From Stenocarpella maydis (taxonomy: Eukaryota > Ascomycota > Sordariomycetes > Diaporthales > Diaporthaceae), in assembly GCA_002270565.1 (NCBI GenBank), contig NQMI01000013.1:231121-295120 (forward strand): DNA of 64,000 bases, read 5' to 3'. Of the stretch, positions 1 to 64,000 are shown piece by piece. The notes below the pieces were generated by a model that was given only the letters and a program-made list of their open reading frames with translations, was not told the DNA's origin and made no database searches. The position numbers were made by a program, and so were the translations under genes. Within the stretch, counting starts at the first letter, position 1. Every line of letters starts with the position of its first letter.

Positions 1-569
1 CGAAACCTCCACCTTCTTTTTTTTTGCACGTCGAAAACATAAAAGCGCGAACGTTCCACGGCCGACGCCAAACAAGACAAACAAAGCACGCAGGGAAACG
101 GTTACTAGAAAATGACAAGGTGAGATACGATTGCAGGGAATGAGGATGCCTTTGGCCCATCAGAGATCGCGTAGTTTCGCGACGACTCGCACACCAGCGC
201 CTCCGGCTCCGGCTGTGCTCTGCCACTGTGAAGGTATCGCTGGTTCTTGTGATCACGGGCTCAATAGACGCGATGCTCATGATCTTAATAGGCGACACGC
301 CCGAAAAGATGCTGTGTCGTGCACAGGACTCCGCAAGCGCTTCCTTCTTCGTTCTCCGCGCATCCAATTACGAGCCCAGCTTCGTGCCCCGGTCAATAGC
401 GTTCCCACCGAGCCCGTATCGTCCATTCAACGACCATAAACATAAATAATAATCGCAGTGACGAGTAGGTAAAGACACGTCCTCAGTGGCCGCAGCTGAG
501 CATGTTCTGACTGCTGACTGCTTATCCGGATTGATCCCAAGAGGCAGCCCCATACATGAAACCCAGACT
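1..569. other. Spacer at window edge, no gene seen
   Basis: No convincing reading frame is seen here. The short open frames lack conserved motifs. The stretch just below position 570 is downstream of the Btz-domain gene and should contain its 3' UTR. A pyrimidine run lies at about 13-25. Confidence 0.5.
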
Positions 570-2806
570 CTATCCAGGATAAGGAGCCATTCCTGGACCC
601 GCCTGGTTGTAGTAGAAGCCGTCAGGTCCTGGGGACATACCCATGCCGTATCCGGGTGCTGCATACGCCGGATAGTTGGGATACGTGGGTATTTGAGATG
701 CGTCGTAGTAATAGACACAGCCCCCACTCTCTTGGGCAACCAATGCTGAAGATGCGCCACCCTGTCCGTTCCCCTGCCCACCTGAAGGGTTAACCTGTCC
801 GCTCTGGTTGTAATTCATGTGTTGAGGTTGCTGTGCCCCAGGGTAGAAGGCCGGAGCGGCAACCGACGGCGCCATGTTGTTACCATATTGCGGGGGGTAG
901 TAGTAACCTTGCGGAGGGGCCATCATCTGGTACGGCTGGTTGTAGTAGGCCGGCTGAGGCTGGGGTTGAGGTTGCGTAAAGGTAGAAGGTTGGAAAGGCG
1001 CGGCATGGATGGCTCGTTCGGGGATCTGAGACAAAGGCGTGCCCGTGGAGAACTGAGATGGGTAAGACTGGTTACGAGCATGTGTGTCCTGAGATAAGCT
1101 GTTGGCCACCTGGGGAGGTACCTGCTGGTGGAAAGCTTGTTGGTATTGTTGCGGTGGATTAATTTGACGTGTAGGTGACTCGATATTCTCCACCGAAACG
1201 GCCTTCTGCGGCCGGGGTTGATGCATAGGGATGGAGCCCGGCCGGGTTTCTTGGAAGATAGGCTTCTGAGGGAGAGGGTGCGTTTGAGGATGCGGCAGGT
1301 CGCTGATCGAAGGCTCGAAGGCCGCCGGCTGCTCTGGAACAGATGCCGGTGCCGGTCCTGCAACCGGTGCGGGCGTGGAGGGGTCGGGAGTGCCGTCCAT
1401 CGGAGGAGGCTGGGGGAAGACTGCGGTCATATTTGCTGGCACAGGCATTGGCATTGGCATGTCTGCCCGAGCCATAGGGGGGAGCCGGACAATGGGACGT
1501 GACATGGCGGATCCGGTCGGAGATATGAAGTCTGCTGGAGCAATCGACGAACGCCGACTCATGTCGACACTCGGCGTGTAGACACTTCCTCCATAATAAC
1601 TTCCTCCATAGACACTCGTGCGGCGCGAGTAACCGCCGACTGAGCCCAGACCTTGGCGTGGCTTGCCGCGCACCCGCTGCTGGTTTGGTCGTAAAGCCCG
1701 AGGAATAAAAATGAAGGACCTGTCAACAGCAGGGAATATGTAACGAGGTGGGTTGTTGGGCAGCGAAATCCGCACAGGCTTGTCACGTCGGAGAGGGGGC
1801 CTGTGGTCAGGTAATTTCGTGTACCTCTTGATGGCGATACCAGAGAACGACTTAGGCTCCTTGAGCCCTGGGAAGAAGACGCGGATTTCGACGTTGCCCA
1901 GGGTCTTCTCGGTCGATAATGTCCTGTTGATTGGAGTGTTGCTGGGAGGGCAGGTGGGGATGTGTCCGTCACCGTTGGGAAGGCCTTCGGCAGGTTGAGC
2001 GGATTGCCTTGGTTGTCGAGGAGGCATGGGTTCGGCAACCGTCTCATGCATGTCGTGAGACCAAGGGCCACTCGTCGTGGGATCAAAGGGCGACTGGAAC
2101 GACCTGCAAGCAGTTAGTTGGCGGCCATACTGGCGATGGGAACTTGGGTGAAAGGGGGGGCTGTAAATCCATACTGTACGGGTGCGAAGGGGCCGCCGAA
2201 ACCGCGACCTCTTCCACGACCTCTAGCCAATGCTCCTCTCCCAAAGGGGCGGAAACCATTCGCAGCAGGCCCGGCGTGACGGTGGTCGTGCATAAAGAAT
2301 GCTCCACGATTTGGCACGAATGCCGGGTCCTCGTCCCTTTTCTTGCGGTACTCTTCATGTTCACGTCTGCGGCGTTCGAAAGGAGGTTCCTGAGACGGGA
2401 CCGAGGTCGAGCTGACCACCACTGGCCCGCCCGGCTTTGACGGTGGCGCAGTGGGTTCGTCCGCATCGGCGGTCTTGGGTGAGTCTGGGATGCTCAGCTC
2501 GTGAAGGCGTGATTCGGACTCGGCGATAGCGTCAGAAGCGTGAGGGTCAGCGCGACGATCACTGGCTTTGGCCGACCCACGGCCCGAGTTCTTCTTGAGG
2601 GGGGATATGGGTGACGCCTCGTCAACATTGCTGGTGTCGCTATCATCCGCATGGTTGTTCTCGTCGCTGATGACGGATCCTTCGGTCATCGAGTCATCGT
2701 CAAGAGCGTCTAGAGTCTCGGGCCCACCGTCGTCGTCGCCATCATCGTCAACGCGGCGGCGGTGGCCGAGGGTCCTCCTGCTACTGCGCTTGGGATTGGC
2801 AGCCAT
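570..2806 (-). CDS. Btz-domain protein (CASC3/Barentsz/MLN51-like)
   Basis: Two exons, 2806-2175 and 2103-570, joined across a 71-nt intron (2174-2104, GTATGG donor, CTAAC branch, CAG acceptor); product 721 aa. The ATG at 2806 has a good context. Residues 20-70 are Asp/Glu-rich. Residues 141-176 hold the first half of the Btz (SELOR) domain, with RDEDPAFVPNRGAFFMHDHR. The second half, PWSHD at 224-228, is encoded just after the splice, which confirms the junction. Between the halves is an RG-rich stretch (190-206). The rest is low-complexity Pro/Gln/Tyr-rich sequence typical of RNA-binding scaffolds. In animals Btz proteins bind eIF4A3 in the exon junction complex and act in mRNA localisation, decay and translation. 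That role is inferred here from the domain. Family assignment is firm; the exact function in fungi is less certain. Confidence 0.88.
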
Positions 2807-5800
2807 CTTGTGTGTGGAGATCGGCGGTCGTGGGGACAGGATGGCGGGGAATTGACTGCAGCGCGAGCTGTAGTTGCAGCGCTTTCAGGTTGTTCCGAGG
2901 TTCGTCATGCGGTATCTGGTGTCGAGATGAGAGTTGTCGGGAGTTGTTTGATTGCCAGACCAGCGAGGCCAGGCTAGGACGAATAGGTGGATGGATTCTG
3001 TCAGGAACCGCGCTGCGGCAATGCAGGGAAGCGTGGCGTGAGAGTGACTGTTGAAACTGGAACGAGCTCTCGCAGGTCGAGAGCGCCCCGGAACAGAAGG
3101 ACAATCAACAAAAGGCCGATATGTCAGACAGTGGCTGTGGCAGCAGGACTGGTGCGGCTGCAGATGCAAATTGCAGTGGCAGATGCAGTCGCAGTCGAGG
3201 CACACCGACTGCGGATTTGGGTCCTAAATCCGGCAGATGGCCTCAAGGACGACGTGATGCCAGGTACGAAGGCGTGGGTGGACGGAGGGGGGTTTGGCTT
3301 CGAAGAGTCAAAGGCGAGGCTGCGGCATGAGACTGAGTAACAGTGACTGGCGGGTGGCGGAAAGGGGGGGGAGGGTGAAGAGGGAAAATAGCTAGCTGCT
3401 GGCCAGATAGAGTCTGGCGGGAGGGGGGATTTAGCAACCCCGGGGAGGAACAACTGGCGATGCGTAAGAGTTGTGATGTTGAGAATGACAGCAGCAAGGA
3501 AATGCTGTCCAAAAAAAAACAGCAACGGCAACGGCAGCGGGCAGCGAGCAGCGTGAGGATGACGGAGAGCAGACCTGGAGCTGGGCTGGAGCTGCCGTGG
3601 AAAATGGATCCCAAAGCTTTGGGTGGTTCTGGCCGGCCACGGGTGCTGGCCGTATTGTACGGGTTTTCTCCGTATGGTGCTACGTATTTTACTCGGTATC
3701 TGCCCTCGCCTGAGGTATACTCAAGTACATACCTGGTGTTAGTGTACACATGGCTGGGGCCGAGGGCCTGGACCGCATGCCCAGTGGACTGAGTGCCGTT
3801 GCAACTTGCCACAGCAGAAGTACTCGAGATACTGCATATCACGTCCCTCTGGCCTGACGGTCAGCCTGAGCCATAATGATAGCCACCTACCTGATACTCT
3901 TATGAGCCTCCAACATCGGATAGATCCCTGGATCTGTCTGCCTGCCTGCCCGCCCATGGGGTAGACCGAGTCCGTTTTGCAAGTAACCTCGGAGCCTTGC
4001 GAAGCTTTGGTCGATACGTAGCAAACGTAAGTAACCTGCCAACGCGAAACAACGCTGCTTCTGCTTCTGCTTCTTTCCACAGCTGCCGTCGATCCAGCCA
4101 GCAGCTACCACTCTGCCGCAGCACCCAGGTACATACGTAGTACTTAAGTATCTAGGTAGGTATGAAAGAAGAAGGCTCCACTCGCTACACGGACTTCAGT
4201 ACAATCGTATTTATCATGTTACGTACTTTGTCGCTCCAGCCCCTCCGTTCTTTTCCCCCAGTCAGTGCAGCACGCCCGCTGTCCATCCGAGTCAGCGTGT
4301 ATGGCTGTCGCACGCCCATCACGAAACACCTGGGCAATCCAAAGGAACGCCCACATTCGACGGCTGATCCATCCACGACCATCTGAAAAGGCTTGCATTA
4401 TCTTATCAGCGGCGTAGCAGCCTGCTGAGCTTTGGCTGTCACCGCCGGCTTGCCTATCTCTTCGACATCTCGCGGTCCTCGTCATGCTTGAACCATAAAA
4501 CGGGGCCTCGGATAAGCAGCTGTCGAGTTTCTCACGGCCAGGCTCTATCATACTCCCAATTGGAGCTCCAAGGATCAGCCGGTGAAGCTGCCCCAGTGTG
4601 TCGGACCTTTCCCCGCCCTTCGGGATGACTACTACCCAGAGCGACCTGCTGTATAACGACGTACTACAAGTACATGCCCGAGTACGGATTCAGGCAGCTC
4701 TAATCTCTCTATTTGCAAGGCTGCCTTGAGAAATGAAAATGATGCGTGCGCCCTGCACTGGGGGCAAATCACAAGCCAGCTGTGATACAGCCCTGAGTGA
4801 AAGTCGTCATTGACTGGCTTTGGAGGCGATTGATCTTCACATGATATCACTACCAGGCACCACTCCATCGTTCCCACCAAGCAACCAGGAAACGGTATAA
4901 TTGGCCGACCCTATCGGTCGGTAGAAGACAATAGATAATACCACACACACTGCACAATCATCTTTGCAGTGTGCCTAATACACGCATATATATCTCGAAC
5001 GACAATGTCTAACCCATCTCCCGCGCCCGCCACCAGGCCCGCCAACCTGTCACGCCGGCGCTGTGCGACCAGCACCCCAGCCATCGCGAGCAGCACCACA
5101 GCACGATGCTGGCCAGAACGGACGCAGCACTGCAAGCAGGCGGGCACGACAGCCCCTTCGGCTCGAATCAAGCGAGCCCAGCGTTGGGGCTAGCTACTGC
5201 AGGCCCGGTGTCGGCACGTTCGGGCTCCATCCTCATAGTGTAAATCACCGCGAAACGGGGGAGGATAGACACGCCCTGGGGTAACCCGGGGTCGCGCGGG
5301 GTAGGTGGTCTATCAAGCAGGACGGGGATGTAGGCCGCAAGCCTCGCCGGAGCGAGCGGGCCAATCATTTTACATGGTCCCCTCGTGCCACAGCAGATGT
5401 AACACGCGGGCCATGAAGCACGCCGGCTGTGTCTTCGGTGGCTGCCGCATGGAAAAGTTTATCAGTGCGTATTTATCCTTCATCTGCATGTATAAGTCGG
5501 CTTGCAGCTTCCTTCGTCTTAAATGATTGAGCCCAGTGCAAGTAGATACCCGGGATTCCTAGCGAAGCCACTACAGGCTCAGACTACGCGGTCAGCGAAT
5601 GGAGGGCATCCGACGGCCTTAACAGGTGAGCAAAGGCTTTGTAGCTGGCTGTGACAGGGCATATGTCCTATCAGTAAATACGAGACTGCTTTTGCCAAAG
5701 GGTAGAATGCGTAAAACAATCCAGAGTAAGCGATGGTATTAAATATCGCTAGCTAGTGTTGAGACAGGTGCTCAAAAGTCCATTTCAAAAGCATACCAAT

Positions 5801-5897
5801 GCGTAATCACTTCACTACCAAAAGTTCACACTGCCATCAAAAGGCCGTGAACAGGGCTTCATGTCCCGATGCCCTTCGTTGAAGCCGCATGACTCAT
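2807..5897. other. 3.1-kb spacer without supported gene
   Basis: Contains the promoter side of the Btz gene and the 3' side of the protease gene. Open frames up to about 200 codons exist, but they are low-complexity and overlap each other on both strands, so none is accepted. Simple sequence includes a CTG/CTT run at 4050-4075 and a TATCTAGGTA palindrome-like site at 4149-4158. No tRNA or other RNA gene was recognised. Confidence 0.5.
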
Positions 5898-7278
5898 CTA
5901 AGAGCCGGTGGAAGGAGGCTCCAGGTTTTGCGTCTTCTCGATCTTGGGAACAACACCAAAGCGGGTGTTTCCCTGGTCCCAGATCGCATAAACGCTCTTG
6001 AGGAAAGTATCTCCCAGGATGTCAAAGGGGTTGTCGCCGCGCGACTGTACGCCGCCGTACCAGTAGCCGTCCTCCGCGACGGTAAAGGCTAGGTCCTCTT
6101 TCTGGATGGTGAACTCCTTGTCGCCCACGGCGACGCTGAAGTCGGGCAGGTCGTCAGCCGTGGTGGAGGTGGGGAACAGCCAGCCCTGCTGCTGCTCGTC
6201 ATACTTGGCGCCGGGGATGGCCTTGTACAACGCCTCGCAGACCTGGTCCGAGACCAGGGCGAGGGTGGTGCCAGTGTCGGCGATGGCGGTGTTGTTGGCC
6301 AGGTCGAGCTTCTTGCCGGCGACGGTGGCGCTCGCCGAGGGGAACATCCAGAAGCCCTGGGAATTGTCGATGTCGACGTACGAGATCTCGTTGTTGCCCA
6401 CGAGGTCCTGGTCGATGTACCCGAAGGTGTAAAAGGACTTGGCCTGGTCGTCACGAGTGCTGTAAAACGCGGACGTGAAGAGCTGGGATTCCTTGGGGAT
6501 GTCACCCTGTTCGATCATGTTCGCTGGAGGAGTGTTCTGTGGGTCGGGCTGGTTGTCCTTGGTGATGGTGTTGATCGAGGGCCATGCGAGACCGAGGAGT
6601 CCGTCACCAGTCCCAGACGTGAATTGGTCAGCGGCAACCTTTGCCAACTCAACGGCCTGGTTCTCGACAGCCAGGCCGCCAATCGTGACGGTGTCGTAGC
6701 CAACATCGCCAGATGCAGAGCTGCCGTCACCGTATGAGATCTTCCAAGCCTCGCCCTCTGCAGCCTTCCAGGTGGACGACTTGGATGGGTCAAAGACATT
6801 ATGCCCCTTCTGGGCGCTCGCGGGGAGCTCAGTTGAGAAGACCTGGGGCCATCAGCTGCGGACCAGTTGAAGAATCCTGCTTTGAGTCACTTACCCAGAG
6901 GTCAGATGATCCAGTATCAAAGTCAAGCATCAGCTTCTGGGCAGGAGTGCCGATGTCGACCTCGCAGAGGTACATGGAGTCATTCTGCTGGTCCTCGGCG
7001 GTGACCTCACCTGTCTGGTCACCAACGGCCTTGACGATCTTGTGCACACGGCGAATACGTCCTCCACGGGCAATTTTGGAGTGAGCGAGCCCACGTTGGT
7101 GGATTGTGGTGGCATGGCGGTAAGGACCAGGCTTGGTGGGCTGGAAACCAAACTTGTTCATCAGGTAGACGTAGGACTTGGTGCCGTGAGCCTTGTAGTT
7201 CTTGTTGGGTATGGCGTAGACCTTGTGTAGGCCCAACTTATGTTTGAATTCATGCTGCTTCTTGAACAGCGCCTCCAT
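5898..7278 (-). CDS. Pepsin-family (A1) aspartyl protease, no signal peptide
   Basis: Two exons, 7278-6895 and 6842-5898, with a 52-nt intron (6894-6843, GTAAGT donor, CAG acceptor, phase 0); product about 442 aa. The join gives the family sequence SSDLWVFSTELP. Both catalytic motifs are present: DTGSS with Asp at about residue 121 and DTGTT with Asp at about 317, plus the flap YGDGSS. The frame opens with GTG at 7296, but the first ATG is at 7278 (A at -3), so that start is used. The N-terminal 110 residues are basic (for example RGGRIRRVHKIVKA) and resemble a pepsin propeptide, yet no hydrophobic signal peptide precedes them. Family members cleave proteins at acid pH. The lack of a signal suggests either an intracellular or unconventionally targeted enzyme, or a missed upstream exon. 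Confidence 0.9.
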
Positions 7279-9488
7279 TATTGCTTTGGTAGCCACGGTG
7301 AGTGTGAGTGAGATTTCAGAGTTGGTGAGATTTCAGAGTTGGACGAAAGTCTTAAAAGAAGTCAAAATGTTGTGATGTGCAGTTGGAGAGTTCTTGGCGG
7401 TTAAACAGAAGGACGACATATGTTGACGTCGAGAAGGTGGGATAGAGAAGAGGGTGGTAGTTCCCGAGGAAGAAGGTGTACTTAAATATGGAGAGGGCTA
7501 CTGTGCGGTGGAGGTATACCGTCTACTGGCTATCTATTTCTCAAAACAGTGGGGTTTAACGGCCCCAGCCAGATCCTGGATCATCATAGGAGAAGGTGTC
7601 TCGGAGTATGCCTGTTGATATGTCCACCTGCTTGCTGACCGTCCCCATCCGGTGGTGCTCCTGATACGGGAGATATAATGACGTTGCCACACTATGCATC
7701 TTGAGAATGTTTCCTGGACCTGATCTGTCACGACTTGCCGGGCGAGATTATCCGCCCTGCTTGTGATAATTTGCCCGACAGCACGTGTCTCAATCGATGT
7801 GGGTGCACGATCGCGACAGGCTTGGTTGGGCGATGGCAATGTTGCAGAAATGGATCATCTCATGCACGGGGGGTGAAGGCCAGCAAATCAGTCAGGCTCA
7901 AGCAAAGACATAATAGATGGTACTATTGTTTGATCACCTGCAAAGCAGGGGTAAATTACCTGTCGATGGACACCGATGAGTGTTCATGGGTTGCGCCTGA
8001 CGAGCTCCGTCGACGTGCAAACGAGGTTGACAGAGGAGAGGCCAAGCTTGCGTCACTTTGTACTGCTTCCTGTGGCTCCCGGCGGTTTGAGACTGGCGTC
8101 ATACCTCAATGACCTTGGTCTTCTGCTGCCCAAACAGGCATGACACATAGCGCAGGGTTACAATAGCGAAGAAGAAGCAGTGCGAAGCGAACAGGAGGAC
8201 CATGTCATTAATCCACGACAGGAGGCACAAGCAACAGACATCAGAGATAGCTCCCCTCTTCCCCCACCAATCCCGGTCCGGGATCTCTGGAAGGCCCAAA
8301 GGGCAAGTGGGGACCAAGATACGCAGGTGAGCCGCCGAGAGGGAAAAGATGGTGCATATTACATTGTACATAGGCTGTTGAAAACAAGCTTTCGCCTACT
8401 GCAACCCCAAGAATAGTACCACGAGGCTGGTGATTGGACAGCACGACGCTTCACGAGAGCAGCGATCACACCATTAGCAGCCAAAAACCGGGATGCAGGA
8501 ACCGGGTGGCCAAGGCACATCAAGATCTCTTAGCATCGAGAGGCCGCCTCCTGACACCAGGCAGATTCTGGTTATCAGCGCCATGTCACTGATTGCACAA
8601 TGGCGCTCTTGTTGCATAGCTGGCTGGAACCCTCTTACGCGTCCTTTTTGATTACATCCCTGGGGTCTGCTCCATATGCTGCGGAAGATCCCAGATGGGC
8701 GAGGTGGAAGTAGTTAGTTGTTTTAATGACGCAAGCCCAAGGCCTCCAGGGCTATGTCAAGCTTTCTTCTTATCACGGAGAACAACCCCCCCTCCCCTTG
8801 TTGTCGTATTTAATGCCAGCGGGCCAACCCGAGTGCTAAGCTTGGAGGCGGTGTGACTTCATTCTCTTTTAATTGATGTCGACTACAGCTGCTATGAAGG
8901 GCAACAAGTTGTGCATACCTAAGGCTTCGTTCTGAATACGGGGGGGGATGATATCTTCCTACTTGGAGGCTCACTACCTAATCCATGCTGTTTGTGGTGT
9001 AGGGGAGGTACCCTTATATTGAGCAGTGGCATGGAGTTGTAGGCGACGGACACTGAAGCACGGATGTATTGTTCTTTGCGCCGTCTATTCTGAGTTTATC
9101 CTGAGCGCTCCAGGTCCTAGTACCACAGGCCTCTAAAGTCATGCCCAAGGCCGTGCTTCCAACAGCTGGGTGCATGCGCGAGGCTTGACCCGCATTGTGG
9201 CGTAGCACACAAATAACATCCGAGTTGTCGCATGTTGTGAGACTTTTGTGCGCCCAACGCCTTTTTTTTGGGTACGTAATTGTCTGGCAGGTTGAGTCCT
9301 CGGGAGTCTCTAGCGCCTGGATCGCAGTAAGCACTTTAACGAGACAATTCTAGTCGCTTATTGGGACACTTGCACAAGGGTAAACTCGAAGATGACGATC
9401 ATGATTGGGTACGCAGATAGCATTGGGCTCCATCTACTCAAGGTCTCAGCCGCTCGCGATTACGCTCAGAACAGCTGCCGGTCAGTGA
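7279..9488. other. 2.2-kb spacer without supported gene
   Basis: The upstream part (7279-7500) should hold the 5' UTR and promoter of the protease gene and carries a TTAAATAT stretch near 7480. Short open frames at 7.5-8.4 kb overlap on both strands and show no recognisable motif. Nothing else is supported. Confidence 0.45.
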
Positions 9489-10355
9489 TTAGACCTCTCT
9501 CTTCTTGATGTTGCCGAAAACAAATCCCCTAACACCGTTACTCAGCCAGACTGCTTCACCATCCGCAACGTCTTTTGCCTTGACCTCTTCTTCGACAGCC
9601 AAGCCGCGTTCCAAGGCCCACCGCCTGGTCGTACCGTCCTGTCCGCCGCTGCCGCTGCCCGCGCTGAACATGTCGGCAACGGGCGGCGTGACCCACCGGC
9701 CCCCACGCAGGAAATAGGGAGTAGTCAAGCTGCCCTCCATGATAGATCCGGTGGCCTCGTCCACGATGAGCACCTCCTGGGTCGTATCGGTGGGCTTGAG
9801 GTTGGCGCGCGCGCGAGCTTGGTCATACATCTCGCGTTTAGTCGTCTTGTAATGCGTGTACTCGGAGCGGCGCGTGGGGCGGTCGTCAAGGTAGACGACA
9901 TATGAAGGTGATAGTTGAAGCTGGCCCAGCGGCGACTCTTGGCCATCAGCCGAGCCGTTGTCAATGGGAGCCACCAGCTCTCGGGGGAAGAGATTGGCCA
10001 ATGATGTTTCGGGGACAACCGAAGATTCCAGCCCAAGTTTTCCTTCCTGCGAGAGCAGGACCTTGATTCTCTTGGCATGGTCACTCATGTCGTGGCCAAG
10101 ATGCCCCGTCACGAAGGACTCCAACTTGGCCAGTCCCTCCTGCCCATCGATCGCCGCAACTGCTTTCTGCCAGCCCCAGTGGGATGCTGCCCTCAGCATA
10201 CGGTCGCGGTGGTAATCCAACATGTAGTAGGGAGACCTCTTGGTAGAGTTCCAACCGAGGCCCTCCGGCTGATTGTTCCCAAGTTGAAGTAGCTTGAGAT
10301 CGAAACGTAGCGACGTAAACAGCTGCAAGTTGTCGTCCATTTTGCTCATGGTCAT
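9489..10355 (-). CDS. 4-amino-4-deoxychorismate lyase (class IV PLP enzyme)
   Basis: Single-exon frame of 288 aa from the ATG at 10355, matching the usual protein start (LQLFTSLRFDLKL). In-frame ATGs at 10349 and 10340 also have good contexts. The open frame runs upstream to 10511 with an ATG at 10487, but that part looks like translated leader. Diagnostic pieces are YMLDYHRDRMLRAA near the N terminus, YKTTKREMYDQAR carrying the likely PLP-binding Lys, EATGSIMEGSLTTPYFLRGG and the C-terminal GEAVWLSNGVRGFVFG. The family (bacterial PabC, yeast Abz2) converts aminodeoxychorismate to p-aminobenzoate and pyruvate in folate synthesis. It is divergent from TOM70, sharing a 754-bp spacer. A related class IV aminotransferase role cannot be excluded. 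Confidence 0.85.
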   Translation of the reverse strand: MTMSKMDDNLQLFTSLRFDLKLLQLGNNQPEGLGWNSTKRSPYYMLDYHRDRMLRAASHWGWQKAVAAIDGQEGLAKLESFVTGHLGHDMSDHAKRIKVLLSQEGKLGLESSVVPETSLANLFPRELVAPIDNGSADGQESPLGQLQLSPSYVVYLDDRPTRRSEYTHYKTTKREMYDQARARANLKPTDTTQEVLIVDEATGSIMEGSLTTPYFLRGGRWVTPPVADMFSAGSGSGGQDGTTRRWALERGLAVEEEVKAKDVADGEAVWLSNGVRGFVFGNIKKREV

Positions 10356-11109
10356 ATCAATCAATGCCCTGTACGGCTTGGTCTGATGATATGGTAACAG
10401 GGAGACGCGCAAAAGGGGTAAAAAGCTGTCGGGCAAGGGACAAGACTGGAATATTATGTCGCGAAGGAGTCGAACCATGAAGCCCATGTGGGCTGACCCA
10501 GCGGGCTGCAACGCCGGCAGTTACAACGGCAAACCTAGAGCGATTCCACTTGGCATCGCTCCTGACGGACACAATATACCTAGGTGCATGTTTCTTCTCA
10601 ATCCATTGTGCTGTCAAGAGTCAGCAACTGACTATTCTGAAGTGAATTTCGCGTGTGCTGCGTATGAGCCTCGACGCCCAGCTGTGTTGTGTGAGGTCTT
10701 CAGTGCCCACATGCGGGCAGCTTCTGGGCCCATTTCCATGGGCCGATGACGCTGTTGCCAGTGGCCCGTGCTCCCGTTGTCGAGCAGCTCGCCGCCAAAT
10801 TCCATCCTTGCTCATGCTCTGCTCATCAATCCTATCAGCAAGACCTCCAATTGCGCGCGACCAATTTTTCGCGTCCAGCAACAAGCAGCCGCCCAGCCGA
10901 CCGACCGAACAAGACAAGGCAGACGAAGCTTTGGCTGCACCACGACTCCCTCGCCTCGACTACTCTCACTCAGTCTTGTTGCCATCGCTCTGACCTCGGC
11001 ATCCTGCCAATTGCTCCCAGCCGTGGGGATCTTGGATTCGACTCGATTCTGTGCATCCATCATTGTCCTATAGGGCATCTGGCACAGCTCCACATCCCCG
11101 AACGACATC
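10356..11109. promoter_or_regulatory. Shared spacer between divergent lyase and TOM70 genes
   Basis: This 754-bp stretch separates two genes transcribed away from each other, so both promoters should lie here. No clear TATA box is seen. The TOM70-proximal part is C/T-rich (for example around 10960-11050), as is common upstream of fungal start sites. The region assignment follows from gene orientation, not from identified elements. Confidence 0.5.
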
Positions 11110-13193
11110 ATGTCTCAACAGCATCAGCCCTCATTCCCGCCCCCCTCCACAGGCATCCCCGTTCTACTGCCTGCAGAATCATCTGTCTGGGACCGCATAT
11201 CGAATTGGGTTTCTGAGAACAAGGCTGTTGTCTACACAATCGCTGGAGTCACTGTCGTCGTCGCCGGCGCCACCGTCTACTATTACACATCAGACAACTC
11301 GGTGCGTCATTCAGCCTTGCTTGCCACTTGCTGCACCTGAAAATCCGCACAGCGCCGCGATCCTTGCGCAGACTGCATTACTGACTATTTCTGTCGGCCG
11401 ACTCTAGAAGCCAAAAGCAGATGCGCAACCAAAACTCAGCAAGAAGGAGAGGAGGAAGCGCAAGGAGGCCGAGAAGAAAGCAGAGGCCCAGAAGAATGCT
11501 GCTGCATCAAGAGAGGCCCCCGCTGCTTCGCAAGCATCCGTTGACAGCGCTGATGAGATCCCGGAAATCACCGAGGCTACCGTCCAGGCCATGTCGCTCG
11601 ATGACCGCAAACACTGGGCTGTCAAGCTGAAAGAGGTCGGCAACCACGCGTATGGGTCCAAGGATTTCAACAACGCAATCGAACTCTACTCGAAAGCCAT
11701 TCTCTGCAAGCCCGAGGCCGTCTACTACTCCAACCGTGCAGCTTGCTACAATGCTCTCGCTGACTGGGACAAGGTCGTCGAGGACACCACTGCTGCCATC
11801 ACCCTGGATCCCGAGTACGTCAAGGCCATGAACCGCCGGGCCAATGCCTACGACAAGCTCGGCAAGTACTCCGAGTCCCTGCTCGACTACACGGCCAGCT
11901 GCATCATCGATGGTTTCAAGAACGCTTCTAGCGCAGAGGCCGTTGAGAGGCTCCTAAAGAAGTTCGCGGAATCCAAAGCCAAGGAGATCATGGCAAACAA
12001 GCCTAGCAAGCTGCCCAGCCCCACTTTTGTCAGCAACTACCTGCAGAGCTTCCGATCCAAGGACCGGCCCGAGGGCCTCGAAGACTCGTTCGAGATCCCA
12101 GCCGACACCGGCAAGGGGCAGCTGCAACTAGGCCTGCGGGCCATGGAGTCCAAGACAGGCGAGGGCTATGAGGAGGCCGCGACGGCTTTTGACAAGGCCA
12201 TCGAGCTGAATGATCTCGGCTCGCTCGAGGCGTTCGCGTACAACATGCGGGGAACGTTCACATGCTTGCGCGGGAAGCACGAGCAGGCTCTGGTTGACCT
12301 GACCAAGAGTGTCGAGCTGGATCCATCCATGACACAAAGCTACATTAAGCGAGCCAGTATGAGTCTTGAACTTGGTAAGATTTTCGTGAAACTCCCCTTA
12401 GAATTAACAGACCCCTCTGACATCCGACTATAGGAGATCCTGAAAAGGCCGAGCAAGACTTCGAGCTTGCTATGAAGCAGAACGCCGACGACCCTGATAT
12501 CTACTACCACCGAGCGCAGCTGCACTTTATCAAGGGCGAGTTCGCTGAGGCGGCCAAGGACTATCAAAAGTCCATCGACCTGGACCCTGAGTTCATTTTC
12601 TCCCACATCCAGCTCGGAGTGACACAGTACAAGATGGGATCGATTGCTTCTAGCATGGCAACCTTCCGACGATGTATGAAAAACTTTGACAAGGTGCCGG
12701 ATGTGTATAATTACTACGGAGAGCTTCTCCTGGACCAGGGCAAGTACCAGGAGGCTATCGAGAAGTTTGAGTCGGCGATCGAGATGGAGAAACAGGAGAA
12801 GCCTACGAGCATGAACGTGCTCCCTCTCATCAACAAGGCGCTTGCGATCTTCCAAGAGAAGCAAGACTTTTCCGAGGCCGAGAAGCTGTGCCAGAAGGCA
12901 CTGATCAGTAAGTTACCGTGTTCTGCCCATCGGTCCTAGACACCTGCTGATGCCATCCAGTCGACCCCGAGTGCGATATTGCTGTTGCTACGATGGCCCA
13001 GCTCCTCCTGCAGCAGGGCAAGGTGACGGAGGCACTCAAGTACTTCGAGCGGGCGGCGGACCTTGCGCGCACAGAAGGTGAGTTGGTGAACGCGCTGTCC
13101 TACGCAGAGGCGACCAGGACGCAGATCCAGGTCCAGGAGAAGTACCCAGCCCTGGCCGCGAAATTGCAGGCAGCCGGGCCCGGCCTCCGATAG
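11110..13193 (+). CDS. tom70: Mitochondrial import receptor Tom70
   Basis: Four exons: 11110-11301, 11408-12374, 12434-12907 and 12961-13193. Introns are 106, 59 and 53 nt with GTGCGT, GTAAGA and GTAAGT donors. All phases agree and the product is 621 aa, the usual fungal Tom70 length. Residues about 39-60 form one membrane segment ([21 protein letters not shown]). A Lys/Glu-rich linker with [13 protein letters not shown] follows, then tetratricopeptide repeats, starting with [20 protein letters not shown] and ending in exon 4. Tom70 sits in the outer mitochondrial membrane by its N-terminal anchor. Its TPR domain docks Hsp70/Hsp90-bound precursors such as metabolite carriers and hands them to the TOM pore. 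The anchor, charged linker and TPR order make the call secure. Confidence 0.95.
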
Positions 13194-15677
13194 AGAGGTG
13201 TAGGCCGGGGAAAGGTGTGGCAGTGGGCATTTTGTGGTGCTGCTGCTGCGTCTGTGGTGCGCGCAGGGTTGGGTACTGGTGGCCTTGAGATTTTCGGTCA
13301 AGGTATGGCGTCTGGGCATCGCTTCACGTGCGGTGACCCTGGGCTGTACCGAGCCATTCTGGTTCGTCGGCTGTGAGGGAAGAGTGCGAGGGGTGCAATC
13401 AAAGATGCAGGGAATTTGTTATGATCCACGAAGGCATCGCAACCGAGCGGGTGTCATCACAGCCAAATCGGCCCACGGCTTGAACTTAGCGTCTCAGGCG
13501 AGGCCGGCGCCAACGGACTGTGTCGTTCCCGTGGGGTTGTAGCATCAGGCGACGGCCTCTGGTTGTACTGAATATAGGAGGAGCAGTAGCAGTAGTAATT
13601 ATTCCCTCAACTCTTCCATACCTCAGGCCTCGACTGTATAAGTATATTTTACACCCTACAAATACTTTACCACACGACGGTCGTGACCAGGCAATGGATT
13701 GACGCAGCCGGATTTCGCCACCACTCTTACAACAGGAGGGGAGGGTTTTCGGACTTACCTTGGCTCTTCAGGGCTCGCAATGACGCAGTTCAAAACGATT
13801 GCTGTATATTATGGCACATCCAGGGCAAAGCTTTAAGCGCCCCTTTTGTCCCTTCCTCCTCTTGCAACCAGGTCCTATTTTATCAATTGATCTTCGTTTG
13901 TAACCAAGCCTTCTACAGGACGGACGTATACATATATATACATGAAGTCGTCAAGGAAGAGCCCCCCCTCTACCCTGGGCATCCCCGTGAGGAAGCCAAA
14001 AGGGGGGGGGGGGGCACAAGCCACGGATTAGGGTTTCCACTCCTTGGTTTCTTAATTATTGGCAAAGCCACAATACTAATAAATTAGACGTGGGGGATAA
14101 AAAAAAAACCACACAAAGAAAATTGGCATTGGATCGATGGAAACGGACAAAACAAGAGATTGGCTGGATGTTTATTATGCTCGTATCCCCTTCTACGCCA
14201 CACACAAACACACCCCAGGGAAGAGAAGGAAAAGCAGCAGCGTTGGGCAGGGGCGAGATTGGAGCCCAACCGTCTCGTCTTGACAAGGGGAAAAAAGAAC
14301 AAAAACAGCACAACAACAAACGTGACAAGAGGCTAAATTAAAACTCAATCCGGAAGAAAGGCGGGAGGAAAGAAAAAGCACACGTAGATTGATTGACACA
14401 GCCGCACACGACCTGTCAATTTTCACAGATGTCGCACAGGATTTGTCCAAATTAGAGGTCCCCTGAGAGACTTTTTTTTTTTGCCGCTGTGCAACGCGGT
14501 GCGGCAGAACAACCTCTGGCTGGCTGTGTGAGAGAATGGCTACTCAGGCCCGCAAGCGCTCGATGCTCAAAACATGGAACCAAAGATGCTGAAGACCAGA
14601 TCTTGTGAGTATCACAGGCACGTAGTAGGCGCTGTTGAGACCCGTGGATGGAATGTTGCGCTGTCCTTGGCTGGCACTGGCGTGACAAAGCCCCTGAGGC
14701 TCGTGTTGTCCATCACATACCACATGAGAATCATATCAGCACATGCTTAACGTTAGCAGGCACGTCACTTATTCACCATGTCAGGATATACAATGCATCG
14801 CAATACAGAATTGAATTTCTGAAATTCGTCCACGCCCGTCCTTATCTTTACACATCCTCCTGCCACGTTTGCTAATAAACACTATCAAGAGTAAAGGGAA
14901 TTGGGTATCTCCTCCATCTTTGCCACACACATCCCCGTGATGGCCTGGGACATAGGGAAAAAGAAACAAACCAGAAACTAGAAGAGAACCGTATCCAAAC
15001 GACCGACCCACCTAGGCGCTCGCGTGGTCGCGAAAGGTGATGTTCATCAAGAAACAGAACAACACGACGTGCGCCTTGCCGAGTTCCCACTTTTCCAGTC
15101 CAAAATCAAAACACACGAACGAGAGACATTATTAACCCAGCGTTCAATCCATTACAAGTTCGCATTCGCGTCGTGTTCCCCGCCTGATCACATTCTTAGC
15201 TAAACATCCGAGAATCCTGTCTTGTCTTTTGTCGCGCCCGAGTCGTGACATTATCCGTGAATAAAACTTTTGTGTGCCCCCAGGCAGAGAGGGCAGTCGA
15301 GGGTGGCGTCGTTGGCCTGTGTCTCTGCTGTTGCCTGCCTGTGTGTTGGCCCTTCCTTCGATGAGGAAAGAAGCCGTATATGAAATAACATCCCTGGGTA
15401 TCATTGTAAAGACCAGAAATATGACCGCCACCCCTGAGACGTGAGTCCCTAGACAGTGTACGCGAGACCAAAATATTTAAAAGTCCCGTAGAGAAAACCC
15501 CCGATGATCTGTGACCATAATCGTACATGATCCCATGTATGGTTGTCTTTTTTTGTTTTCTTTTTTCTGGTTTTCTTTCATCTCTTGCGTCGAGCGCGCG
15601 AGGTGTGGTCGGTGTGTGCTACACGCGCGACTCGGGTATTTGTCGCGAGGGTGTTGGGGATTGCCGTCGGGGTTGAT
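13194..15677. other. 2.5-kb spacer between convergent genes
   Basis: TOM70 and the gp1-like gene point towards each other, so both 3' UTRs lie here. The sequence has homopolymer runs (13 G at 14002-14014, A runs near 14100, T runs near 14470) and no motif-bearing frame. No RNA gene was recognised. Confidence 0.5.
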
Positions 15678-16916
15678 TTACTTGGAGGGTTGCCTGAGCA
15701 CGTCCTCGCAGTTGGCGTCGAACCGCATGTTCCAGAGGCGGACCTGCTGCATGAAGCGCTCCGACTTCTCCAGCTCGCGTTCCCGCCCGAACAGCGTCTC
15801 GACAAACTCGATGCCCGAGTTCCTGCCCAGCTGCTCCTTCTTCTTGCTCGCCTTCAGCATGGGCTGCTCACAGGTCTTGAGCAGCTTGCGGAGCTTGTCC
15901 GTGATGCGCTCGCCGGACTCGATGAAGTCCTCGACCATCTCCCGGCTCTCGATCGCCCGGATCCTCGGCACGCACTCCTTGGACCTCTTGATCTTGCCGG
16001 CAAGCTGGATGAGCAGCAGCCACATCTCGCCGGCCATCTCGGATATCGGGGTCGAGGGGCCATGCGTGTAAACGGTCCAGTCGTAGATCCACTTGCCCAG
16101 GCTGTTGGCGTCGAACACCGAACCGAGCAGGAGGATCGGCTCCTCGGTCGGGTCCCAGTTCTTGAGCGAGTAGCCAGGAGGAATGCGGTACTTCTTGGCA
16201 TCGGAGTCGGTCGCCTTCCTGGGAGCCGGCGGTGGGGGCTTGTGGTGGGTGCTGGCGGGCCGGGCGGTCTGGGGCCGCTGGGGCATCGAGTAAGAAGCAC
16301 GCCTGGCGTGTCCAGACGAGTGGCGGGCCGGCTCCTCGTAGTAGGCTGGCATTTCGTACCTGTCATAGTCATTGGCCTGACGGCGAGACGCGGCCTGTGC
16401 ATAGTGGTGGCGATCAGTTGCGTGCCCATCAACATATCCAAAGTAGTAGTGAAGACCCTCTTCATCCCCCCTGCTGTGGCGCTTCGGCCTCGACCGTGCG
16501 GGTATTATATAGGTGACACCGTCGACCTCGACGTATTCGTCCTCGTCGGATTCCCCATGAGAGTCAGAGGCCCGATAGTAGGAATATGAAGACCGGCGAT
16601 CGCGCTTGGGGCGCGTCGTCCCAGAAAATGACTGTTTCCGCGATGATCGCGTTCCACTCACATTAGCAGTTGCGGCGTTGGTCGAGTAGAGCCCATCGCT
16701 GTTGTACCGCGGCGAGAATGCTGCCGGGCGCGGACTCGTGTAGTCGTTCATGCCGCTGCTCATGTGTCGGAAGTGCGCTCGCGTCGCGGGCCGCTGTGGG
16801 GTCGATGCGTAGTATGCGGGTCCCCGGGGAGATGGAGTCGGCGAGGGAGTCGCAAACTCGTCCCTGTAGTAGTAACCCGCGCCGGGGCTGGGGCCGTATG
16901 GGGAGTGCGCGTTCAT
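15678..16916 (-). CDS. Conserved fungal protein, gp1-like, function unknown
   Basis: Single-exon frame of 412 aa from an ATG at 16916. The first 240 residues are disordered, rich in Tyr, Pro, Ser and Arg, with an acidic patch (GESDEDEYVEVDGVTYIIPARS) and a Pro run before the domain. The last 170 residues form a well-composed domain beginning YRIPPGYSLKNWDPTEEPIL, then LGSVFDANSLGKWIYDWTVY, a helix-rich middle (MWLLLIQLAGKIKR) and a C-terminal Leu/Glu/Arg helix ending in NMRFDANCEDVLRQ. I recall this C-terminal block as widespread in Pezizomycotina, usually labelled vegetative cell wall protein gp1 because of the Pro-rich part. That label is misleading, since there is no signal peptide. Function is unknown; a cytoplasmic or nuclear scaffold is a guess. 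Confidence 0.8.
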   Translation of the reverse strand: MNAHSPYGPSPGAGYYYRDEFATPSPTPSPRGPAYYASTPQRPATRAHFRHMSSGMNDYTSPRPAAFSPRYNSDGLYSTNAATANVSGTRSSRKQSFSGTTRPKRDRRSSYSYYRASDSHGESDEDEYVEVDGVTYIIPARSRPKRHSRGDEEGLHYYFGYVDGHATDRHHYAQAASRRQANDYDRYEMPAYYEEPARHSSGHARRASYSMPQRPQTARPASTHHKPPPPAPRKATDSDAKKYRIPPGYSLKNWDPTEEPILLLGSVFDANSLGKWIYDWTVYTHGPSTPISEMAGEMWLLLIQLAGKIKRSKECVPRIRAIESREMVEDFIESGERITDKLRKLLKTCEQPMLKASKKKEQLGRNSGIEFVETLFGRERELEKSERFMQQVRLWNMRFDANCEDVLRQPSK

Positions 16917-19900
16917 TTTTTTTTTTCCCCCCAGACTCTTGCGATGGCCTCGCTGACACCCGGCTCAGAGAAAACTCACGGCCCAGTTGACCCCTTTGTT
17001 TGGCGATGTGAATGTGCTGTTGGGTGGTTTTATGAGGTGATGTTTGCCGTCTCAATCTCAGAAGTGGCGCCTATGTCGGGACGCATGGGAAAGTGAAGCT
17101 TGTCACCTTGGTGTATGGTCGGTTGGAAGATGAGAGGAAGACCGTCTTCTGTTCGCGAACATGTCCAAGGCTATTTTGTGATTTCAAACCGCTCGCGAGA
17201 ACGAGTTGGGCATAGGGCATCAAAGCACGTCGGGAACGGCCTCTGATGGTTGATTCTGGAATAGACTGGAACACTCGGCGAGTCCAGTCAGTTGGGTAGC
17301 GTGGTTGATTATGTGATGAATTGTTGGTGAATGCTGTTTTTTCTTATGAATGTTGAAGTTGGCGGAAGCCAATGTGGCAGAAGGAGGACACACTAGACGG
17401 TGTGGTTGGAGATTGGGTACGACGGGGTTATTAAGGAATCAATCCGGCCAAGAGGGTCGGACGGCTGCGCAGGGATCAACCCAACCGGCCCCGGTACGAC
17501 GCTAGCCGGGTTGAAGGGATGAGTGCAAATGAGTTCCGGGCTTGCGTGCCTCGTGGAAACCTGGTGGAGGGGGCGTGTCGATAGAGACCAAGTACCAGGG
17601 ATCCTGACCAGCTTGTTAGTCACCCCTGCGAGAACCAGCCACAATGTTCCACACTGTCGAGAGGCGGTCCTTTTCGCACTGCCGGGTCCGTGGCTGGCTC
17701 ACACTCGGTCAGCCGGGGTGTCTGAAGCGTGTGCGATTGTTCACTGCTGAGCCAGTGAGCAGCCCAATCACACACAAGACCTGTCCTGTCGCACCTAGTG
17801 TACAGCGCTGCGCTACAAGCCTGGGCTCAGCTGCAGTGAAGCCTCCTGGAAATAGAAGGGAAAGGGGGCTGCGCAGTTCTCGGTTGAGCTGCGGCAGCGC
17901 GATATGGCTGAGGACCTGGGTGGTGGTTGACTGTCAGTCAGTCAGCCAGTCAGCCAGTCAGTCAGTCAGTCAGTCTCTGCCGTGCAAGCCGTCGTCGCTC
18001 ATACACCAAGCTTTGGTTGTCGCAAGGTGAGTGAGGTGACCCTGGTCCCTGTCCCGGTCCCGGTGCAGAATTTGCAAAGGTGAGGAATGGGCGCCGGGGT
18101 TGGTCCAACGGTCTGGACGGTGTGAACACAGCTTTAATTTGGACCACCAGGCAAGCGAGATTGGATTTGCACAACGTCCGGGGATGGTCCCCAATACCGC
18201 GGCTCCGGATGCGAGGTTCCAAGACCAGGGCTCGGTGAAAATTCTTGCTTGTCGCCACGTCCAAAAGTGTGCAAATCCGATGTCAAAAGGCCCCCGTTTC
18301 GCCGTGGCTGCTGATGAAGTGAGAGTGATTTCGAGTATAAGGTTTCGTCTCGCCGGGGCAGCGTGGATACGATGCTAGTGTGGTGTGGTGTAGGACTCGG
18401 GAGAGGTGGGTAGTGGGTTCAGATGCGAGGCCCGCATTCAATCCCCCCCTCCGCAGGACCCAAGCGTTCCGGAAGGTCGGGGGAGGTTCCAGAGCCGGAG
18501 ACACCCCCTGTCGACGTGGTCTCTCTTGAGCCACGACGGGACGAGGAATACGAGGGCGGCCAGGGTGAGTCGAGTCGGCCGGTATGTCTCGAGGATAACA
18601 CGCGTGGACCGCTGAGCCTGGGCGGCCTCGGGGTGCAGTTCCCCAGAGGCCAGTCGAAGCCAAGGACAGAGGGGCAAGTGCCGCCGCGGGTCGAGATGGA
18701 GACAGCAACGAGGAGCCGATGTGCGGCGTTGGTCACGGCTCGTCCTTCGTGTCATAGATGGGCAGAGTAGTAAACCGCTGCGGTCGCGGCAGTGTCACAG
18801 CTGCGGGACGGCGCAGGTCCCGCGCGAGCGCGACACAAAACCACTCCGGACAGGAGGTGAAGTCGTTTGGCAGAGAAGAGCAAGAGGCCCCCTGCCCGAC
18901 TGGCAACGCCAGATGGCCAGGCTCCGGGGCAAGGCGTCGTGCGTTTGCCCCTGCTTCCCCAAGGCGTGGTCTAGGCGGCAATGTGGGCGACAGACGCGCA
19001 CATGTTTGGCAGGACTTTGGCTGCCAGTTGCCGAGCATGCCTGGTAGCGTCAGGGCCGCAGTAGCGATCACCAGGGCGATGACTCTGGTGGTGGCGACGT
19101 TTCAGGGAGAGACGAAGGGACGAGAAGAGCTACGACGGAGGTGAGGAGGGGGCAGGGCAGCTCTGAGGATGACGACAGCATTTGGCGACTGCAACCGCGT
19201 GGACTCGCCAACCGCCTCTGCACCGTCGTCAGTGTCCAAGCACGGGCCCAACCCCTCATCCCATGGGCCCCCTCAGGTGCTACAGAGTAGTGTGCTGGGT
19301 ACGTTGTCTGGTCTGCACCTCTCTGTCTAGGCCACAACCTCGAGGCGTCCACCCGGTCTCCCTGTCCGCCTGACCCGACCAACCCCCGTCACATGAAGAG
19401 CGATAGTGGCTGGCAATGGCCATCACAACCATGGCCGTCGTCTCGCACCGGCCCATCTCACATGCAAGCCCTGGGCCCCGAGCCGTAGCCCAGCCTATGC
19501 ACAACATGCCCCTGATCCCCTGCAGCTCGATATGCCGGTATGGTGAGAGGCGGGGTTGGCTGCTGCAGGCGACGGCGATGGTGTGCTAGTGTGCAGCGGA
19601 ATCGCAGTCCGACCCCCCTGATGACATTGCACGGCCGCACGGCCTCACCACTGATCGTCAGCCAGTCCAGCGCGGCCATCGCAGTGGCAAACTCGACCCC
19701 CTCCCGACGGATGCCCGGTTCGTCGCAGGTCCAAGCCGCCCCTAATGTAGGGGCTTGCAGGATATTAACCACAAGCAAAGGCCCGGGCACAATTAGCCCG
19801 TCTGCCATGCCCGGTGCTGGTTTCCCCGGGGGGCGTTCATGCACGCCAGCCAGCGAATGGGAGAGATTCCCTCCGCGTACGCCCGCCACCTTTTCCAGCT

Positions 19901-22900
19901 CGCCCAGCATCCTCCGCCTCGGTGCCCGTGTGCGCTGGCCGTGTGGTGGTTGGTAGACGCCGACATCAGACGCCTTTCAGCTGGGCCACAACCAACACCC
20001 TGACACCTCAGTGGCGCCTCAGCGGCCCGGCACGCGGTCGCAGGCGTGATGCTCTTCACGGCCGCCCGTCGAGGCCACCGGCCCACTGGCCAAACTCAAT
20101 TCAATGCCCTCGTGCGCCATGAAAACCAGCCACACGGCTCTCTTGCGATGGGATTATCCCGGGTTGCCAAGATCAATCCACAACATCGCCTGGGGCGGCC
20201 CCGTCTGGCTCGGCTCAATATGGCTCATATGGCTCGAATGCAGGGACGGGTCCGATAATGTCATGCAGGCATAATTCGTTGATCGTACACTACGACCTGC
20301 ATCAGGGATCTACATGTCCACCACGAATAGAAGAATGCTCTAGTGTGCTCCGTACACTGCTGAAGGGCGACGGACCCGGGACCCCGGCCGAGTCTAGTCT
20401 CGGCCGGGCATGCCGACGGTGGCAGACGGACGCCGCATTCGCTGCTTGATAGCACTCGACGCAGCCGACCTCTACTACACCATCTCTGCCAAGCAGCCCC
20501 CTACACCAGAGACATGACGACATCGTGGGCGTAAAGCCGGAGGGGTGGTCGGTTCGACCCGTACAGTGTGTTCGGCACGGCCACGTCGGACGAGCGCGCA
20601 GGGAAGCAACAGCCACAGGAGGCCGGGTCGAGTGGCCTCGAACATCGTGAGCTTCGCACACGCCCCTCCCCCGCCAGCGGCACAGGCGTGTGCATACACG
20701 GCCCGGCTCCACGTATCCACTCCTCGTCGGCGCTTCTCTCATCGCCCTGGCATTGATCATTACCGCACCCCTGCCGAGTCGTCTCAGGTTCAATGCACGA
20801 GTCCACATCCTCCGCCATCAATGCCCACTCTTTTGGCTTTGGTGTCCTAGGTCAAGGCCCGGTCTGGCCCAGTGCATCTGTCATTTCGGATTTCACTGCG
20901 TCAGTGTGCCCCGCCTCTCCTCCCGGGCCGCACCATTCTAGAAGATCCATACGCCAGGAGCCTCCACCTTCGACTTTGCGGTGAGACGGCATTGGGCCAG
21001 CCGGGACTGCTGATTGCCTGACTGTCGTCATTTGTTTACTCGCCCGTGCAAGAATTTCCCACCTCGTCACCGCGGTCGTGCCAGCTTAGCACGCCAGAGA
21101 CACGAGGAGCCGTGAGTCATCATCAGCTGTGCGCCTCAGAAAGCGTCACAGGCGACGCAAATTGAGTGGCGTGTCTCTGGCGTGGCGCGTTACGATTATG
21201 CGTTGGAGCCCAATTTTGCAGGGCAACACTCGCCCAGGTGCAGTCAAGATGCTCTCTGCCTCCTGCTACGTACTCCGCAGCATACAAGGCAGATGGCCGC
21301 TCCAGGTTTGGCAGGCTGCATGCAGTCGTCTGACAAGAATGGCCATCCTATTGGAGACTCCATCTGCAGGCAGTGTTAGGTCAATCGATGATGGCCAAGC
21401 AACTCTTGCGGCAGCATCACTTTTCTTCCCTGCTGGCGGCCGCCCTACCGGCTGCTGCTGCTGCCAGCCAGTGCCTTGGTGAGGGAACCATTCCTGCGGG
21501 ATCGTGGAGACTCTCACCTTACCCAGCGGCTCCAATTGGACGCCAGGCCCTGTCAGATTTTTGCTCACCTACTTTTGGAATTTCCCTAGCCGCTGCAGGA
21601 CACCGTCAATCCTCCCCCGCCTCACCCTCCTCCGGCAGTAGGACCTCAACCGTCGTCCCGCTGCTGGTTCCCATGACGACAGGGCAAATCGATGGCTCGG
21701 CGATGGGCTGCTGCTCGTTTCCTGCCAGCTGTGACTCTCCCACGCCTCGCCATCCAGACAGCACACACCGACACTTCCAAGGTTTTGCATAACCATGGGG
21801 CATCTAGACCGCCGCCGCCCAGCAAGTCCTCTGCCAGGCTGGGCGAGAGCAAGACCAATGCCATCCTGCCCCTCATGTTTGTCCGACCGAAGTACATGTA
21901 TTCGGTACAGCACCGGACCCTTATCCCTCTTTCCTTTCATGCAATGCAGCAGGGCTTGTGAGTGGGCACGCCTGATGCCCCAGCATGAGAATCTGCCCGC
22001 TAGTCTTGTGGATACTGTGTGTCGACAAGGCACATCAAGTCTCCACCTGATGGCTCTTGTGGCTGTGCAATCTTTTTCCTTCCCACACCTACCTGCTCTG
22101 TAGGATTAACTAGTCTCAAGGACGCCGTTGCCCAGTGCCGGTCTGGGTGCGTGGCATGCATGCGGTCCTCAAGTATGTCCTTTCCAGACCGTATCGCTAA
22201 TGATGCCCAAAACCTTGAAACAATCGAATCTCGACACACCGCCTTTGGGCAGAGATTGACCAACTACGTCTCTCACCTCGCAGGTAGCTACGCCTGTCGC
22301 CCGAGAATATGGAAGATGGCCTAGTTGGTCAACGTGCTTATTGTCAACATGCAGGCCCACATCAGTGCCTAGATAAAGCTGTAGACAGAAGATCATGCAA
22401 GAGCGCCATCCGGGTTATTTCTGGTAAGACTTGGTGAGTGGCATGGTCTTGTAGCCCTCCCGGTGCTGGAGGGCACCCAAGCTAGACGAAGAAGACCCAA
22501 TAGCCCGTTGTGCACTCTTCACCGACAGCAGCGAACGAAAAGCAGCACCGCTGACGACTCATTGACACAGACGGTTGGAATGTCCTGGCCCCAGGCAAGC
22601 CAAGATTCTCGCGCGCATGACGCGCTTACTAAGTTAGTACTGTCTGATGCACGGGAGCTGCCTGCCTATCATGTAACATCGTTGCTGGGCATCGTTTATT
22701 ATAGATATAGGTCAATATCTGGCCTCGGCGGAAAGCCAGAGTGGCATCAGATCTGCAGAGTATGGGCAAATAGATATTTCTATGGTGAGTGCCCAAGTAA
22801 ATTTCGCTCGTTCAATAATCTCATGTTGAACAGAACATGACTTGGATGATTGTGTCTCCAACATTCGAGGCCAAGGGACGGTCCTCAGAAGGGTCTGCTG

Positions 22901-25900
22901 ATTCAAATCCAATGTTGGCCTGACTTGGAGGAGATGATGAGTGCTTGGCGGATGTGGTGAGTCTTCAGAGACGACTTAGTTATTAGGGACAGCCCATTAG
23001 AACATAGTCTACTTGAGTGGTACAATTATTTTGGTTCCCACTGCATTCTCGCGCCATGCTATTGGCCTCATGGTACGGACAATGACCCTGTTCGTCAAAC
23101 CGACAGACAATATATTACTGATTGAGCCTTCGCATTCATCGCGTCGGATGAACGAATAACCCCCGCCACACTGCTGTTCATTGTTACTCGGGGCTAGAAA
23201 TCAGGCACGAGAACCGGAGTCATGCCACTGCTGCAAGATGGCACAGAAAGCTTCGGAAAGATGTTAGAGTTTTGTACGACTTTAGGCAATATATTGAAAT
23301 CATGGTCCCGGCGAAGGCAACGAACTAGTATTCGGTTTCCGCGTAACACGAAGTCAGCACGCTGGACTTGGTAGTACAAGACGTGAAGTCCAGTTGTTGA
23401 AGAAAAGCCAATCTGCAAAACGAGCGAGGCTCCTCGGGCTTTGGCTGGGGTCTGAAAACCACCGAGAAATCAGGAATACCTGGGCACTGCTTATCCTAGG
23501 GAACACTAAAGAGTCACGGTTGAGATTGTCAAGTTGTCGCCACATAATGATAGCTTGAATACGACGCCACCCTGACAGTCGCTCCACGAGGGAATACACA
23601 TCAACTGCAAGCCGAGGCCTGCAAGGCAAAGCCCTTGAGATATCATGCATATCATATCATGCTGCCGAGCTGCCCCGGACCTAGTCAAGCCACCATTCCG
23701 GGATCTCTTACATGGTCGCCACATGGTGTGGCTGTGCGCCGGGTATCCTCGTTCCAGGGGTACCGCCAGCCCCCGGGATTAGCTGCAGCTTCAAGCTTAA
23801 CGACGCGCGAGTGAAACCTCCGCCTTCCATCAACTTCCAGAGAGTCTGGTTGATACTGACAAATCCACGGGTCGAGTCACCAAGTCCCTGCGGCCTCCGG
23901 TGTTGCGTCATGAGTGATGTGTGCAGGACAGACAGCACAGCCTACGGGACAGGGCGAGATTCGTTCTAGATACGTGCACACCTCTTGGTGGTACTCTGTG
24001 GCGGATTTCCCGCCGTGTTAACGACGCGCGATTGGTGATGCCCGATTCTCCGGGTTCACGCCCGTTGGGCTGGCCACCACTAGAATTGGTTCGCATCACA
24101 CCACAGTCCTTCACGCCCAGCCAATCCCGGGGTGAGCGTGCTAATCTGGTCAACCCTGCCAGCTCATATACTTGGGTACCTACTTGAGTAGGTAGGTAGG
24201 GACCAAGCACGGGGCCTGCGTTCATACGCGTGGCCCTTCGGCGCTTGAACTGGTACCCTAGTTTCGCCCGAGGACCATCCAGCCTTCCCATACCTAAGGC
24301 GCCCTGCGTGAGCCCAAGAGCCACAGATGAGTCACCAGGAAAGTCTCCTCGCCTGGCTGACAGTCCGGGCAGATGGTTGTTTCGATCCTTTCCATGCATA
24401 GACGTCGATGCTATCCGTGGTTTCCGGACGCCGCAGGCCACTGTCGCGTCTTTTGGCCACCCCGTCTGATCCGTCCGAAGCTACCAACCCCCATCCGGAA
24501 CCCGCATGAGGGCAAGAAAATGCGACGTCGAGGGGTGGCTGAGCACGGACCAGCGATAGCAAGAACTCATCGTTGATCGACGATCAGACTTTTGGGAAGC
24601 TCTCTCCTGGTTGGTTTAATTGCAACTGCGCCCTCTTCCGGGAATCTGGCTCGAAGTCAGTGTGAGGCATAGTGCCCCTTACCAGGCAGTCACATGCACA
24701 CGCGTGCAGTTCGCTCTCTCCACGTATCAAATCGACTTCGGATGCCATGACCCCGGGACTCGTGGACTGGCATCTCGGTCTTGCCTCACTGTCTGGGTTG
24801 GTTCATTCAGCCCGCTAGAATCATGTCCACTGACTATGAGTCACAATTCGCACCCACAAAGACCGGGGGGCCTGCCCTGACTCCTTGAGAAGAGAGATAC
24901 TGCGATGCTTGAGCAACCCCTACGCACACGCCCTCGTCGAGATGTACAAACTCTGAACGCGAACCGAAGCTCTCTCAGAGACGGATGTCCCTGGACAGTG
25001 CTTCGCACTGGGCGCTATTCGCAATCTCAGAGTAGCTAGGTGGTCCTAGTCGCGTGGCGGGCAAGGGAGTTGTCTGGGAACGAAGCAGGCATCAGCCAGC
25101 ATCAGTCAAAAGGACCTGATCTAAGTACCTGGGTAGGTACGTGTACCGGTATCCGATCTCGACTCGCATCTTTGAGAGAGAGTCAGTGCCACCGTCGATG
25201 GTGCCGGTCATGTCTCTCGACGACGACGGCTCCCGAGTAGGGTAGAGGTATTCTTGGCGAGGTGTCACGCGGGTCATGGGTTGCGGCAGCTTGTGTGGGC
25301 TACCTCATGCTCGCAGGAGGCCTTAGTTTTATAAATTAGAAAAAGAAAAGAAAGATTTATGTATAACTAAACTCGGTACCCGCTCGGGGGTTACTATCGC
25401 CATGTCCGTACAGGATTTCTCTTTGAGGATAGTGTGTGTTGTACTCCATTCACTACATTCATTGTTTTTCCTCTTTATGTCTAGGTCCAATCACGGAGTT
25501 AATTTATTCTGTCCAGCTTGTGATATGCATCTCTTTCATGGATTGGTAGGGTCGAGTTAACTAGCTCGCGATCTGATCATCGAATGTACCAAAGACAGGC
25601 TTTGGCTCCCCAGCATCTCTTTTATAACGCCCTTGCCTCAATACAACCTTCGCTGTGGGAAACGGAATTCCTGCTGCTACTGCTGGAGTTCCCGGTACCG
25701 GTAGTCACAAATTCCGGAGGATTGCACACTAGCCCATCCCACTTATCCTTCTATGTCCGGCTTGGGTGTCAGTTTCACCGGAGTAGGCTGTCCTCCCAAG
25801 GCAATTCCATACTCCGTCTCGTCCGGCTCGGAGTTAGCGGCAGGAGATAAAAGCAATTGTAAACTCCAACCACCTCAACCGTCTAACTGATGATGGTGTG

Positions 25901-26202
25901 GAGCATCCTTAATTTTACGTCGGGATTCGCCAGCTCCTCTGTTGTGCGCATCGTTGGTGTCTGTACTAGTGCGTTCCTGGCATTATGACTCGGTCCGAAA
26001 TCTACCTGATGGGCGTAGACAGGTAGATGACCTGATTTTGCCAGCCAGCATATTTACTTAAAAAGGTAGAGGCTTCACGCATTCTAAATGATCATGACTA
26101 TCATCCAACTCATCAGTGCCGTTGGTCAAACGAGACATTGGCAAGAGCACTCCGTACCACTCTGATTTCTGCTATATTCTCAAGACACAATCACCTGTCA
26201 GA
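16917..26202. other. 9.3-kb gene desert
   Basis: No frame here carries a motif I can support. GC-rich stretches (17.5-21.8 kb) produce many overlapping open frames on both strands, as expected by chance. The promoter of the gp1-like gene must lie just above 16917. A TCAG tetranucleotide tract is at 17933-17975. A short frame from ATG 21388 to 21792 begins with a hydrophobic Ala-rich stretch resembling a signal peptide but is otherwise unconvincing. The GC content drops beyond about 22 kb. Confidence 0.45.
17933..17975. repeat. TCAG tetranucleotide microsatellite
   Basis: About ten tandem TCAG units, two of them altered to CCAG, lie in the spacer upstream of the gp1-like gene. A polymorphic length is likely. 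No function is implied. Confidence 0.85.
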
Positions 26203-27367
26203 ATGACCCCAGAGTACGCCAAAGATCAGCCCGAAGGCTTCAACAACCGCGTAGAGAAGGTTGCCATCATTGGTGTAAGTTTTCGAACACTCGAGAAATC
26301 ATAGGCTGTTAATCTTGACTGATACACTACAAAATCAGGCTGGAGGTACGCTGGGTAAATACATTGCCCAGGAGTTGGTTAAAACAGGGAAACATATAGT
26401 CACCGCCATCACCCGCTCTGGGAGCATCAATAAGCCTCCACACGGCGTCAAGCCTATTTCGGTGGACTATGATGACGAGACGTCCCTGATACAGGCAATG
26501 GAGGGACAGCAGGTCCTGATCATCACCCTGGCCGTGACGGCACCGCCCGGGACACAGAGCAAACTCATCAAAGCTGCATCAAAAGCTGGGATCTCTTATA
26601 TCATGCCCAACGCGTGGGGCACTGATCCTTTGAACGAGAAGCTGATGCAGGACACCTTCTTCCAGAAGCGATTCGGTTCGTGGGCCCTCATTTCACTTTA
26701 TACAGCCAATTGGACACTGCTGATCCCGCGTGCAGCTGATGCCCGTGACGAGATTGAGTCCCTGGGGGTGAGCAAGTGGGTTGTGCTCTCGTGTGGCTTT
26801 TGGTATGAGTTCAGCCTCGGTGGCACGGCCGACCGATACGGATTTGATTTCCACAATCGCTCTCTCGTCTTCTTCGACGACGGCAATACCAAGATCAACA
26901 CCAGCACGTGGGCACAGTGTGGCCGTGCCGTGGCCTACTTTCTCAGCCTCAAGCTCCTTCCCCAGGATGAGCGGGACGAGGGCCCATGCATCAATAAATG
27001 GGCCAACAAGGCCTTCTACACCTCCAGCTTCCTCGTCAGCCAGAAGGATATGTTTGAGAGTGCCAAGCGTGTCACTGGTACGACCGAGGCTGACTGGACA
27101 ATCAGTTATGAGGAATCCGGACAGAGATACAAGAAGGCGGTCCATGATTTTCAGAAAGGAGATGTGAAAGGATTTGTGCGACTGCTGTACACCCGTACCT
27201 TTTTCCCCAATGGTGGCGGGGACTATGAAAGCATTCAAGGTCTTCAGAATCATGTTCTGGGCCTGCCAGAGGAGGACTTGGACGAGGCTACGAAGGAAGC
27301 AATCCATTTGGCTCTGAGTGGTGACCTGGAAGCTAGGTATTCAGGTGTGGCGCCCGGGAATAGTTGA
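26203..27367 (+). CDS. NmrA-like / isoflavone-reductase-type NAD(P)-binding protein
   Basis: Exons 26203-26274, 26339-26675 and 26736-27367; product 346 aa. Intron 1 (GTAAGT, 64 nt) lies inside the nucleotide-binding motif: exon 1 ends KVAIIG and exon 2 starts AGGTLGK, giving the Rossmann signature GAGGTLG. Intron 2 (26676-26735, GTTCGT donor, GCTGAT branch, TGCAG acceptor) is 60 nt and could be read through in frame. Removing it joins QKRF to ADARDEIESLGVSKW, which fits the family better. Further family marks are the two-strand start, ISYIMPNAWGTD and the GFWYEFSLGG block. NmrA-like proteins bind NAD(P) and serve as redox sensors or reductases. There is no visible catalytic Lys/Tyr pair to name a substrate. 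It converges with the orphan gene at 27952-31018. Confidence 0.85.
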
Positions 27368-27951
27368 ATATCTGAAAGAGGAGGCTACAAAATTGAAGAC
27401 CTTCAAGGGTATCTTGCCATAGCTTAGAATACAGTAAATACTGAGCAGTGCTTCAAATACCATGCACTCTTGCAGGCAGGCTATGATTGAAAGAAAGAAT
27501 AAAGCATCTCAAACCAATTACTGCTGCAACAATAATCAAGCGAACTACATATCCTAGATGCTGGCCTCTGTGAACTTTTCGAATCCCCAGCCATACTTTC
27601 CAAAGCCATGCTGTCCACGTAGCCACTTCCTTGCGGTCCACATACTCATATTACCATCATGAGGCCGATCTTTCGATATCGGTTTATTGATACCCTGTAG
27701 GAATTACTGTTAGCTCTGAAAAAAAACTTTTATGGTGTCTTGAGGTTTGGCGTAAACGAGGGTTGGCATTTCCGAAGAATCAGAGGTGTACGCAGCATTG
27801 AAAGGCTCGCCCCCACCCGCGGAATTTCTAGCGCTTGACTTGCCTGTGCCTCTCGGAGTTCGTCAGTTGGTTCGAACACTATTACTGCGCCTCGGGAGCC
27901 CCTCCTGTCGCTATTAAACCCGATCTCGGAGAATATTTTGCCTATATCATT
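27368..27951. other. Convergent 3' spacer
   Basis: These 584 bp separate the 3' ends of the NmrA-like gene (+) and the orphan gene (-). No frame or RNA gene is seen, so the stretch should hold both 3' UTRs. Confidence 0.5.
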
Positions 27952-30900
27952 TCATGGAACAGTGCCCGTCCTGCCACCACCGTCACTTGTCATTATGTCC
28001 TTCAAAGTGTTGTAGCTGTCGCTGGTCAGCACAATCTGTGGATATTCTCTCCCGGGGGCTGGGGCCGCGACAGGAGCAGGAACAACGATTTTGGCCCTTT
28101 CAGCTGCATGCGCTACACGTTCTTCCCGGCGTTTCCGGCGATTGATACTAGTGGCCTGGAATCGCCGTGGACGATCCTCATCTGGTCTCGCTGCGCGGAT
28201 CGGGGAGTGTTTCTTCACGCCTAAAGCAACGAAAATCAATCTTCTGTAGTAGCAAGGATACGCGTTGCACGGAGACGAGGTAGGAAAGTAGCTGCCTAAA
28301 GCCTAGCAAAGGGCTCTTGGGACAAGAAGCAGCCACGGCACATGTAGCACCATGGCTGATTGGACAATGTTCCAGCAAAACCACTTACCGTCATCGGCTG
28401 TCTTTCTCTCTGGAGTTCTAACGGCAGGAGGCCGCCTGTTTGGTGATTGGATTCTAAGATCCTCTAATGGGCCGGTCGGCGTGGTTTGTACATTGGAGGG
28501 ACCGGGAGCGCCTGGCGGTGTAGAAGGAGTGGGAACGTCTGGCGCGGTAGAAGAGCCGGGAGCGCCGGTAGCAGAGCCACTTGGGCCAGCAGACTGAGGC
28601 GTAGCAGGCCTCTCTGGCGGGTGAGGGGGGGTCGGCCTAGGATCGATTATCGGAGTTATGTCGCTGCCATCTTCTGCCGTCGCAAGGGGGGTGGCAATGT
28701 TCAAGGCCTCGATAGAGTCTTCGGAGAGCGCTTCTCGCTCAACAAGGAGAGCTTGCAAGTCCGCCCAAAGGGCTGCTAAGTTAGACTCTGATTTTATCCT
28801 TGTTCTCGCGTTCATTCGGATCTTTTGTGGTTTCATGGTTCGACTCGTACTATTTGGCTGGAAGAGCGTCAGCGGAGATCCGCCATATCGAACGATGTGC
28901 CTTATAGTATAGATCGATACCGAAGGGAGAGAAATGTCGTGAGGCCTACATAATCGAACTTTTGATCGGGACGGGGGACCATATGCTTCGATACTATGGC
29001 TTTCACGGCAGCCTTGAGCGCCTCATCCTCTCGAAGCTTCTTTGATGGCACATTATAAGAATCCCACCCTTCCGCCCCCAATCGGCGGTATTCAGCTGGA
29101 TCGACACCGGCCATGGAGAATAGCCTTTCTACCGTCTGCAAAGCGCGAGTAGCGTCGTAACTTTCCTCTGCAAACTGAATGGCATAGTTGGACATCCAGG
29201 CTCCTCTTGGAGATCCCGTAATGATGGCCCAGACTTCATCAATCCACATGCCGTCGTGCGGAGGGAAATCTTTAAACGCCTGGGCTTCTCTCATGGCTCC
29301 AAACAAGATGGCAAGTCTTTTGGCTGGGGAATCAGCGCCAGAGTTGAGAAAACGAGGATTGACAACCAAATCGATGTTGACGCCTGGCTCGCCGTAGTTA
29401 AGGCTATACCTCCTCATAGTTTTAGAACACAGAAGTGTGTGGAAAAGCTGAAAATATCGTATCCGTGATTCCAAGAGTTGGTGAATGCAAACCAGCGAGC
29501 TAATGAAGTCAGCTGATTGCGGCAAATTTGGATACAAGTGAGAAGAAGCAATTATCATAATGTCGAGCCAAGCGTCGAATCCGTCTGTGATATGGTAAAG
29601 ACCGTTCAGAAGATAATCGGCAAACATGTCGGGATTGTTAATGTTATCTTCAAAGTTAGCCTGTGAAGCGAGAATTAATGCAAGCCCGCAACCAACATGT
29701 CGTGTACCGCACAGAAGATGTTCTGAGGACTGGCATAAATACTGACCCAAGCGTGTTTTCTTCCGCTAGGTAGGTATGTCATTTCATGGTTCGAATGCTC
29801 TCGCACATCGCAGATGAGATGATAAAACGAGCGTGGGCTAGATTTCAGGTTTTGAAGCCGGGTCTCGTACCGATCCAGCCACTTGCGGCAGATGTGTTGA
29901 AAGAAATCACCAGGGTTTGTGTTTATCGACGTGTAATATACCGTGTTATGTTGATACTGGATAAAATCTTCCAATTCCGTTTCAAAATCCTCGTCGTCCT
30001 GGTCAGGAATTGCAGGCCCCCAATTGGTCTCTTTCTCTTCATTGTCAACTCTTGACTGCTCGCGACCAAGAATGCAGGTGACAACCTGTCCCAGGAATGC
30101 GTATATTCTTCGCTGATTCCGCATCAGTTGTTCAGATATGGCTCTGGGCCATACGGTGTGGTCTTGGAGTATATAATTTGCTTCCTCCTCGTCACCGGGC
30201 TCATATATGGTACCATAATCGTTCTCTCCCTCGCCGGCGCCTGTCACTACAACCAGGGTATCTCCTGGCTCGAATTTATATTCTTGACGACTCTGCTCGA
30301 TGTAGCCCTCACTCTTCGCAATGGCCCTGTTCACCGAGAAATCGTCTATTTCAGCGAAATCCTTCGGATGGTCGTCCGCCCTAGCGTCCAGCAACACCAA
30401 CAACGTCTCGCGGCGCTTGGTCAAGTCCTCTAGGTTAAACGACGGCCATCGTACGTGCTTCTCGTTCAGGTTGTTTTTCAAAGGAAAGAGGTTTCTGACG
30501 GAAGGGGCAGCGCCTCTCCATGGTACCAGTTCCCTGAACCGCAGTCAGAATTTTGCGCAAGGGAACGAGGTTGTGATAGAAGAAATGGACAAGGAGATAC
30601 TCATTGGGCCATAATAACTGTGTACTAGGGCCCGTCCTTTAAGACTGCAGGGCATGGGAGCAAGGTATCTGGAATGGCAGGAACAGAAATGGAAAATGGC
30701 CCCGACACATGGATACTATTCTCTCTTGAAATGGACTTACTCTAGATCCGGGCGATGCTGCTGGGGCATTGGCTGCTTGATAGGGCCATCGTCTGTGTTT
30801 CTCCACTCCCTATCCAATAACTGTCTCTGGACCGACTTGGTCATATTGAGCCATCGATTCTGAATTTTATACTTATCGCGGCTGTACTTATCGCGGAAAC

Positions 30901-31018
30901 GCTCGTAGTGAGCTTCGACATCAGCTGAGTACAGCACCCTCGGCCGTGGCTGGTCTTGTGTTGGGGACATCTCAAGTGTTTCTGGCGCCGGCGGCACCTC
31001 TGAGGAGGCTTGTGCCAT
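27952..31018 (-). CDS. Five-exon gene of unknown function
   Basis: Exons by phase and splice sites: 31018-30741, 30533-29708 (or -29747), 29660-28950, 28857-28389, 28220-27952. Junction phases (2, 0, 0, 1) are all satisfied, giving about 850 aa (837 with the alternative exon-2 donor). Donors are GTAAGT, GTACAC or GTCAGT, GTAGGC and GTAAGT; acceptors include CTTCCAG with a GCTGAC branch. The product has a basic, helix-prone N terminus (YERFRDKYSRDKYKIQNRW), a HRPDLEELVPW segment, a central PSFNLEDLTKRRETLLVLLD block, a region rich in Trp/Tyr/Asp, a 120-residue Pro/Thr/Ser-rich linker and a Lys/Arg-rich tail (RRKRREERVAHAAER). No catalytic motif, signal peptide or membrane segment is seen. I faintly recall similar large hypothetical proteins expanded in Pezizomycotina, but name no family. 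Confidence 0.7.
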
Positions 31019-32541
31019 CCTCAGTCAACAACTGGCAGTGGTAGCAGATGAGGCGTATGGCATGAAAGCACCAGTAAAGGGCCGGTGTGTGACCTGAATC
31101 GTTTGATAGGGGACAAGTACAAGGCTGGCTTTCCAGAAAGGCAGGTGAAAACAGGACATGCATGGCTTTGTTATGAGGAGTATCATACAAATTCATTTAA
31201 CAAACGTGCAGAGACGACTATTAAAGCCTATAAGTGAAGTTCTTTGTAAAAATCCGTTTCCGTCTACAGCCTTGAGGACAACTGTGGTCGGATAAAGGGC
31301 CAATTCAATTGTGACCTCTAAGTAGCTATGGAATCGAGTCAGCATGAGGTCATATTCGAAAATATTGTAATGCCCTAATCCGGCAGAATGTAATCCTCCA
31401 GTGGTCTTTGGTTTTTATGTTGGACAGCTCCGAACTGTTGTTGTTCATAGCCCGAGCGCGCCGAGGTGGGCTCAAGAATGGACAGGTGTAGAAAAGGCGA
31501 GCTGCCGTCGCATAAAAATCAATCTATATCCAGGTAGGCACCGATTTATTCGAGGTATGAAATCCAGAACCTCTGGTTGCAGCGCGGCGTGGGTGGATGG
31601 CTCAGAAATAGCTCTCTGCAGCATTGTCCACTGTTAAAATAAGTATTGTCATTAGAACGGCTTCGTGCCGTCCCCGACGAATGAAGCATGGTGGAGGGGC
31701 ATGGCGGGTCCCACAAACACTGGAGTTGAGGTGTGTAAGTGACTCCTAATACTCGTTAATACTAGTTCTGGATGCTATAACTAGCTCTAGTACGCCGTGT
31801 TGTTCGGATCATGTTTTGGTGGGCGTAGCTGCCTCCCTGCTGCCACAGGCTCGGGTACTCATGTACCCAAGTGAGAAGCGGTCACATTGCACTTCTTGAT
31901 GTGCTGCTGCAATATTACTGAGCACACCGCCCTTGTAAAGACCCAGGGCGACTGTGATCAGACGTTGAAAAGTCTTTGTGGGCTCAGTTCTGGACCCAGA
32001 TAGATCGACTGGTATTGTGGTCACCCGCCCGGAGTAATGCAGCATGTGAAGCTTCATTAGTAGGCCCAGGAAATACCCGCCCATGGGCACCTGTCAGGGT
32101 GTACTGTACCAGGGCGTCAGGGCATATCATACAAGGCCCATTGGGGGGGGGGGGGCTCCAATAGGGCTATCAGGGCTATTGGGGACTCCAGCCCTACCAT
32201 ATAGTAGCACCCTCACCACAAGAGCCCTCAGTTAAGCTCTAATTTCCTGGGCATATTCATTAGTTGCCCGCTCAAGCGATCTAGTGATGGCAGTACAGAC
32301 AGTGCCACCGTCCACCGAGAGAAGATTCCGAATAGCGTAACTGATAAGCACCTCCTGGGCAACCCCTCGCCCCGCCGACCACGTGCAATCAGCAACACGC
32401 GTTGTTGCATCACCGAAAGCTGAACTGAACAGATGGATGAGCGTGCCAGAGCCCCCGTGACGCTGCCGCGTGGGAGCCCAACCCGGAGCTACTGGCAGGA
32501 GCCTCCAGACGACATCGCCAACCTGAGGACAACCCCAGACC
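31019..32541. other. Spacer ending at an assembly N
   Basis: This should contain the promoter of the orphan gene, then 1.3 kb without any supported frame. A run of 12 G lies at about 32144-32155. At 32542 a single N joins this ordinary-composition DNA to AT-rich transposon sequence, probably marking an unsized or collapsed gap. Confidence 0.55.
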
Positions 32542-33425
32542 NTTATATAAAAATAAATAATAAAATATATAAATTAGAAAAGAATTAAGGGATTAATTCT
32601 TAAGGAGGGAGATAAGGTCTATTTCTTTCACTAAAACATTAAGACTAAGCAACCTAGCAAAAAGCTTAACTGTAAGAAAATCAGCCCCTTTAAAATTTTA
32701 AGAAAGCTTTTATATACTAACTACAAACTCTTACTACCTAAAGGAATGAAATAATACCCAGTCTTCCATATCTCACTCTTAGAACTAGCACTTAAGAATG
32801 TAGAACTTAAAATAAAGATTAAAATACTTAATGAGTATAATAAGGAATATAAAGTAGAGGATATTATAAACTTAAAGTAGTACTAAGGGATAATAGAATA
32901 CCTTATTAAGTAAAAAGGCTATAACTCTAGTAAAAACACATGGGAACCAGCCTAAAACTTAACCTACTATTATAATGAACTTAAAAAGTACCATGCGCAG
33001 ACTATCATAAAATAGTCCTAGAAACTAGGAATACAGCCTAAAAACCCTATATATAATGAATTATAACAAACTAATATTATAATGAAACCATATAATAAAC
33101 CCTAGCCTTTATAGCTAAAATAAGGGAAATAACTAATAAGAGACTAATTACAATAGGAATAACTAGAAGCCAGCAACTAGTTAACCCCTTAGAAAAGCAT
33201 ACTAATACTAGTTGCCCTATCCCACTAACAACCTAAATACCAGTTATACTTAAAACCTATCTAAATGAATACCAGTATCTATACCCTATACCCTAGTAAA
33301 TACTAGTTATAAGAAAATAAGATTAAAATGATACAGTATAACCAGTAGACTAAAAACAGCTAGGAACTAGGATCAGTTAGATAAATAATTAAATAAGTTC
33401 CATTCCTAGTAACCAGAATCAGGCA

Positions 33426-34091
33426 CTAAGATAAGCTACCTATAGGCACATTTCCTTCACTACCCTCATTACTAATACCCACAAATTCAGACCAACTAGT
33501 ACTATCATTCATTAAGGAACTCCAATTAAAAACTCCCACTTTACCCTCAGAATACAGCTATACCTCTTGTACTATTATCCTACTAGCCTCTTTAGTAGAA
33601 CTTCAGTAAGCTACCTTAGCGGACTACTTAGTAATCCGCCTTTACTCAGTATTAGCTTCCTCCTTTTCTATATAATTCAACTCATCTAAATTTAATAAAC
33701 CCTAATAAATAGCCTGAGACATCCTCTTACGCCATATATGCTTCTGCTTGCACAAATAAAGGAGCTTCTCCTCCAACTCTTCAATCTTATCCTCCAGTTT
33801 TTAGTGCTAAGCTAAGATATATAAGAGGTCCTTAGAGTTATTCAGTTCCAAGACATTATACTTCAACTGCTACTACCGAATGTACTTAACATAGCAACTA
33901 GAGGCCTTCTCTAAGACCTTATAGCTCTTAATGCTCTGTACCTTATAAGAAGAATAAGGTTGTATGGTAATAGCGTTCTGCAGAATGGTAAATAATAAGG
34001 AATTATATTACTCAACCTTTCTAGAATAATAAGATAATTTAAAAACCTAGGAATCCTTAACTCTAGATAATATAACGGATTACGAAGGTAT
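33426..34091 (-). pseudogene. Antisense accessory frame of the chromovirus, copy 1
   Basis: The frame is exactly 666 nt (222 codons including the terminal TAG), the same as in the full-length element at 61885-62550, with no indel. The start codon is ATA here where copy 2 keeps ATG, as expected from RIP. About a dozen internal stops are present; most can be explained by C-to-T or G-to-A changes of Gln, Trp or Arg codons. Several positions that are stops in copy 2 are still Gln or Trp here (for example before KHIW). Readable parts are QPYSSYK, SYKVLEKASS, a heptad coiled coil KLEDKIEELEEKLLYL, then LLNLDELNYIEKEEAN and a Ser-rich acidic tail. Function is unknown. Confidence 0.7.
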
Positions 34092-34165
34092 AAATAGAGA
34101 CACTAACAAATGAAAAATAACTTATAGAGCACTTTTAAGAATAAAAGGAGTAGGGAGGGAGATAG

Positions 34166-34629
34166 TATTATAAGCTAATATACATTAGCGGCTGACTACT
34201 GCAGAAGATAACCCCGCAGGACAGGAAATGGCTCCCAAAAAGGTTGTCCCGCCTAATCCAATTAATAATGCCACCTTATCAGGGTTAGGGTCTAGCTTGC
34301 AACACTTAATTGCAAGCTATATAAGCCCGCTTAAGGGATGAAGTATCAAGCCTCATATAATAACTTAATGGCTTGATATGTAAGCCTGCAAGCCACTAAA
34401 GAGTTGGAACATATATATATAATATGATTATTACTACGGTAGATAGCTTTTATAGAACAGACTCTTCAGTCATTAATCTAAGTATTCAATCCCAGCATTG
34501 GATAGCCTCACAGCTAGTGATCATTATTAGTTAACAGTATTGCTTAACTACCGCCTAATAATGTATTCCAAACATAAACCCTTGATCTTTCGGGTCTAAA
34601 TACGCTCGGAAAACCCTCTGATCATTACA
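34166..34629 (+). repeat. LTR of chromovirus copy 1 (464 bp)
   Basis: Aligns end to end with the LTRs at 55471-55933 and 62624-63085. It begins TATTATAAGC where the better-preserved LTR has TGTTATGAGC, and ends TGATCATTACA. It carries AGGGTTAGGGTCT and a perfect 10-bp inverted repeat at 34293-34302 / 34310-34319. The first 130 bases keep more GC than the rest. Confidence 0.88.
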
Positions 34630-35617
34630 TCTAACCCCCAGAGACTCCCAGGGAGGTCCGGATAATCCGCGGAGGCAAGAGGCACGTCGGGCGGGGCCCC
34701 CCTTGGGCGGAACCGGGGTTAGAAGGGATGCCTCCTCTGTGAAAGAATGCGTTTGACCCAAAATCCGCAGACCGCCTAGGTAAGTAAGGTTTGGCCTCGC
34801 TTCACGCATGTCTGGCGAGTAGTGCAGGCGAGTGGAGTGGAGGGACGGACTTATGGGAGCGGGCAAGGTTCTGCGAATTTGCCGCGCCGGGGTTTATGGC
34901 CTATCCGATCGTCCACCACAATTGCAGGATGACCTAGGCAGGGGATGTGAGAGGGTTTAGGTGCACTGCCCCATAGCTAGACCACTGAAGAAGAGTGCAC
35001 TCGGAGACTGCTTGTCAGGCACAGCGAGATGGGGCAACTTGTAGCAGGCACGCTGCCGAACAGTACGCGTGTTGGCCCTCTATGTCGTGGGAGTAACAGC
35101 TTGTCAACTCACTCGGTACCATTTCTCCCATGCCTAGGTATGTTTTAAACCCATCACGACAGAGCTCACCACGGTAAGGTGCCCACGACGGAACGGACCA
35201 AGCGCAACAATGAGTCTGTAACAGGTCCATCTGTGGGGTTCCACGCCAACCACCATGGCCATTGTGTCGAGCCTCTGTCTGCAGCGAGACAGCCTCTTCG
35301 ATCTTCAATTTCGCGGTCTCCTTCCCTCGAGCATCCAAAGGAGGGCAGGACTACTTTTCCAGCTCGTCTGGTTTCCAAGCAAGCCCTGACAGACCTGGGC
35401 TGCCCGTCCATGGAAGTGCTGAGGATACTAATTAATATGTCTATAGGTGGTGTGCAAACAAGGCACATGAAGATTCCGAGACGGCAGCTGAGCCCTGGTC
35501 CTGGCGTGCTCCACCCAGCCGCCAAGCATCTGCACCGCACTGCGCTGCACACCCGCCACCCACGGTCGCACCCTCACGCCACCACCACGGCGCGACCCCC
35601 CGCGTGCATCTCCAGCG
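34630..35617. other. Spacer between transposon and FAD oxidoreductase
   Basis: GC-rich unique-looking sequence begins abruptly after the LTR. No motif-bearing frame is seen. The last few hundred bases should hold the promoter of the FAD oxidoreductase. Confidence 0.5.
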
Positions 35618-37211
35618 ATGGACATCGTGAGGCAGCTGGCGTCCCTGTTCAGGTCCGTCAGGACCGTCGTCGCCATCCTCCGCGACCTCTCCAATGACTG
35701 GTCCGCCGTCGCCGCGCGCATGCGAGCCGCCCCAGGCTTCCCGCCCGCCAACCCGACCCTCTCGCAGTGGCACGACGACCCGCCCTTCCCGGAGCTGGTC
35801 GACATGCACACGCCGGGCGGGCCCCCGTCCGCCGCAGACGTCGTCATCATCGGCTCCGGCATCACCGGCGCCGCCGTCGCGTGGCACCTGCTGCAGGGTG
35901 GCACGCCCCCTGGCATCGTGATGCTCGAGGCCCGGCACGCCTGCTCCGGCGCGACCGGCCGCAACGGTCAGCTCGGCTCTCTTGTCCCCCCCTTGCGCGA
36001 TGGGTTGGTGCATCCAGTGCTGACCCCGGGTGGCCTCAGGCGGCCACACAAAGGCGGCCAGCTACCGGTCCTTCCTCGCGAATGCCGACGCCCTGGGCGT
36101 CCAGGCCGCCGCGAGGATCGCGCGCCTGGAGCTCGCAAACATCAATGCCGTGCATTCCTTCGCAAGGGAGCACGGCATCCAGTGTGACTCCCACCCTTGC
36201 CGGACCGTGGATATCATCTACGACGAGCCGCACTGGCGCGAGGCCCACAGGGCCGTCGAGGCGATCCGCGCCGCCCTGGGGCCCGACGACCCCGCGGCTG
36301 AGTATACCTTCCACGGCAGGGACGAGGCCAAGGCGCGGTTCTACTGTGCGGGCACAGACCCGGAGCCCGTCGGGGCGCTAAGCTACGCCGCGGGCAGCAT
36401 CTCCGGGTACAGGTTCGGGGTGGGCGTCTTGAGGCTGGCCCTGCAGAGGGGCTTGAACCTGCAGACACACACGCCCGCCGTGAGCCTGAAGCAGTGCCCT
36501 GGAGGCAGTGGGAGGTGGGAGGTCAGCACGCCGCGCGGGCAGGTCATCGCGGACAAGGTCGTCCTCGCGACGAATGGATACTCGGCACGGCTATGGAAGG
36601 CGTTCCAGGGCGTCATCGTCCCCCTGCGCGGGCACGTCACCGCCCAGCGGCCAGGGGGGAACATGCCTGGCGGCGGGCTGCCGACGACATACTCGTTCAT
36701 CTACGAGGACGGGTACGAGTACATGATCCCCAGGCCACCCGGGTCCAAGCACGCAGGCGATATCGTGATCGGGGGCGGGCTGACCAAGGCGCCTCACGCC
36801 GGGCTGCTCGAGTACGGCACCACGGACGACACGGCCATCAGCCAGGGCGTCAGCGCCTACCTGCGCGACGCAGCGGCCCAGCGCTTCGGCCGGAACTGGG
36901 GCGAGGACCACCCCGACGGCAGGGTCAGGGTGGAGTGGACGGGCATCATGGGGTACAGCCCAGACGGGCTCCCGCTTGTGGGCGAGATGCCCGGGTCGCG
37001 GGGCCTGTGGGCGAGCTGCAGCTTCCAGGGACACGGCATGGTGCTCTGCTGGATGTGTTCGCGCGCCATGGTGGGCATGATGCGTGGCGATGGCGATCTT
37101 GACGGGTGGTTCCCGCCTGAGTTTGTCATTTCCGAGGAGAGGCTCAGGAGGCGGTTCGGCGGCCGGTTGCATACCTCTGCGGGCCCCGAGGAAGATGACC
37201 AGCGGGCATGA
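35618..37211 (+). CDS. FAD-dependent oxidoreductase of the D-amino-acid oxidase (DAO) type
   Basis: Exons 35618-35966 and 36040-37211, with a 73-nt intron (GTCAGC donor, GCTGAC branch, CTCAG acceptor, phase 1); product 506 aa. The splice restores the family sequence SGATGRNGGHTKAASYR, so it is well supported. The dinucleotide-binding motif is VVIIGSGITGAAVAWHLL at about residues 75-92, followed by an acidic residue ending strand 2 (MLEARHACSG). Near the C terminus are ATNGYSARLWKAF, VEWTGIMGYSPDGLPLVGEM and SFQGHGMVLCW, the usual flavin-contacting segments of DAO/glycine-oxidase-like enzymes. These oxidise amines or amino acids using FAD. The substrate cannot be told from sequence. No signal peptide is seen; a peroxisomal C-terminal tripeptide is absent (ends QRA). 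Confidence 0.9.
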
Positions 37212-38667
37212 GCTTGGCCACGTCCAGCCTACCTTGACCGCTGCTTGATCTTAGCGGACTGGGCAACTTGTCCTCGAAACCTTAGCAAAGTGGTCGAGCG
37301 CGATGCCATGGTGCGATGTCACTCTGTGTCGATCCCGCCCTGAGGTGTCAGCCCGAGGACGAGCACAACCTACGCCAGCAGTAGGGCAGGCGGGACCAAG
37401 ACTTATTTGCACAGTGCACGAGTGCCCAATGTTTGACCACTGATGATCACGCAATCTCGACTACACTAGTATTCCCGCCTGTGCTTGTATGATATTTCGG
37501 AAGAATGCAAATCCCAGAGCGGCTGTGGACCGGACCCGAGAGCCCGGCTCCGAAAGGCCACAAAAGGTGGCGGGAGGGATCGGCTCTGCTGGAGAGGAGA
37601 ATCTTGCCTCTGCTCGCCCCAGGCCCACGGAACGAGGGTCGCATCGCTGTGTGTCCTGCCGCGCGTGGGATGCTTGCAAGGATGGAATCCTTCCCGAGCT
37701 TACACTGTCGTATCTAAAGTGTATTCGTCGGCGGGTCGGCTCTGAAGGCGGCCCCCCCCCCCCAGAGCCTCCCACTTCCCCTCCACCCCCTCTTTTCTAC
37801 GGGTCCTCCGGGACGCTCACCACCGAGCAAGGAAGGAGCAGCGGCCGGCAGCGATATTCAGCTGTGTGCGTCCCATGGAAGCTCGAGGCCGAACGTGTGG
37901 TAACCTGCCACTCCCCAAAGTAGCAGAGTAGACGAGTGCGAGAACAGGGAGAAAGGGCCTCCCTCGTTCTGTTGCGACGTCCCACAACCGTTACTACCAT
38001 GTGGATCGGATGGCCTGGATTCAGCTAAATTTTCCATCTGCTCGGGTGGGGCTTGGGACCAAGGGCTCCAGGTTGGGAGCAACTACTCATACAACACCAG
38101 GTTGGATGGTTGAGTAGTGATGCAGAGTTGAACCCAGGCCTCATTCCCGGCCCAAGTTCCGGGGCCAGGGCTGTGGCAAACAGACAGCCAACCTAGACAG
38201 ACAGATACACCACAGGTACAGTGCAGCTTGGAACTTCAGAGCATGGCAAGGGCCAGGGGTCCTTATCCCTACAATACAGAAAGGTTCCGAGCGGCATATC
38301 TTGGATCATGCCAGGTCTGAAGGTCGGGCCTTTTGCCCCGTGTTTTCTCGGCGGGGCAGGAAGGGCTGACGGCGGAGGAGATTGAGTGTCCGGCCTGGCT
38401 GGCCGCATCAGGCCTGGCCCTGCAGGCGTGGCTGATGAAGGGCGGGATTTGGAGCAAATGCCGAGATAGATAGGTCAGTGGCCGGCCGCATCCGGCTCCC
38501 TGACAAGCGTGGAATATGTTGCATCGGCCGGGAGGGGTGAGTGGGAATACGATCAGAGAGGCAACGACAAATAACAAGAACTGGGCCACCACCGCAGGTC
38601 TTCCTCCTGCCCGTTGCGCACAAGCACAAGCAGCAGGCGCAGGCACAGGCGCACCGGCGGCAAAGCC

Positions 38668-38692
38668 AAAAAAAAAAAAAAAAAAAAAAAAA
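38668..38692. repeat. Homopolymer A25
   Basis: Twenty-five consecutive A residues, continued after one G by four more. It could be a retroposed poly-A tail or slippage. No target-site duplication or recognisable body of a LINE or processed gene was seen next to it. Confidence 0.9.
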
Positions 38693-39848
38693 GAAAAGGT
38701 TTGTCGGGACGATGATCCGTTTCCAGTGTCTCACAGCCCCCGCCGGCCGTTGATTGCGGTTCCGCACTGGGCTGCATGCCGCAGTCGCATGTAAATGGTG
38801 TATAGAGTATGGTGTACGGAATATGCCTTGGGTGCTGATGATGCTGGCTGGTGGGCAGAGAGGGGGGGGGGATGCAACGCTATTGATGACCACATGCGCC
38901 GCCTGTCCCGACCCGGGGCTCGCATCCAACGTCCGACACCGCATGTGGGCTGCACTGGCCCTGTCAACTGGGCCATGCCCAGTCGCTGCTGGACGTATTG
39001 TGTATTGTGTGTGGGTGGATGGTCGCACCACCGCACCAGCAGTGGTGGGTGACCACGGCATACGATGATGTAAATCTCCGAGTAATAAGTAATATATCAC
39101 ATACAAGCCGATCCTGCCAGCAATGCCATGTTGTCTATCTAGATACTGGCGGATATACCGCAGAGATTGGCACGTACCCATGTCTGAGCCGCGTAGTGAC
39201 GGCCCAGGTGTCTGGAGACCTAACTGTCCAGGTGTCTGAGTCTACCTGCGCAATGTGCGGGTGGTGCATTTGCTGGTCCCGGGTCCGCGGTGGCGGCTGG
39301 TGGACAGGAGGAAGAAGTATCTCGGTGAGAGACATGGCTTGCGTGCAACAACAGGCCGTGTCTCAATGTCGGCCTGACACGGTCGCCACGCAAAGACCGC
39401 GTGCTTGCTTGCTGCTGTGCCCGTGATGCCATGATATATATATCTACATACATAGTCTAGTGTGTGTGTGTGCGGAGTACATGTACAAGGTATACATAGC
39501 CTGCTGTGTGCCGTCATAGCTGCCACAGCAGCGGCAGCATCACTCAGCGTGGCTTGTGGCCCACAGCACTCTATGTCTTGGTCACAGTATGTAGATACAG
39601 ATACCATAGTGTAGTGTGCAGTGTGTGATCCGTACACCTGGGGCAGAAAGACCGAGCGCACACAAAGTATCTACACACTATATAGTACTCCATAGTGTAT
39701 AGTGTGACCGCCACGCTGGGAACCAGATGCTGGGTCCGCCCCTGCTCGTCTACCCTGCTGCAACCGTCCCACTGGGACCTGTGGATCTTGCTTCCTCCCG
39801 CTTCCTCGGCGCCCCTCGGTGGGCCGATACCCACCTTGTTTGTCCTCT

Positions 39849-39868
39849 TCTCTCTCTCTCTCTCTCTC
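39849..39868. repeat. TC dinucleotide microsatellite
   Basis: Ten tandem TC units in a pyrimidine-rich stretch of the long spacer. No function is implied. Confidence 0.9.
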
Positions 39869-41130
39869 ACTCGCGACTCTCCCTGCCCTTTCCGGCGCCT
39901 GTGAGCGAGTCCGGACCCGAATCTCACCCTGACCAACTCTGACTAACCCTGGGCTGCCTGGCTGGGGAGGCACATCCGGAGACACCCCCCCTCATATGCT
40001 GCTTATTACATGAGTTGTGCCACCTGCGCATGTGCACACTCGTCTGGTCCCGGGCCAAGCAAGGCCCCTCCTGCCAAGCCCAGGCACGACAGACTGTGGT
40101 CGACTCCCCAGACCGAGACGGCGGCTGAACAAGTGCCAGGCAGGGCGGGCAGGCAGGGCAGGGTGGCCCAACTGGCTGACAGGCCCGGAGCCTTCATTTC
40201 GCCAGCCCGAGCTAGAGCACAGCCCTTTCCGCATGCATGCGAGGACCGCCTTGGGACTGCAGCACCATGTACGCCTGCAGTATGCACTCGTGTGTCTGTC
40301 TCATCCTGGCCCGTGGTGACTTGGGGCCGTAAGCCCAGTCCGCCCGCCTCTCTACACCGGCCCAAACCTCCCTGGGCCTGGACTTGTCATCTCACTGTGT
40401 CCCTGCTCGAGATAGGCATCCTCACCCTCCGGTGTTCGAGTCCTCCCCCTTGCACGTGTGTGCCCTGGGGCGGGAATCAGTGACGGACGGGCGACCGGCC
40501 CTGCTTCGAGGATCTCCTGGTTGTCCCGGCTGTAACTAGGCTGGGTAGGCTCCCAGACTAATAAAGTCCGGTCCGCATTGTGTTCTGTAGTAAGCACCTC
40601 GAAGGACTGGGATCCCAGTCATCACCCCCCTGGGTCGTCCAATCTCTGGCCCGACTGACAGGAGAGCGAGCCCGAACAGAGAAACCCACCTTACCCGACC
40701 CTATGGATCATAAACTGGCGTTCGCCCAATGGCTTCCTGCCATACCCAAACCGACCCGTCCTCATAACGACACCACAACCGTCCCTGCCACACACGGGCG
40801 GGCAGAGCGAGCCCATACTTCTTCCAGCCACCAATACAGATACATACAGCCAGCACGGTGCTTCGTTCTCTTCACCACATCGGCTGCTTACTCACTCGCT
40901 TGACCCGTGTTGGCTTGTGCTGCTCACTCAGACGGGACACATCCTTCTGACAAGAGCCTCACCCCAGCCTTATTTCATCTTACCACCGGCCCCCTTGACG
41001 ACACAGTATTATCTCATCCTGATCCCGACCAGCCATGCACCGTCCACATACAAGATAGTGGTGGTGGACACTCAAAGTGCAAACCAAGTGCGCTCCGGAC
41101 CAGGCTGGGCACCCGGGCACAACACCGATA

Positions 41131-43404
41131 ATGCTCTCCCCTCCAGGCTCGGCCTCCAGCTCCATCATGGACCGCGACAGGGCACCCGGAGGACCATCAT
41201 CATATCCCCCGGGAGAGCAACCGTTCCCAGGCCAGGCACCTTCCAGCTACTACCACCCGCCAACCAGCGGAGGAGGAGGCTACTGCGGCGCCGGCAGCAG
41301 CAATAACATCCCATTGCCCTCAGCAGCAGCCGTTGGCGCCCCCGAGCCATCGCCCCCACCGTCCCTGCTGGGCCACCAGGCCGCCGCCGGGGGAGACCAG
41401 GCGGCCGGCTCCTCCTCCTTCACCAGCACGTGGATCACCCCGGGCGCCGGCGACGGTGACGACGGCGACGACAGCTTCGCCGACACGGACTTTGTCTATG
41501 AGAATGGCCGTAGGTACCACGCGCCCGCCTTGGGCAGGGTCGTCTACCCCCTGCCCAACGACGAGTCGGAGCAGGAGCGCGACGACATGAAGCACAAGCT
41601 GGCCCTGTGGATGATGCACGAGAAGCTGCTGTACGCGCCCGTCGACGAGGCGCTGAAGAAGGGCGGTATGGTCTTCGACCTGGGTATGTCTTGCCACCCT
41701 CTACCTATCTTGAACTCCACCCCTGGTCCTTCTTTTCAGACACTACGCCAAAAAGCATGTCTGCCTCTGTCTCAGAGTGGCCAGACCGGGCTGTGTGTAT
41801 TTTGCTTTTCTTGTCCCCCCTCGCAAATCAACCGCCTGCCGGAGCTCACCCCCTTCCCGTGGGGCACTGCCAACCACACCGACAGAGCCTGGGTCCTTAG
41901 CGAGCCGAGCTGAACTGTATGCCACTCACGTGGCTTTTTATTTTGTTTTTTCCTTCTGATTCTTTTATCCTTGACGTCCCACACTGGTTGAAATCAGAGA
42001 GCTGACCGATTGTGTGACGGAAAAAACAGGTACCGGAACAGGGGAGTGGGCAATGGAAAGTGAGTGTGCGACGATGCTTTGTGTTTTGCATCCCCTTCCT
42101 GTTTCTCCCCCTCCACCCGTCCTGCTGGGCTGTGGTGTCTCGGACGACTTCGACCTGTGCGCCGGGACCATGATCTGCCCTCGGGGCTTCAGAGCAGGGG
42201 GGGGGGTGGGGCTTCGGGATACCGCATGCCATCAAACCTGGTTGTGTTTCCATGGCCTCTGGTGATCGGCCTGTCCTGCCCACGTGCATCCTGGCCGGTG
42301 TCACCGTCGCCGCCGGTGAGACAGCACCGATAGAAATCCTCTCCGGATCACATCCAGCCTGTCAAGGTCCCGACAGGGGGCCTAAGCCGTGGCCAACCAG
42401 GGCTTTGGCCCCCAAGTCCCACAAGAACTGCACATTTACCATTGTGTCGTCCACATCGAAATTGGCTGACAATCATATTCTGTTGACACCCCCATACCTC
42501 CTCTCACAGTCTGTCTTTTGTTGGTGTGGCACAGCTTTGGAGCAGCCAGGCGCAATGAGATATTGGACCTAGCAACAAGTGGACTGACGGCTATGCAGTG
42601 GCCCAGAGGTACGGGAAATCACAGATCTTCGGCTGCGACATATCGCCAATACAGCCGGCTTATGTCTGGGATAATGTCTTCTTTTCGGCAGACGACTTTG
42701 AGGAGGAGTGGACGGGCTACCCCGAGAACGCCTTCGACTGTATACACATGCGCTACACGGCGTTTGCAATCAGGGACCCCAAGGCCTTGTTACAGCGAGT
42801 GATGAAGTACGGCCCCGACCTCTCCCAACACACACCTGTCCCCACAAGTCATGACGGGGAAACACATCATCACACAGGGAAGCGGCGGAGAGAACAAGTG
42901 CTGACACACGCCGCCCAAAACAGACACCTCAAGCCGGGCGGCTACGTAGAGTTCCAGGAGCTGACCTACTGGCCGCGCTCGGACGACAACACCCTGACGG
43001 ACACGACCCCCTACGCCTTCCGCGACTTCTGCTACTACGTGCAGATGGGCGTCGCCAACCTGGGGCTCGACCTGCACATGATCAGCCGCCTGCCCCAGGC
43101 GCTCCGCGACTCGGGCTTCGACGACGTCACCGAGGCCCGGCACAAGCTGCCTATCGGCCGCTGGGCCCGCGACCGGCGCCAGCGCCAAAAGGGCATCTGG
43201 TTCCTGCGCATGATCCTCATGGAGGGCCTGTCGGCTATCGCAAAGAGACCGCTCACGCAGGGCCTGGGCTGGAAGGCAGAGCAGGTCGAGATGTTCCTCG
43301 TCGACGTGCGCAAGAGCCTGAACGACACGGGCGTGCACGCCTACTTCCCCTTTACTGTCGTGTATGGGCGCAAGCCGCTCGCGGCCGGGGCGGCGGCTTC
43401 GTGA
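41131..43404 (+). CDS. SAM-dependent methyltransferase, LaeA-like
   Basis: Proposed exons: 41131-41683, 42030-42059, 42560-42806, 42924-43404 (436 aa; all phases close). A later ATG at 41167 is an alternative start. Residues 1-120 are disordered, rich in Pro, Ser, Gly and Asp. FVYENGRRYHA and DDMKHKLALWMMHEKLLYAP lead into motif I, FDLGTGTGEWAME, whose Gly loop is split by intron 1. Exon 3 carries FGCDISPIQPAYVWDN (post-I acidic residue) and FDCIHMRYTAFAI. Exon 4 starts HLKPGGYVEFQE, the standard sequence of this fungal family. The last exon runs to VVYGRKPL. The middle join is the weak point: the 500-nt intron 42060-42559 uses the only in-phase acceptor I found. Relatives are regulators or tailoring enzymes of specialised metabolism; the substrate is unknown. 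It converges with the homogentisate dioxygenase gene. Confidence 0.8.
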
Positions 43405-43795
43405 GACAGATGAGAGCCGAGGACGGGCGCCGGGGCATACCGCCCGGCTTTTTGTGAGGTGTAGGCATTGATCCTGCGTGAGTGGTGGATTGATCAGTTT
43501 AGATACCCAATGCGGCGGCGGAGCCGGCATATGACAGAAGGGACCTACAGTTAGGGTTCTACGAGCTCTCTATTAATGATTAACGTGGTGGAAATGCGAA
43601 TGCGTGGTCCAACCCCTGGGCCCTTCGACATTGACGAGATTGGAGACCATGCAGTATGAGCAAATTAGGGGAGGCCTAACAAAGAATATCACCCCAAGAA
43701 GTTGTGACTTGCCGCAGGGGCTGTTACAACATGACCGGCTGTCCTGTGGCAACGCGCAGATAGACGTGTATCACGACACAACCCCTCGTTCCGCT
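43405..43795. other. Convergent 3' spacer
   Basis: 391 bp between the 3' ends of the methyltransferase (+) and homogentisate dioxygenase (-). Nothing beyond the expected 3' UTRs is seen. Confidence 0.5.
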
Positions 43796-45300
43796 TCACT
43801 TCAACAGATGCCCATCGGCCTTCGCGCCCGCCGGCCTCTTCCAGTGGACCTTGACGCCGCCCCAGCTGTGCTGGCTGTACTCCTCCTGGACCTTGCTGCA
43901 CGTCTTGAGCCCCCAGTCCGTGACGCCCACCATGAGGCAGCTCTCAAACATGAAGGCGCAGCTCCCGCCGCCGACCTTGGCCGGCTTCAGCTCGGCGTTC
44001 CTCGCGCCCTCGTAGCTGTCGACGTCCGGGCCGTGCCCACTCATGACGTTATGCAGGCTCGCGCCCCCCGGGACAAACCCGCCCGCGCCGCCCTTCTTAG
44101 CGTCGTACCCGCCCCGGATGAGGCCCATAAACTCGCTCATGGTGTTGCGGTGGTACCAGGGCGGGCGGAAAGTGTCCTCGCCGACGAGCCAGCGGGGCGG
44201 GAAGATGACAAAGTCGGCCACGGCCGTCCCCACGTGGTCCGTCGGCGCAGACAGCACGGTGAAGATGCTCGGGTCCGGGTGGTCGAAGCTGATGCTGCCG
44301 ATGGTGTTGAAGCGGCCCAGGTCGTACTTGTAAGGGTAGTAGTTGCCGTGCCAGGCGACCACGTCGAAGGGCGTGTGCGGCTGCAGCGTCTGGTACAGGC
44401 TGTTTGCGAACTTGGCCGTCACTGTGTACGAGCTGGGCCCGTCGAACGCCACGCTGCCGCAGTCCTCGTCAAAGGATGCTACCGGCGCCTGGAAGTCGCG
44501 CGCGTTGGCGAGCCCGTTGGACCCGATGGGCCCCAGCTCGGGGAGCATGAAGTGGCCCTGGTACAGCTCGAGGGCGTAGCCCCGCGCCGGGCCGGAGGGG
44601 AGGTAGACGGCGAACTTTACGCCCCGCGGAATCACGGCGATCTCCATGGGCCGGACCAGCAGCCACCCCTGCTCGGTACGGATGTCTAGCACGCCCTCCT
44701 GCGCGACAAGCAGGAAGTCGCCGTCGGCCGAGTAGAAGGCGTGTTTTGTGTCCATCGACTTGGCCGCCGCAAAAATGTATATGCCGATGCCTGACTTGAC
44801 CGTGGGGTCGCCGGCACCAGCGACGAGGTGCAGACCGCTCACGAAGTCCGCGTCCCCCGAGCCGTGGTCGAAGGGGTCCCAGCGGAGCTGGTTAGGAATG
44901 TAGTGCATCTTGGTCGCGGCCGACTCCTTGAAGTCTACCGACTGCCCGCTGCCGTGGCCATTCGTGGGCTGGGACGAGGCCGGCTCGAAGGGCGGGTGCG
45001 AGCAGCTAGGGAGGATACGGTAAAGCCATGTCTGCTTGTTCTCGTGACGCGGAGCAGTGAAGGCGGTCCCGGAGAGTTTCTCGGCGTAGAGACCGTGTGG
45101 TGGCCTCTGCGGGGAGTTCCGGCCGAGTGGGAGGGCATCCGGGACAGCTTCGGTCCTGTTGTACAAACGAACAAGGCATGTTAGCCCGCGGACCCTGCTG
45201 GGAGATCAGATAGAGTCTGTGTTTCTACTTGCTCGAAGTAAGAGTCGAAGCCGTTCTGATAACGGTACTTCTCCTTGAAGTCAAATTCCGTGACGGGCAT
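43796..45300 (-). CDS. hmgA: Homogentisate 1,2-dioxygenase
   Basis: Exons 45300-45233 and 45155-43796; product 475 aa. Exon 1 encodes [20 protein letters not shown], the typical fungal start. The junction reads [20 protein letters not shown], as expected for the family. Downstream come [20 protein letters not shown] and [10 protein letters not shown]. The iron site is intact: His in [14 protein letters not shown], Glu in the same block, and His in [11 protein letters not shown]. The enzyme opens the ring of homogentisate to maleylacetoacetate using Fe(II) and O2 in phenylalanine/tyrosine breakdown, and its loss gives brown pyomelanin. Maleylacetoacetate isomerase and fumarylacetoacetase, often clustered with it in fungi, are not in this window. 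A Pro/Ser-rich insert ([18 protein letters not shown]) makes it a little longer than usual. Confidence 0.95.
45156..45232 (-). other. GC-AG intron in the homogentisate dioxygenase gene
   Basis: This 77-nt intron starts GCAAGT and ends CAACAG, with a GCTAAC branch site. The exon phases (2 then 1) close only with the GC donor; the nearby GTAGAA donor one base later would break the frame. The spliced protein matches the conserved family N terminus, so a GC donor is well supported. Confidence 0.82.
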
Positions 45301-46208
45301 TGTGGTGTGGCCGCCCCCCTCGTGGACAACCGATGTCGTCTTGGGATTGAAGAAGACAAAGACCACGGTGCGGAACTGGCGAAAGCGCTGATGTGACTGT
45401 CTATCAGCCAACAGCAGCCTGCAGGATGTCGATCTCCAAGGAGGCAATGAGGCAAGCACCAGCGGGAAGCGTCGGCATCTTAAAACGGCAAGACGTAGCA
45501 AAGAGAGGTGCCGACTCGTTCGGGTCCTGGGTTGTGACGTCGCGGCGCGAGCCTGTCGGAGTGTCGATATCGAGCACAAGTCTCGGGTGGCTCGCACCCT
45601 TGGCACACACACAGGCCTCCGCGACGATTCCGCACGCGGCTAACACCGGACAATGCGGGGTTTGACAGCGGAGGGGTCCAGTGCGGGCCGACGAGAACCG
45701 CCCCGCACCTTCCAGGCAGATGCCACGGCACACCTCTAGGGCTTCACGATGGACCGACCTGCTTGTTCCGCCTGCTTGTTCCCTTTTTTCTTGGCACAGC
45801 TGAGAGCCATGGCCGTGATCGATGGCAAGCTGACTGACATCTGGGGGAGGCTGCAAACCAGCGGGCGGACAGGCATCGGAACCCTCATGTCAGGTTGTCT
45901 GACCACCCCATGGTGGAGACATCAAGCTCTAGGGCAATTGTCTTGTACGCGTCATGACTTGCTGAGTAGCGATCATGTTGTTCGATTGACTGATGTGCGT
46001 CTTGCGCATTTGAGGCAGTGGCAGCTATGGAATCTCCGGTGCTCGGACTGACATGTGTGATACGAGGCCCCGCTCCGCCACGCCCAGTTGTCGTCAGCAC
46101 CAGTGCAGCCCCTCGACAGACTCCAAACCAAAAAAAAAGGCCCAGTCCTTGCAAGGCCCAATCTGAGCAATGCCCCATTGGAGACGGGTGGCGACGTGAA
46201 GGGCACGT
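45301..46208. promoter_or_regulatory. Spacer upstream of homogentisate dioxygenase
   Basis: About 0.9 kb between the dioxygenase start and the 3' end of the DUF6699 gene, both on the minus strand. It must hold the dioxygenase promoter and the 3' UTR of its neighbour. The frames open here overlap on both strands and lack motifs. No specific operator was identified. Confidence 0.45.
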
Positions 46209-46986
46209 CTACTCCTCGGCATTCTTCTTGTTCTTCTTCTTGCCTGACGGGGCAGCAACCACGCCGCTGTTGACCTGCAGGTGGACCACCAGCCTGGTCC
46301 ATGACTCCTCCTTGTCCCACTCGAAGCCAGCTAGGTAGGGCTTGTCAAGCTCGTCATCTTGCTGTTTAGCGAGGCTGGTCAGTGATTTCGGACAGTACTG
46401 AGAGGGCAGGCACCTCGTGGCTCTGAAGATGGGCCTGGTGATTGCAGGAGTGGTACATACCCTCTTCTTGAATTGCTTGTGGATGGCATCCAGTGCATCC
46501 TTGATCGTCACACCCTTGAGGTTCCGTGCGGTGACCTCGAGCCCCAGTGGGAAGTGCAGGTCAATCTTCTTGACTGGTGGCTCAGTGAGCATCTTCTTGA
46601 GGATGTCCTTGTCCTCAATAGACGATGGCGAGGTGTTGACCTTCCTGTAAGCAGAGAAAGGAGGTCAGTATCCAGGTCCATGTCGCACTGAACCACACCA
46701 GGGGCGGCCATGCTGGACAAGAAGGGCACTTACCATCCGGTCTTTTGTGTCTCGGGGGCTATTTGCAGCTCAATCTTCTGCTCCTCTGTTCACAGCCACC
46801 GTGTATCAGCTGATGCCAGGCTACGTGAGCGCTCGAGGCGGTGGGCGGCAACTTACCAATGTCCTTGATGTTCCACACGCCAGGAGCCGCGATCGATGAC
46901 ATCCTAGGCTTCTTCGTCTCCTTGGCATCCTTGGTGGCGTCGATGCCCTCGACGGCAGAGTCGACCTTGGAGAGAGGTTCCGTCAT
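46209..46986 (-). CDS. DUF6699-domain-like fungal protein
   Basis: Four exons: 46986-46857, 46785-46734, 46644-46461 and 46361-46209; product 172 aa. Donors are GTAAGT, GTAAGT and GTATGT, and all phases agree. The last intron (99 nt) is a multiple of three and open, so its retention would be invisible from frame alone. The protein has a charged N terminus, then GVWNIKDI, IELQIAPETQKTGW, EPPVKKIDLHFPLGLEV and GVTIKDALDAIHKQFKKR, then FEWDKEESWTRLVVHL and a Lys/Asn tail (GKKKNKKNAEE). The W-N-I strand, the PPV strand and the GVT-DAL-AIH helix match my recollection of the fungal DUF6699 fold. Function is unknown; a role in protein contacts is only a guess. Confidence 0.75.
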
Positions 46987-49900
46987 GTTGACTTGGGTTG
47001 AGGGATGTGAGACTGTGGGTGGGAGAGTCCGAGACGGGCAGTGTCTGCAGTGGTAGCAGTACTAGTAGCACTAGTAGTGGTAGTTGTAGCAGTAGTATTA
47101 GTCTGAACCGTAAGGTCTCCTTGTATAGACCCCTGCGTTGATGAAGCGGTTGTGCGTTGCAGAGCTGGTGATGGTGACTTGTTTTGTTTGGATTGCTTGG
47201 TGGCGATGAGAGAGCACGAGAAGAGGGGGAAGCTCGAAAGAAGTACAAGAGGAGGGGAAGGTCATGTGGGACGGTGGGAAAGGAAGGTTATTCGGTTTGG
47301 CTGTGTGTGCATTGGGCCATGGGCCGATCATGGGCAGGCACGCATTGTCCAGGCTACGGGAGGGAAAAGGGGGGGGGAGCTATGGCGTGAGGGCGAGGCG
47401 TGACTTTCCAAGCTGTGCCGTCGTATCCTCCTGTCCCCCCCCCCGTTGCCCCTCCTCAGCAGGTTACCAGCAACTACCTTTGTAAGTAAGTACCTTGTCT
47501 TTCGGTCAGGCTGTACGGAGTACATCTACACTATGCCCAAGGCACTTGCTTGCAGTACCTAGGTACGGAGTACATGCATTGTCCCCCGAATTGGGTTCCG
47601 TCAGCCGCCAGGCGGGGCAATGTCCCATACACCCTGCCTGTGTATGCATTTGACTTTGCCTCTACCTTGGACGCTTTGAATGCGACTAGCTCTTCTACCA
47701 ACCGTTGGAATCGAGAACATGGAGGAGAGCCAGTCCCCTGTTGCAGCTGTTAACTCTGTAGCAGTTGAACGTCCAAAGCCCAACCAACTCCTTGCCCCGT
47801 GTGGTGGGTGTACTGTATATTAGTGTACAGACAGTCGCGCAGCGCCTCAATCAGGCCATCGCGTGACCTGACCTTCACATAGAGCGAGGGTGCATCAGGA
47901 GCTTGGCCCCCGCTTCTCTGGTTGCTACCCTGGCTGGCCCCCGGCGCTGCTGACTGGTTCTGCTGGTCTGACCGGCCTGTTGCCCGGGATGCTGCTAGCC
48001 CAGGTCAGCCCGTCTGGGGAAAATCCGGGGTAGAAGATCCAAGAGGTCAACTGGTGCAGCACATGCATTCAGTGTTCAGTATGGACTGGCTGCCCCACCC
48101 GCCAGACCCCACCATAAGCTCATGCCAATCGAGCTCCTGATTGGTCGTGTCTGCCCGCCATACGTGTACTCCCTACCTACTTTGCTAGGTAGGGTACGTA
48201 TAACTCGGCAGCCCTCTTGACATCAGATCTCATCTTGCTTGCATTCGGATCTTGGTCCTATATTCATTCCCACCTCTCTTATCCTCAGCCTCTTGTTTTC
48301 ACATCACCAGAACTCTCACCAAAACTCGTTGCGACAAGTTGATGTTTCCCCTTCGGAAGGACGCGGAAGTACGTCACCAGTCTCATGCACGGCCCCGCTT
48401 TTCCAACCCCCATTCTGATTTCTGGGCTGATTCCGTGAGCTGTCTGCGACCGGTCGTACCACCGCTGCCCACCGCTGTCCACACGACACTCTGGAGCCGC
48501 CCGTAGAGTCAGTGGCACGAACATGCACCCCCGTGCGGGAGACATCACCTGTGCGTCTCCACTCCAGTCCAGCTCCATTCGCCATGTCTCTCGCCTTCCG
48601 AGGTGCTCGGTGTTGGATGGACAACATTGGAAATAGTTTTGAAGTCTACACAACAGCCCGAGATACCTGCTTCGACACACCACCTCACCCTCTTCTTCAT
48701 TTCAAGTGTAGTATTTGCTAATGCAGAATGATACAAGACCTCTCTACCTACAAGCACCTCCAACAGCACCGATATTGTTAAGACCATTATCCAACGTATC
48801 CTCACGGGTAATGCTGGTTTTCGGTGGCCCATGTTGTAGAAGTTAATCGCAAAGCTCGCCGGCCTAAGAACTGTGACGCGGGGGAACCGGTTTCTTCCTG
48901 CGCGAGCTCGACTTGGAATGGCTGTACCCGACCAAGTGCTCAGGAGAGAACGAGCGGGGCTTTTGCCCGGGAGGACTGGCGGCCGACGAGAAGACGACGT
49001 ATTCAATGCCCATCTCCTTCAGGCCTGCAGTGACCCGCGCCTATAGTGACAAATTCCGAAGCTTTGCGCCGGAATTTTTGACTGCCGCCGCCACAGAAGC
49101 CGGCTCAGTGAGGTGGTCTGGATCCGTTCGAATTTGTCCGACTTCTCCACGTTGGCTGGGATCCCGTCGATTGCCCCCGAGGTGTTTCGCATCGCCTGCC
49201 AGACCTTGCCCCCTCTCTTGCTGGCCTCGATGGCGGCTGACCCACCGGCTGCTCCAGTCGGCCAAAGACGATAACATTGTCGTACTTGGCGGCCATTGAT
49301 GATACTTTGTAGGTGCCTTTTGCCTTCTTGCTTGGGTACCTAGGTATGACATGAGGACTAATGAGGAACGGCATTGCAAGTTCTCTGGGGACAACCGATG
49401 AGGTATGTATTCTGCAATTGTGTGAATTAACTAGTGCTCTTGACGCCACGCATCGTTACACAAAGCCTAAACAAGGCATGTTATCTGATCAACCTCTACC
49501 AACACAGAAGGTCCGCAATCACAGGGCTCCACGCATATGCGGCCACTTCGTCGGCAAGCAGCCTGCAGCCTATGCAACGAACGGTATGCGCGCCCTTGAT
49601 AAGCTGCGACAGTGAGCAAAAGCAACCCATCAACTTCATACGACGGCTCGGCTAGGTCTTACTCCTGGAGGACGCAGTTGCATGTCCAGTGGCTCTGCTT
49701 ATCAAGCCTGGACCAATGCTGACTCGGCATTGGCGCGTAGTCGACAGTGACAGCGATGCCTACGCAGGTTACTAGGGACCGTGTGCACATGCCTTGGCCG
49801 CCCTCCGTGCTGACGGCAAGCTCGCTCATGTCGACTTTGTGCAGGTCTTCGTAGCACATCTTGAAAGGCAATGTAGGAACCGGTTATGGCGGTCTTGAAC

Positions 49901-51256
49901 CGATACCTTTTTTGGATAACCTTACTTCCCTACCTAGGTATGTATAAGATCAGGCCTCCTCGCTTTTCTTTTTCTTCCTAATCTGGGGACTGGCGAGGGA
50001 CTCTGTTCTTGGTCTCAGCCAGGAGTCTAAACCGAGAGTAAGGTGGTTGAATTACTTTGATAAAGCTTGAAGGTACATGTACATTGTGTATATCTCATTG
50101 TGGGCTTCTAGATTTACCGAATGGGGGCGGAAGTATGCATTGGTTGGCCTTTGTGTCAAGACCAAGTCCAGTTTATAGGCTGCTTATGACCCCTAGCTGG
50201 CTTTCACATCCGTTATGGGAAGCTACCTGGGCAGGAGCATTTTGTTCACACAAGGTCCTTACCAAGTGTTATGGAGAGAGAAACAAAGGGTCTGTGCCTG
50301 GTCGATAACGTTTACTCTGCCTCCAGCTGTCTGCCCGCACACCATCCCAGAACGCTCGCGAGGCGCTAAAATTCAGAATAGAAAAAAAAAAGCATATTAT
50401 TGCCCTATACTCATCCAGTCAATCAATCTCTAGAATGTCTTTAGGAGATGGTTGTCACCACTTCACAACTCCGTTGATGACTGTATACGGATCTAAGTGA
50501 TCCGTGGTAAGCTTTCAAGTCCCGGACAACGCAGTTCTCAATTGTAACACATCAGCCGCGGACAATCCATCCAAAACTGTAGCGCATCTACAGCTCAGTC
50601 TATTCAAGCTCAGTCTATTCAGCCTCAGTTGAACAGCTGCCCAGGGATGACCACTTTAGAAGCTCGATTCCGATACTAGGATTTCTCGCCCAACTTTGTC
50701 ACCATCACAGGCAAATTTCGTCCCAACTACACTGGCATATGTAAGGAGCTTTACAGTCAGGCCTGCTTGCAAAAATGCCTTGCGCAGAGAATGCCTGCAG
50801 AGTAGGCAATGGAGGTCCGTGGGGGTTTGCAATTGCCATTCTGGCTCAGTGGTGCACGAGGAACATCTCTGATACCTGATGGATACATGCACCACGAATT
50901 TTTCTTAGGTGTCATATAGGCAAGCCTGGGTGCGGATGATACGTAGTACCTGTGTGAGGAGGAACTCAACCACATCAAATGCCACATTGGCTTTCCCTTC
51001 AGTCTCAAGAAGCGAGGTCCACAAAGTACGGGTCACCGATATTTCCGGGTGCCTGGTCTATTCAAAAGTGTGATCAATATTTGGGCACGAGTCAATTACA
51101 GGTTTATGGCTAGCATATTTAGTCAACCTAAGCCGACATTCGTGACGTGACGAGGCTATTAGACCCTTTCTCGATGGGCGAGCGCTATTGCATTTTGCTG
51201 GTCAAACCCTTCTTCTACCTGCCAGTGCCTCTCAGCCCTGGCCAGATCTCGCCTTT
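46987..51256. other. 4.3-kb spacer without supported gene
   Basis: The right-hand part above 46987 is the promoter/5' UTR of the DUF6699 gene, with an imperfect GTA/TAG triplet tract at 47048-47102. Short open frames at 48.2-49.3 kb overlap on both strands and show no motif. Palindromes recur here: TACCTAGGTA at 47556, 49337 and 49931, and TACGGAGTA at 47514 and 47564. Confidence 0.5.
47048..47102. repeat. Imperfect GTA/TAG triplet tract
   Basis: A run built from AGTAGC, AGTAGT and AGTGGT-like triplets lies about 60 bp upstream of the DUF6699 start codon, probably in its 5' leader. It is a likely variable-length microsatellite. Confidence 0.7.
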
Positions 51257-52819
51257 TCAACTTGCTGCCGGCTCACCATTCGGCACCACGGGTGGCGCAC
51301 CAGATACAGGGCCCTTTGAACTTATGGCAGTGAACCCTCCCACGTTCTCGTCGGCCCAAGGCTCAGTAGCTCGGGCTGATCCCCTGCGAGAAGGTCTTCG
51401 TCGGTTCGGCAGCCTGATAAACGTCGAATGCTCTGATGCGGTAAAACTGAGGGCGAAGACGCTGGAGAACCGCTCGAGAAGGATCCGAACAGCTGGGAGA
51501 CAGGACGCAATAATCCCCGCGGACAGTTCAACGCTGGTCCAGTATACCAAGGGAACATAGTTCCAACTGGGATCTGGAGTAGTTCCGAAGTCTTCAAGGG
51601 TCTGGAGACGTATTATAGTGGCGATGAGACCGATCCCACCCAGCGCAAACATGACCCCGATGAAAACCTTCCTTTTGCGGGTCATTTGAAGATTCCATAG
51701 CATGGATATTGGTAGCACTATGATGACCAAATCATGGACAACAGCGAGACCGGAGTTGGCGTAGGCCAGAGCAGTTATATTCAGGCACGAACCACCGGCA
51801 ATGTCTCTGTTCCAGAAGAACTGGACTGGCCGACACGAAAGGATCGTGAGAATTGTGATGATAGAGCTTGAGATGAGGATGAACGTAAGCACTGCGTAGC
51901 AGGCGATGTAGAACGGTCGGTAGGCCCAGAATATTCGCAGATACATGGTGACAATTGATACTTTGATCAGGGCTAGTACAACTACGTAGATGATCTCGGA
52001 GACGTAGAATAATCGGAGAATCTGTAGCAGCGTACCATCTTTGAGGCTCCACAGGTGGCGGCCAAAGCCCAGCACCGAGACTTCGAGAAAAGCAGAAGTT
52101 AGCCGACTCTGGCGCATGCATAAGCTCTGGCACAATGACTGGAGCAGGAACATACTCACTGTATATAGTACATACAAACGGCACCACAGCTAGTGTTACG
52201 GCAAGGGTGATTATGTGGTCCTCGACGTACAGAGTCCTGGTCAAGATTTTTGAAAGCGTCCGGAGTAAAACGAAGACTGCTGTGCCTCCAAAAAAGAACG
52301 ACAGGGCGATGATGATGTCCGTCGACTGGGACTCGTTTGACAGGCCGCAGGTTGCAGCAGTGAACCTCGCCATTTCTGCAGCCGAAATGGTTATAAGTAC
52401 CCATGCATTCTTATTTGATGCAAAGAAGCACCTGATGTCGGACCTCCACTCTAGGCCACGGTGAGGTGTACTATCATACCTAGACGGCCCTGCATCGTGC
52501 AATTGACCGCGAGACAAGCATTGATCTCATCCTGCAAGATCAAACTGGAGCATTGGCAGGACGCATCTCCGAAGGAGCAGGCAGATCCAGGGATCGCTTC
52601 GAGAAGACAGTTGAGCTGCATAGTCTTGTATGTCAGTGACAGCCGTGCAAGGGTCCACTGGGGTTCACATACTCCGCAAGCGGGTATACTGCTCGGGGCT
52701 GTCTGCGTTTGACCAGTGGCCGCCGGGGCCCCGAATATGGCAAGCCAGAGTAGCAGGAGGCTGCAGATCCTGCCAACGGCCGCACATCCCAGAGCTGCCC
52801 TGCAAGTCGGGAATGCCAT
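51257..52819 (-). CDS. CFEM-domain seven-helix receptor-like protein (Pth11 class)
   Basis: Exons 52819-52673, 52615-52480, 52375-52160 and 52080-51257; product 440 aa with all phases closed (donors GTATGT, GTATGA, GTGAGT). Residues 1-36 are a signal peptide with core SLLLLWLAIFG. The CFEM domain follows: IPACGLNCLLEAIPG, SACSFGDASCQC, INACLAVNC, with the eighth Cys in ATCGLS of exon 3. Seven membrane segments come next, from IIIALSFFFGGTAVFVLL to YWTSVELSAGIIASCLP, with LRLFYVSEIIYVVVLALIKVSI in the middle. The tail is basic then Ser/Pro-rich, probably cytoplasmic. Pth11-type receptors in the plasma membrane sense surface or host cues and signal through G proteins and cAMP; CFEM domains can bind haem or metal. 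The ligand here is unknown. Confidence 0.9.
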
Positions 52820-54679
52820 CGCGTTGGCGAGGAGCGAAAAAATTGACGACCGGAACGCAGCGGACGTGCGGTGCGAAGCATCCGTGCAGGATACATAAAA
52901 CAGGATATAACGACAGTCCAGAATGCAATGACAGACTTGTAAGTCCCGCCCGCTTCACGTGAAGGTCTCACATTTGAGGTCCCTTTTGGAAACGCGAATC
53001 GGATTCCAGGCCCGCCCGATAAACTGTGGTCCACGTCGAAGTTCCTGAAACGAGCTGGCCCTGGCGAGCACTCTACCAATTGGTTCGTTGCTGAGGCTTA
53101 GCACGTCGCTGGGCTAGAATAACAGCTGACCCCTGGAAACTGGAATGTAGCCCGGAACTTGATCGAAAGCTTAATTCAACTCGTCACAGTGGTCAAATTC
53201 AAAGGAATTGACAGGTCAAGAGATCTTGCGACCTTGCTGGGCGTATGGACGTGGTGAAAGGGAGAGACCATCGCATGACACGACTTGGGGCATGAATGAG
53301 AGCTGGAGCTAGATATCCTGATCGCCACTGCTAGTTTTCGGGCAATACATTCGACCGTGTGTTATACATGCGCAGTGCTTGTTGTCCAATGGCAGCATGG
53401 AGTGGAGGTCTGATGGTTAGTTAGGTACCTAGGTGGCTTTTCTTCCTCGTATGCAACACATTGAAGAGCCGGGTACGATGGAGTCGGAGCATTGGGCACC
53501 TGATCCTATAGTATTCAGACTCAGAGGATGGTGGGCAGGCCAAGGCACTCCGTATTATCCGAGCTGTTAAACTCGCGTGGCACTTGCATTAGTTCTTCTC
53601 TCAGACAGGGCCGGACCCGCAACCAATTCCAGTCTGGCTATAGCCAAGTCGCCGATGTCCCTCGGGAAACTTTGGGCCTAAATGAGACCAGACATGCGGT
53701 GGATGCGCACAGATGCGCGCTCGATTCAGATCCTTCCTGATTGCACTTATTCAGGAGTCATCTGTATGTGCACATCCATATGATACACAATCTAGTTACA
53801 CTAATGCTGTGCACTTCCCTCCACTGGCCTAGTGTGTTGCAGTATTCGGCGACCAGATGGTGGTGGATGACTGCAGAAAACAAACCAACATGTCCTGGTT
53901 GCATCCACCTGGCGCTGTACCCAGTGTAGTTAAACCGGCCGGATAGCATCCTCGCCGCTTCAAAAGAGCAGGCTCGGCGGAAACTGGCCGCGGAACACCC
54001 GCAGGATTTAGGTTCACCGGGTTGATCTCCCCGTAGCCACACGTCACTCACAAAGTTACGATGAGCGCCGTCCGATCTGGACTGTCTCGAAACCATCTTT
54101 CTAACATGCCCCTAAATCGTGCTGGTACAGCGCAGAGCCCTATCGATTGATGCAAGACATTGAGATCCCGTTGCTAGCTCGAAAGGTTTTGTTCCGATGC
54201 AGTGGGCAGTATGGTTGTGACATGTCTTTGGCTGACTGGCCAAGATACCCAGTTGTTTCCTTGTGTAGTTAGTGATCAATAATCATCCTACCTGAGCATT
54301 TTATACAGATTGACTTTGTGTCATGAGAACAGACTATTAGGCCAGTACAAATATATCCGCAACAGGGATGGATACTGGTTGGCGTGCCCAGAGAAAGGGA
54401 CCTTGACACGCCCAGAGTAACGGCTTCCACGAAGGCCCTCTACGTGCCAAAAGGGAGGGCCCCCTTTCCCAGCCCCCCAGTCTTCTAGGTTAGGGTTTTC
54501 TCACTAACCAATCAGTATATAGACATTATTACCAATCAGAGTTTGAGAATTTCCGAAAACCGTCTAGGCAGTATAATGTGTTAAGATTCCGTTCATAAAC
54601 TATTATGGATGAATAGCTTAATCTGGGAGATGAAGTGGTAAGTCAACGTACCGTTTCACATACTACCCCCTTCATGCAC
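52820..54679. other. 1.9-kb spacer, promoter side of the CFEM receptor
   Basis: No gene is supported. Composition is ordinary up to about 54.3 kb, then becomes AT-rich toward the transposon block. A TACCTAGGTG site lies at 53426-53435. Nothing else could be assigned. Confidence 0.45.
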
Positions 54680-55078
54680 ACCCAGTTTTAGACACCCCTT
54701 GTTAACTCGCCCTCAACTAAATATCCACATTACGACTTCTATATAAATCTAATCTTCTCATTAATTATACCATTCGATTCCTCATCTTCTTCTCTATCTT
54801 CCAATATACCTTATATTCCTCCATCATAATATCTCATTACTATAACTAACTAGTTAAATAAGTTATCCTAATGATAAGTATCTAAAGATTACTACCTCTC
54901 TTAATATAGCTTATCTTATTATCTTTAAGGTATACTAACTTATAAAGAGTATAATTTATTTTATTAGAAGCTATTCCTAATATAAGAGTTAATTTTAGCT
55001 TACTAGGCCCTTTTATAAGGCTATCTAAGCTATCCCCCTATATATATTAATCTCCGCTACCTTACTGCTTATATTATG
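54680..55078. other. AT-rich, RIP-like repeat remnant, family not identified
   Basis: The sequence becomes strongly AT-rich with many TA dinucleotides and stops in all frames, as in the neighbouring RIP-mutated element, but I could not align it to the chromovirus. It ends where an LTR-like sequence begins at 55079. It may be internal DNA of another degraded transposon. Confidence 0.45.
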
Positions 55079-55398
55079 TTATGAACCAACACGATGGTAA
55101 CCCAGGATCCAGGGTAACTAAGACCAACTACCACGACGCAACCCCGCAGGATACAAGATAACGGGATGCGCCAGGCTAGGGTTAGGGTCTGGCTCGCAAC
55201 GCTCGGTTGCGAGCCATACAAGCCGCTCAACAAAGGATCCTTCAAGCCTTATACTACAGCTCAAAGGCTCGCCCTACAAGCCAGCAAGCTACTAAAGAGT
55301 CAGAATATAGTTATCACTATAGTAGATAGCTCTTATAGAATAGACTCTTTAGTTATTAATCTAAGTATTTAGTTCTATTATATAGATAGCCTTATAGT
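55079..55398 (+). repeat. Truncated, less mutated relative of the chromovirus LTR
   Basis: Begins TGTTATGAACCAACACGATG and can be followed against the LTR at 55471 up to the GATAGCCTTATAG segment, where it stops and a new LTR-like start follows. Its first 200 bases are GC-rich, so it escaped RIP or is a different subfamily. It contains a perfect 11-bp inverted repeat (55190-55200 / 55206-55216, loop GCTCG) and AGGGTTAGGGTCTGG. Confidence 0.7.
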
Positions 55399-55470
55399 GT
55401 TATGAACCCGCATCCATCGGCTGATGACTACCGCAGAAGACAATCCCAGACGGCCACATCGGAAACCCAG
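55399..55470 (+). repeat. 72-bp LTR 5'-end fragment
   Basis: Starts TGTTATGAACCCGCATCC and keeps the CTACCGCAGAAGACAA block of the LTR family, then is cut by the next LTR start at 55471. Its last five bases, CCCAG, may be the left target-site duplication of the full-length element. Confidence 0.6.
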
Positions 55471-55933
55471 TGTTATGAGCCAACACGCATTAGCGGCTGA
55501 CTACCGCAGAAGACAACCCCGCAGGACGGGAAACGGCTCCCGAAAAGGTCGTCCCGCCTGATCCAATCAGTAACGCCACCTTATCAGGGTTAGGGTCTGG
55601 CTTATAACGCTTAATTGCAAGCCATACAAGCCCGCTTGAAGGATGAAGTATCAAGCCTCGTGCAATGGCTCAATAGCTCGGTATATAAGCCTGCAAGCCA
55701 CTAAAGAGTTAAAACATATATATAAATATAGTTATCACTATAATAGATAGTTTTCATAGAACAGACTCTTTAGTTATTAATTTAAGTATTTAATCCCAGT
55801 ATTAAATAGCCTTACAGCTAGTAATTACTGTTAGTTAATAATATTATTTAATTATTGCCTAATAATATATTCTAAATATAAACCCTTAATCTTTTAGGTT
55901 TAAATATGCTTAGAAAACCCTCTAATTATTACA
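55471..55933 (+). repeat. 5' LTR of chromovirus copy 2
   Basis: Starts TGTTATGAGCC and ends ATTACA, the TG...CA ends expected for an LTR. The first 170 bases are barely mutated (CATTAGCGGCTGACTACCG), whereas the remainder is RIP-mutated, a sharp internal change. The LTR hairpin is broken in its left arm here by two G/C-to-A/T changes. Confidence 0.9.
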
Positions 55934-56309
55934 TTTTAATAACTCTTGTTTATATATCGCTATATAGACTTTAAGTAATATTATATATGGAACCCTTTAT
56001 GATATTAGACTTTGGAATAATTACCCCTACCCGTAACCTTCTCTATAAGCTAGATGAACTCGCTAATAATGAGACTATAAACCCCTATATCCAAGAGCTA
56101 GTTAATAAGGTTAAATAACTATGCCTCCTTATGGAAGAACAAACTTAATATAATATAAAAGTTAAACAGCTTTAATAAGAAATTACTACCCTTTAGGCAG
56201 GGGCCAACATTATTAATACCTTAATTTAAATAAAGGAATATATTAAGCTTAATACTCCGGCCCCTTATGATAGAACTACTAGATAACTTTAGGAATACCT
56301 AATGCAGGT

Positions 56310-56982
56310 TAGGGCCTACTAGCACTTTTATAGATTAAATGCACAGCTTAGCGGGAAAAGGGTTATACATATATCCTCTTTCCTTAAAGAATAAGCCTTA
56401 GCTTGGTTTAAACCCTACCTAACTAATTTTATTAATGCAGAATCATTTAAAGCCTATAAGTTTGAAATATAGCAAATCTTTAACAGTTATAAAGGCTATA
56501 AAGATGCCCTTAGGTCCCTATTTCAGGACCCAAATAAGGAATAATAGGCAGAAAGACACCTAGTAAATTACAAGTAGTACGGCTTAGCAATCAATTATAC
56601 TATAGAATTCTAGCAAATCTATACTAAAATCAACTATACTAATAATATGAAGAAATTCATATTCTATTATAGATTGAAAAATAAAGTAAAGAACAAACTT
56701 AGTAAAGTTATAAATCAACCTAATAACTTTCTATACTATATAAAAATAGCTATCTAAATTAATAACAAACTCCATAAATAATGTTTAGAAAAAAAAGAAT
56801 AAACTTCTAAATAACCCCTATTCCATAAGTATAAACTAAATACAGGAAAGAAGTATTAGAAACCAAGCACCTAGTAGGTACAGCACATAGGCCCTATAAA
56901 GCTGGATATTGCCTGATATAAGGATGAGAAAAGCGTTAAGTGCTATAACTATAGTAAGATAGAATACTTTACTTTAGAATGC
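56310..56982 (+). pseudogene. Remnant gag with mutated CCHC zinc knuckle
   Basis: Capsid-like sequence can be read around stops: ISSFLKE, ALAWFKPYLTNFINAESF, NSYKGYKDALRSLFQDP. The knuckle at 56941-56982 has the exact C-x2-C-x4-H-x4-C spacing, but the second Cys and the His are both Tyr, as expected from G-to-A and C-to-T changes. This is the nucleocapsid part of a Gypsy gag, now dead. Confidence 0.8.
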
Positions 56983-58059
56983 AGGGCTTTAAAGAAAAAT
57001 AGGGACTAGAAGTTAGTACCTAAAGGAACCTAATAAGCTAATAAAGCTACCCATTAAGCTAATATAGCCGCCTGCAGCATATAAGAACCACCTAGGTCCA
57101 NAAGAATCCTCAGAAGCCTAGAATAATATATATATTGCTTAATTGGATAGCTTACTTTAATAACAGCTATACTACTTGCTATAGTAATAAGGAAGCTACT
57201 AGATGGTTTCCTAAGAATACTTTAGGAAAGCAGGGAAGAACCCTAGTGGTAGGAAATAGGGAGGAATTCCTACAGATTAACCTTAGAATAGAAGAAAAAC
57301 CTATCCCTCAGGCCATACTTATACTATAAACTTAGTAGAAGAAACCATAAGACTACCTAGGATAAGCGCCCCTTCTAGCCCTAAGAACTAATATTATAGG
57401 AGTCATAATTATAGGAAGACCTTTTTAAAAAAAACTATAAGACAGCCTACCTAGGAATATAGGAGGCCAGGAGATGCAGGACGCATATGCCTAACATAAA
57501 ATAAGCATAAGGATATCTCCTCGGGATTATATATTTATAATGAGTATAAGGAATACATAAGGGAGAAAACTAGAACCAACTGGTTTCCTTAATAATATCT
57601 AGATAAGGATATCAAATATATATATAAGCACAATGATTTTAAAAACTAGTACCTACACTAGAAATATAATAAGATAGGATATACCCTAATAAGGCTGGAC
57701 TCCCGCATACCCTTAGGATGCTTCTAAAACCCTAACGGATGAGCAGATTATAATAAACCAATCTACAAGGTGCATATACTCAATAAGACTCAAGATTAGC
57801 ATCTATTAAGGCAGTAGGGGCTGCTACTTAAAACTCTAATAATAAAGAAACAGGATTACAGCATACAGCAGCTAATTAATAACCTATAAGAATTATAAGA
57901 TATCATAGAGCGAAACTTTAAGAGTATCAAGAAGGTCCTAGCAGCAAACAAGCAGTTAAAAAACTAGGAGGGCTATCTATAAAACCTTAGGCAGCAACTA
58001 ACTATATCATAAGGTACTTATGCGCAATAACAAGCAACTACAGCCACCTAACAGTTTAG

Positions 58060-60060
58060 GTTAAGCTAGGAATCTATATATACTTAGCACTTATTAATAG
58101 TGGAGCATAAGAGAATTTTATATCCTTAAGGATAATAAATGGATACTACCTATTATAGCATAGGAAAAGGGAACCATATAAACTCAATATAGTGGATAGA
58201 ACTAAAGTATCTTATAGCAATAGAATTATTAATATAGAGACTAATCCTCTCCTAGTTCAGATTTATAACCACATGGAATTACTATCATTTAATATTACTA
58301 AGATAGTAAATTATTAGTTAATCTTAAGAATACCTTAGTTAAGAAAGAATAACCCCCAAATTAATTAAACCACTAGCTAGATCTTTTAGGATAATGCCAT
58401 TCCCTAGAAGAAGGTTGCAATTAATGGTAAGGGAAGGAGTCATATTACTAAGGATAGCGAACAGGTAATGCACTTAAATAGACCCATGGATACCTCTAGG
58501 AGCAAGCAGAGGGCCCAACTCCAGAAAAATAGAGAAGGATTAAACCACTTAAGCGCCTTACAGAAGGACTAAAGCTAATTAGGAGATTACTACTCTAGCA
58601 CAATCAATCAGCATATAATATAGGAAACATAATAATACCTCCTTTACCTAAGGGAAGGAAAGAAAGGAGACCAGACTAATAGACTAGCATAAGTACTAAA
58701 AGACTATTATAAATTTAAAAAAGTATTCCAGGAATAACTCAACACTATATTACTATAACACATATAATAAGACTACAAAATACTATTAAAACCCGAAATA
58801 GCACCTCAATTCAAGCCCATCTACAGACTCAACAAGGAACAACTTAAAGCACTTAGGGAATACCTTAATTAAAACCTCCAGAAGGAATTTATTAGGCTAT
58901 TATAATTACTAGCAGGATACCCAATCCTCTTTATACCAAAGAAAAATAGCAAGCTACAACTTTACATTAACTATCAATAACTAAACAACATTACAATCAA
59001 AAACTAATACCCTCTCCCACTTATTAAAGAACTATAAGATTAACTTAGGGGAGCAAAATAGTTTATAGCACTCAACTTAAAGTATAAATACAACCTTATC
59101 TAAATAAAAGAAGGAGAAGAATGGAAGATAGCATTTAGAATATACTATAAATATTATAAAATGACGGCTATATCTTTCAGATTAATTAATATACCTGCAT
59201 CATTCTAGGAAATAATTAACCAAGTCCTAAGCAAATACCTTAACATCTTTATTATTACTTACTTAGATAACATTCTTATCTTCTCAGAAAACCTTAATAA
59301 TCACAAGGAATATATCAAAAAGGTTCTTTAAAAACTTTAGGATGCCAATCTCCTAATAGAACTAGAAAAATGCAACTAGCACACACAAAAAGTTAACTAC
59401 CTCAGATACACAATTAAACCAAGAAAAATCAAGATATAAGAAGAAAAAGTTAAAGTAATTAAAGAATAGCTAACCCCTATAAATATTAAGGATATTAGAG
59501 CATTCCTCAAATATACCAACTTCTATCAACAATTCATTACACAATATAGTAATATCACAAAACTATTAACAGACCTTATTAAAAAGAATCATACCTTCAA
59601 GGAGATAGATACTAAACAACAAGCTTTCTAAACACTTAAAGATAAAGTTACGGAAGACCCCATACTTAAGGAAGCAGACCCAGAGAAGGAATTCAAGGTT
59701 TATATAGATACCTTGGATAATGCTATAGGCAGAGAACTTACTTAAAAAGATAACCAAAAAAGGATATATATCATTATAAACTTTAGCAAAAAGTTTAACA
59801 AACTAGAAACCCGCTATATTATACCAGATAAGGAATTTATAGTAATAGTATATATATTCTAGGAATAGCAATATTACCTTATAGGAGCTAAAAAGCAGAT
59901 CAAACTTTATATAGATTATAAGAATCTTATAACCTTTATAATAACTAAAACTCTCAACAAACAATAAGTTAGATATATAGAGTTCTTATTATAATTTAAT
60001 ATTAAGATCATCCATATAGATAGAGTTAAAAACGCAAGGACAGATATACCTAGTTAAAGA
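58060..60060 (+). pseudogene. Remnant pol: protease, reverse transcriptase, RNase H
   Basis: The protease active site reads LINSGA at about 58091-58108 where DSGA is expected (Asp to Asn). Reverse transcriptase is recognisable from PIYRLNKEQLKALREYL at about 58818, AGYPILFIPKKNSKLQL, and the catalytic YLDNILIFS at about 59259-59285 (one Asp of YVDD is now Asn). RNase H follows with FKVYIDTLDNAIG and LETRYIIPDKEF. Stops interrupt all of it. Confidence 0.85.
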
Positions 60061-60219
60061 TCCAACTATTAGGATAAGGATTTACCTACGGAATGGATAG
60101 TGTTTAAAACCTAAGAAGATAAAAGCCTTATTCTTAACTATAAACTTAATGCTATAATTAAAGTTAACTTTCAAACTAAAAAAACCCCTACCAATCTAAA
60201 GAAATAAAATAAGTTAATT

Positions 60220-61000
60220 ATGGAAATACATAAAGCACTAGCATACAGCTACTAAGTTATTCTAGCAATAATTAAAAGAATTAAGCAGAATTACCAGATC
60301 CCTAACCTTAAGAAGAAGGTTCAAGATATTATTAGCAGATGTAACTTATATAATAAAAACAAGGCCTCTAAACACAAACCATATGGATTATTAAAACCCC
60401 TACTAATACTTACATCTATATAGTCATCCATTAGCCTGGGCTTTATCATTAAACTACCACTCTCATGAGAACCCTTAACTAGAGTATTATATAATGGTAT
60501 TCTAGTAGTAGTTTATAAACTAAGCAAGTATATATACTTTATACTATATAAGGAAGCTAGCACTATAGAAGAACTCGCATACACATTCTTGCAAATCATT
60601 ATAAGCAATTATGGAATGCTACATAAAATTATCTTAGATAGAAATAAGCTCTTTATATTAAACTTTTAGAAGTTACTAATAAAGCAACTCAGAGTAAGGC
60701 ATAAGCTCTTAACAATAGTATATCTATAAATAAATAGATAAATAAAATAACTCAACCAGATTATGGAATAATACCTCCAATACTATATCAACCAATTATA
60801 GGATAATTGGGTTAAACTGCTACCATTAGTACAGTTTGCCTACAATAGTGCAACTACTAGCACAACTAAGCAGTCACCTTTCTTTACACTCTATAGATAC
60901 AAACCTTAGGCATACTACGAATTACTGCTAGATAATACCTCAGCGGAATTAGCAGAATAAAAAGCAATACGAATCAGATAAATCCAGAAGGATATCTAAG
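60220..61000 (+). pseudogene. Remnant integrase
   Basis: HKALAY, then a Cys pair region ISRCNLYNK (second Cys now Tyr) form the mutated zinc-binding N terminus. The core keeps LGFIIKLPLS, GILVVVYKLSKYIYF, SNYGMLHKIILDRN and the C-terminal WVKLLPLVQFAYNSATTSTT, a highly typical Gypsy integrase segment. Multiple stops are present. Confidence 0.85.
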
Positions 61001-61297
61001 CAGAACTTTCTTTTATATAAGAACAAATATTAAAATATATAAATTAGAAAAGAATTAAGGGACTAATTCTTAAGAAGGGAGATAAGGTCTATCTCCTTTA
61101 CTAGAATATTAAAACTAAGCAACCTAGTAAAAAACTTAACTATAAGAAAATTAGCCCCTTTAAAATTTCAAAAAAACTTTTAGATGCTAACTACTTAAGG
61201 GAATAAAATAGCACCCAGTCTTTTATATTTTACTCCTAGAACTAGCACTTAAGAATATAAAACTTAAAATATAGATTAAAATACTTAATAAATATAA

Positions 61298-61460
61298 TAA
61301 GAAATATAAAGTGGAAAACATTATAGATTTAAGGTAGCATTAAGGAATAATAGAATACCTTATTAAATAGAAAGGCTATAATTCCAGCAAAAATATATAG
61401 GAACCGGCCTAAAACTTAACCTATTATTATAATAAACTTGCAAAATACTATATGCGGACC
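61298..61460 (+). pseudogene. Remnant chromodomain
   Basis: Read around stops: VENIIDLR, GIIEYLIK, stop, KGYNSSKN, stop, EPA. Intact chromodomains have the form YLVKWKGY...TWEP, so the stops fall on Trp codons as RIP would produce. In chromoviruses this module at the integrase C terminus directs insertion to particular chromatin. Confidence 0.85.
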
Positions 61461-61884
61461 ATTATAAAATAGTTCTAGAAACTAGGAATGCAGCCTGAAA
61501 ACCCTATATATAATAAGTTATAATAAACTAATGTTATAATGAAACTATATAATGAACCCTGGACTTTATGGCTAAAATAAGGAAAATAATTAATAAGAGA
61601 TTAGTTATAATGGGAATAATTAAAAGCTAGCAACCAGTTAAAACCTTAAAAGAAAATCATACTAATACTAGTTATCTTATTTAAACTATAACCTGAATAC
61701 TAGTTACACCCAAAAACTACCTAAATGAATACTAGTAATCCATACCCCGCACCCTAGTAAATACTAGTTACAGAAAAACAAGATTAGAATAATATAGTAT
61801 AACTAGTAGACTAAAGACAGCTAGAACCCAGGACTAGTCAGATAACAAGCAAATAAGTTCCATTCCCAGTAATAAAATCAGGCA

Positions 61885-62550
61885 CTAAGACGAGCTACCC
61901 ATAGGCGCATTTCCTTCACCCCCCTTACTACTAGTACTTATAAATCCAGACCAACTGGTACTATCACCCATTAAGGAACTCCAATTAAAAACTCCTACTT
62001 CACCCTTAGAATGCAGTCACGCCTCCTGTGCCACCATCCCACTAGCCTCCTTAGTAGAATTTCGGCAGACTACCTTAGCGGATTGCTTAGCGATTTACCT
62101 CTACTTAGCATTAGCTTCTTCCTTTTCCATACAATCTAACTTATCTAAATTTAATAAACCCTAATGAATGGCCTGGGATATCTACTTATACTATATATGC
62201 TTTTATTTACGCAAATAAAGGAGCTTTTCCTCTAACTCTTTAATTTTATCCTTTAGTTTTTAGTGTTAAGCTAAGATATATAAAAGGTCTTTAGAGTTAT
62301 TTAGTTCCAGAACATTATATCTTAACCGCTACTACTAGATACACTTAGTATAATAACTAGAGGCCTTTTCTAAGACCTTATAGCTTTTAATACCCTATGC
62401 CTTATAAGAAGAATAAGGTTGTATAGTAATAATATTCTATAGGATAGTAAATAATAAGGAATTATATTACTTAACCTTCTGGGAATAATGAGATGATTTA
62501 GAAATTTAGGAATCCTTAATTCCGGATAATATAATAAATTAGGAAGGCAT
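61885..62550 (-). pseudogene. Antisense accessory frame of the chromovirus, copy 2
   Basis: From an ATG at 62550 to a TAG at 61885, exactly 222 codons, identical in length to copy 1 and in the same frame throughout. It has about 16 internal stops, most of which fit mutated Gln, Trp or Arg codons; several are Gln or Trp in copy 1. Shared readable blocks are PYSSYK, KSYKVLEKASS, YNVLELNNSKDLLYILA, a coiled coil KLKDKIKELEEKLLYL, LLNLDKLDCMEKEEAN, KEASGMVAQEA and GVFNWSSLM, ending in a Ser/Gly tail. The start lies 73 bp inside the 3' LTR edge, so a promoter acting on the opposite strand, possibly in the LTR, would be needed. I recall fungal hypothetical proteins with a coiled coil followed by LDELD near Gypsy elements, but cannot name a family. 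Confidence 0.7.
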
Positions 62551-62623
62551 AAATAAGGGCATTAATGAATGGAAATAACTTATGGAATACTTTTAAGGAT
62601 AAAAGAAGTAAGGAGGGAGATAA

Positions 62624-63085
62624 TATTATAAACCTATGCATATTAGCGGCTAACTACTATAGAAGACAACCCTATAGGTTGGGGAATAAACCCTAAAAAG
62701 AGCGCCTTACCTAATCCAATTAGTAACACACCCTTATCAGGGTTAGGGTCTGGCTTGCAACGCTTAATTGCAAGCCATGCGAGCTAGCTTAAAGGATGAA
62801 GTATTGAGCCCTATATATGGGCTCAATGGCTTAACGTGCAAGCTAGCGAGCTACTGAAGAGTTGGAGCATATATATGGATATGGTTATTACCATAAGTAG
62901 ATAGTTTTTATAGAATAGACTCTTTAGTTGTTAATCTAAGTATTTAATCCCAACATTGGATAGCCTTATAGCTAGTGATTATTACTATTTAATGATATTG
63001 CTCAACAACCTCCTAATAATATATTCCGAATATAAATCCTTGATCTTTTAGGCTTACATACTTAGAAACCCCTTTGATCATTATA
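62624..63085 (+). repeat. 3' LTR of chromovirus copy 2
   Basis: Starts TATTATAAACC (RIP-altered TGTTATGAGCC) and ends TGATCATTATA. A purine-rich tract AAGGAGGGAGATAA lies directly before it, the expected primer site for plus-strand DNA. The hairpin is perfect here: TGGCTTGCAA at 62751-62760 pairs with 62768-62777. Confidence 0.9.
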
Positions 63086-63341
63086 CCTAGCAGCTGAATG
63101 CAAGGATCCAGTATCTTTATAAATAGGAGCAGATATAATATAAGAAGATAATCCGTGTAGTCCATTAGGATATCAATAATATAGAGGAGCTAGAGCGTAT
63201 GGAGAAGGAGGAGGCTGAAGTAGAGTGGGTGTGAATTGCTATATAATCCGCTAAGGCTGTATGGAAGAGTTTTATAGAAGAGGCTAGTAGAATGGTAGCG
63301 TAAGAGGCTTAGCTATGTTTTAAGGGTGAGGTTAGTATTTT
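63086..63341 (+). pseudogene. Inverted fragment of the chromovirus antisense frame (third copy)
   Basis: Reading the plus strand gives QYLYK, stop, EQI, then IEELERMEKEEAEVEW, SAKAV and EEASRMVA, KGEVSIF. This follows the antisense frames of the other two copies residue by residue (LLYLCKQKHI, LDELNYIEKEEANTE, SAKV, KEASRIIV, GKVGVF). Because it is on the plus strand, its parent element lay in the opposite orientation. It is diverged more than the two main copies differ from each other. It is cut on the left by the full-length element and on the right by another LTR at 63342. Confidence 0.72.
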
Positions 63342-63380
63342 TGTTAAACGGAACCGCTCAGCAGGGCGTTGGTACTCCGT

Positions 63381-63455
63381 GCAAGGAGTTACCCTAGACT
63401 TCGTTGTAAGGAGTTACCCTAGACTTCCTAGCAAGGAGTTACCCTAGACTTGCGA
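63381..63455 (+). repeat. Three 25-bp tandem repeats in the putative LTR
   Basis: Units start at 63381, 63406 and 63431. Each holds GCAAGGAGTTACCCTAGACT (GT instead of GC in the second) followed by a variable 5-base linker. Their place upstream of the TATA-like box suggests promoter elements of the LTR. Confidence 0.85.
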
Positions 63456-63779
63456 GTCAGGCGATTTTCGCTAAGTACGCCCAGTGCGTGCGTGACGCAA
63501 GATGAGTTTGGTGGCCGTGAGTCGATTATTTTGGCCTGCATTTGCACCTTAATTCAGACCTCTGCATTACCCTTATTTCTTACCCAAAAAGTATATGACT
63601 TAGTGCATTGGATAGCCTGATTTCTGAAGTTTGTATGTACTTAATTTGGGCATTGCTAGGGCTATGGTTGGCTGGCTGCTTGGAACCAAAGATGGTGTGT
63701 TGGAAGGGCGAATTTTCCGGCATTTGCAAATTTGCACCAGAGCCGACCGCAGCGTGCCCAGGGGTGAGACGACGTCGGA

Positions 63780-63795
63780 GGGTATATAAGGAGGG
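63780..63795 (+). promoter_or_regulatory. TATA-like box of the putative LTR
   Basis: GGTATATAAGGAGGG lies about 440 bases into the putative LTR, and the following sequence is AT-poor with CAGACCATTGTC-like pyrimidine-rich segments. It is the clearest core-promoter-like site in the window, but no transcript start is shown. Confidence 0.5.
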
Positions 63796-64000
63796 CTTAC
63801 AGAAGCCCAACTTAATTCAATACAAAGTTGTCCAGACCATTGTCAATCGTCCCAATTCGCCTCAGAGCACCACACTGCGACCCTGCCGAAACACACGCTG
63901 AACTGAATGCTATTCTATAGCACAAATTCATCAGATATATATACTGTAGAACTAGTATCGTATAGCAGGGCAGTAGGCCTAGAAGGCCTAGAAGGCTTAG

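What the first reader, a model, noticed from the sequence alone, without database searches (positions are those of the whole stretch)
61885..62550. Conserved 222-codon antisense gene inside a fungal chromovirus
On the strand opposite gag-pol, between chromodomain and 3' LTR, both element copies (33426-34091 and 61885-62550) hold a frame of exactly 666 nt with no indel and the same terminal TAG. Copy 2 keeps the ATG; copy 1 has ATA. Most internal stops fit RIP of CAG/CAA/TGG/CGA, and several are Gln or Trp in the other copy. A heptad coiled coil and a LLNLDEL motif are shared. Length conservation under heavy mutation argues the ancestor encoded a real accessory protein, perhaps a regulator or chromatin/integration partner.
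Basis: partly seen in the sequence, partly recalled or inferred. Interest (0 to 1): 0.8.

Follow-up and report, generated by a model that had tools for sequence, protein, structure and literature searches.

The report
Retrotransposon's antisense DNA-binding protein gene
A fungal jumping gene carries, on its opposite strand, a real gene for a small zinc-cluster protein, and the DNA-gripping half of that protein changes in step with one short stretch of the element's own promoter, as if each element made a regulator that recognises only itself.

Summary
The frame is real and was a gene. It lies antisense between chromodomain and 3' LTR in both window copies, RIP-broken, and matches at least 150 places in the host genome. 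Between subfamilies transversions pile up at third codon positions; among near-identical copies they do not. Unbroken homologues exist in other fungi. It belongs to the known brtn kind, named in Botrytis Boty elements.

Two things look new. First, the protein resembles a Zn2Cys6 factor with coiled coil and acidic tail: its six cysteine columns hold Cys or its RIP product in 419 of 420 cells, and 8 of 10 second-look structural matches of the Botrytis relative are such domains, at low Z. Second, its DNA-binding half comes in seven divergent types, each tied to its own ~100-bp LTR block beside a TATA-like run, although the LTR stretch between them is exchanged freely (416 of 456 pairs; the 40 misses all involve one copy). 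Three types predicted from the block were right. Best reading: an element-specific regulator of its own promoter. Binding is inferred, not shown.

The parts
   Evidence: at the six columns 419 of 420 cells in 70 copies are TGY or TAY; spacing in homologues
33858..33956 (-). six-cysteine cluster of copy 1
62164..62298 (-). long helix / coiled coil of copy 2 (residues 79-123 of P0003)
   Evidence: AlphaFold2 model of P0003, placed by alignment
61305..61451 (+). chromodomain at the end of pol, copy 2
   Evidence: PF00385 E 4e-4, 20.7 bits, under the curated cut-off of 25.1
32848..32994 (+). chromodomain, copy 1
   Evidence: PF00385 33.8 bits, over the cut-off
58933..59415 (+). reverse transcriptase domain, copy 2
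   Evidence: PF00078 E 1.7e-14
60202..60366 (+). integrase zinc-binding domain, copy 2
   Evidence: PF17921 E 6.6e-6
62610..62620 (+). polypurine tract just before the 3' LTR; the probable start codon lies about 90 bp from the LTR
   Evidence: sequence
62624..63108 (+). 3' LTR of copy 2 (end approximate)
   Evidence: LTR alignment
55471..55960 (+). 5' LTR of copy 2 (end approximate)
34166..34650 (+). 3' LTR of copy 1 (end approximate)
62750..62858 (+). distal LTR block, type alpha, between AGGGTTAGGGT and the TATA-like run: proposed target of the protein
   Evidence: co-variation
55597..55705 (+). distal LTR block in the 5' LTR of copy 2
34292..34400 (+). distal LTR block in the 3' LTR of copy 1

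Best explanation
The frame is the RIP-killed remnant of a brtn-type antisense gene of a fungal Ty3/Gypsy chromovirus. Its product was a small DNA-binding protein: basic N-terminus, Zn2Cys6-like cluster, coiled coil for dimerisation, acidic tail with aromatic and aliphatic residues. It most likely bound a ~100-bp block in the element's own U3 region, between a TTAGGG-type repeat and a TATA-like run, and raised or protected transcription from that LTR. The DNA-binding half and its block are exchanged between elements as a matched pair, so each element type is served by its own regulator. Shown by computation: the gene, its conservation, its homology to BRTN, the cysteine pattern, the matched exchange; predicted: the fold. 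Inferred: expression from the antisense strand, zinc and DNA binding, dimerisation, and the sign of regulation (activation or anti-silencing preferred, about 2 to 1 over repression, because of the acidic tail).
For: Gene: 150 scored matches of 319 candidates in the host genome; homologues at E<=0.001: 32 with P0003, 168 with a profile, 120 of them listed. Selection: transversions by codon position 0.032/0.023/0.076 in 640 pairs and 0.157/0.121/0.238 in 880 more distant pairs, but 0.005/0.0025/0.0041 in the 552 closest pairs; fixed purine/pyrimidine differences 30/24/50, 6/4/16, 2/4/18, 37/28/58, 33/26/54 (p 0.009 or less) in five of six group comparisons; in six related subfamilies the frame varies at 70 of 638 columns (15/17/38 by position, p=0.0009), the LTR side at 168 of 495 and the first 300 nt beyond the stop at 94 of 296, without periodicity. 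Stops: over 70 copies 12 of 726 lack a RIP parent codon in their column, against 108 of 914 and 345 of 1954 in the other two frames of that strand. Fold: 419 of 420 cells; 108 of 126 listed homologues keep six cysteines, 78 with exact Zn2Cys6 spacing; second-look alignments: 4 of 4 entries for P0003 (HAP1 three times, PUT3) and 8 of 10 for the Botrytis BRTN (among them 1cld, 33 of 33 residues at 1.8 A) are Zn2Cys6 domains (class recalled). Tail acidic in 87 of 88. Target: between subfamilies 6 and 1 (7-8 copies each for the flanks) the purine/pyrimidine distance is 0.00 over about 1350 columns on the pol side and 0.00-0.05 in most of the LTR, but 0.14-0.39 in the N half and 0.30 in one LTR block. 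Over 78 copies, pairs with the same N type and different proximal LTR have similar distal blocks in 416 of 456; pairs with different N type and similar proximal LTR in 3 of 949. N types predicted from the block: 3 of 3 right.
Confidence: 0.72

Rival explanations
1. The protein is real and binds the LTR block, but as a repressor: a copy-number or superinfection-immunity factor, with matched repressor and operator cassettes like those of related temperate phages. (A variant of the best explanation, differing in sign.)
For: Matched exchange of DNA-binding half and block between otherwise near-identical elements is what immunity regions look like (recalled); several types coexist in one genome.
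Against: Acidic tail in 87 of 88 homologues looks more like an activation tail.
Confidence: 0.22
2. VANC-like anti-silencing: the protein binds its block to remove silent chromatin or methylation from its own element, and the pairs diversify under pressure from host silencing. (A variant of the best explanation, differing in mechanism.)
For: VANDAL/VANC in Arabidopsis is a precedent for a transposon-encoded protein evolving together with its motif (passages of PMC5735166; abstract of PMC10398659); the host shows RIP-type decay.
Against: No relationship to VANC was tested; the block is one short stretch at the promoter, not a long repeat array.
Confidence: 0.25
3. The protein is real but acts elsewhere (integration or chromatin partner), and the link between N half and distal block is a by-product of recombination near the LTR.
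For: The N half adjoins the LTR, and homologues are mosaics.
Against: The proximal LTR stretch lies between the two and is not linked to N type: adjusted Rand index 0.09-0.10 against 0.97 for the distal block; permutation over 11 haplotypes p=1.0 against 0.00055.
Confidence: 0.13
4. The distal block is part of the antisense gene's own promoter and travels with the coding half for that reason, without being bound by the protein.
For: The block lies upstream of the gene on the gene's strand.
Against: Between subfamilies 6 and 1 the leader and the proximal block, which lie closer to the gene, do not change with it, and over all copies the proximal block does not follow the N type.
Confidence: 0.08
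5. A chance open frame shaped by base composition and RIP, with no protein.
For: RIP makes most stops in any frame explainable: 73-89% of stops in the other five frames have a one-step parent, against 92% here.
Against: Codon periodicity, low variation, cysteine conservation and unbroken homologues, some in named fungi.
Confidence: 0.01

Closest known systems
brtn of Boty-like retrotransposons, Botrytis cinerea (Zhao et al. 2011, Virology 417:248; not held: only its title in reference lists and citing passages seen)
   Same: Antisense gene in a Ty3/Gypsy element whose pol carries a chromodomain (passage of PMC4227169); the protein that UniRef calls 'Putative BRTN' (P0042) is a homologue (profile E 1.7e-36).
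   Different: Divergent sequence; type-specific DNA-binding halves and a link to an LTR block were not mentioned in the passages seen.
Zn2Cys6 (GAL4-type) fungal transcription factors, such as LEU3, PHO7, HAP1, PUT3, GAL4
   Same: Six-cysteine spacing in 78 of 126 listed homologues, predicted fold of the cluster, coiled coil after it.
   Different: Pfam Zn_clus below cut-off; basic first loop mostly absent; encoded by a retrotransposon.
[quoted passage not shown]
   Same: Same place and orientation; DNA binding predicted for TRP28, nuclear localisation for Grande (passages of PMC11963269, and PMC7264820).
   Different: No homology tested; Retand is non-chromovirus; no link to an LTR block in the passages seen.
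VANDAL/VANC anti-silencing system, Arabidopsis
   Same: Transposon protein and its DNA motif evolve together, giving element-specific action (passages; abstract).
   Different: Another kind of transposon and, as far as known, another protein; binding shown there by experiment, here only sequence evidence.
HTLV-1 HBZ
   Same: Retroviral antisense gene with a nuclear product; HTLV has an antisense promoter inside the 3' LTR (passages of PMC11963269 and PMC7264820). Its coiled-coil nature is recalled.
   Different: No homology tested.

Membership tests
brtn-type antisense gene | antisense frame between pol chromodomain and 3' LTR | tested here: met
   66 of 70 loci have the SH3/chromodomain match on the opposite strand beyond the frame's stop; 1 on the same strand, 3 without a match. 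The loci were chosen by the frame
brtn-type antisense gene | protein homologous to BRTN | tested here: met
   P0042, 'Putative BRTN' in UniRef, E 1.7e-36 with a profile that did not contain it
brtn-type antisense gene | carried by most copies of the element | tested here: inconclusive
   47 of the 60 best of 150 listed pol-end places have the frame beside them; 13 have none among the 150 scored frame matches, a capped list
brtn-type antisense gene | transcribed in antisense | not testable with these tools
   no RNA data
Zn2Cys6 zinc cluster | C-x2-C-x6-C-x5-12-C-x2-C-x6-8-C (recalled pattern) | tested here: inconclusive
   78 of 126 homologues fit exactly; the window type has x7 in the first half
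Zn2Cys6 zinc cluster | Pfam PF00172 over its cut-off | tested here: not met
   sub-threshold hits in 2 of 28 and 4 of 10 members, E 0.06 or worse, best 13.9 bits against 21; none for the window frames
Zn2Cys6 zinc cluster | fold | tested here: inconclusive
Zn2Cys6 zinc cluster | binds two zinc ions and DNA | not testable with these tools
   needs protein
Ty3/Gypsy chromovirus | RT, RNase H, integrase, then chromodomain in pol | tested here: met
   copy 2 RT, RNase H, integrase zinc-binding domain over their cut-offs, chromodomain under; copy 1 chromodomain over its cut-off
VANC proteins | sequence homology to VANC | not tested
   named as a functional analogue only

The most novel reading that the evidence does not exclude
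Fungal chromoviruses carry a self-recognition cassette: an antisense-encoded zinc-cluster regulator plus its own operator block in the LTR. The pair is swapped as a unit between otherwise near-identical elements, so one genome holds a set of mutually blind element types, the retrotransposon counterpart of phage immunity regions or of VANC/VANDAL.
Probability: 0.6. Interest if true: 0.9.

Novelty: new variant of a known kind. Interest (0 to 1): 0.8.

Why it matters
[quoted passage not shown] The matched exchange of DNA-binding half and LTR block predicts which protein binds which ~100 bp, so the question becomes directly testable. If true, such genes would be LTR-retrotransposon regulators that co-evolve with their own promoter; I know of no earlier case, but that is recall and not an exhaustive search.

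Tried and rejected
Viral contigs (45 pattern stretches) and prokaryote genome contigs (589): no relative by tblastn. PDB by sequence: one hit at E 0.42 with copy 1; with the profile, HP1242 at E 0.0012 over profile positions 71-125 and seven weaker ones. Pfam: no family over its cut-off in the window frames, P0003-P0005 or ten distant members; in the 28-member scan six members hit DUF465, best E 9.3e-6 (cut-off not shown there), and P0023 carries that family in the database.

A CGG-N10-CCG arrangement in the proximal LTR block was considered as the binding site and dropped, because that block does not follow the N type. The idea that the whole LTR follows the N half is not borne out; only the distal block does. 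The motif rule for proximal types was unreliable and is not used. L087-L092 were fetched and not used.

Literature searches in the open PMC library showed no listing of a DNA-binding fold for BRTN or of its link to an LTR block; only some of the listed papers were opened, as passages or abstract. Most subscription papers are not held, the original brtn paper among them, so priority is not settled. LTR Retrotransposons in Fungi (PMC3248453, passages) holds none of the terms antisense, brtn, zinc.

Full report
1. Observation. Copy 2 lies between LTR copies at 55471 and 62624; copy 1 shows the pol end and a 3' LTR at 34166, and no 5' LTR was found for it. Plus-strand domains make it a Ty3/Gypsy chromovirus. 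The start should be moved to codon 7: subfamily 1 has no start at codon 1, codon 4 is a stop in 65 of 70 copies, codon 7 is ATA (65) or ATG (4) in 69 of 70, and homologues start there.

2. Is it a gene? A search of the host genome (53.5 Mb, 312 contigs) scored 150 of 319 candidates, all matches, from 100% to 41% identity. 70 copies were used for codon tests. RIP makes transitions, so transversions were counted. In the 552 pairs with under 1% transversions, in effect one subfamily, the codon positions differ at 0.50, 0.25 and 0.41%; in more distant pairs the third position leads, for example 3.2, 2.3, 7.6% in 640 pairs and 15.7, 12.1, 23.8% in 880. Pairs are not independent. Counting each column once, fixed purine/pyrimidine differences in six group comparisons are 30/24/50 (p=0.005), 6/4/16 (0.009), 2/4/18 (7e-5), 37/28/58 (0.003), 33/26/54 (0.003) and 5/6/10 (0.36). 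In six related subfamilies (29 copies) the frame varies at 70 of 638 columns, the LTR side at 168 of 495, the 300 nt beyond its stop at 94 of 296; the third-position excess is in the frame only (p=0.0009), carried by its second half (11/11/28, p=0.003) and not significant in the first half (4/6/10, p=0.25); the chromodomain and pol region gave p=0.09, so there was no firm positive control from the sense strand. Internal stops: 12 of 726 lack a RIP parent in their column, against 108 of 914 and 345 of 1954 in the other frames of the strand and 131 of 933, 42 of 871 and 174 of 1415 in the sense frames; in subfamily 7 alone the figure is 20 of 105, worse than one sense frame there (5 of 96).

3. 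Relatives. The X-masked copy 1 found three proteins, one of them, P0003, 215 aa without a break; P0003 found 32 and a profile of 28 found 168, of which 120 were listed. Most are metagenome predictions without a name and their surroundings could not be read. Names given by sources include Cytospora mali, Gaeumannomyces avenae, Colletotrichum, Diaporthe, Rostrohypoxylon, Pseudogymnoascus, Hymenoscyphus, Cadophora and Botrytis cinerea; the Botrytis one is 'Putative BRTN' in UniRef. [quoted passage not shown] the paper is not held. A passage on Monilinia transcripts names one similar to truncated Pol and BRTN (PMC5987419).

6. Reading. Linkage alone should tie the nearer, proximal block at least as tightly. 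A protein that binds the distal block explains why these two are kept together. The place beside a TATA-like run and the acidic tail make an activator or anti-silencing factor likelier than a repressor; this step is inference. Antisense transcript, zinc, dimer and binding are untested.

7. Novelty. The gene is a new member of the brtn kind. Its DNA-binding nature and the matched regulator/LTR cassette were not seen in the listings and passages of the searches made. The nearest parallel is VANC/VANDAL.

Noticed in passing
55471-55960 and 62624-63108: The two LTRs of copy 2 differ by 93 transitions and also 23 transversions over 480 aligned bases, a high transversion share for LTRs of one insertion; the element may be a recombinant or the LTRs may belong to different insertions. 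Target-site duplications were not established.
   Followed up: partly
62739-62749, 55586-55596, 34281-34291: A telomere-like AGGGTTAGGGT stands at the edge of the variable distal block; with up to 2 mismatches it was found together with the TATA-side anchor in 79 of 86 copies.
   Followed up: no
L042: Single copy whose N half is of type alpha but whose distal block is unrelated to the alpha block; strongly AT-rich.
   Followed up: partly
62533-62623: Read on the gene's strand, the polypurine tract upstream of the start is a CT-rich run like those of fungal promoters (recalled). The leader is identical in purine/pyrimidine class between subfamilies 6 and 1 but varies at 18 of 87 columns, codons 1-6 included, among six related subfamilies.
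   Followed up: no
L067 and L053, distal block: Two similar palindromes in tandem; the best inverted repeat (arms of 14 nt, 5 nt apart) beat all of 60 shuffles in each copy.
   Followed up: partly
P0003, P0006, P0007, P0010, P0013, P0016: Unbroken homologues are mosaics with N and C halves of different relatedness.
   Followed up: partly
about 61452-61884 (between chromodomain and antisense gene): This stretch differs strongly between subfamilies 6 and 7 (0.17-0.35) although the N half and the pol part further in are nearly identical.
   Followed up: no
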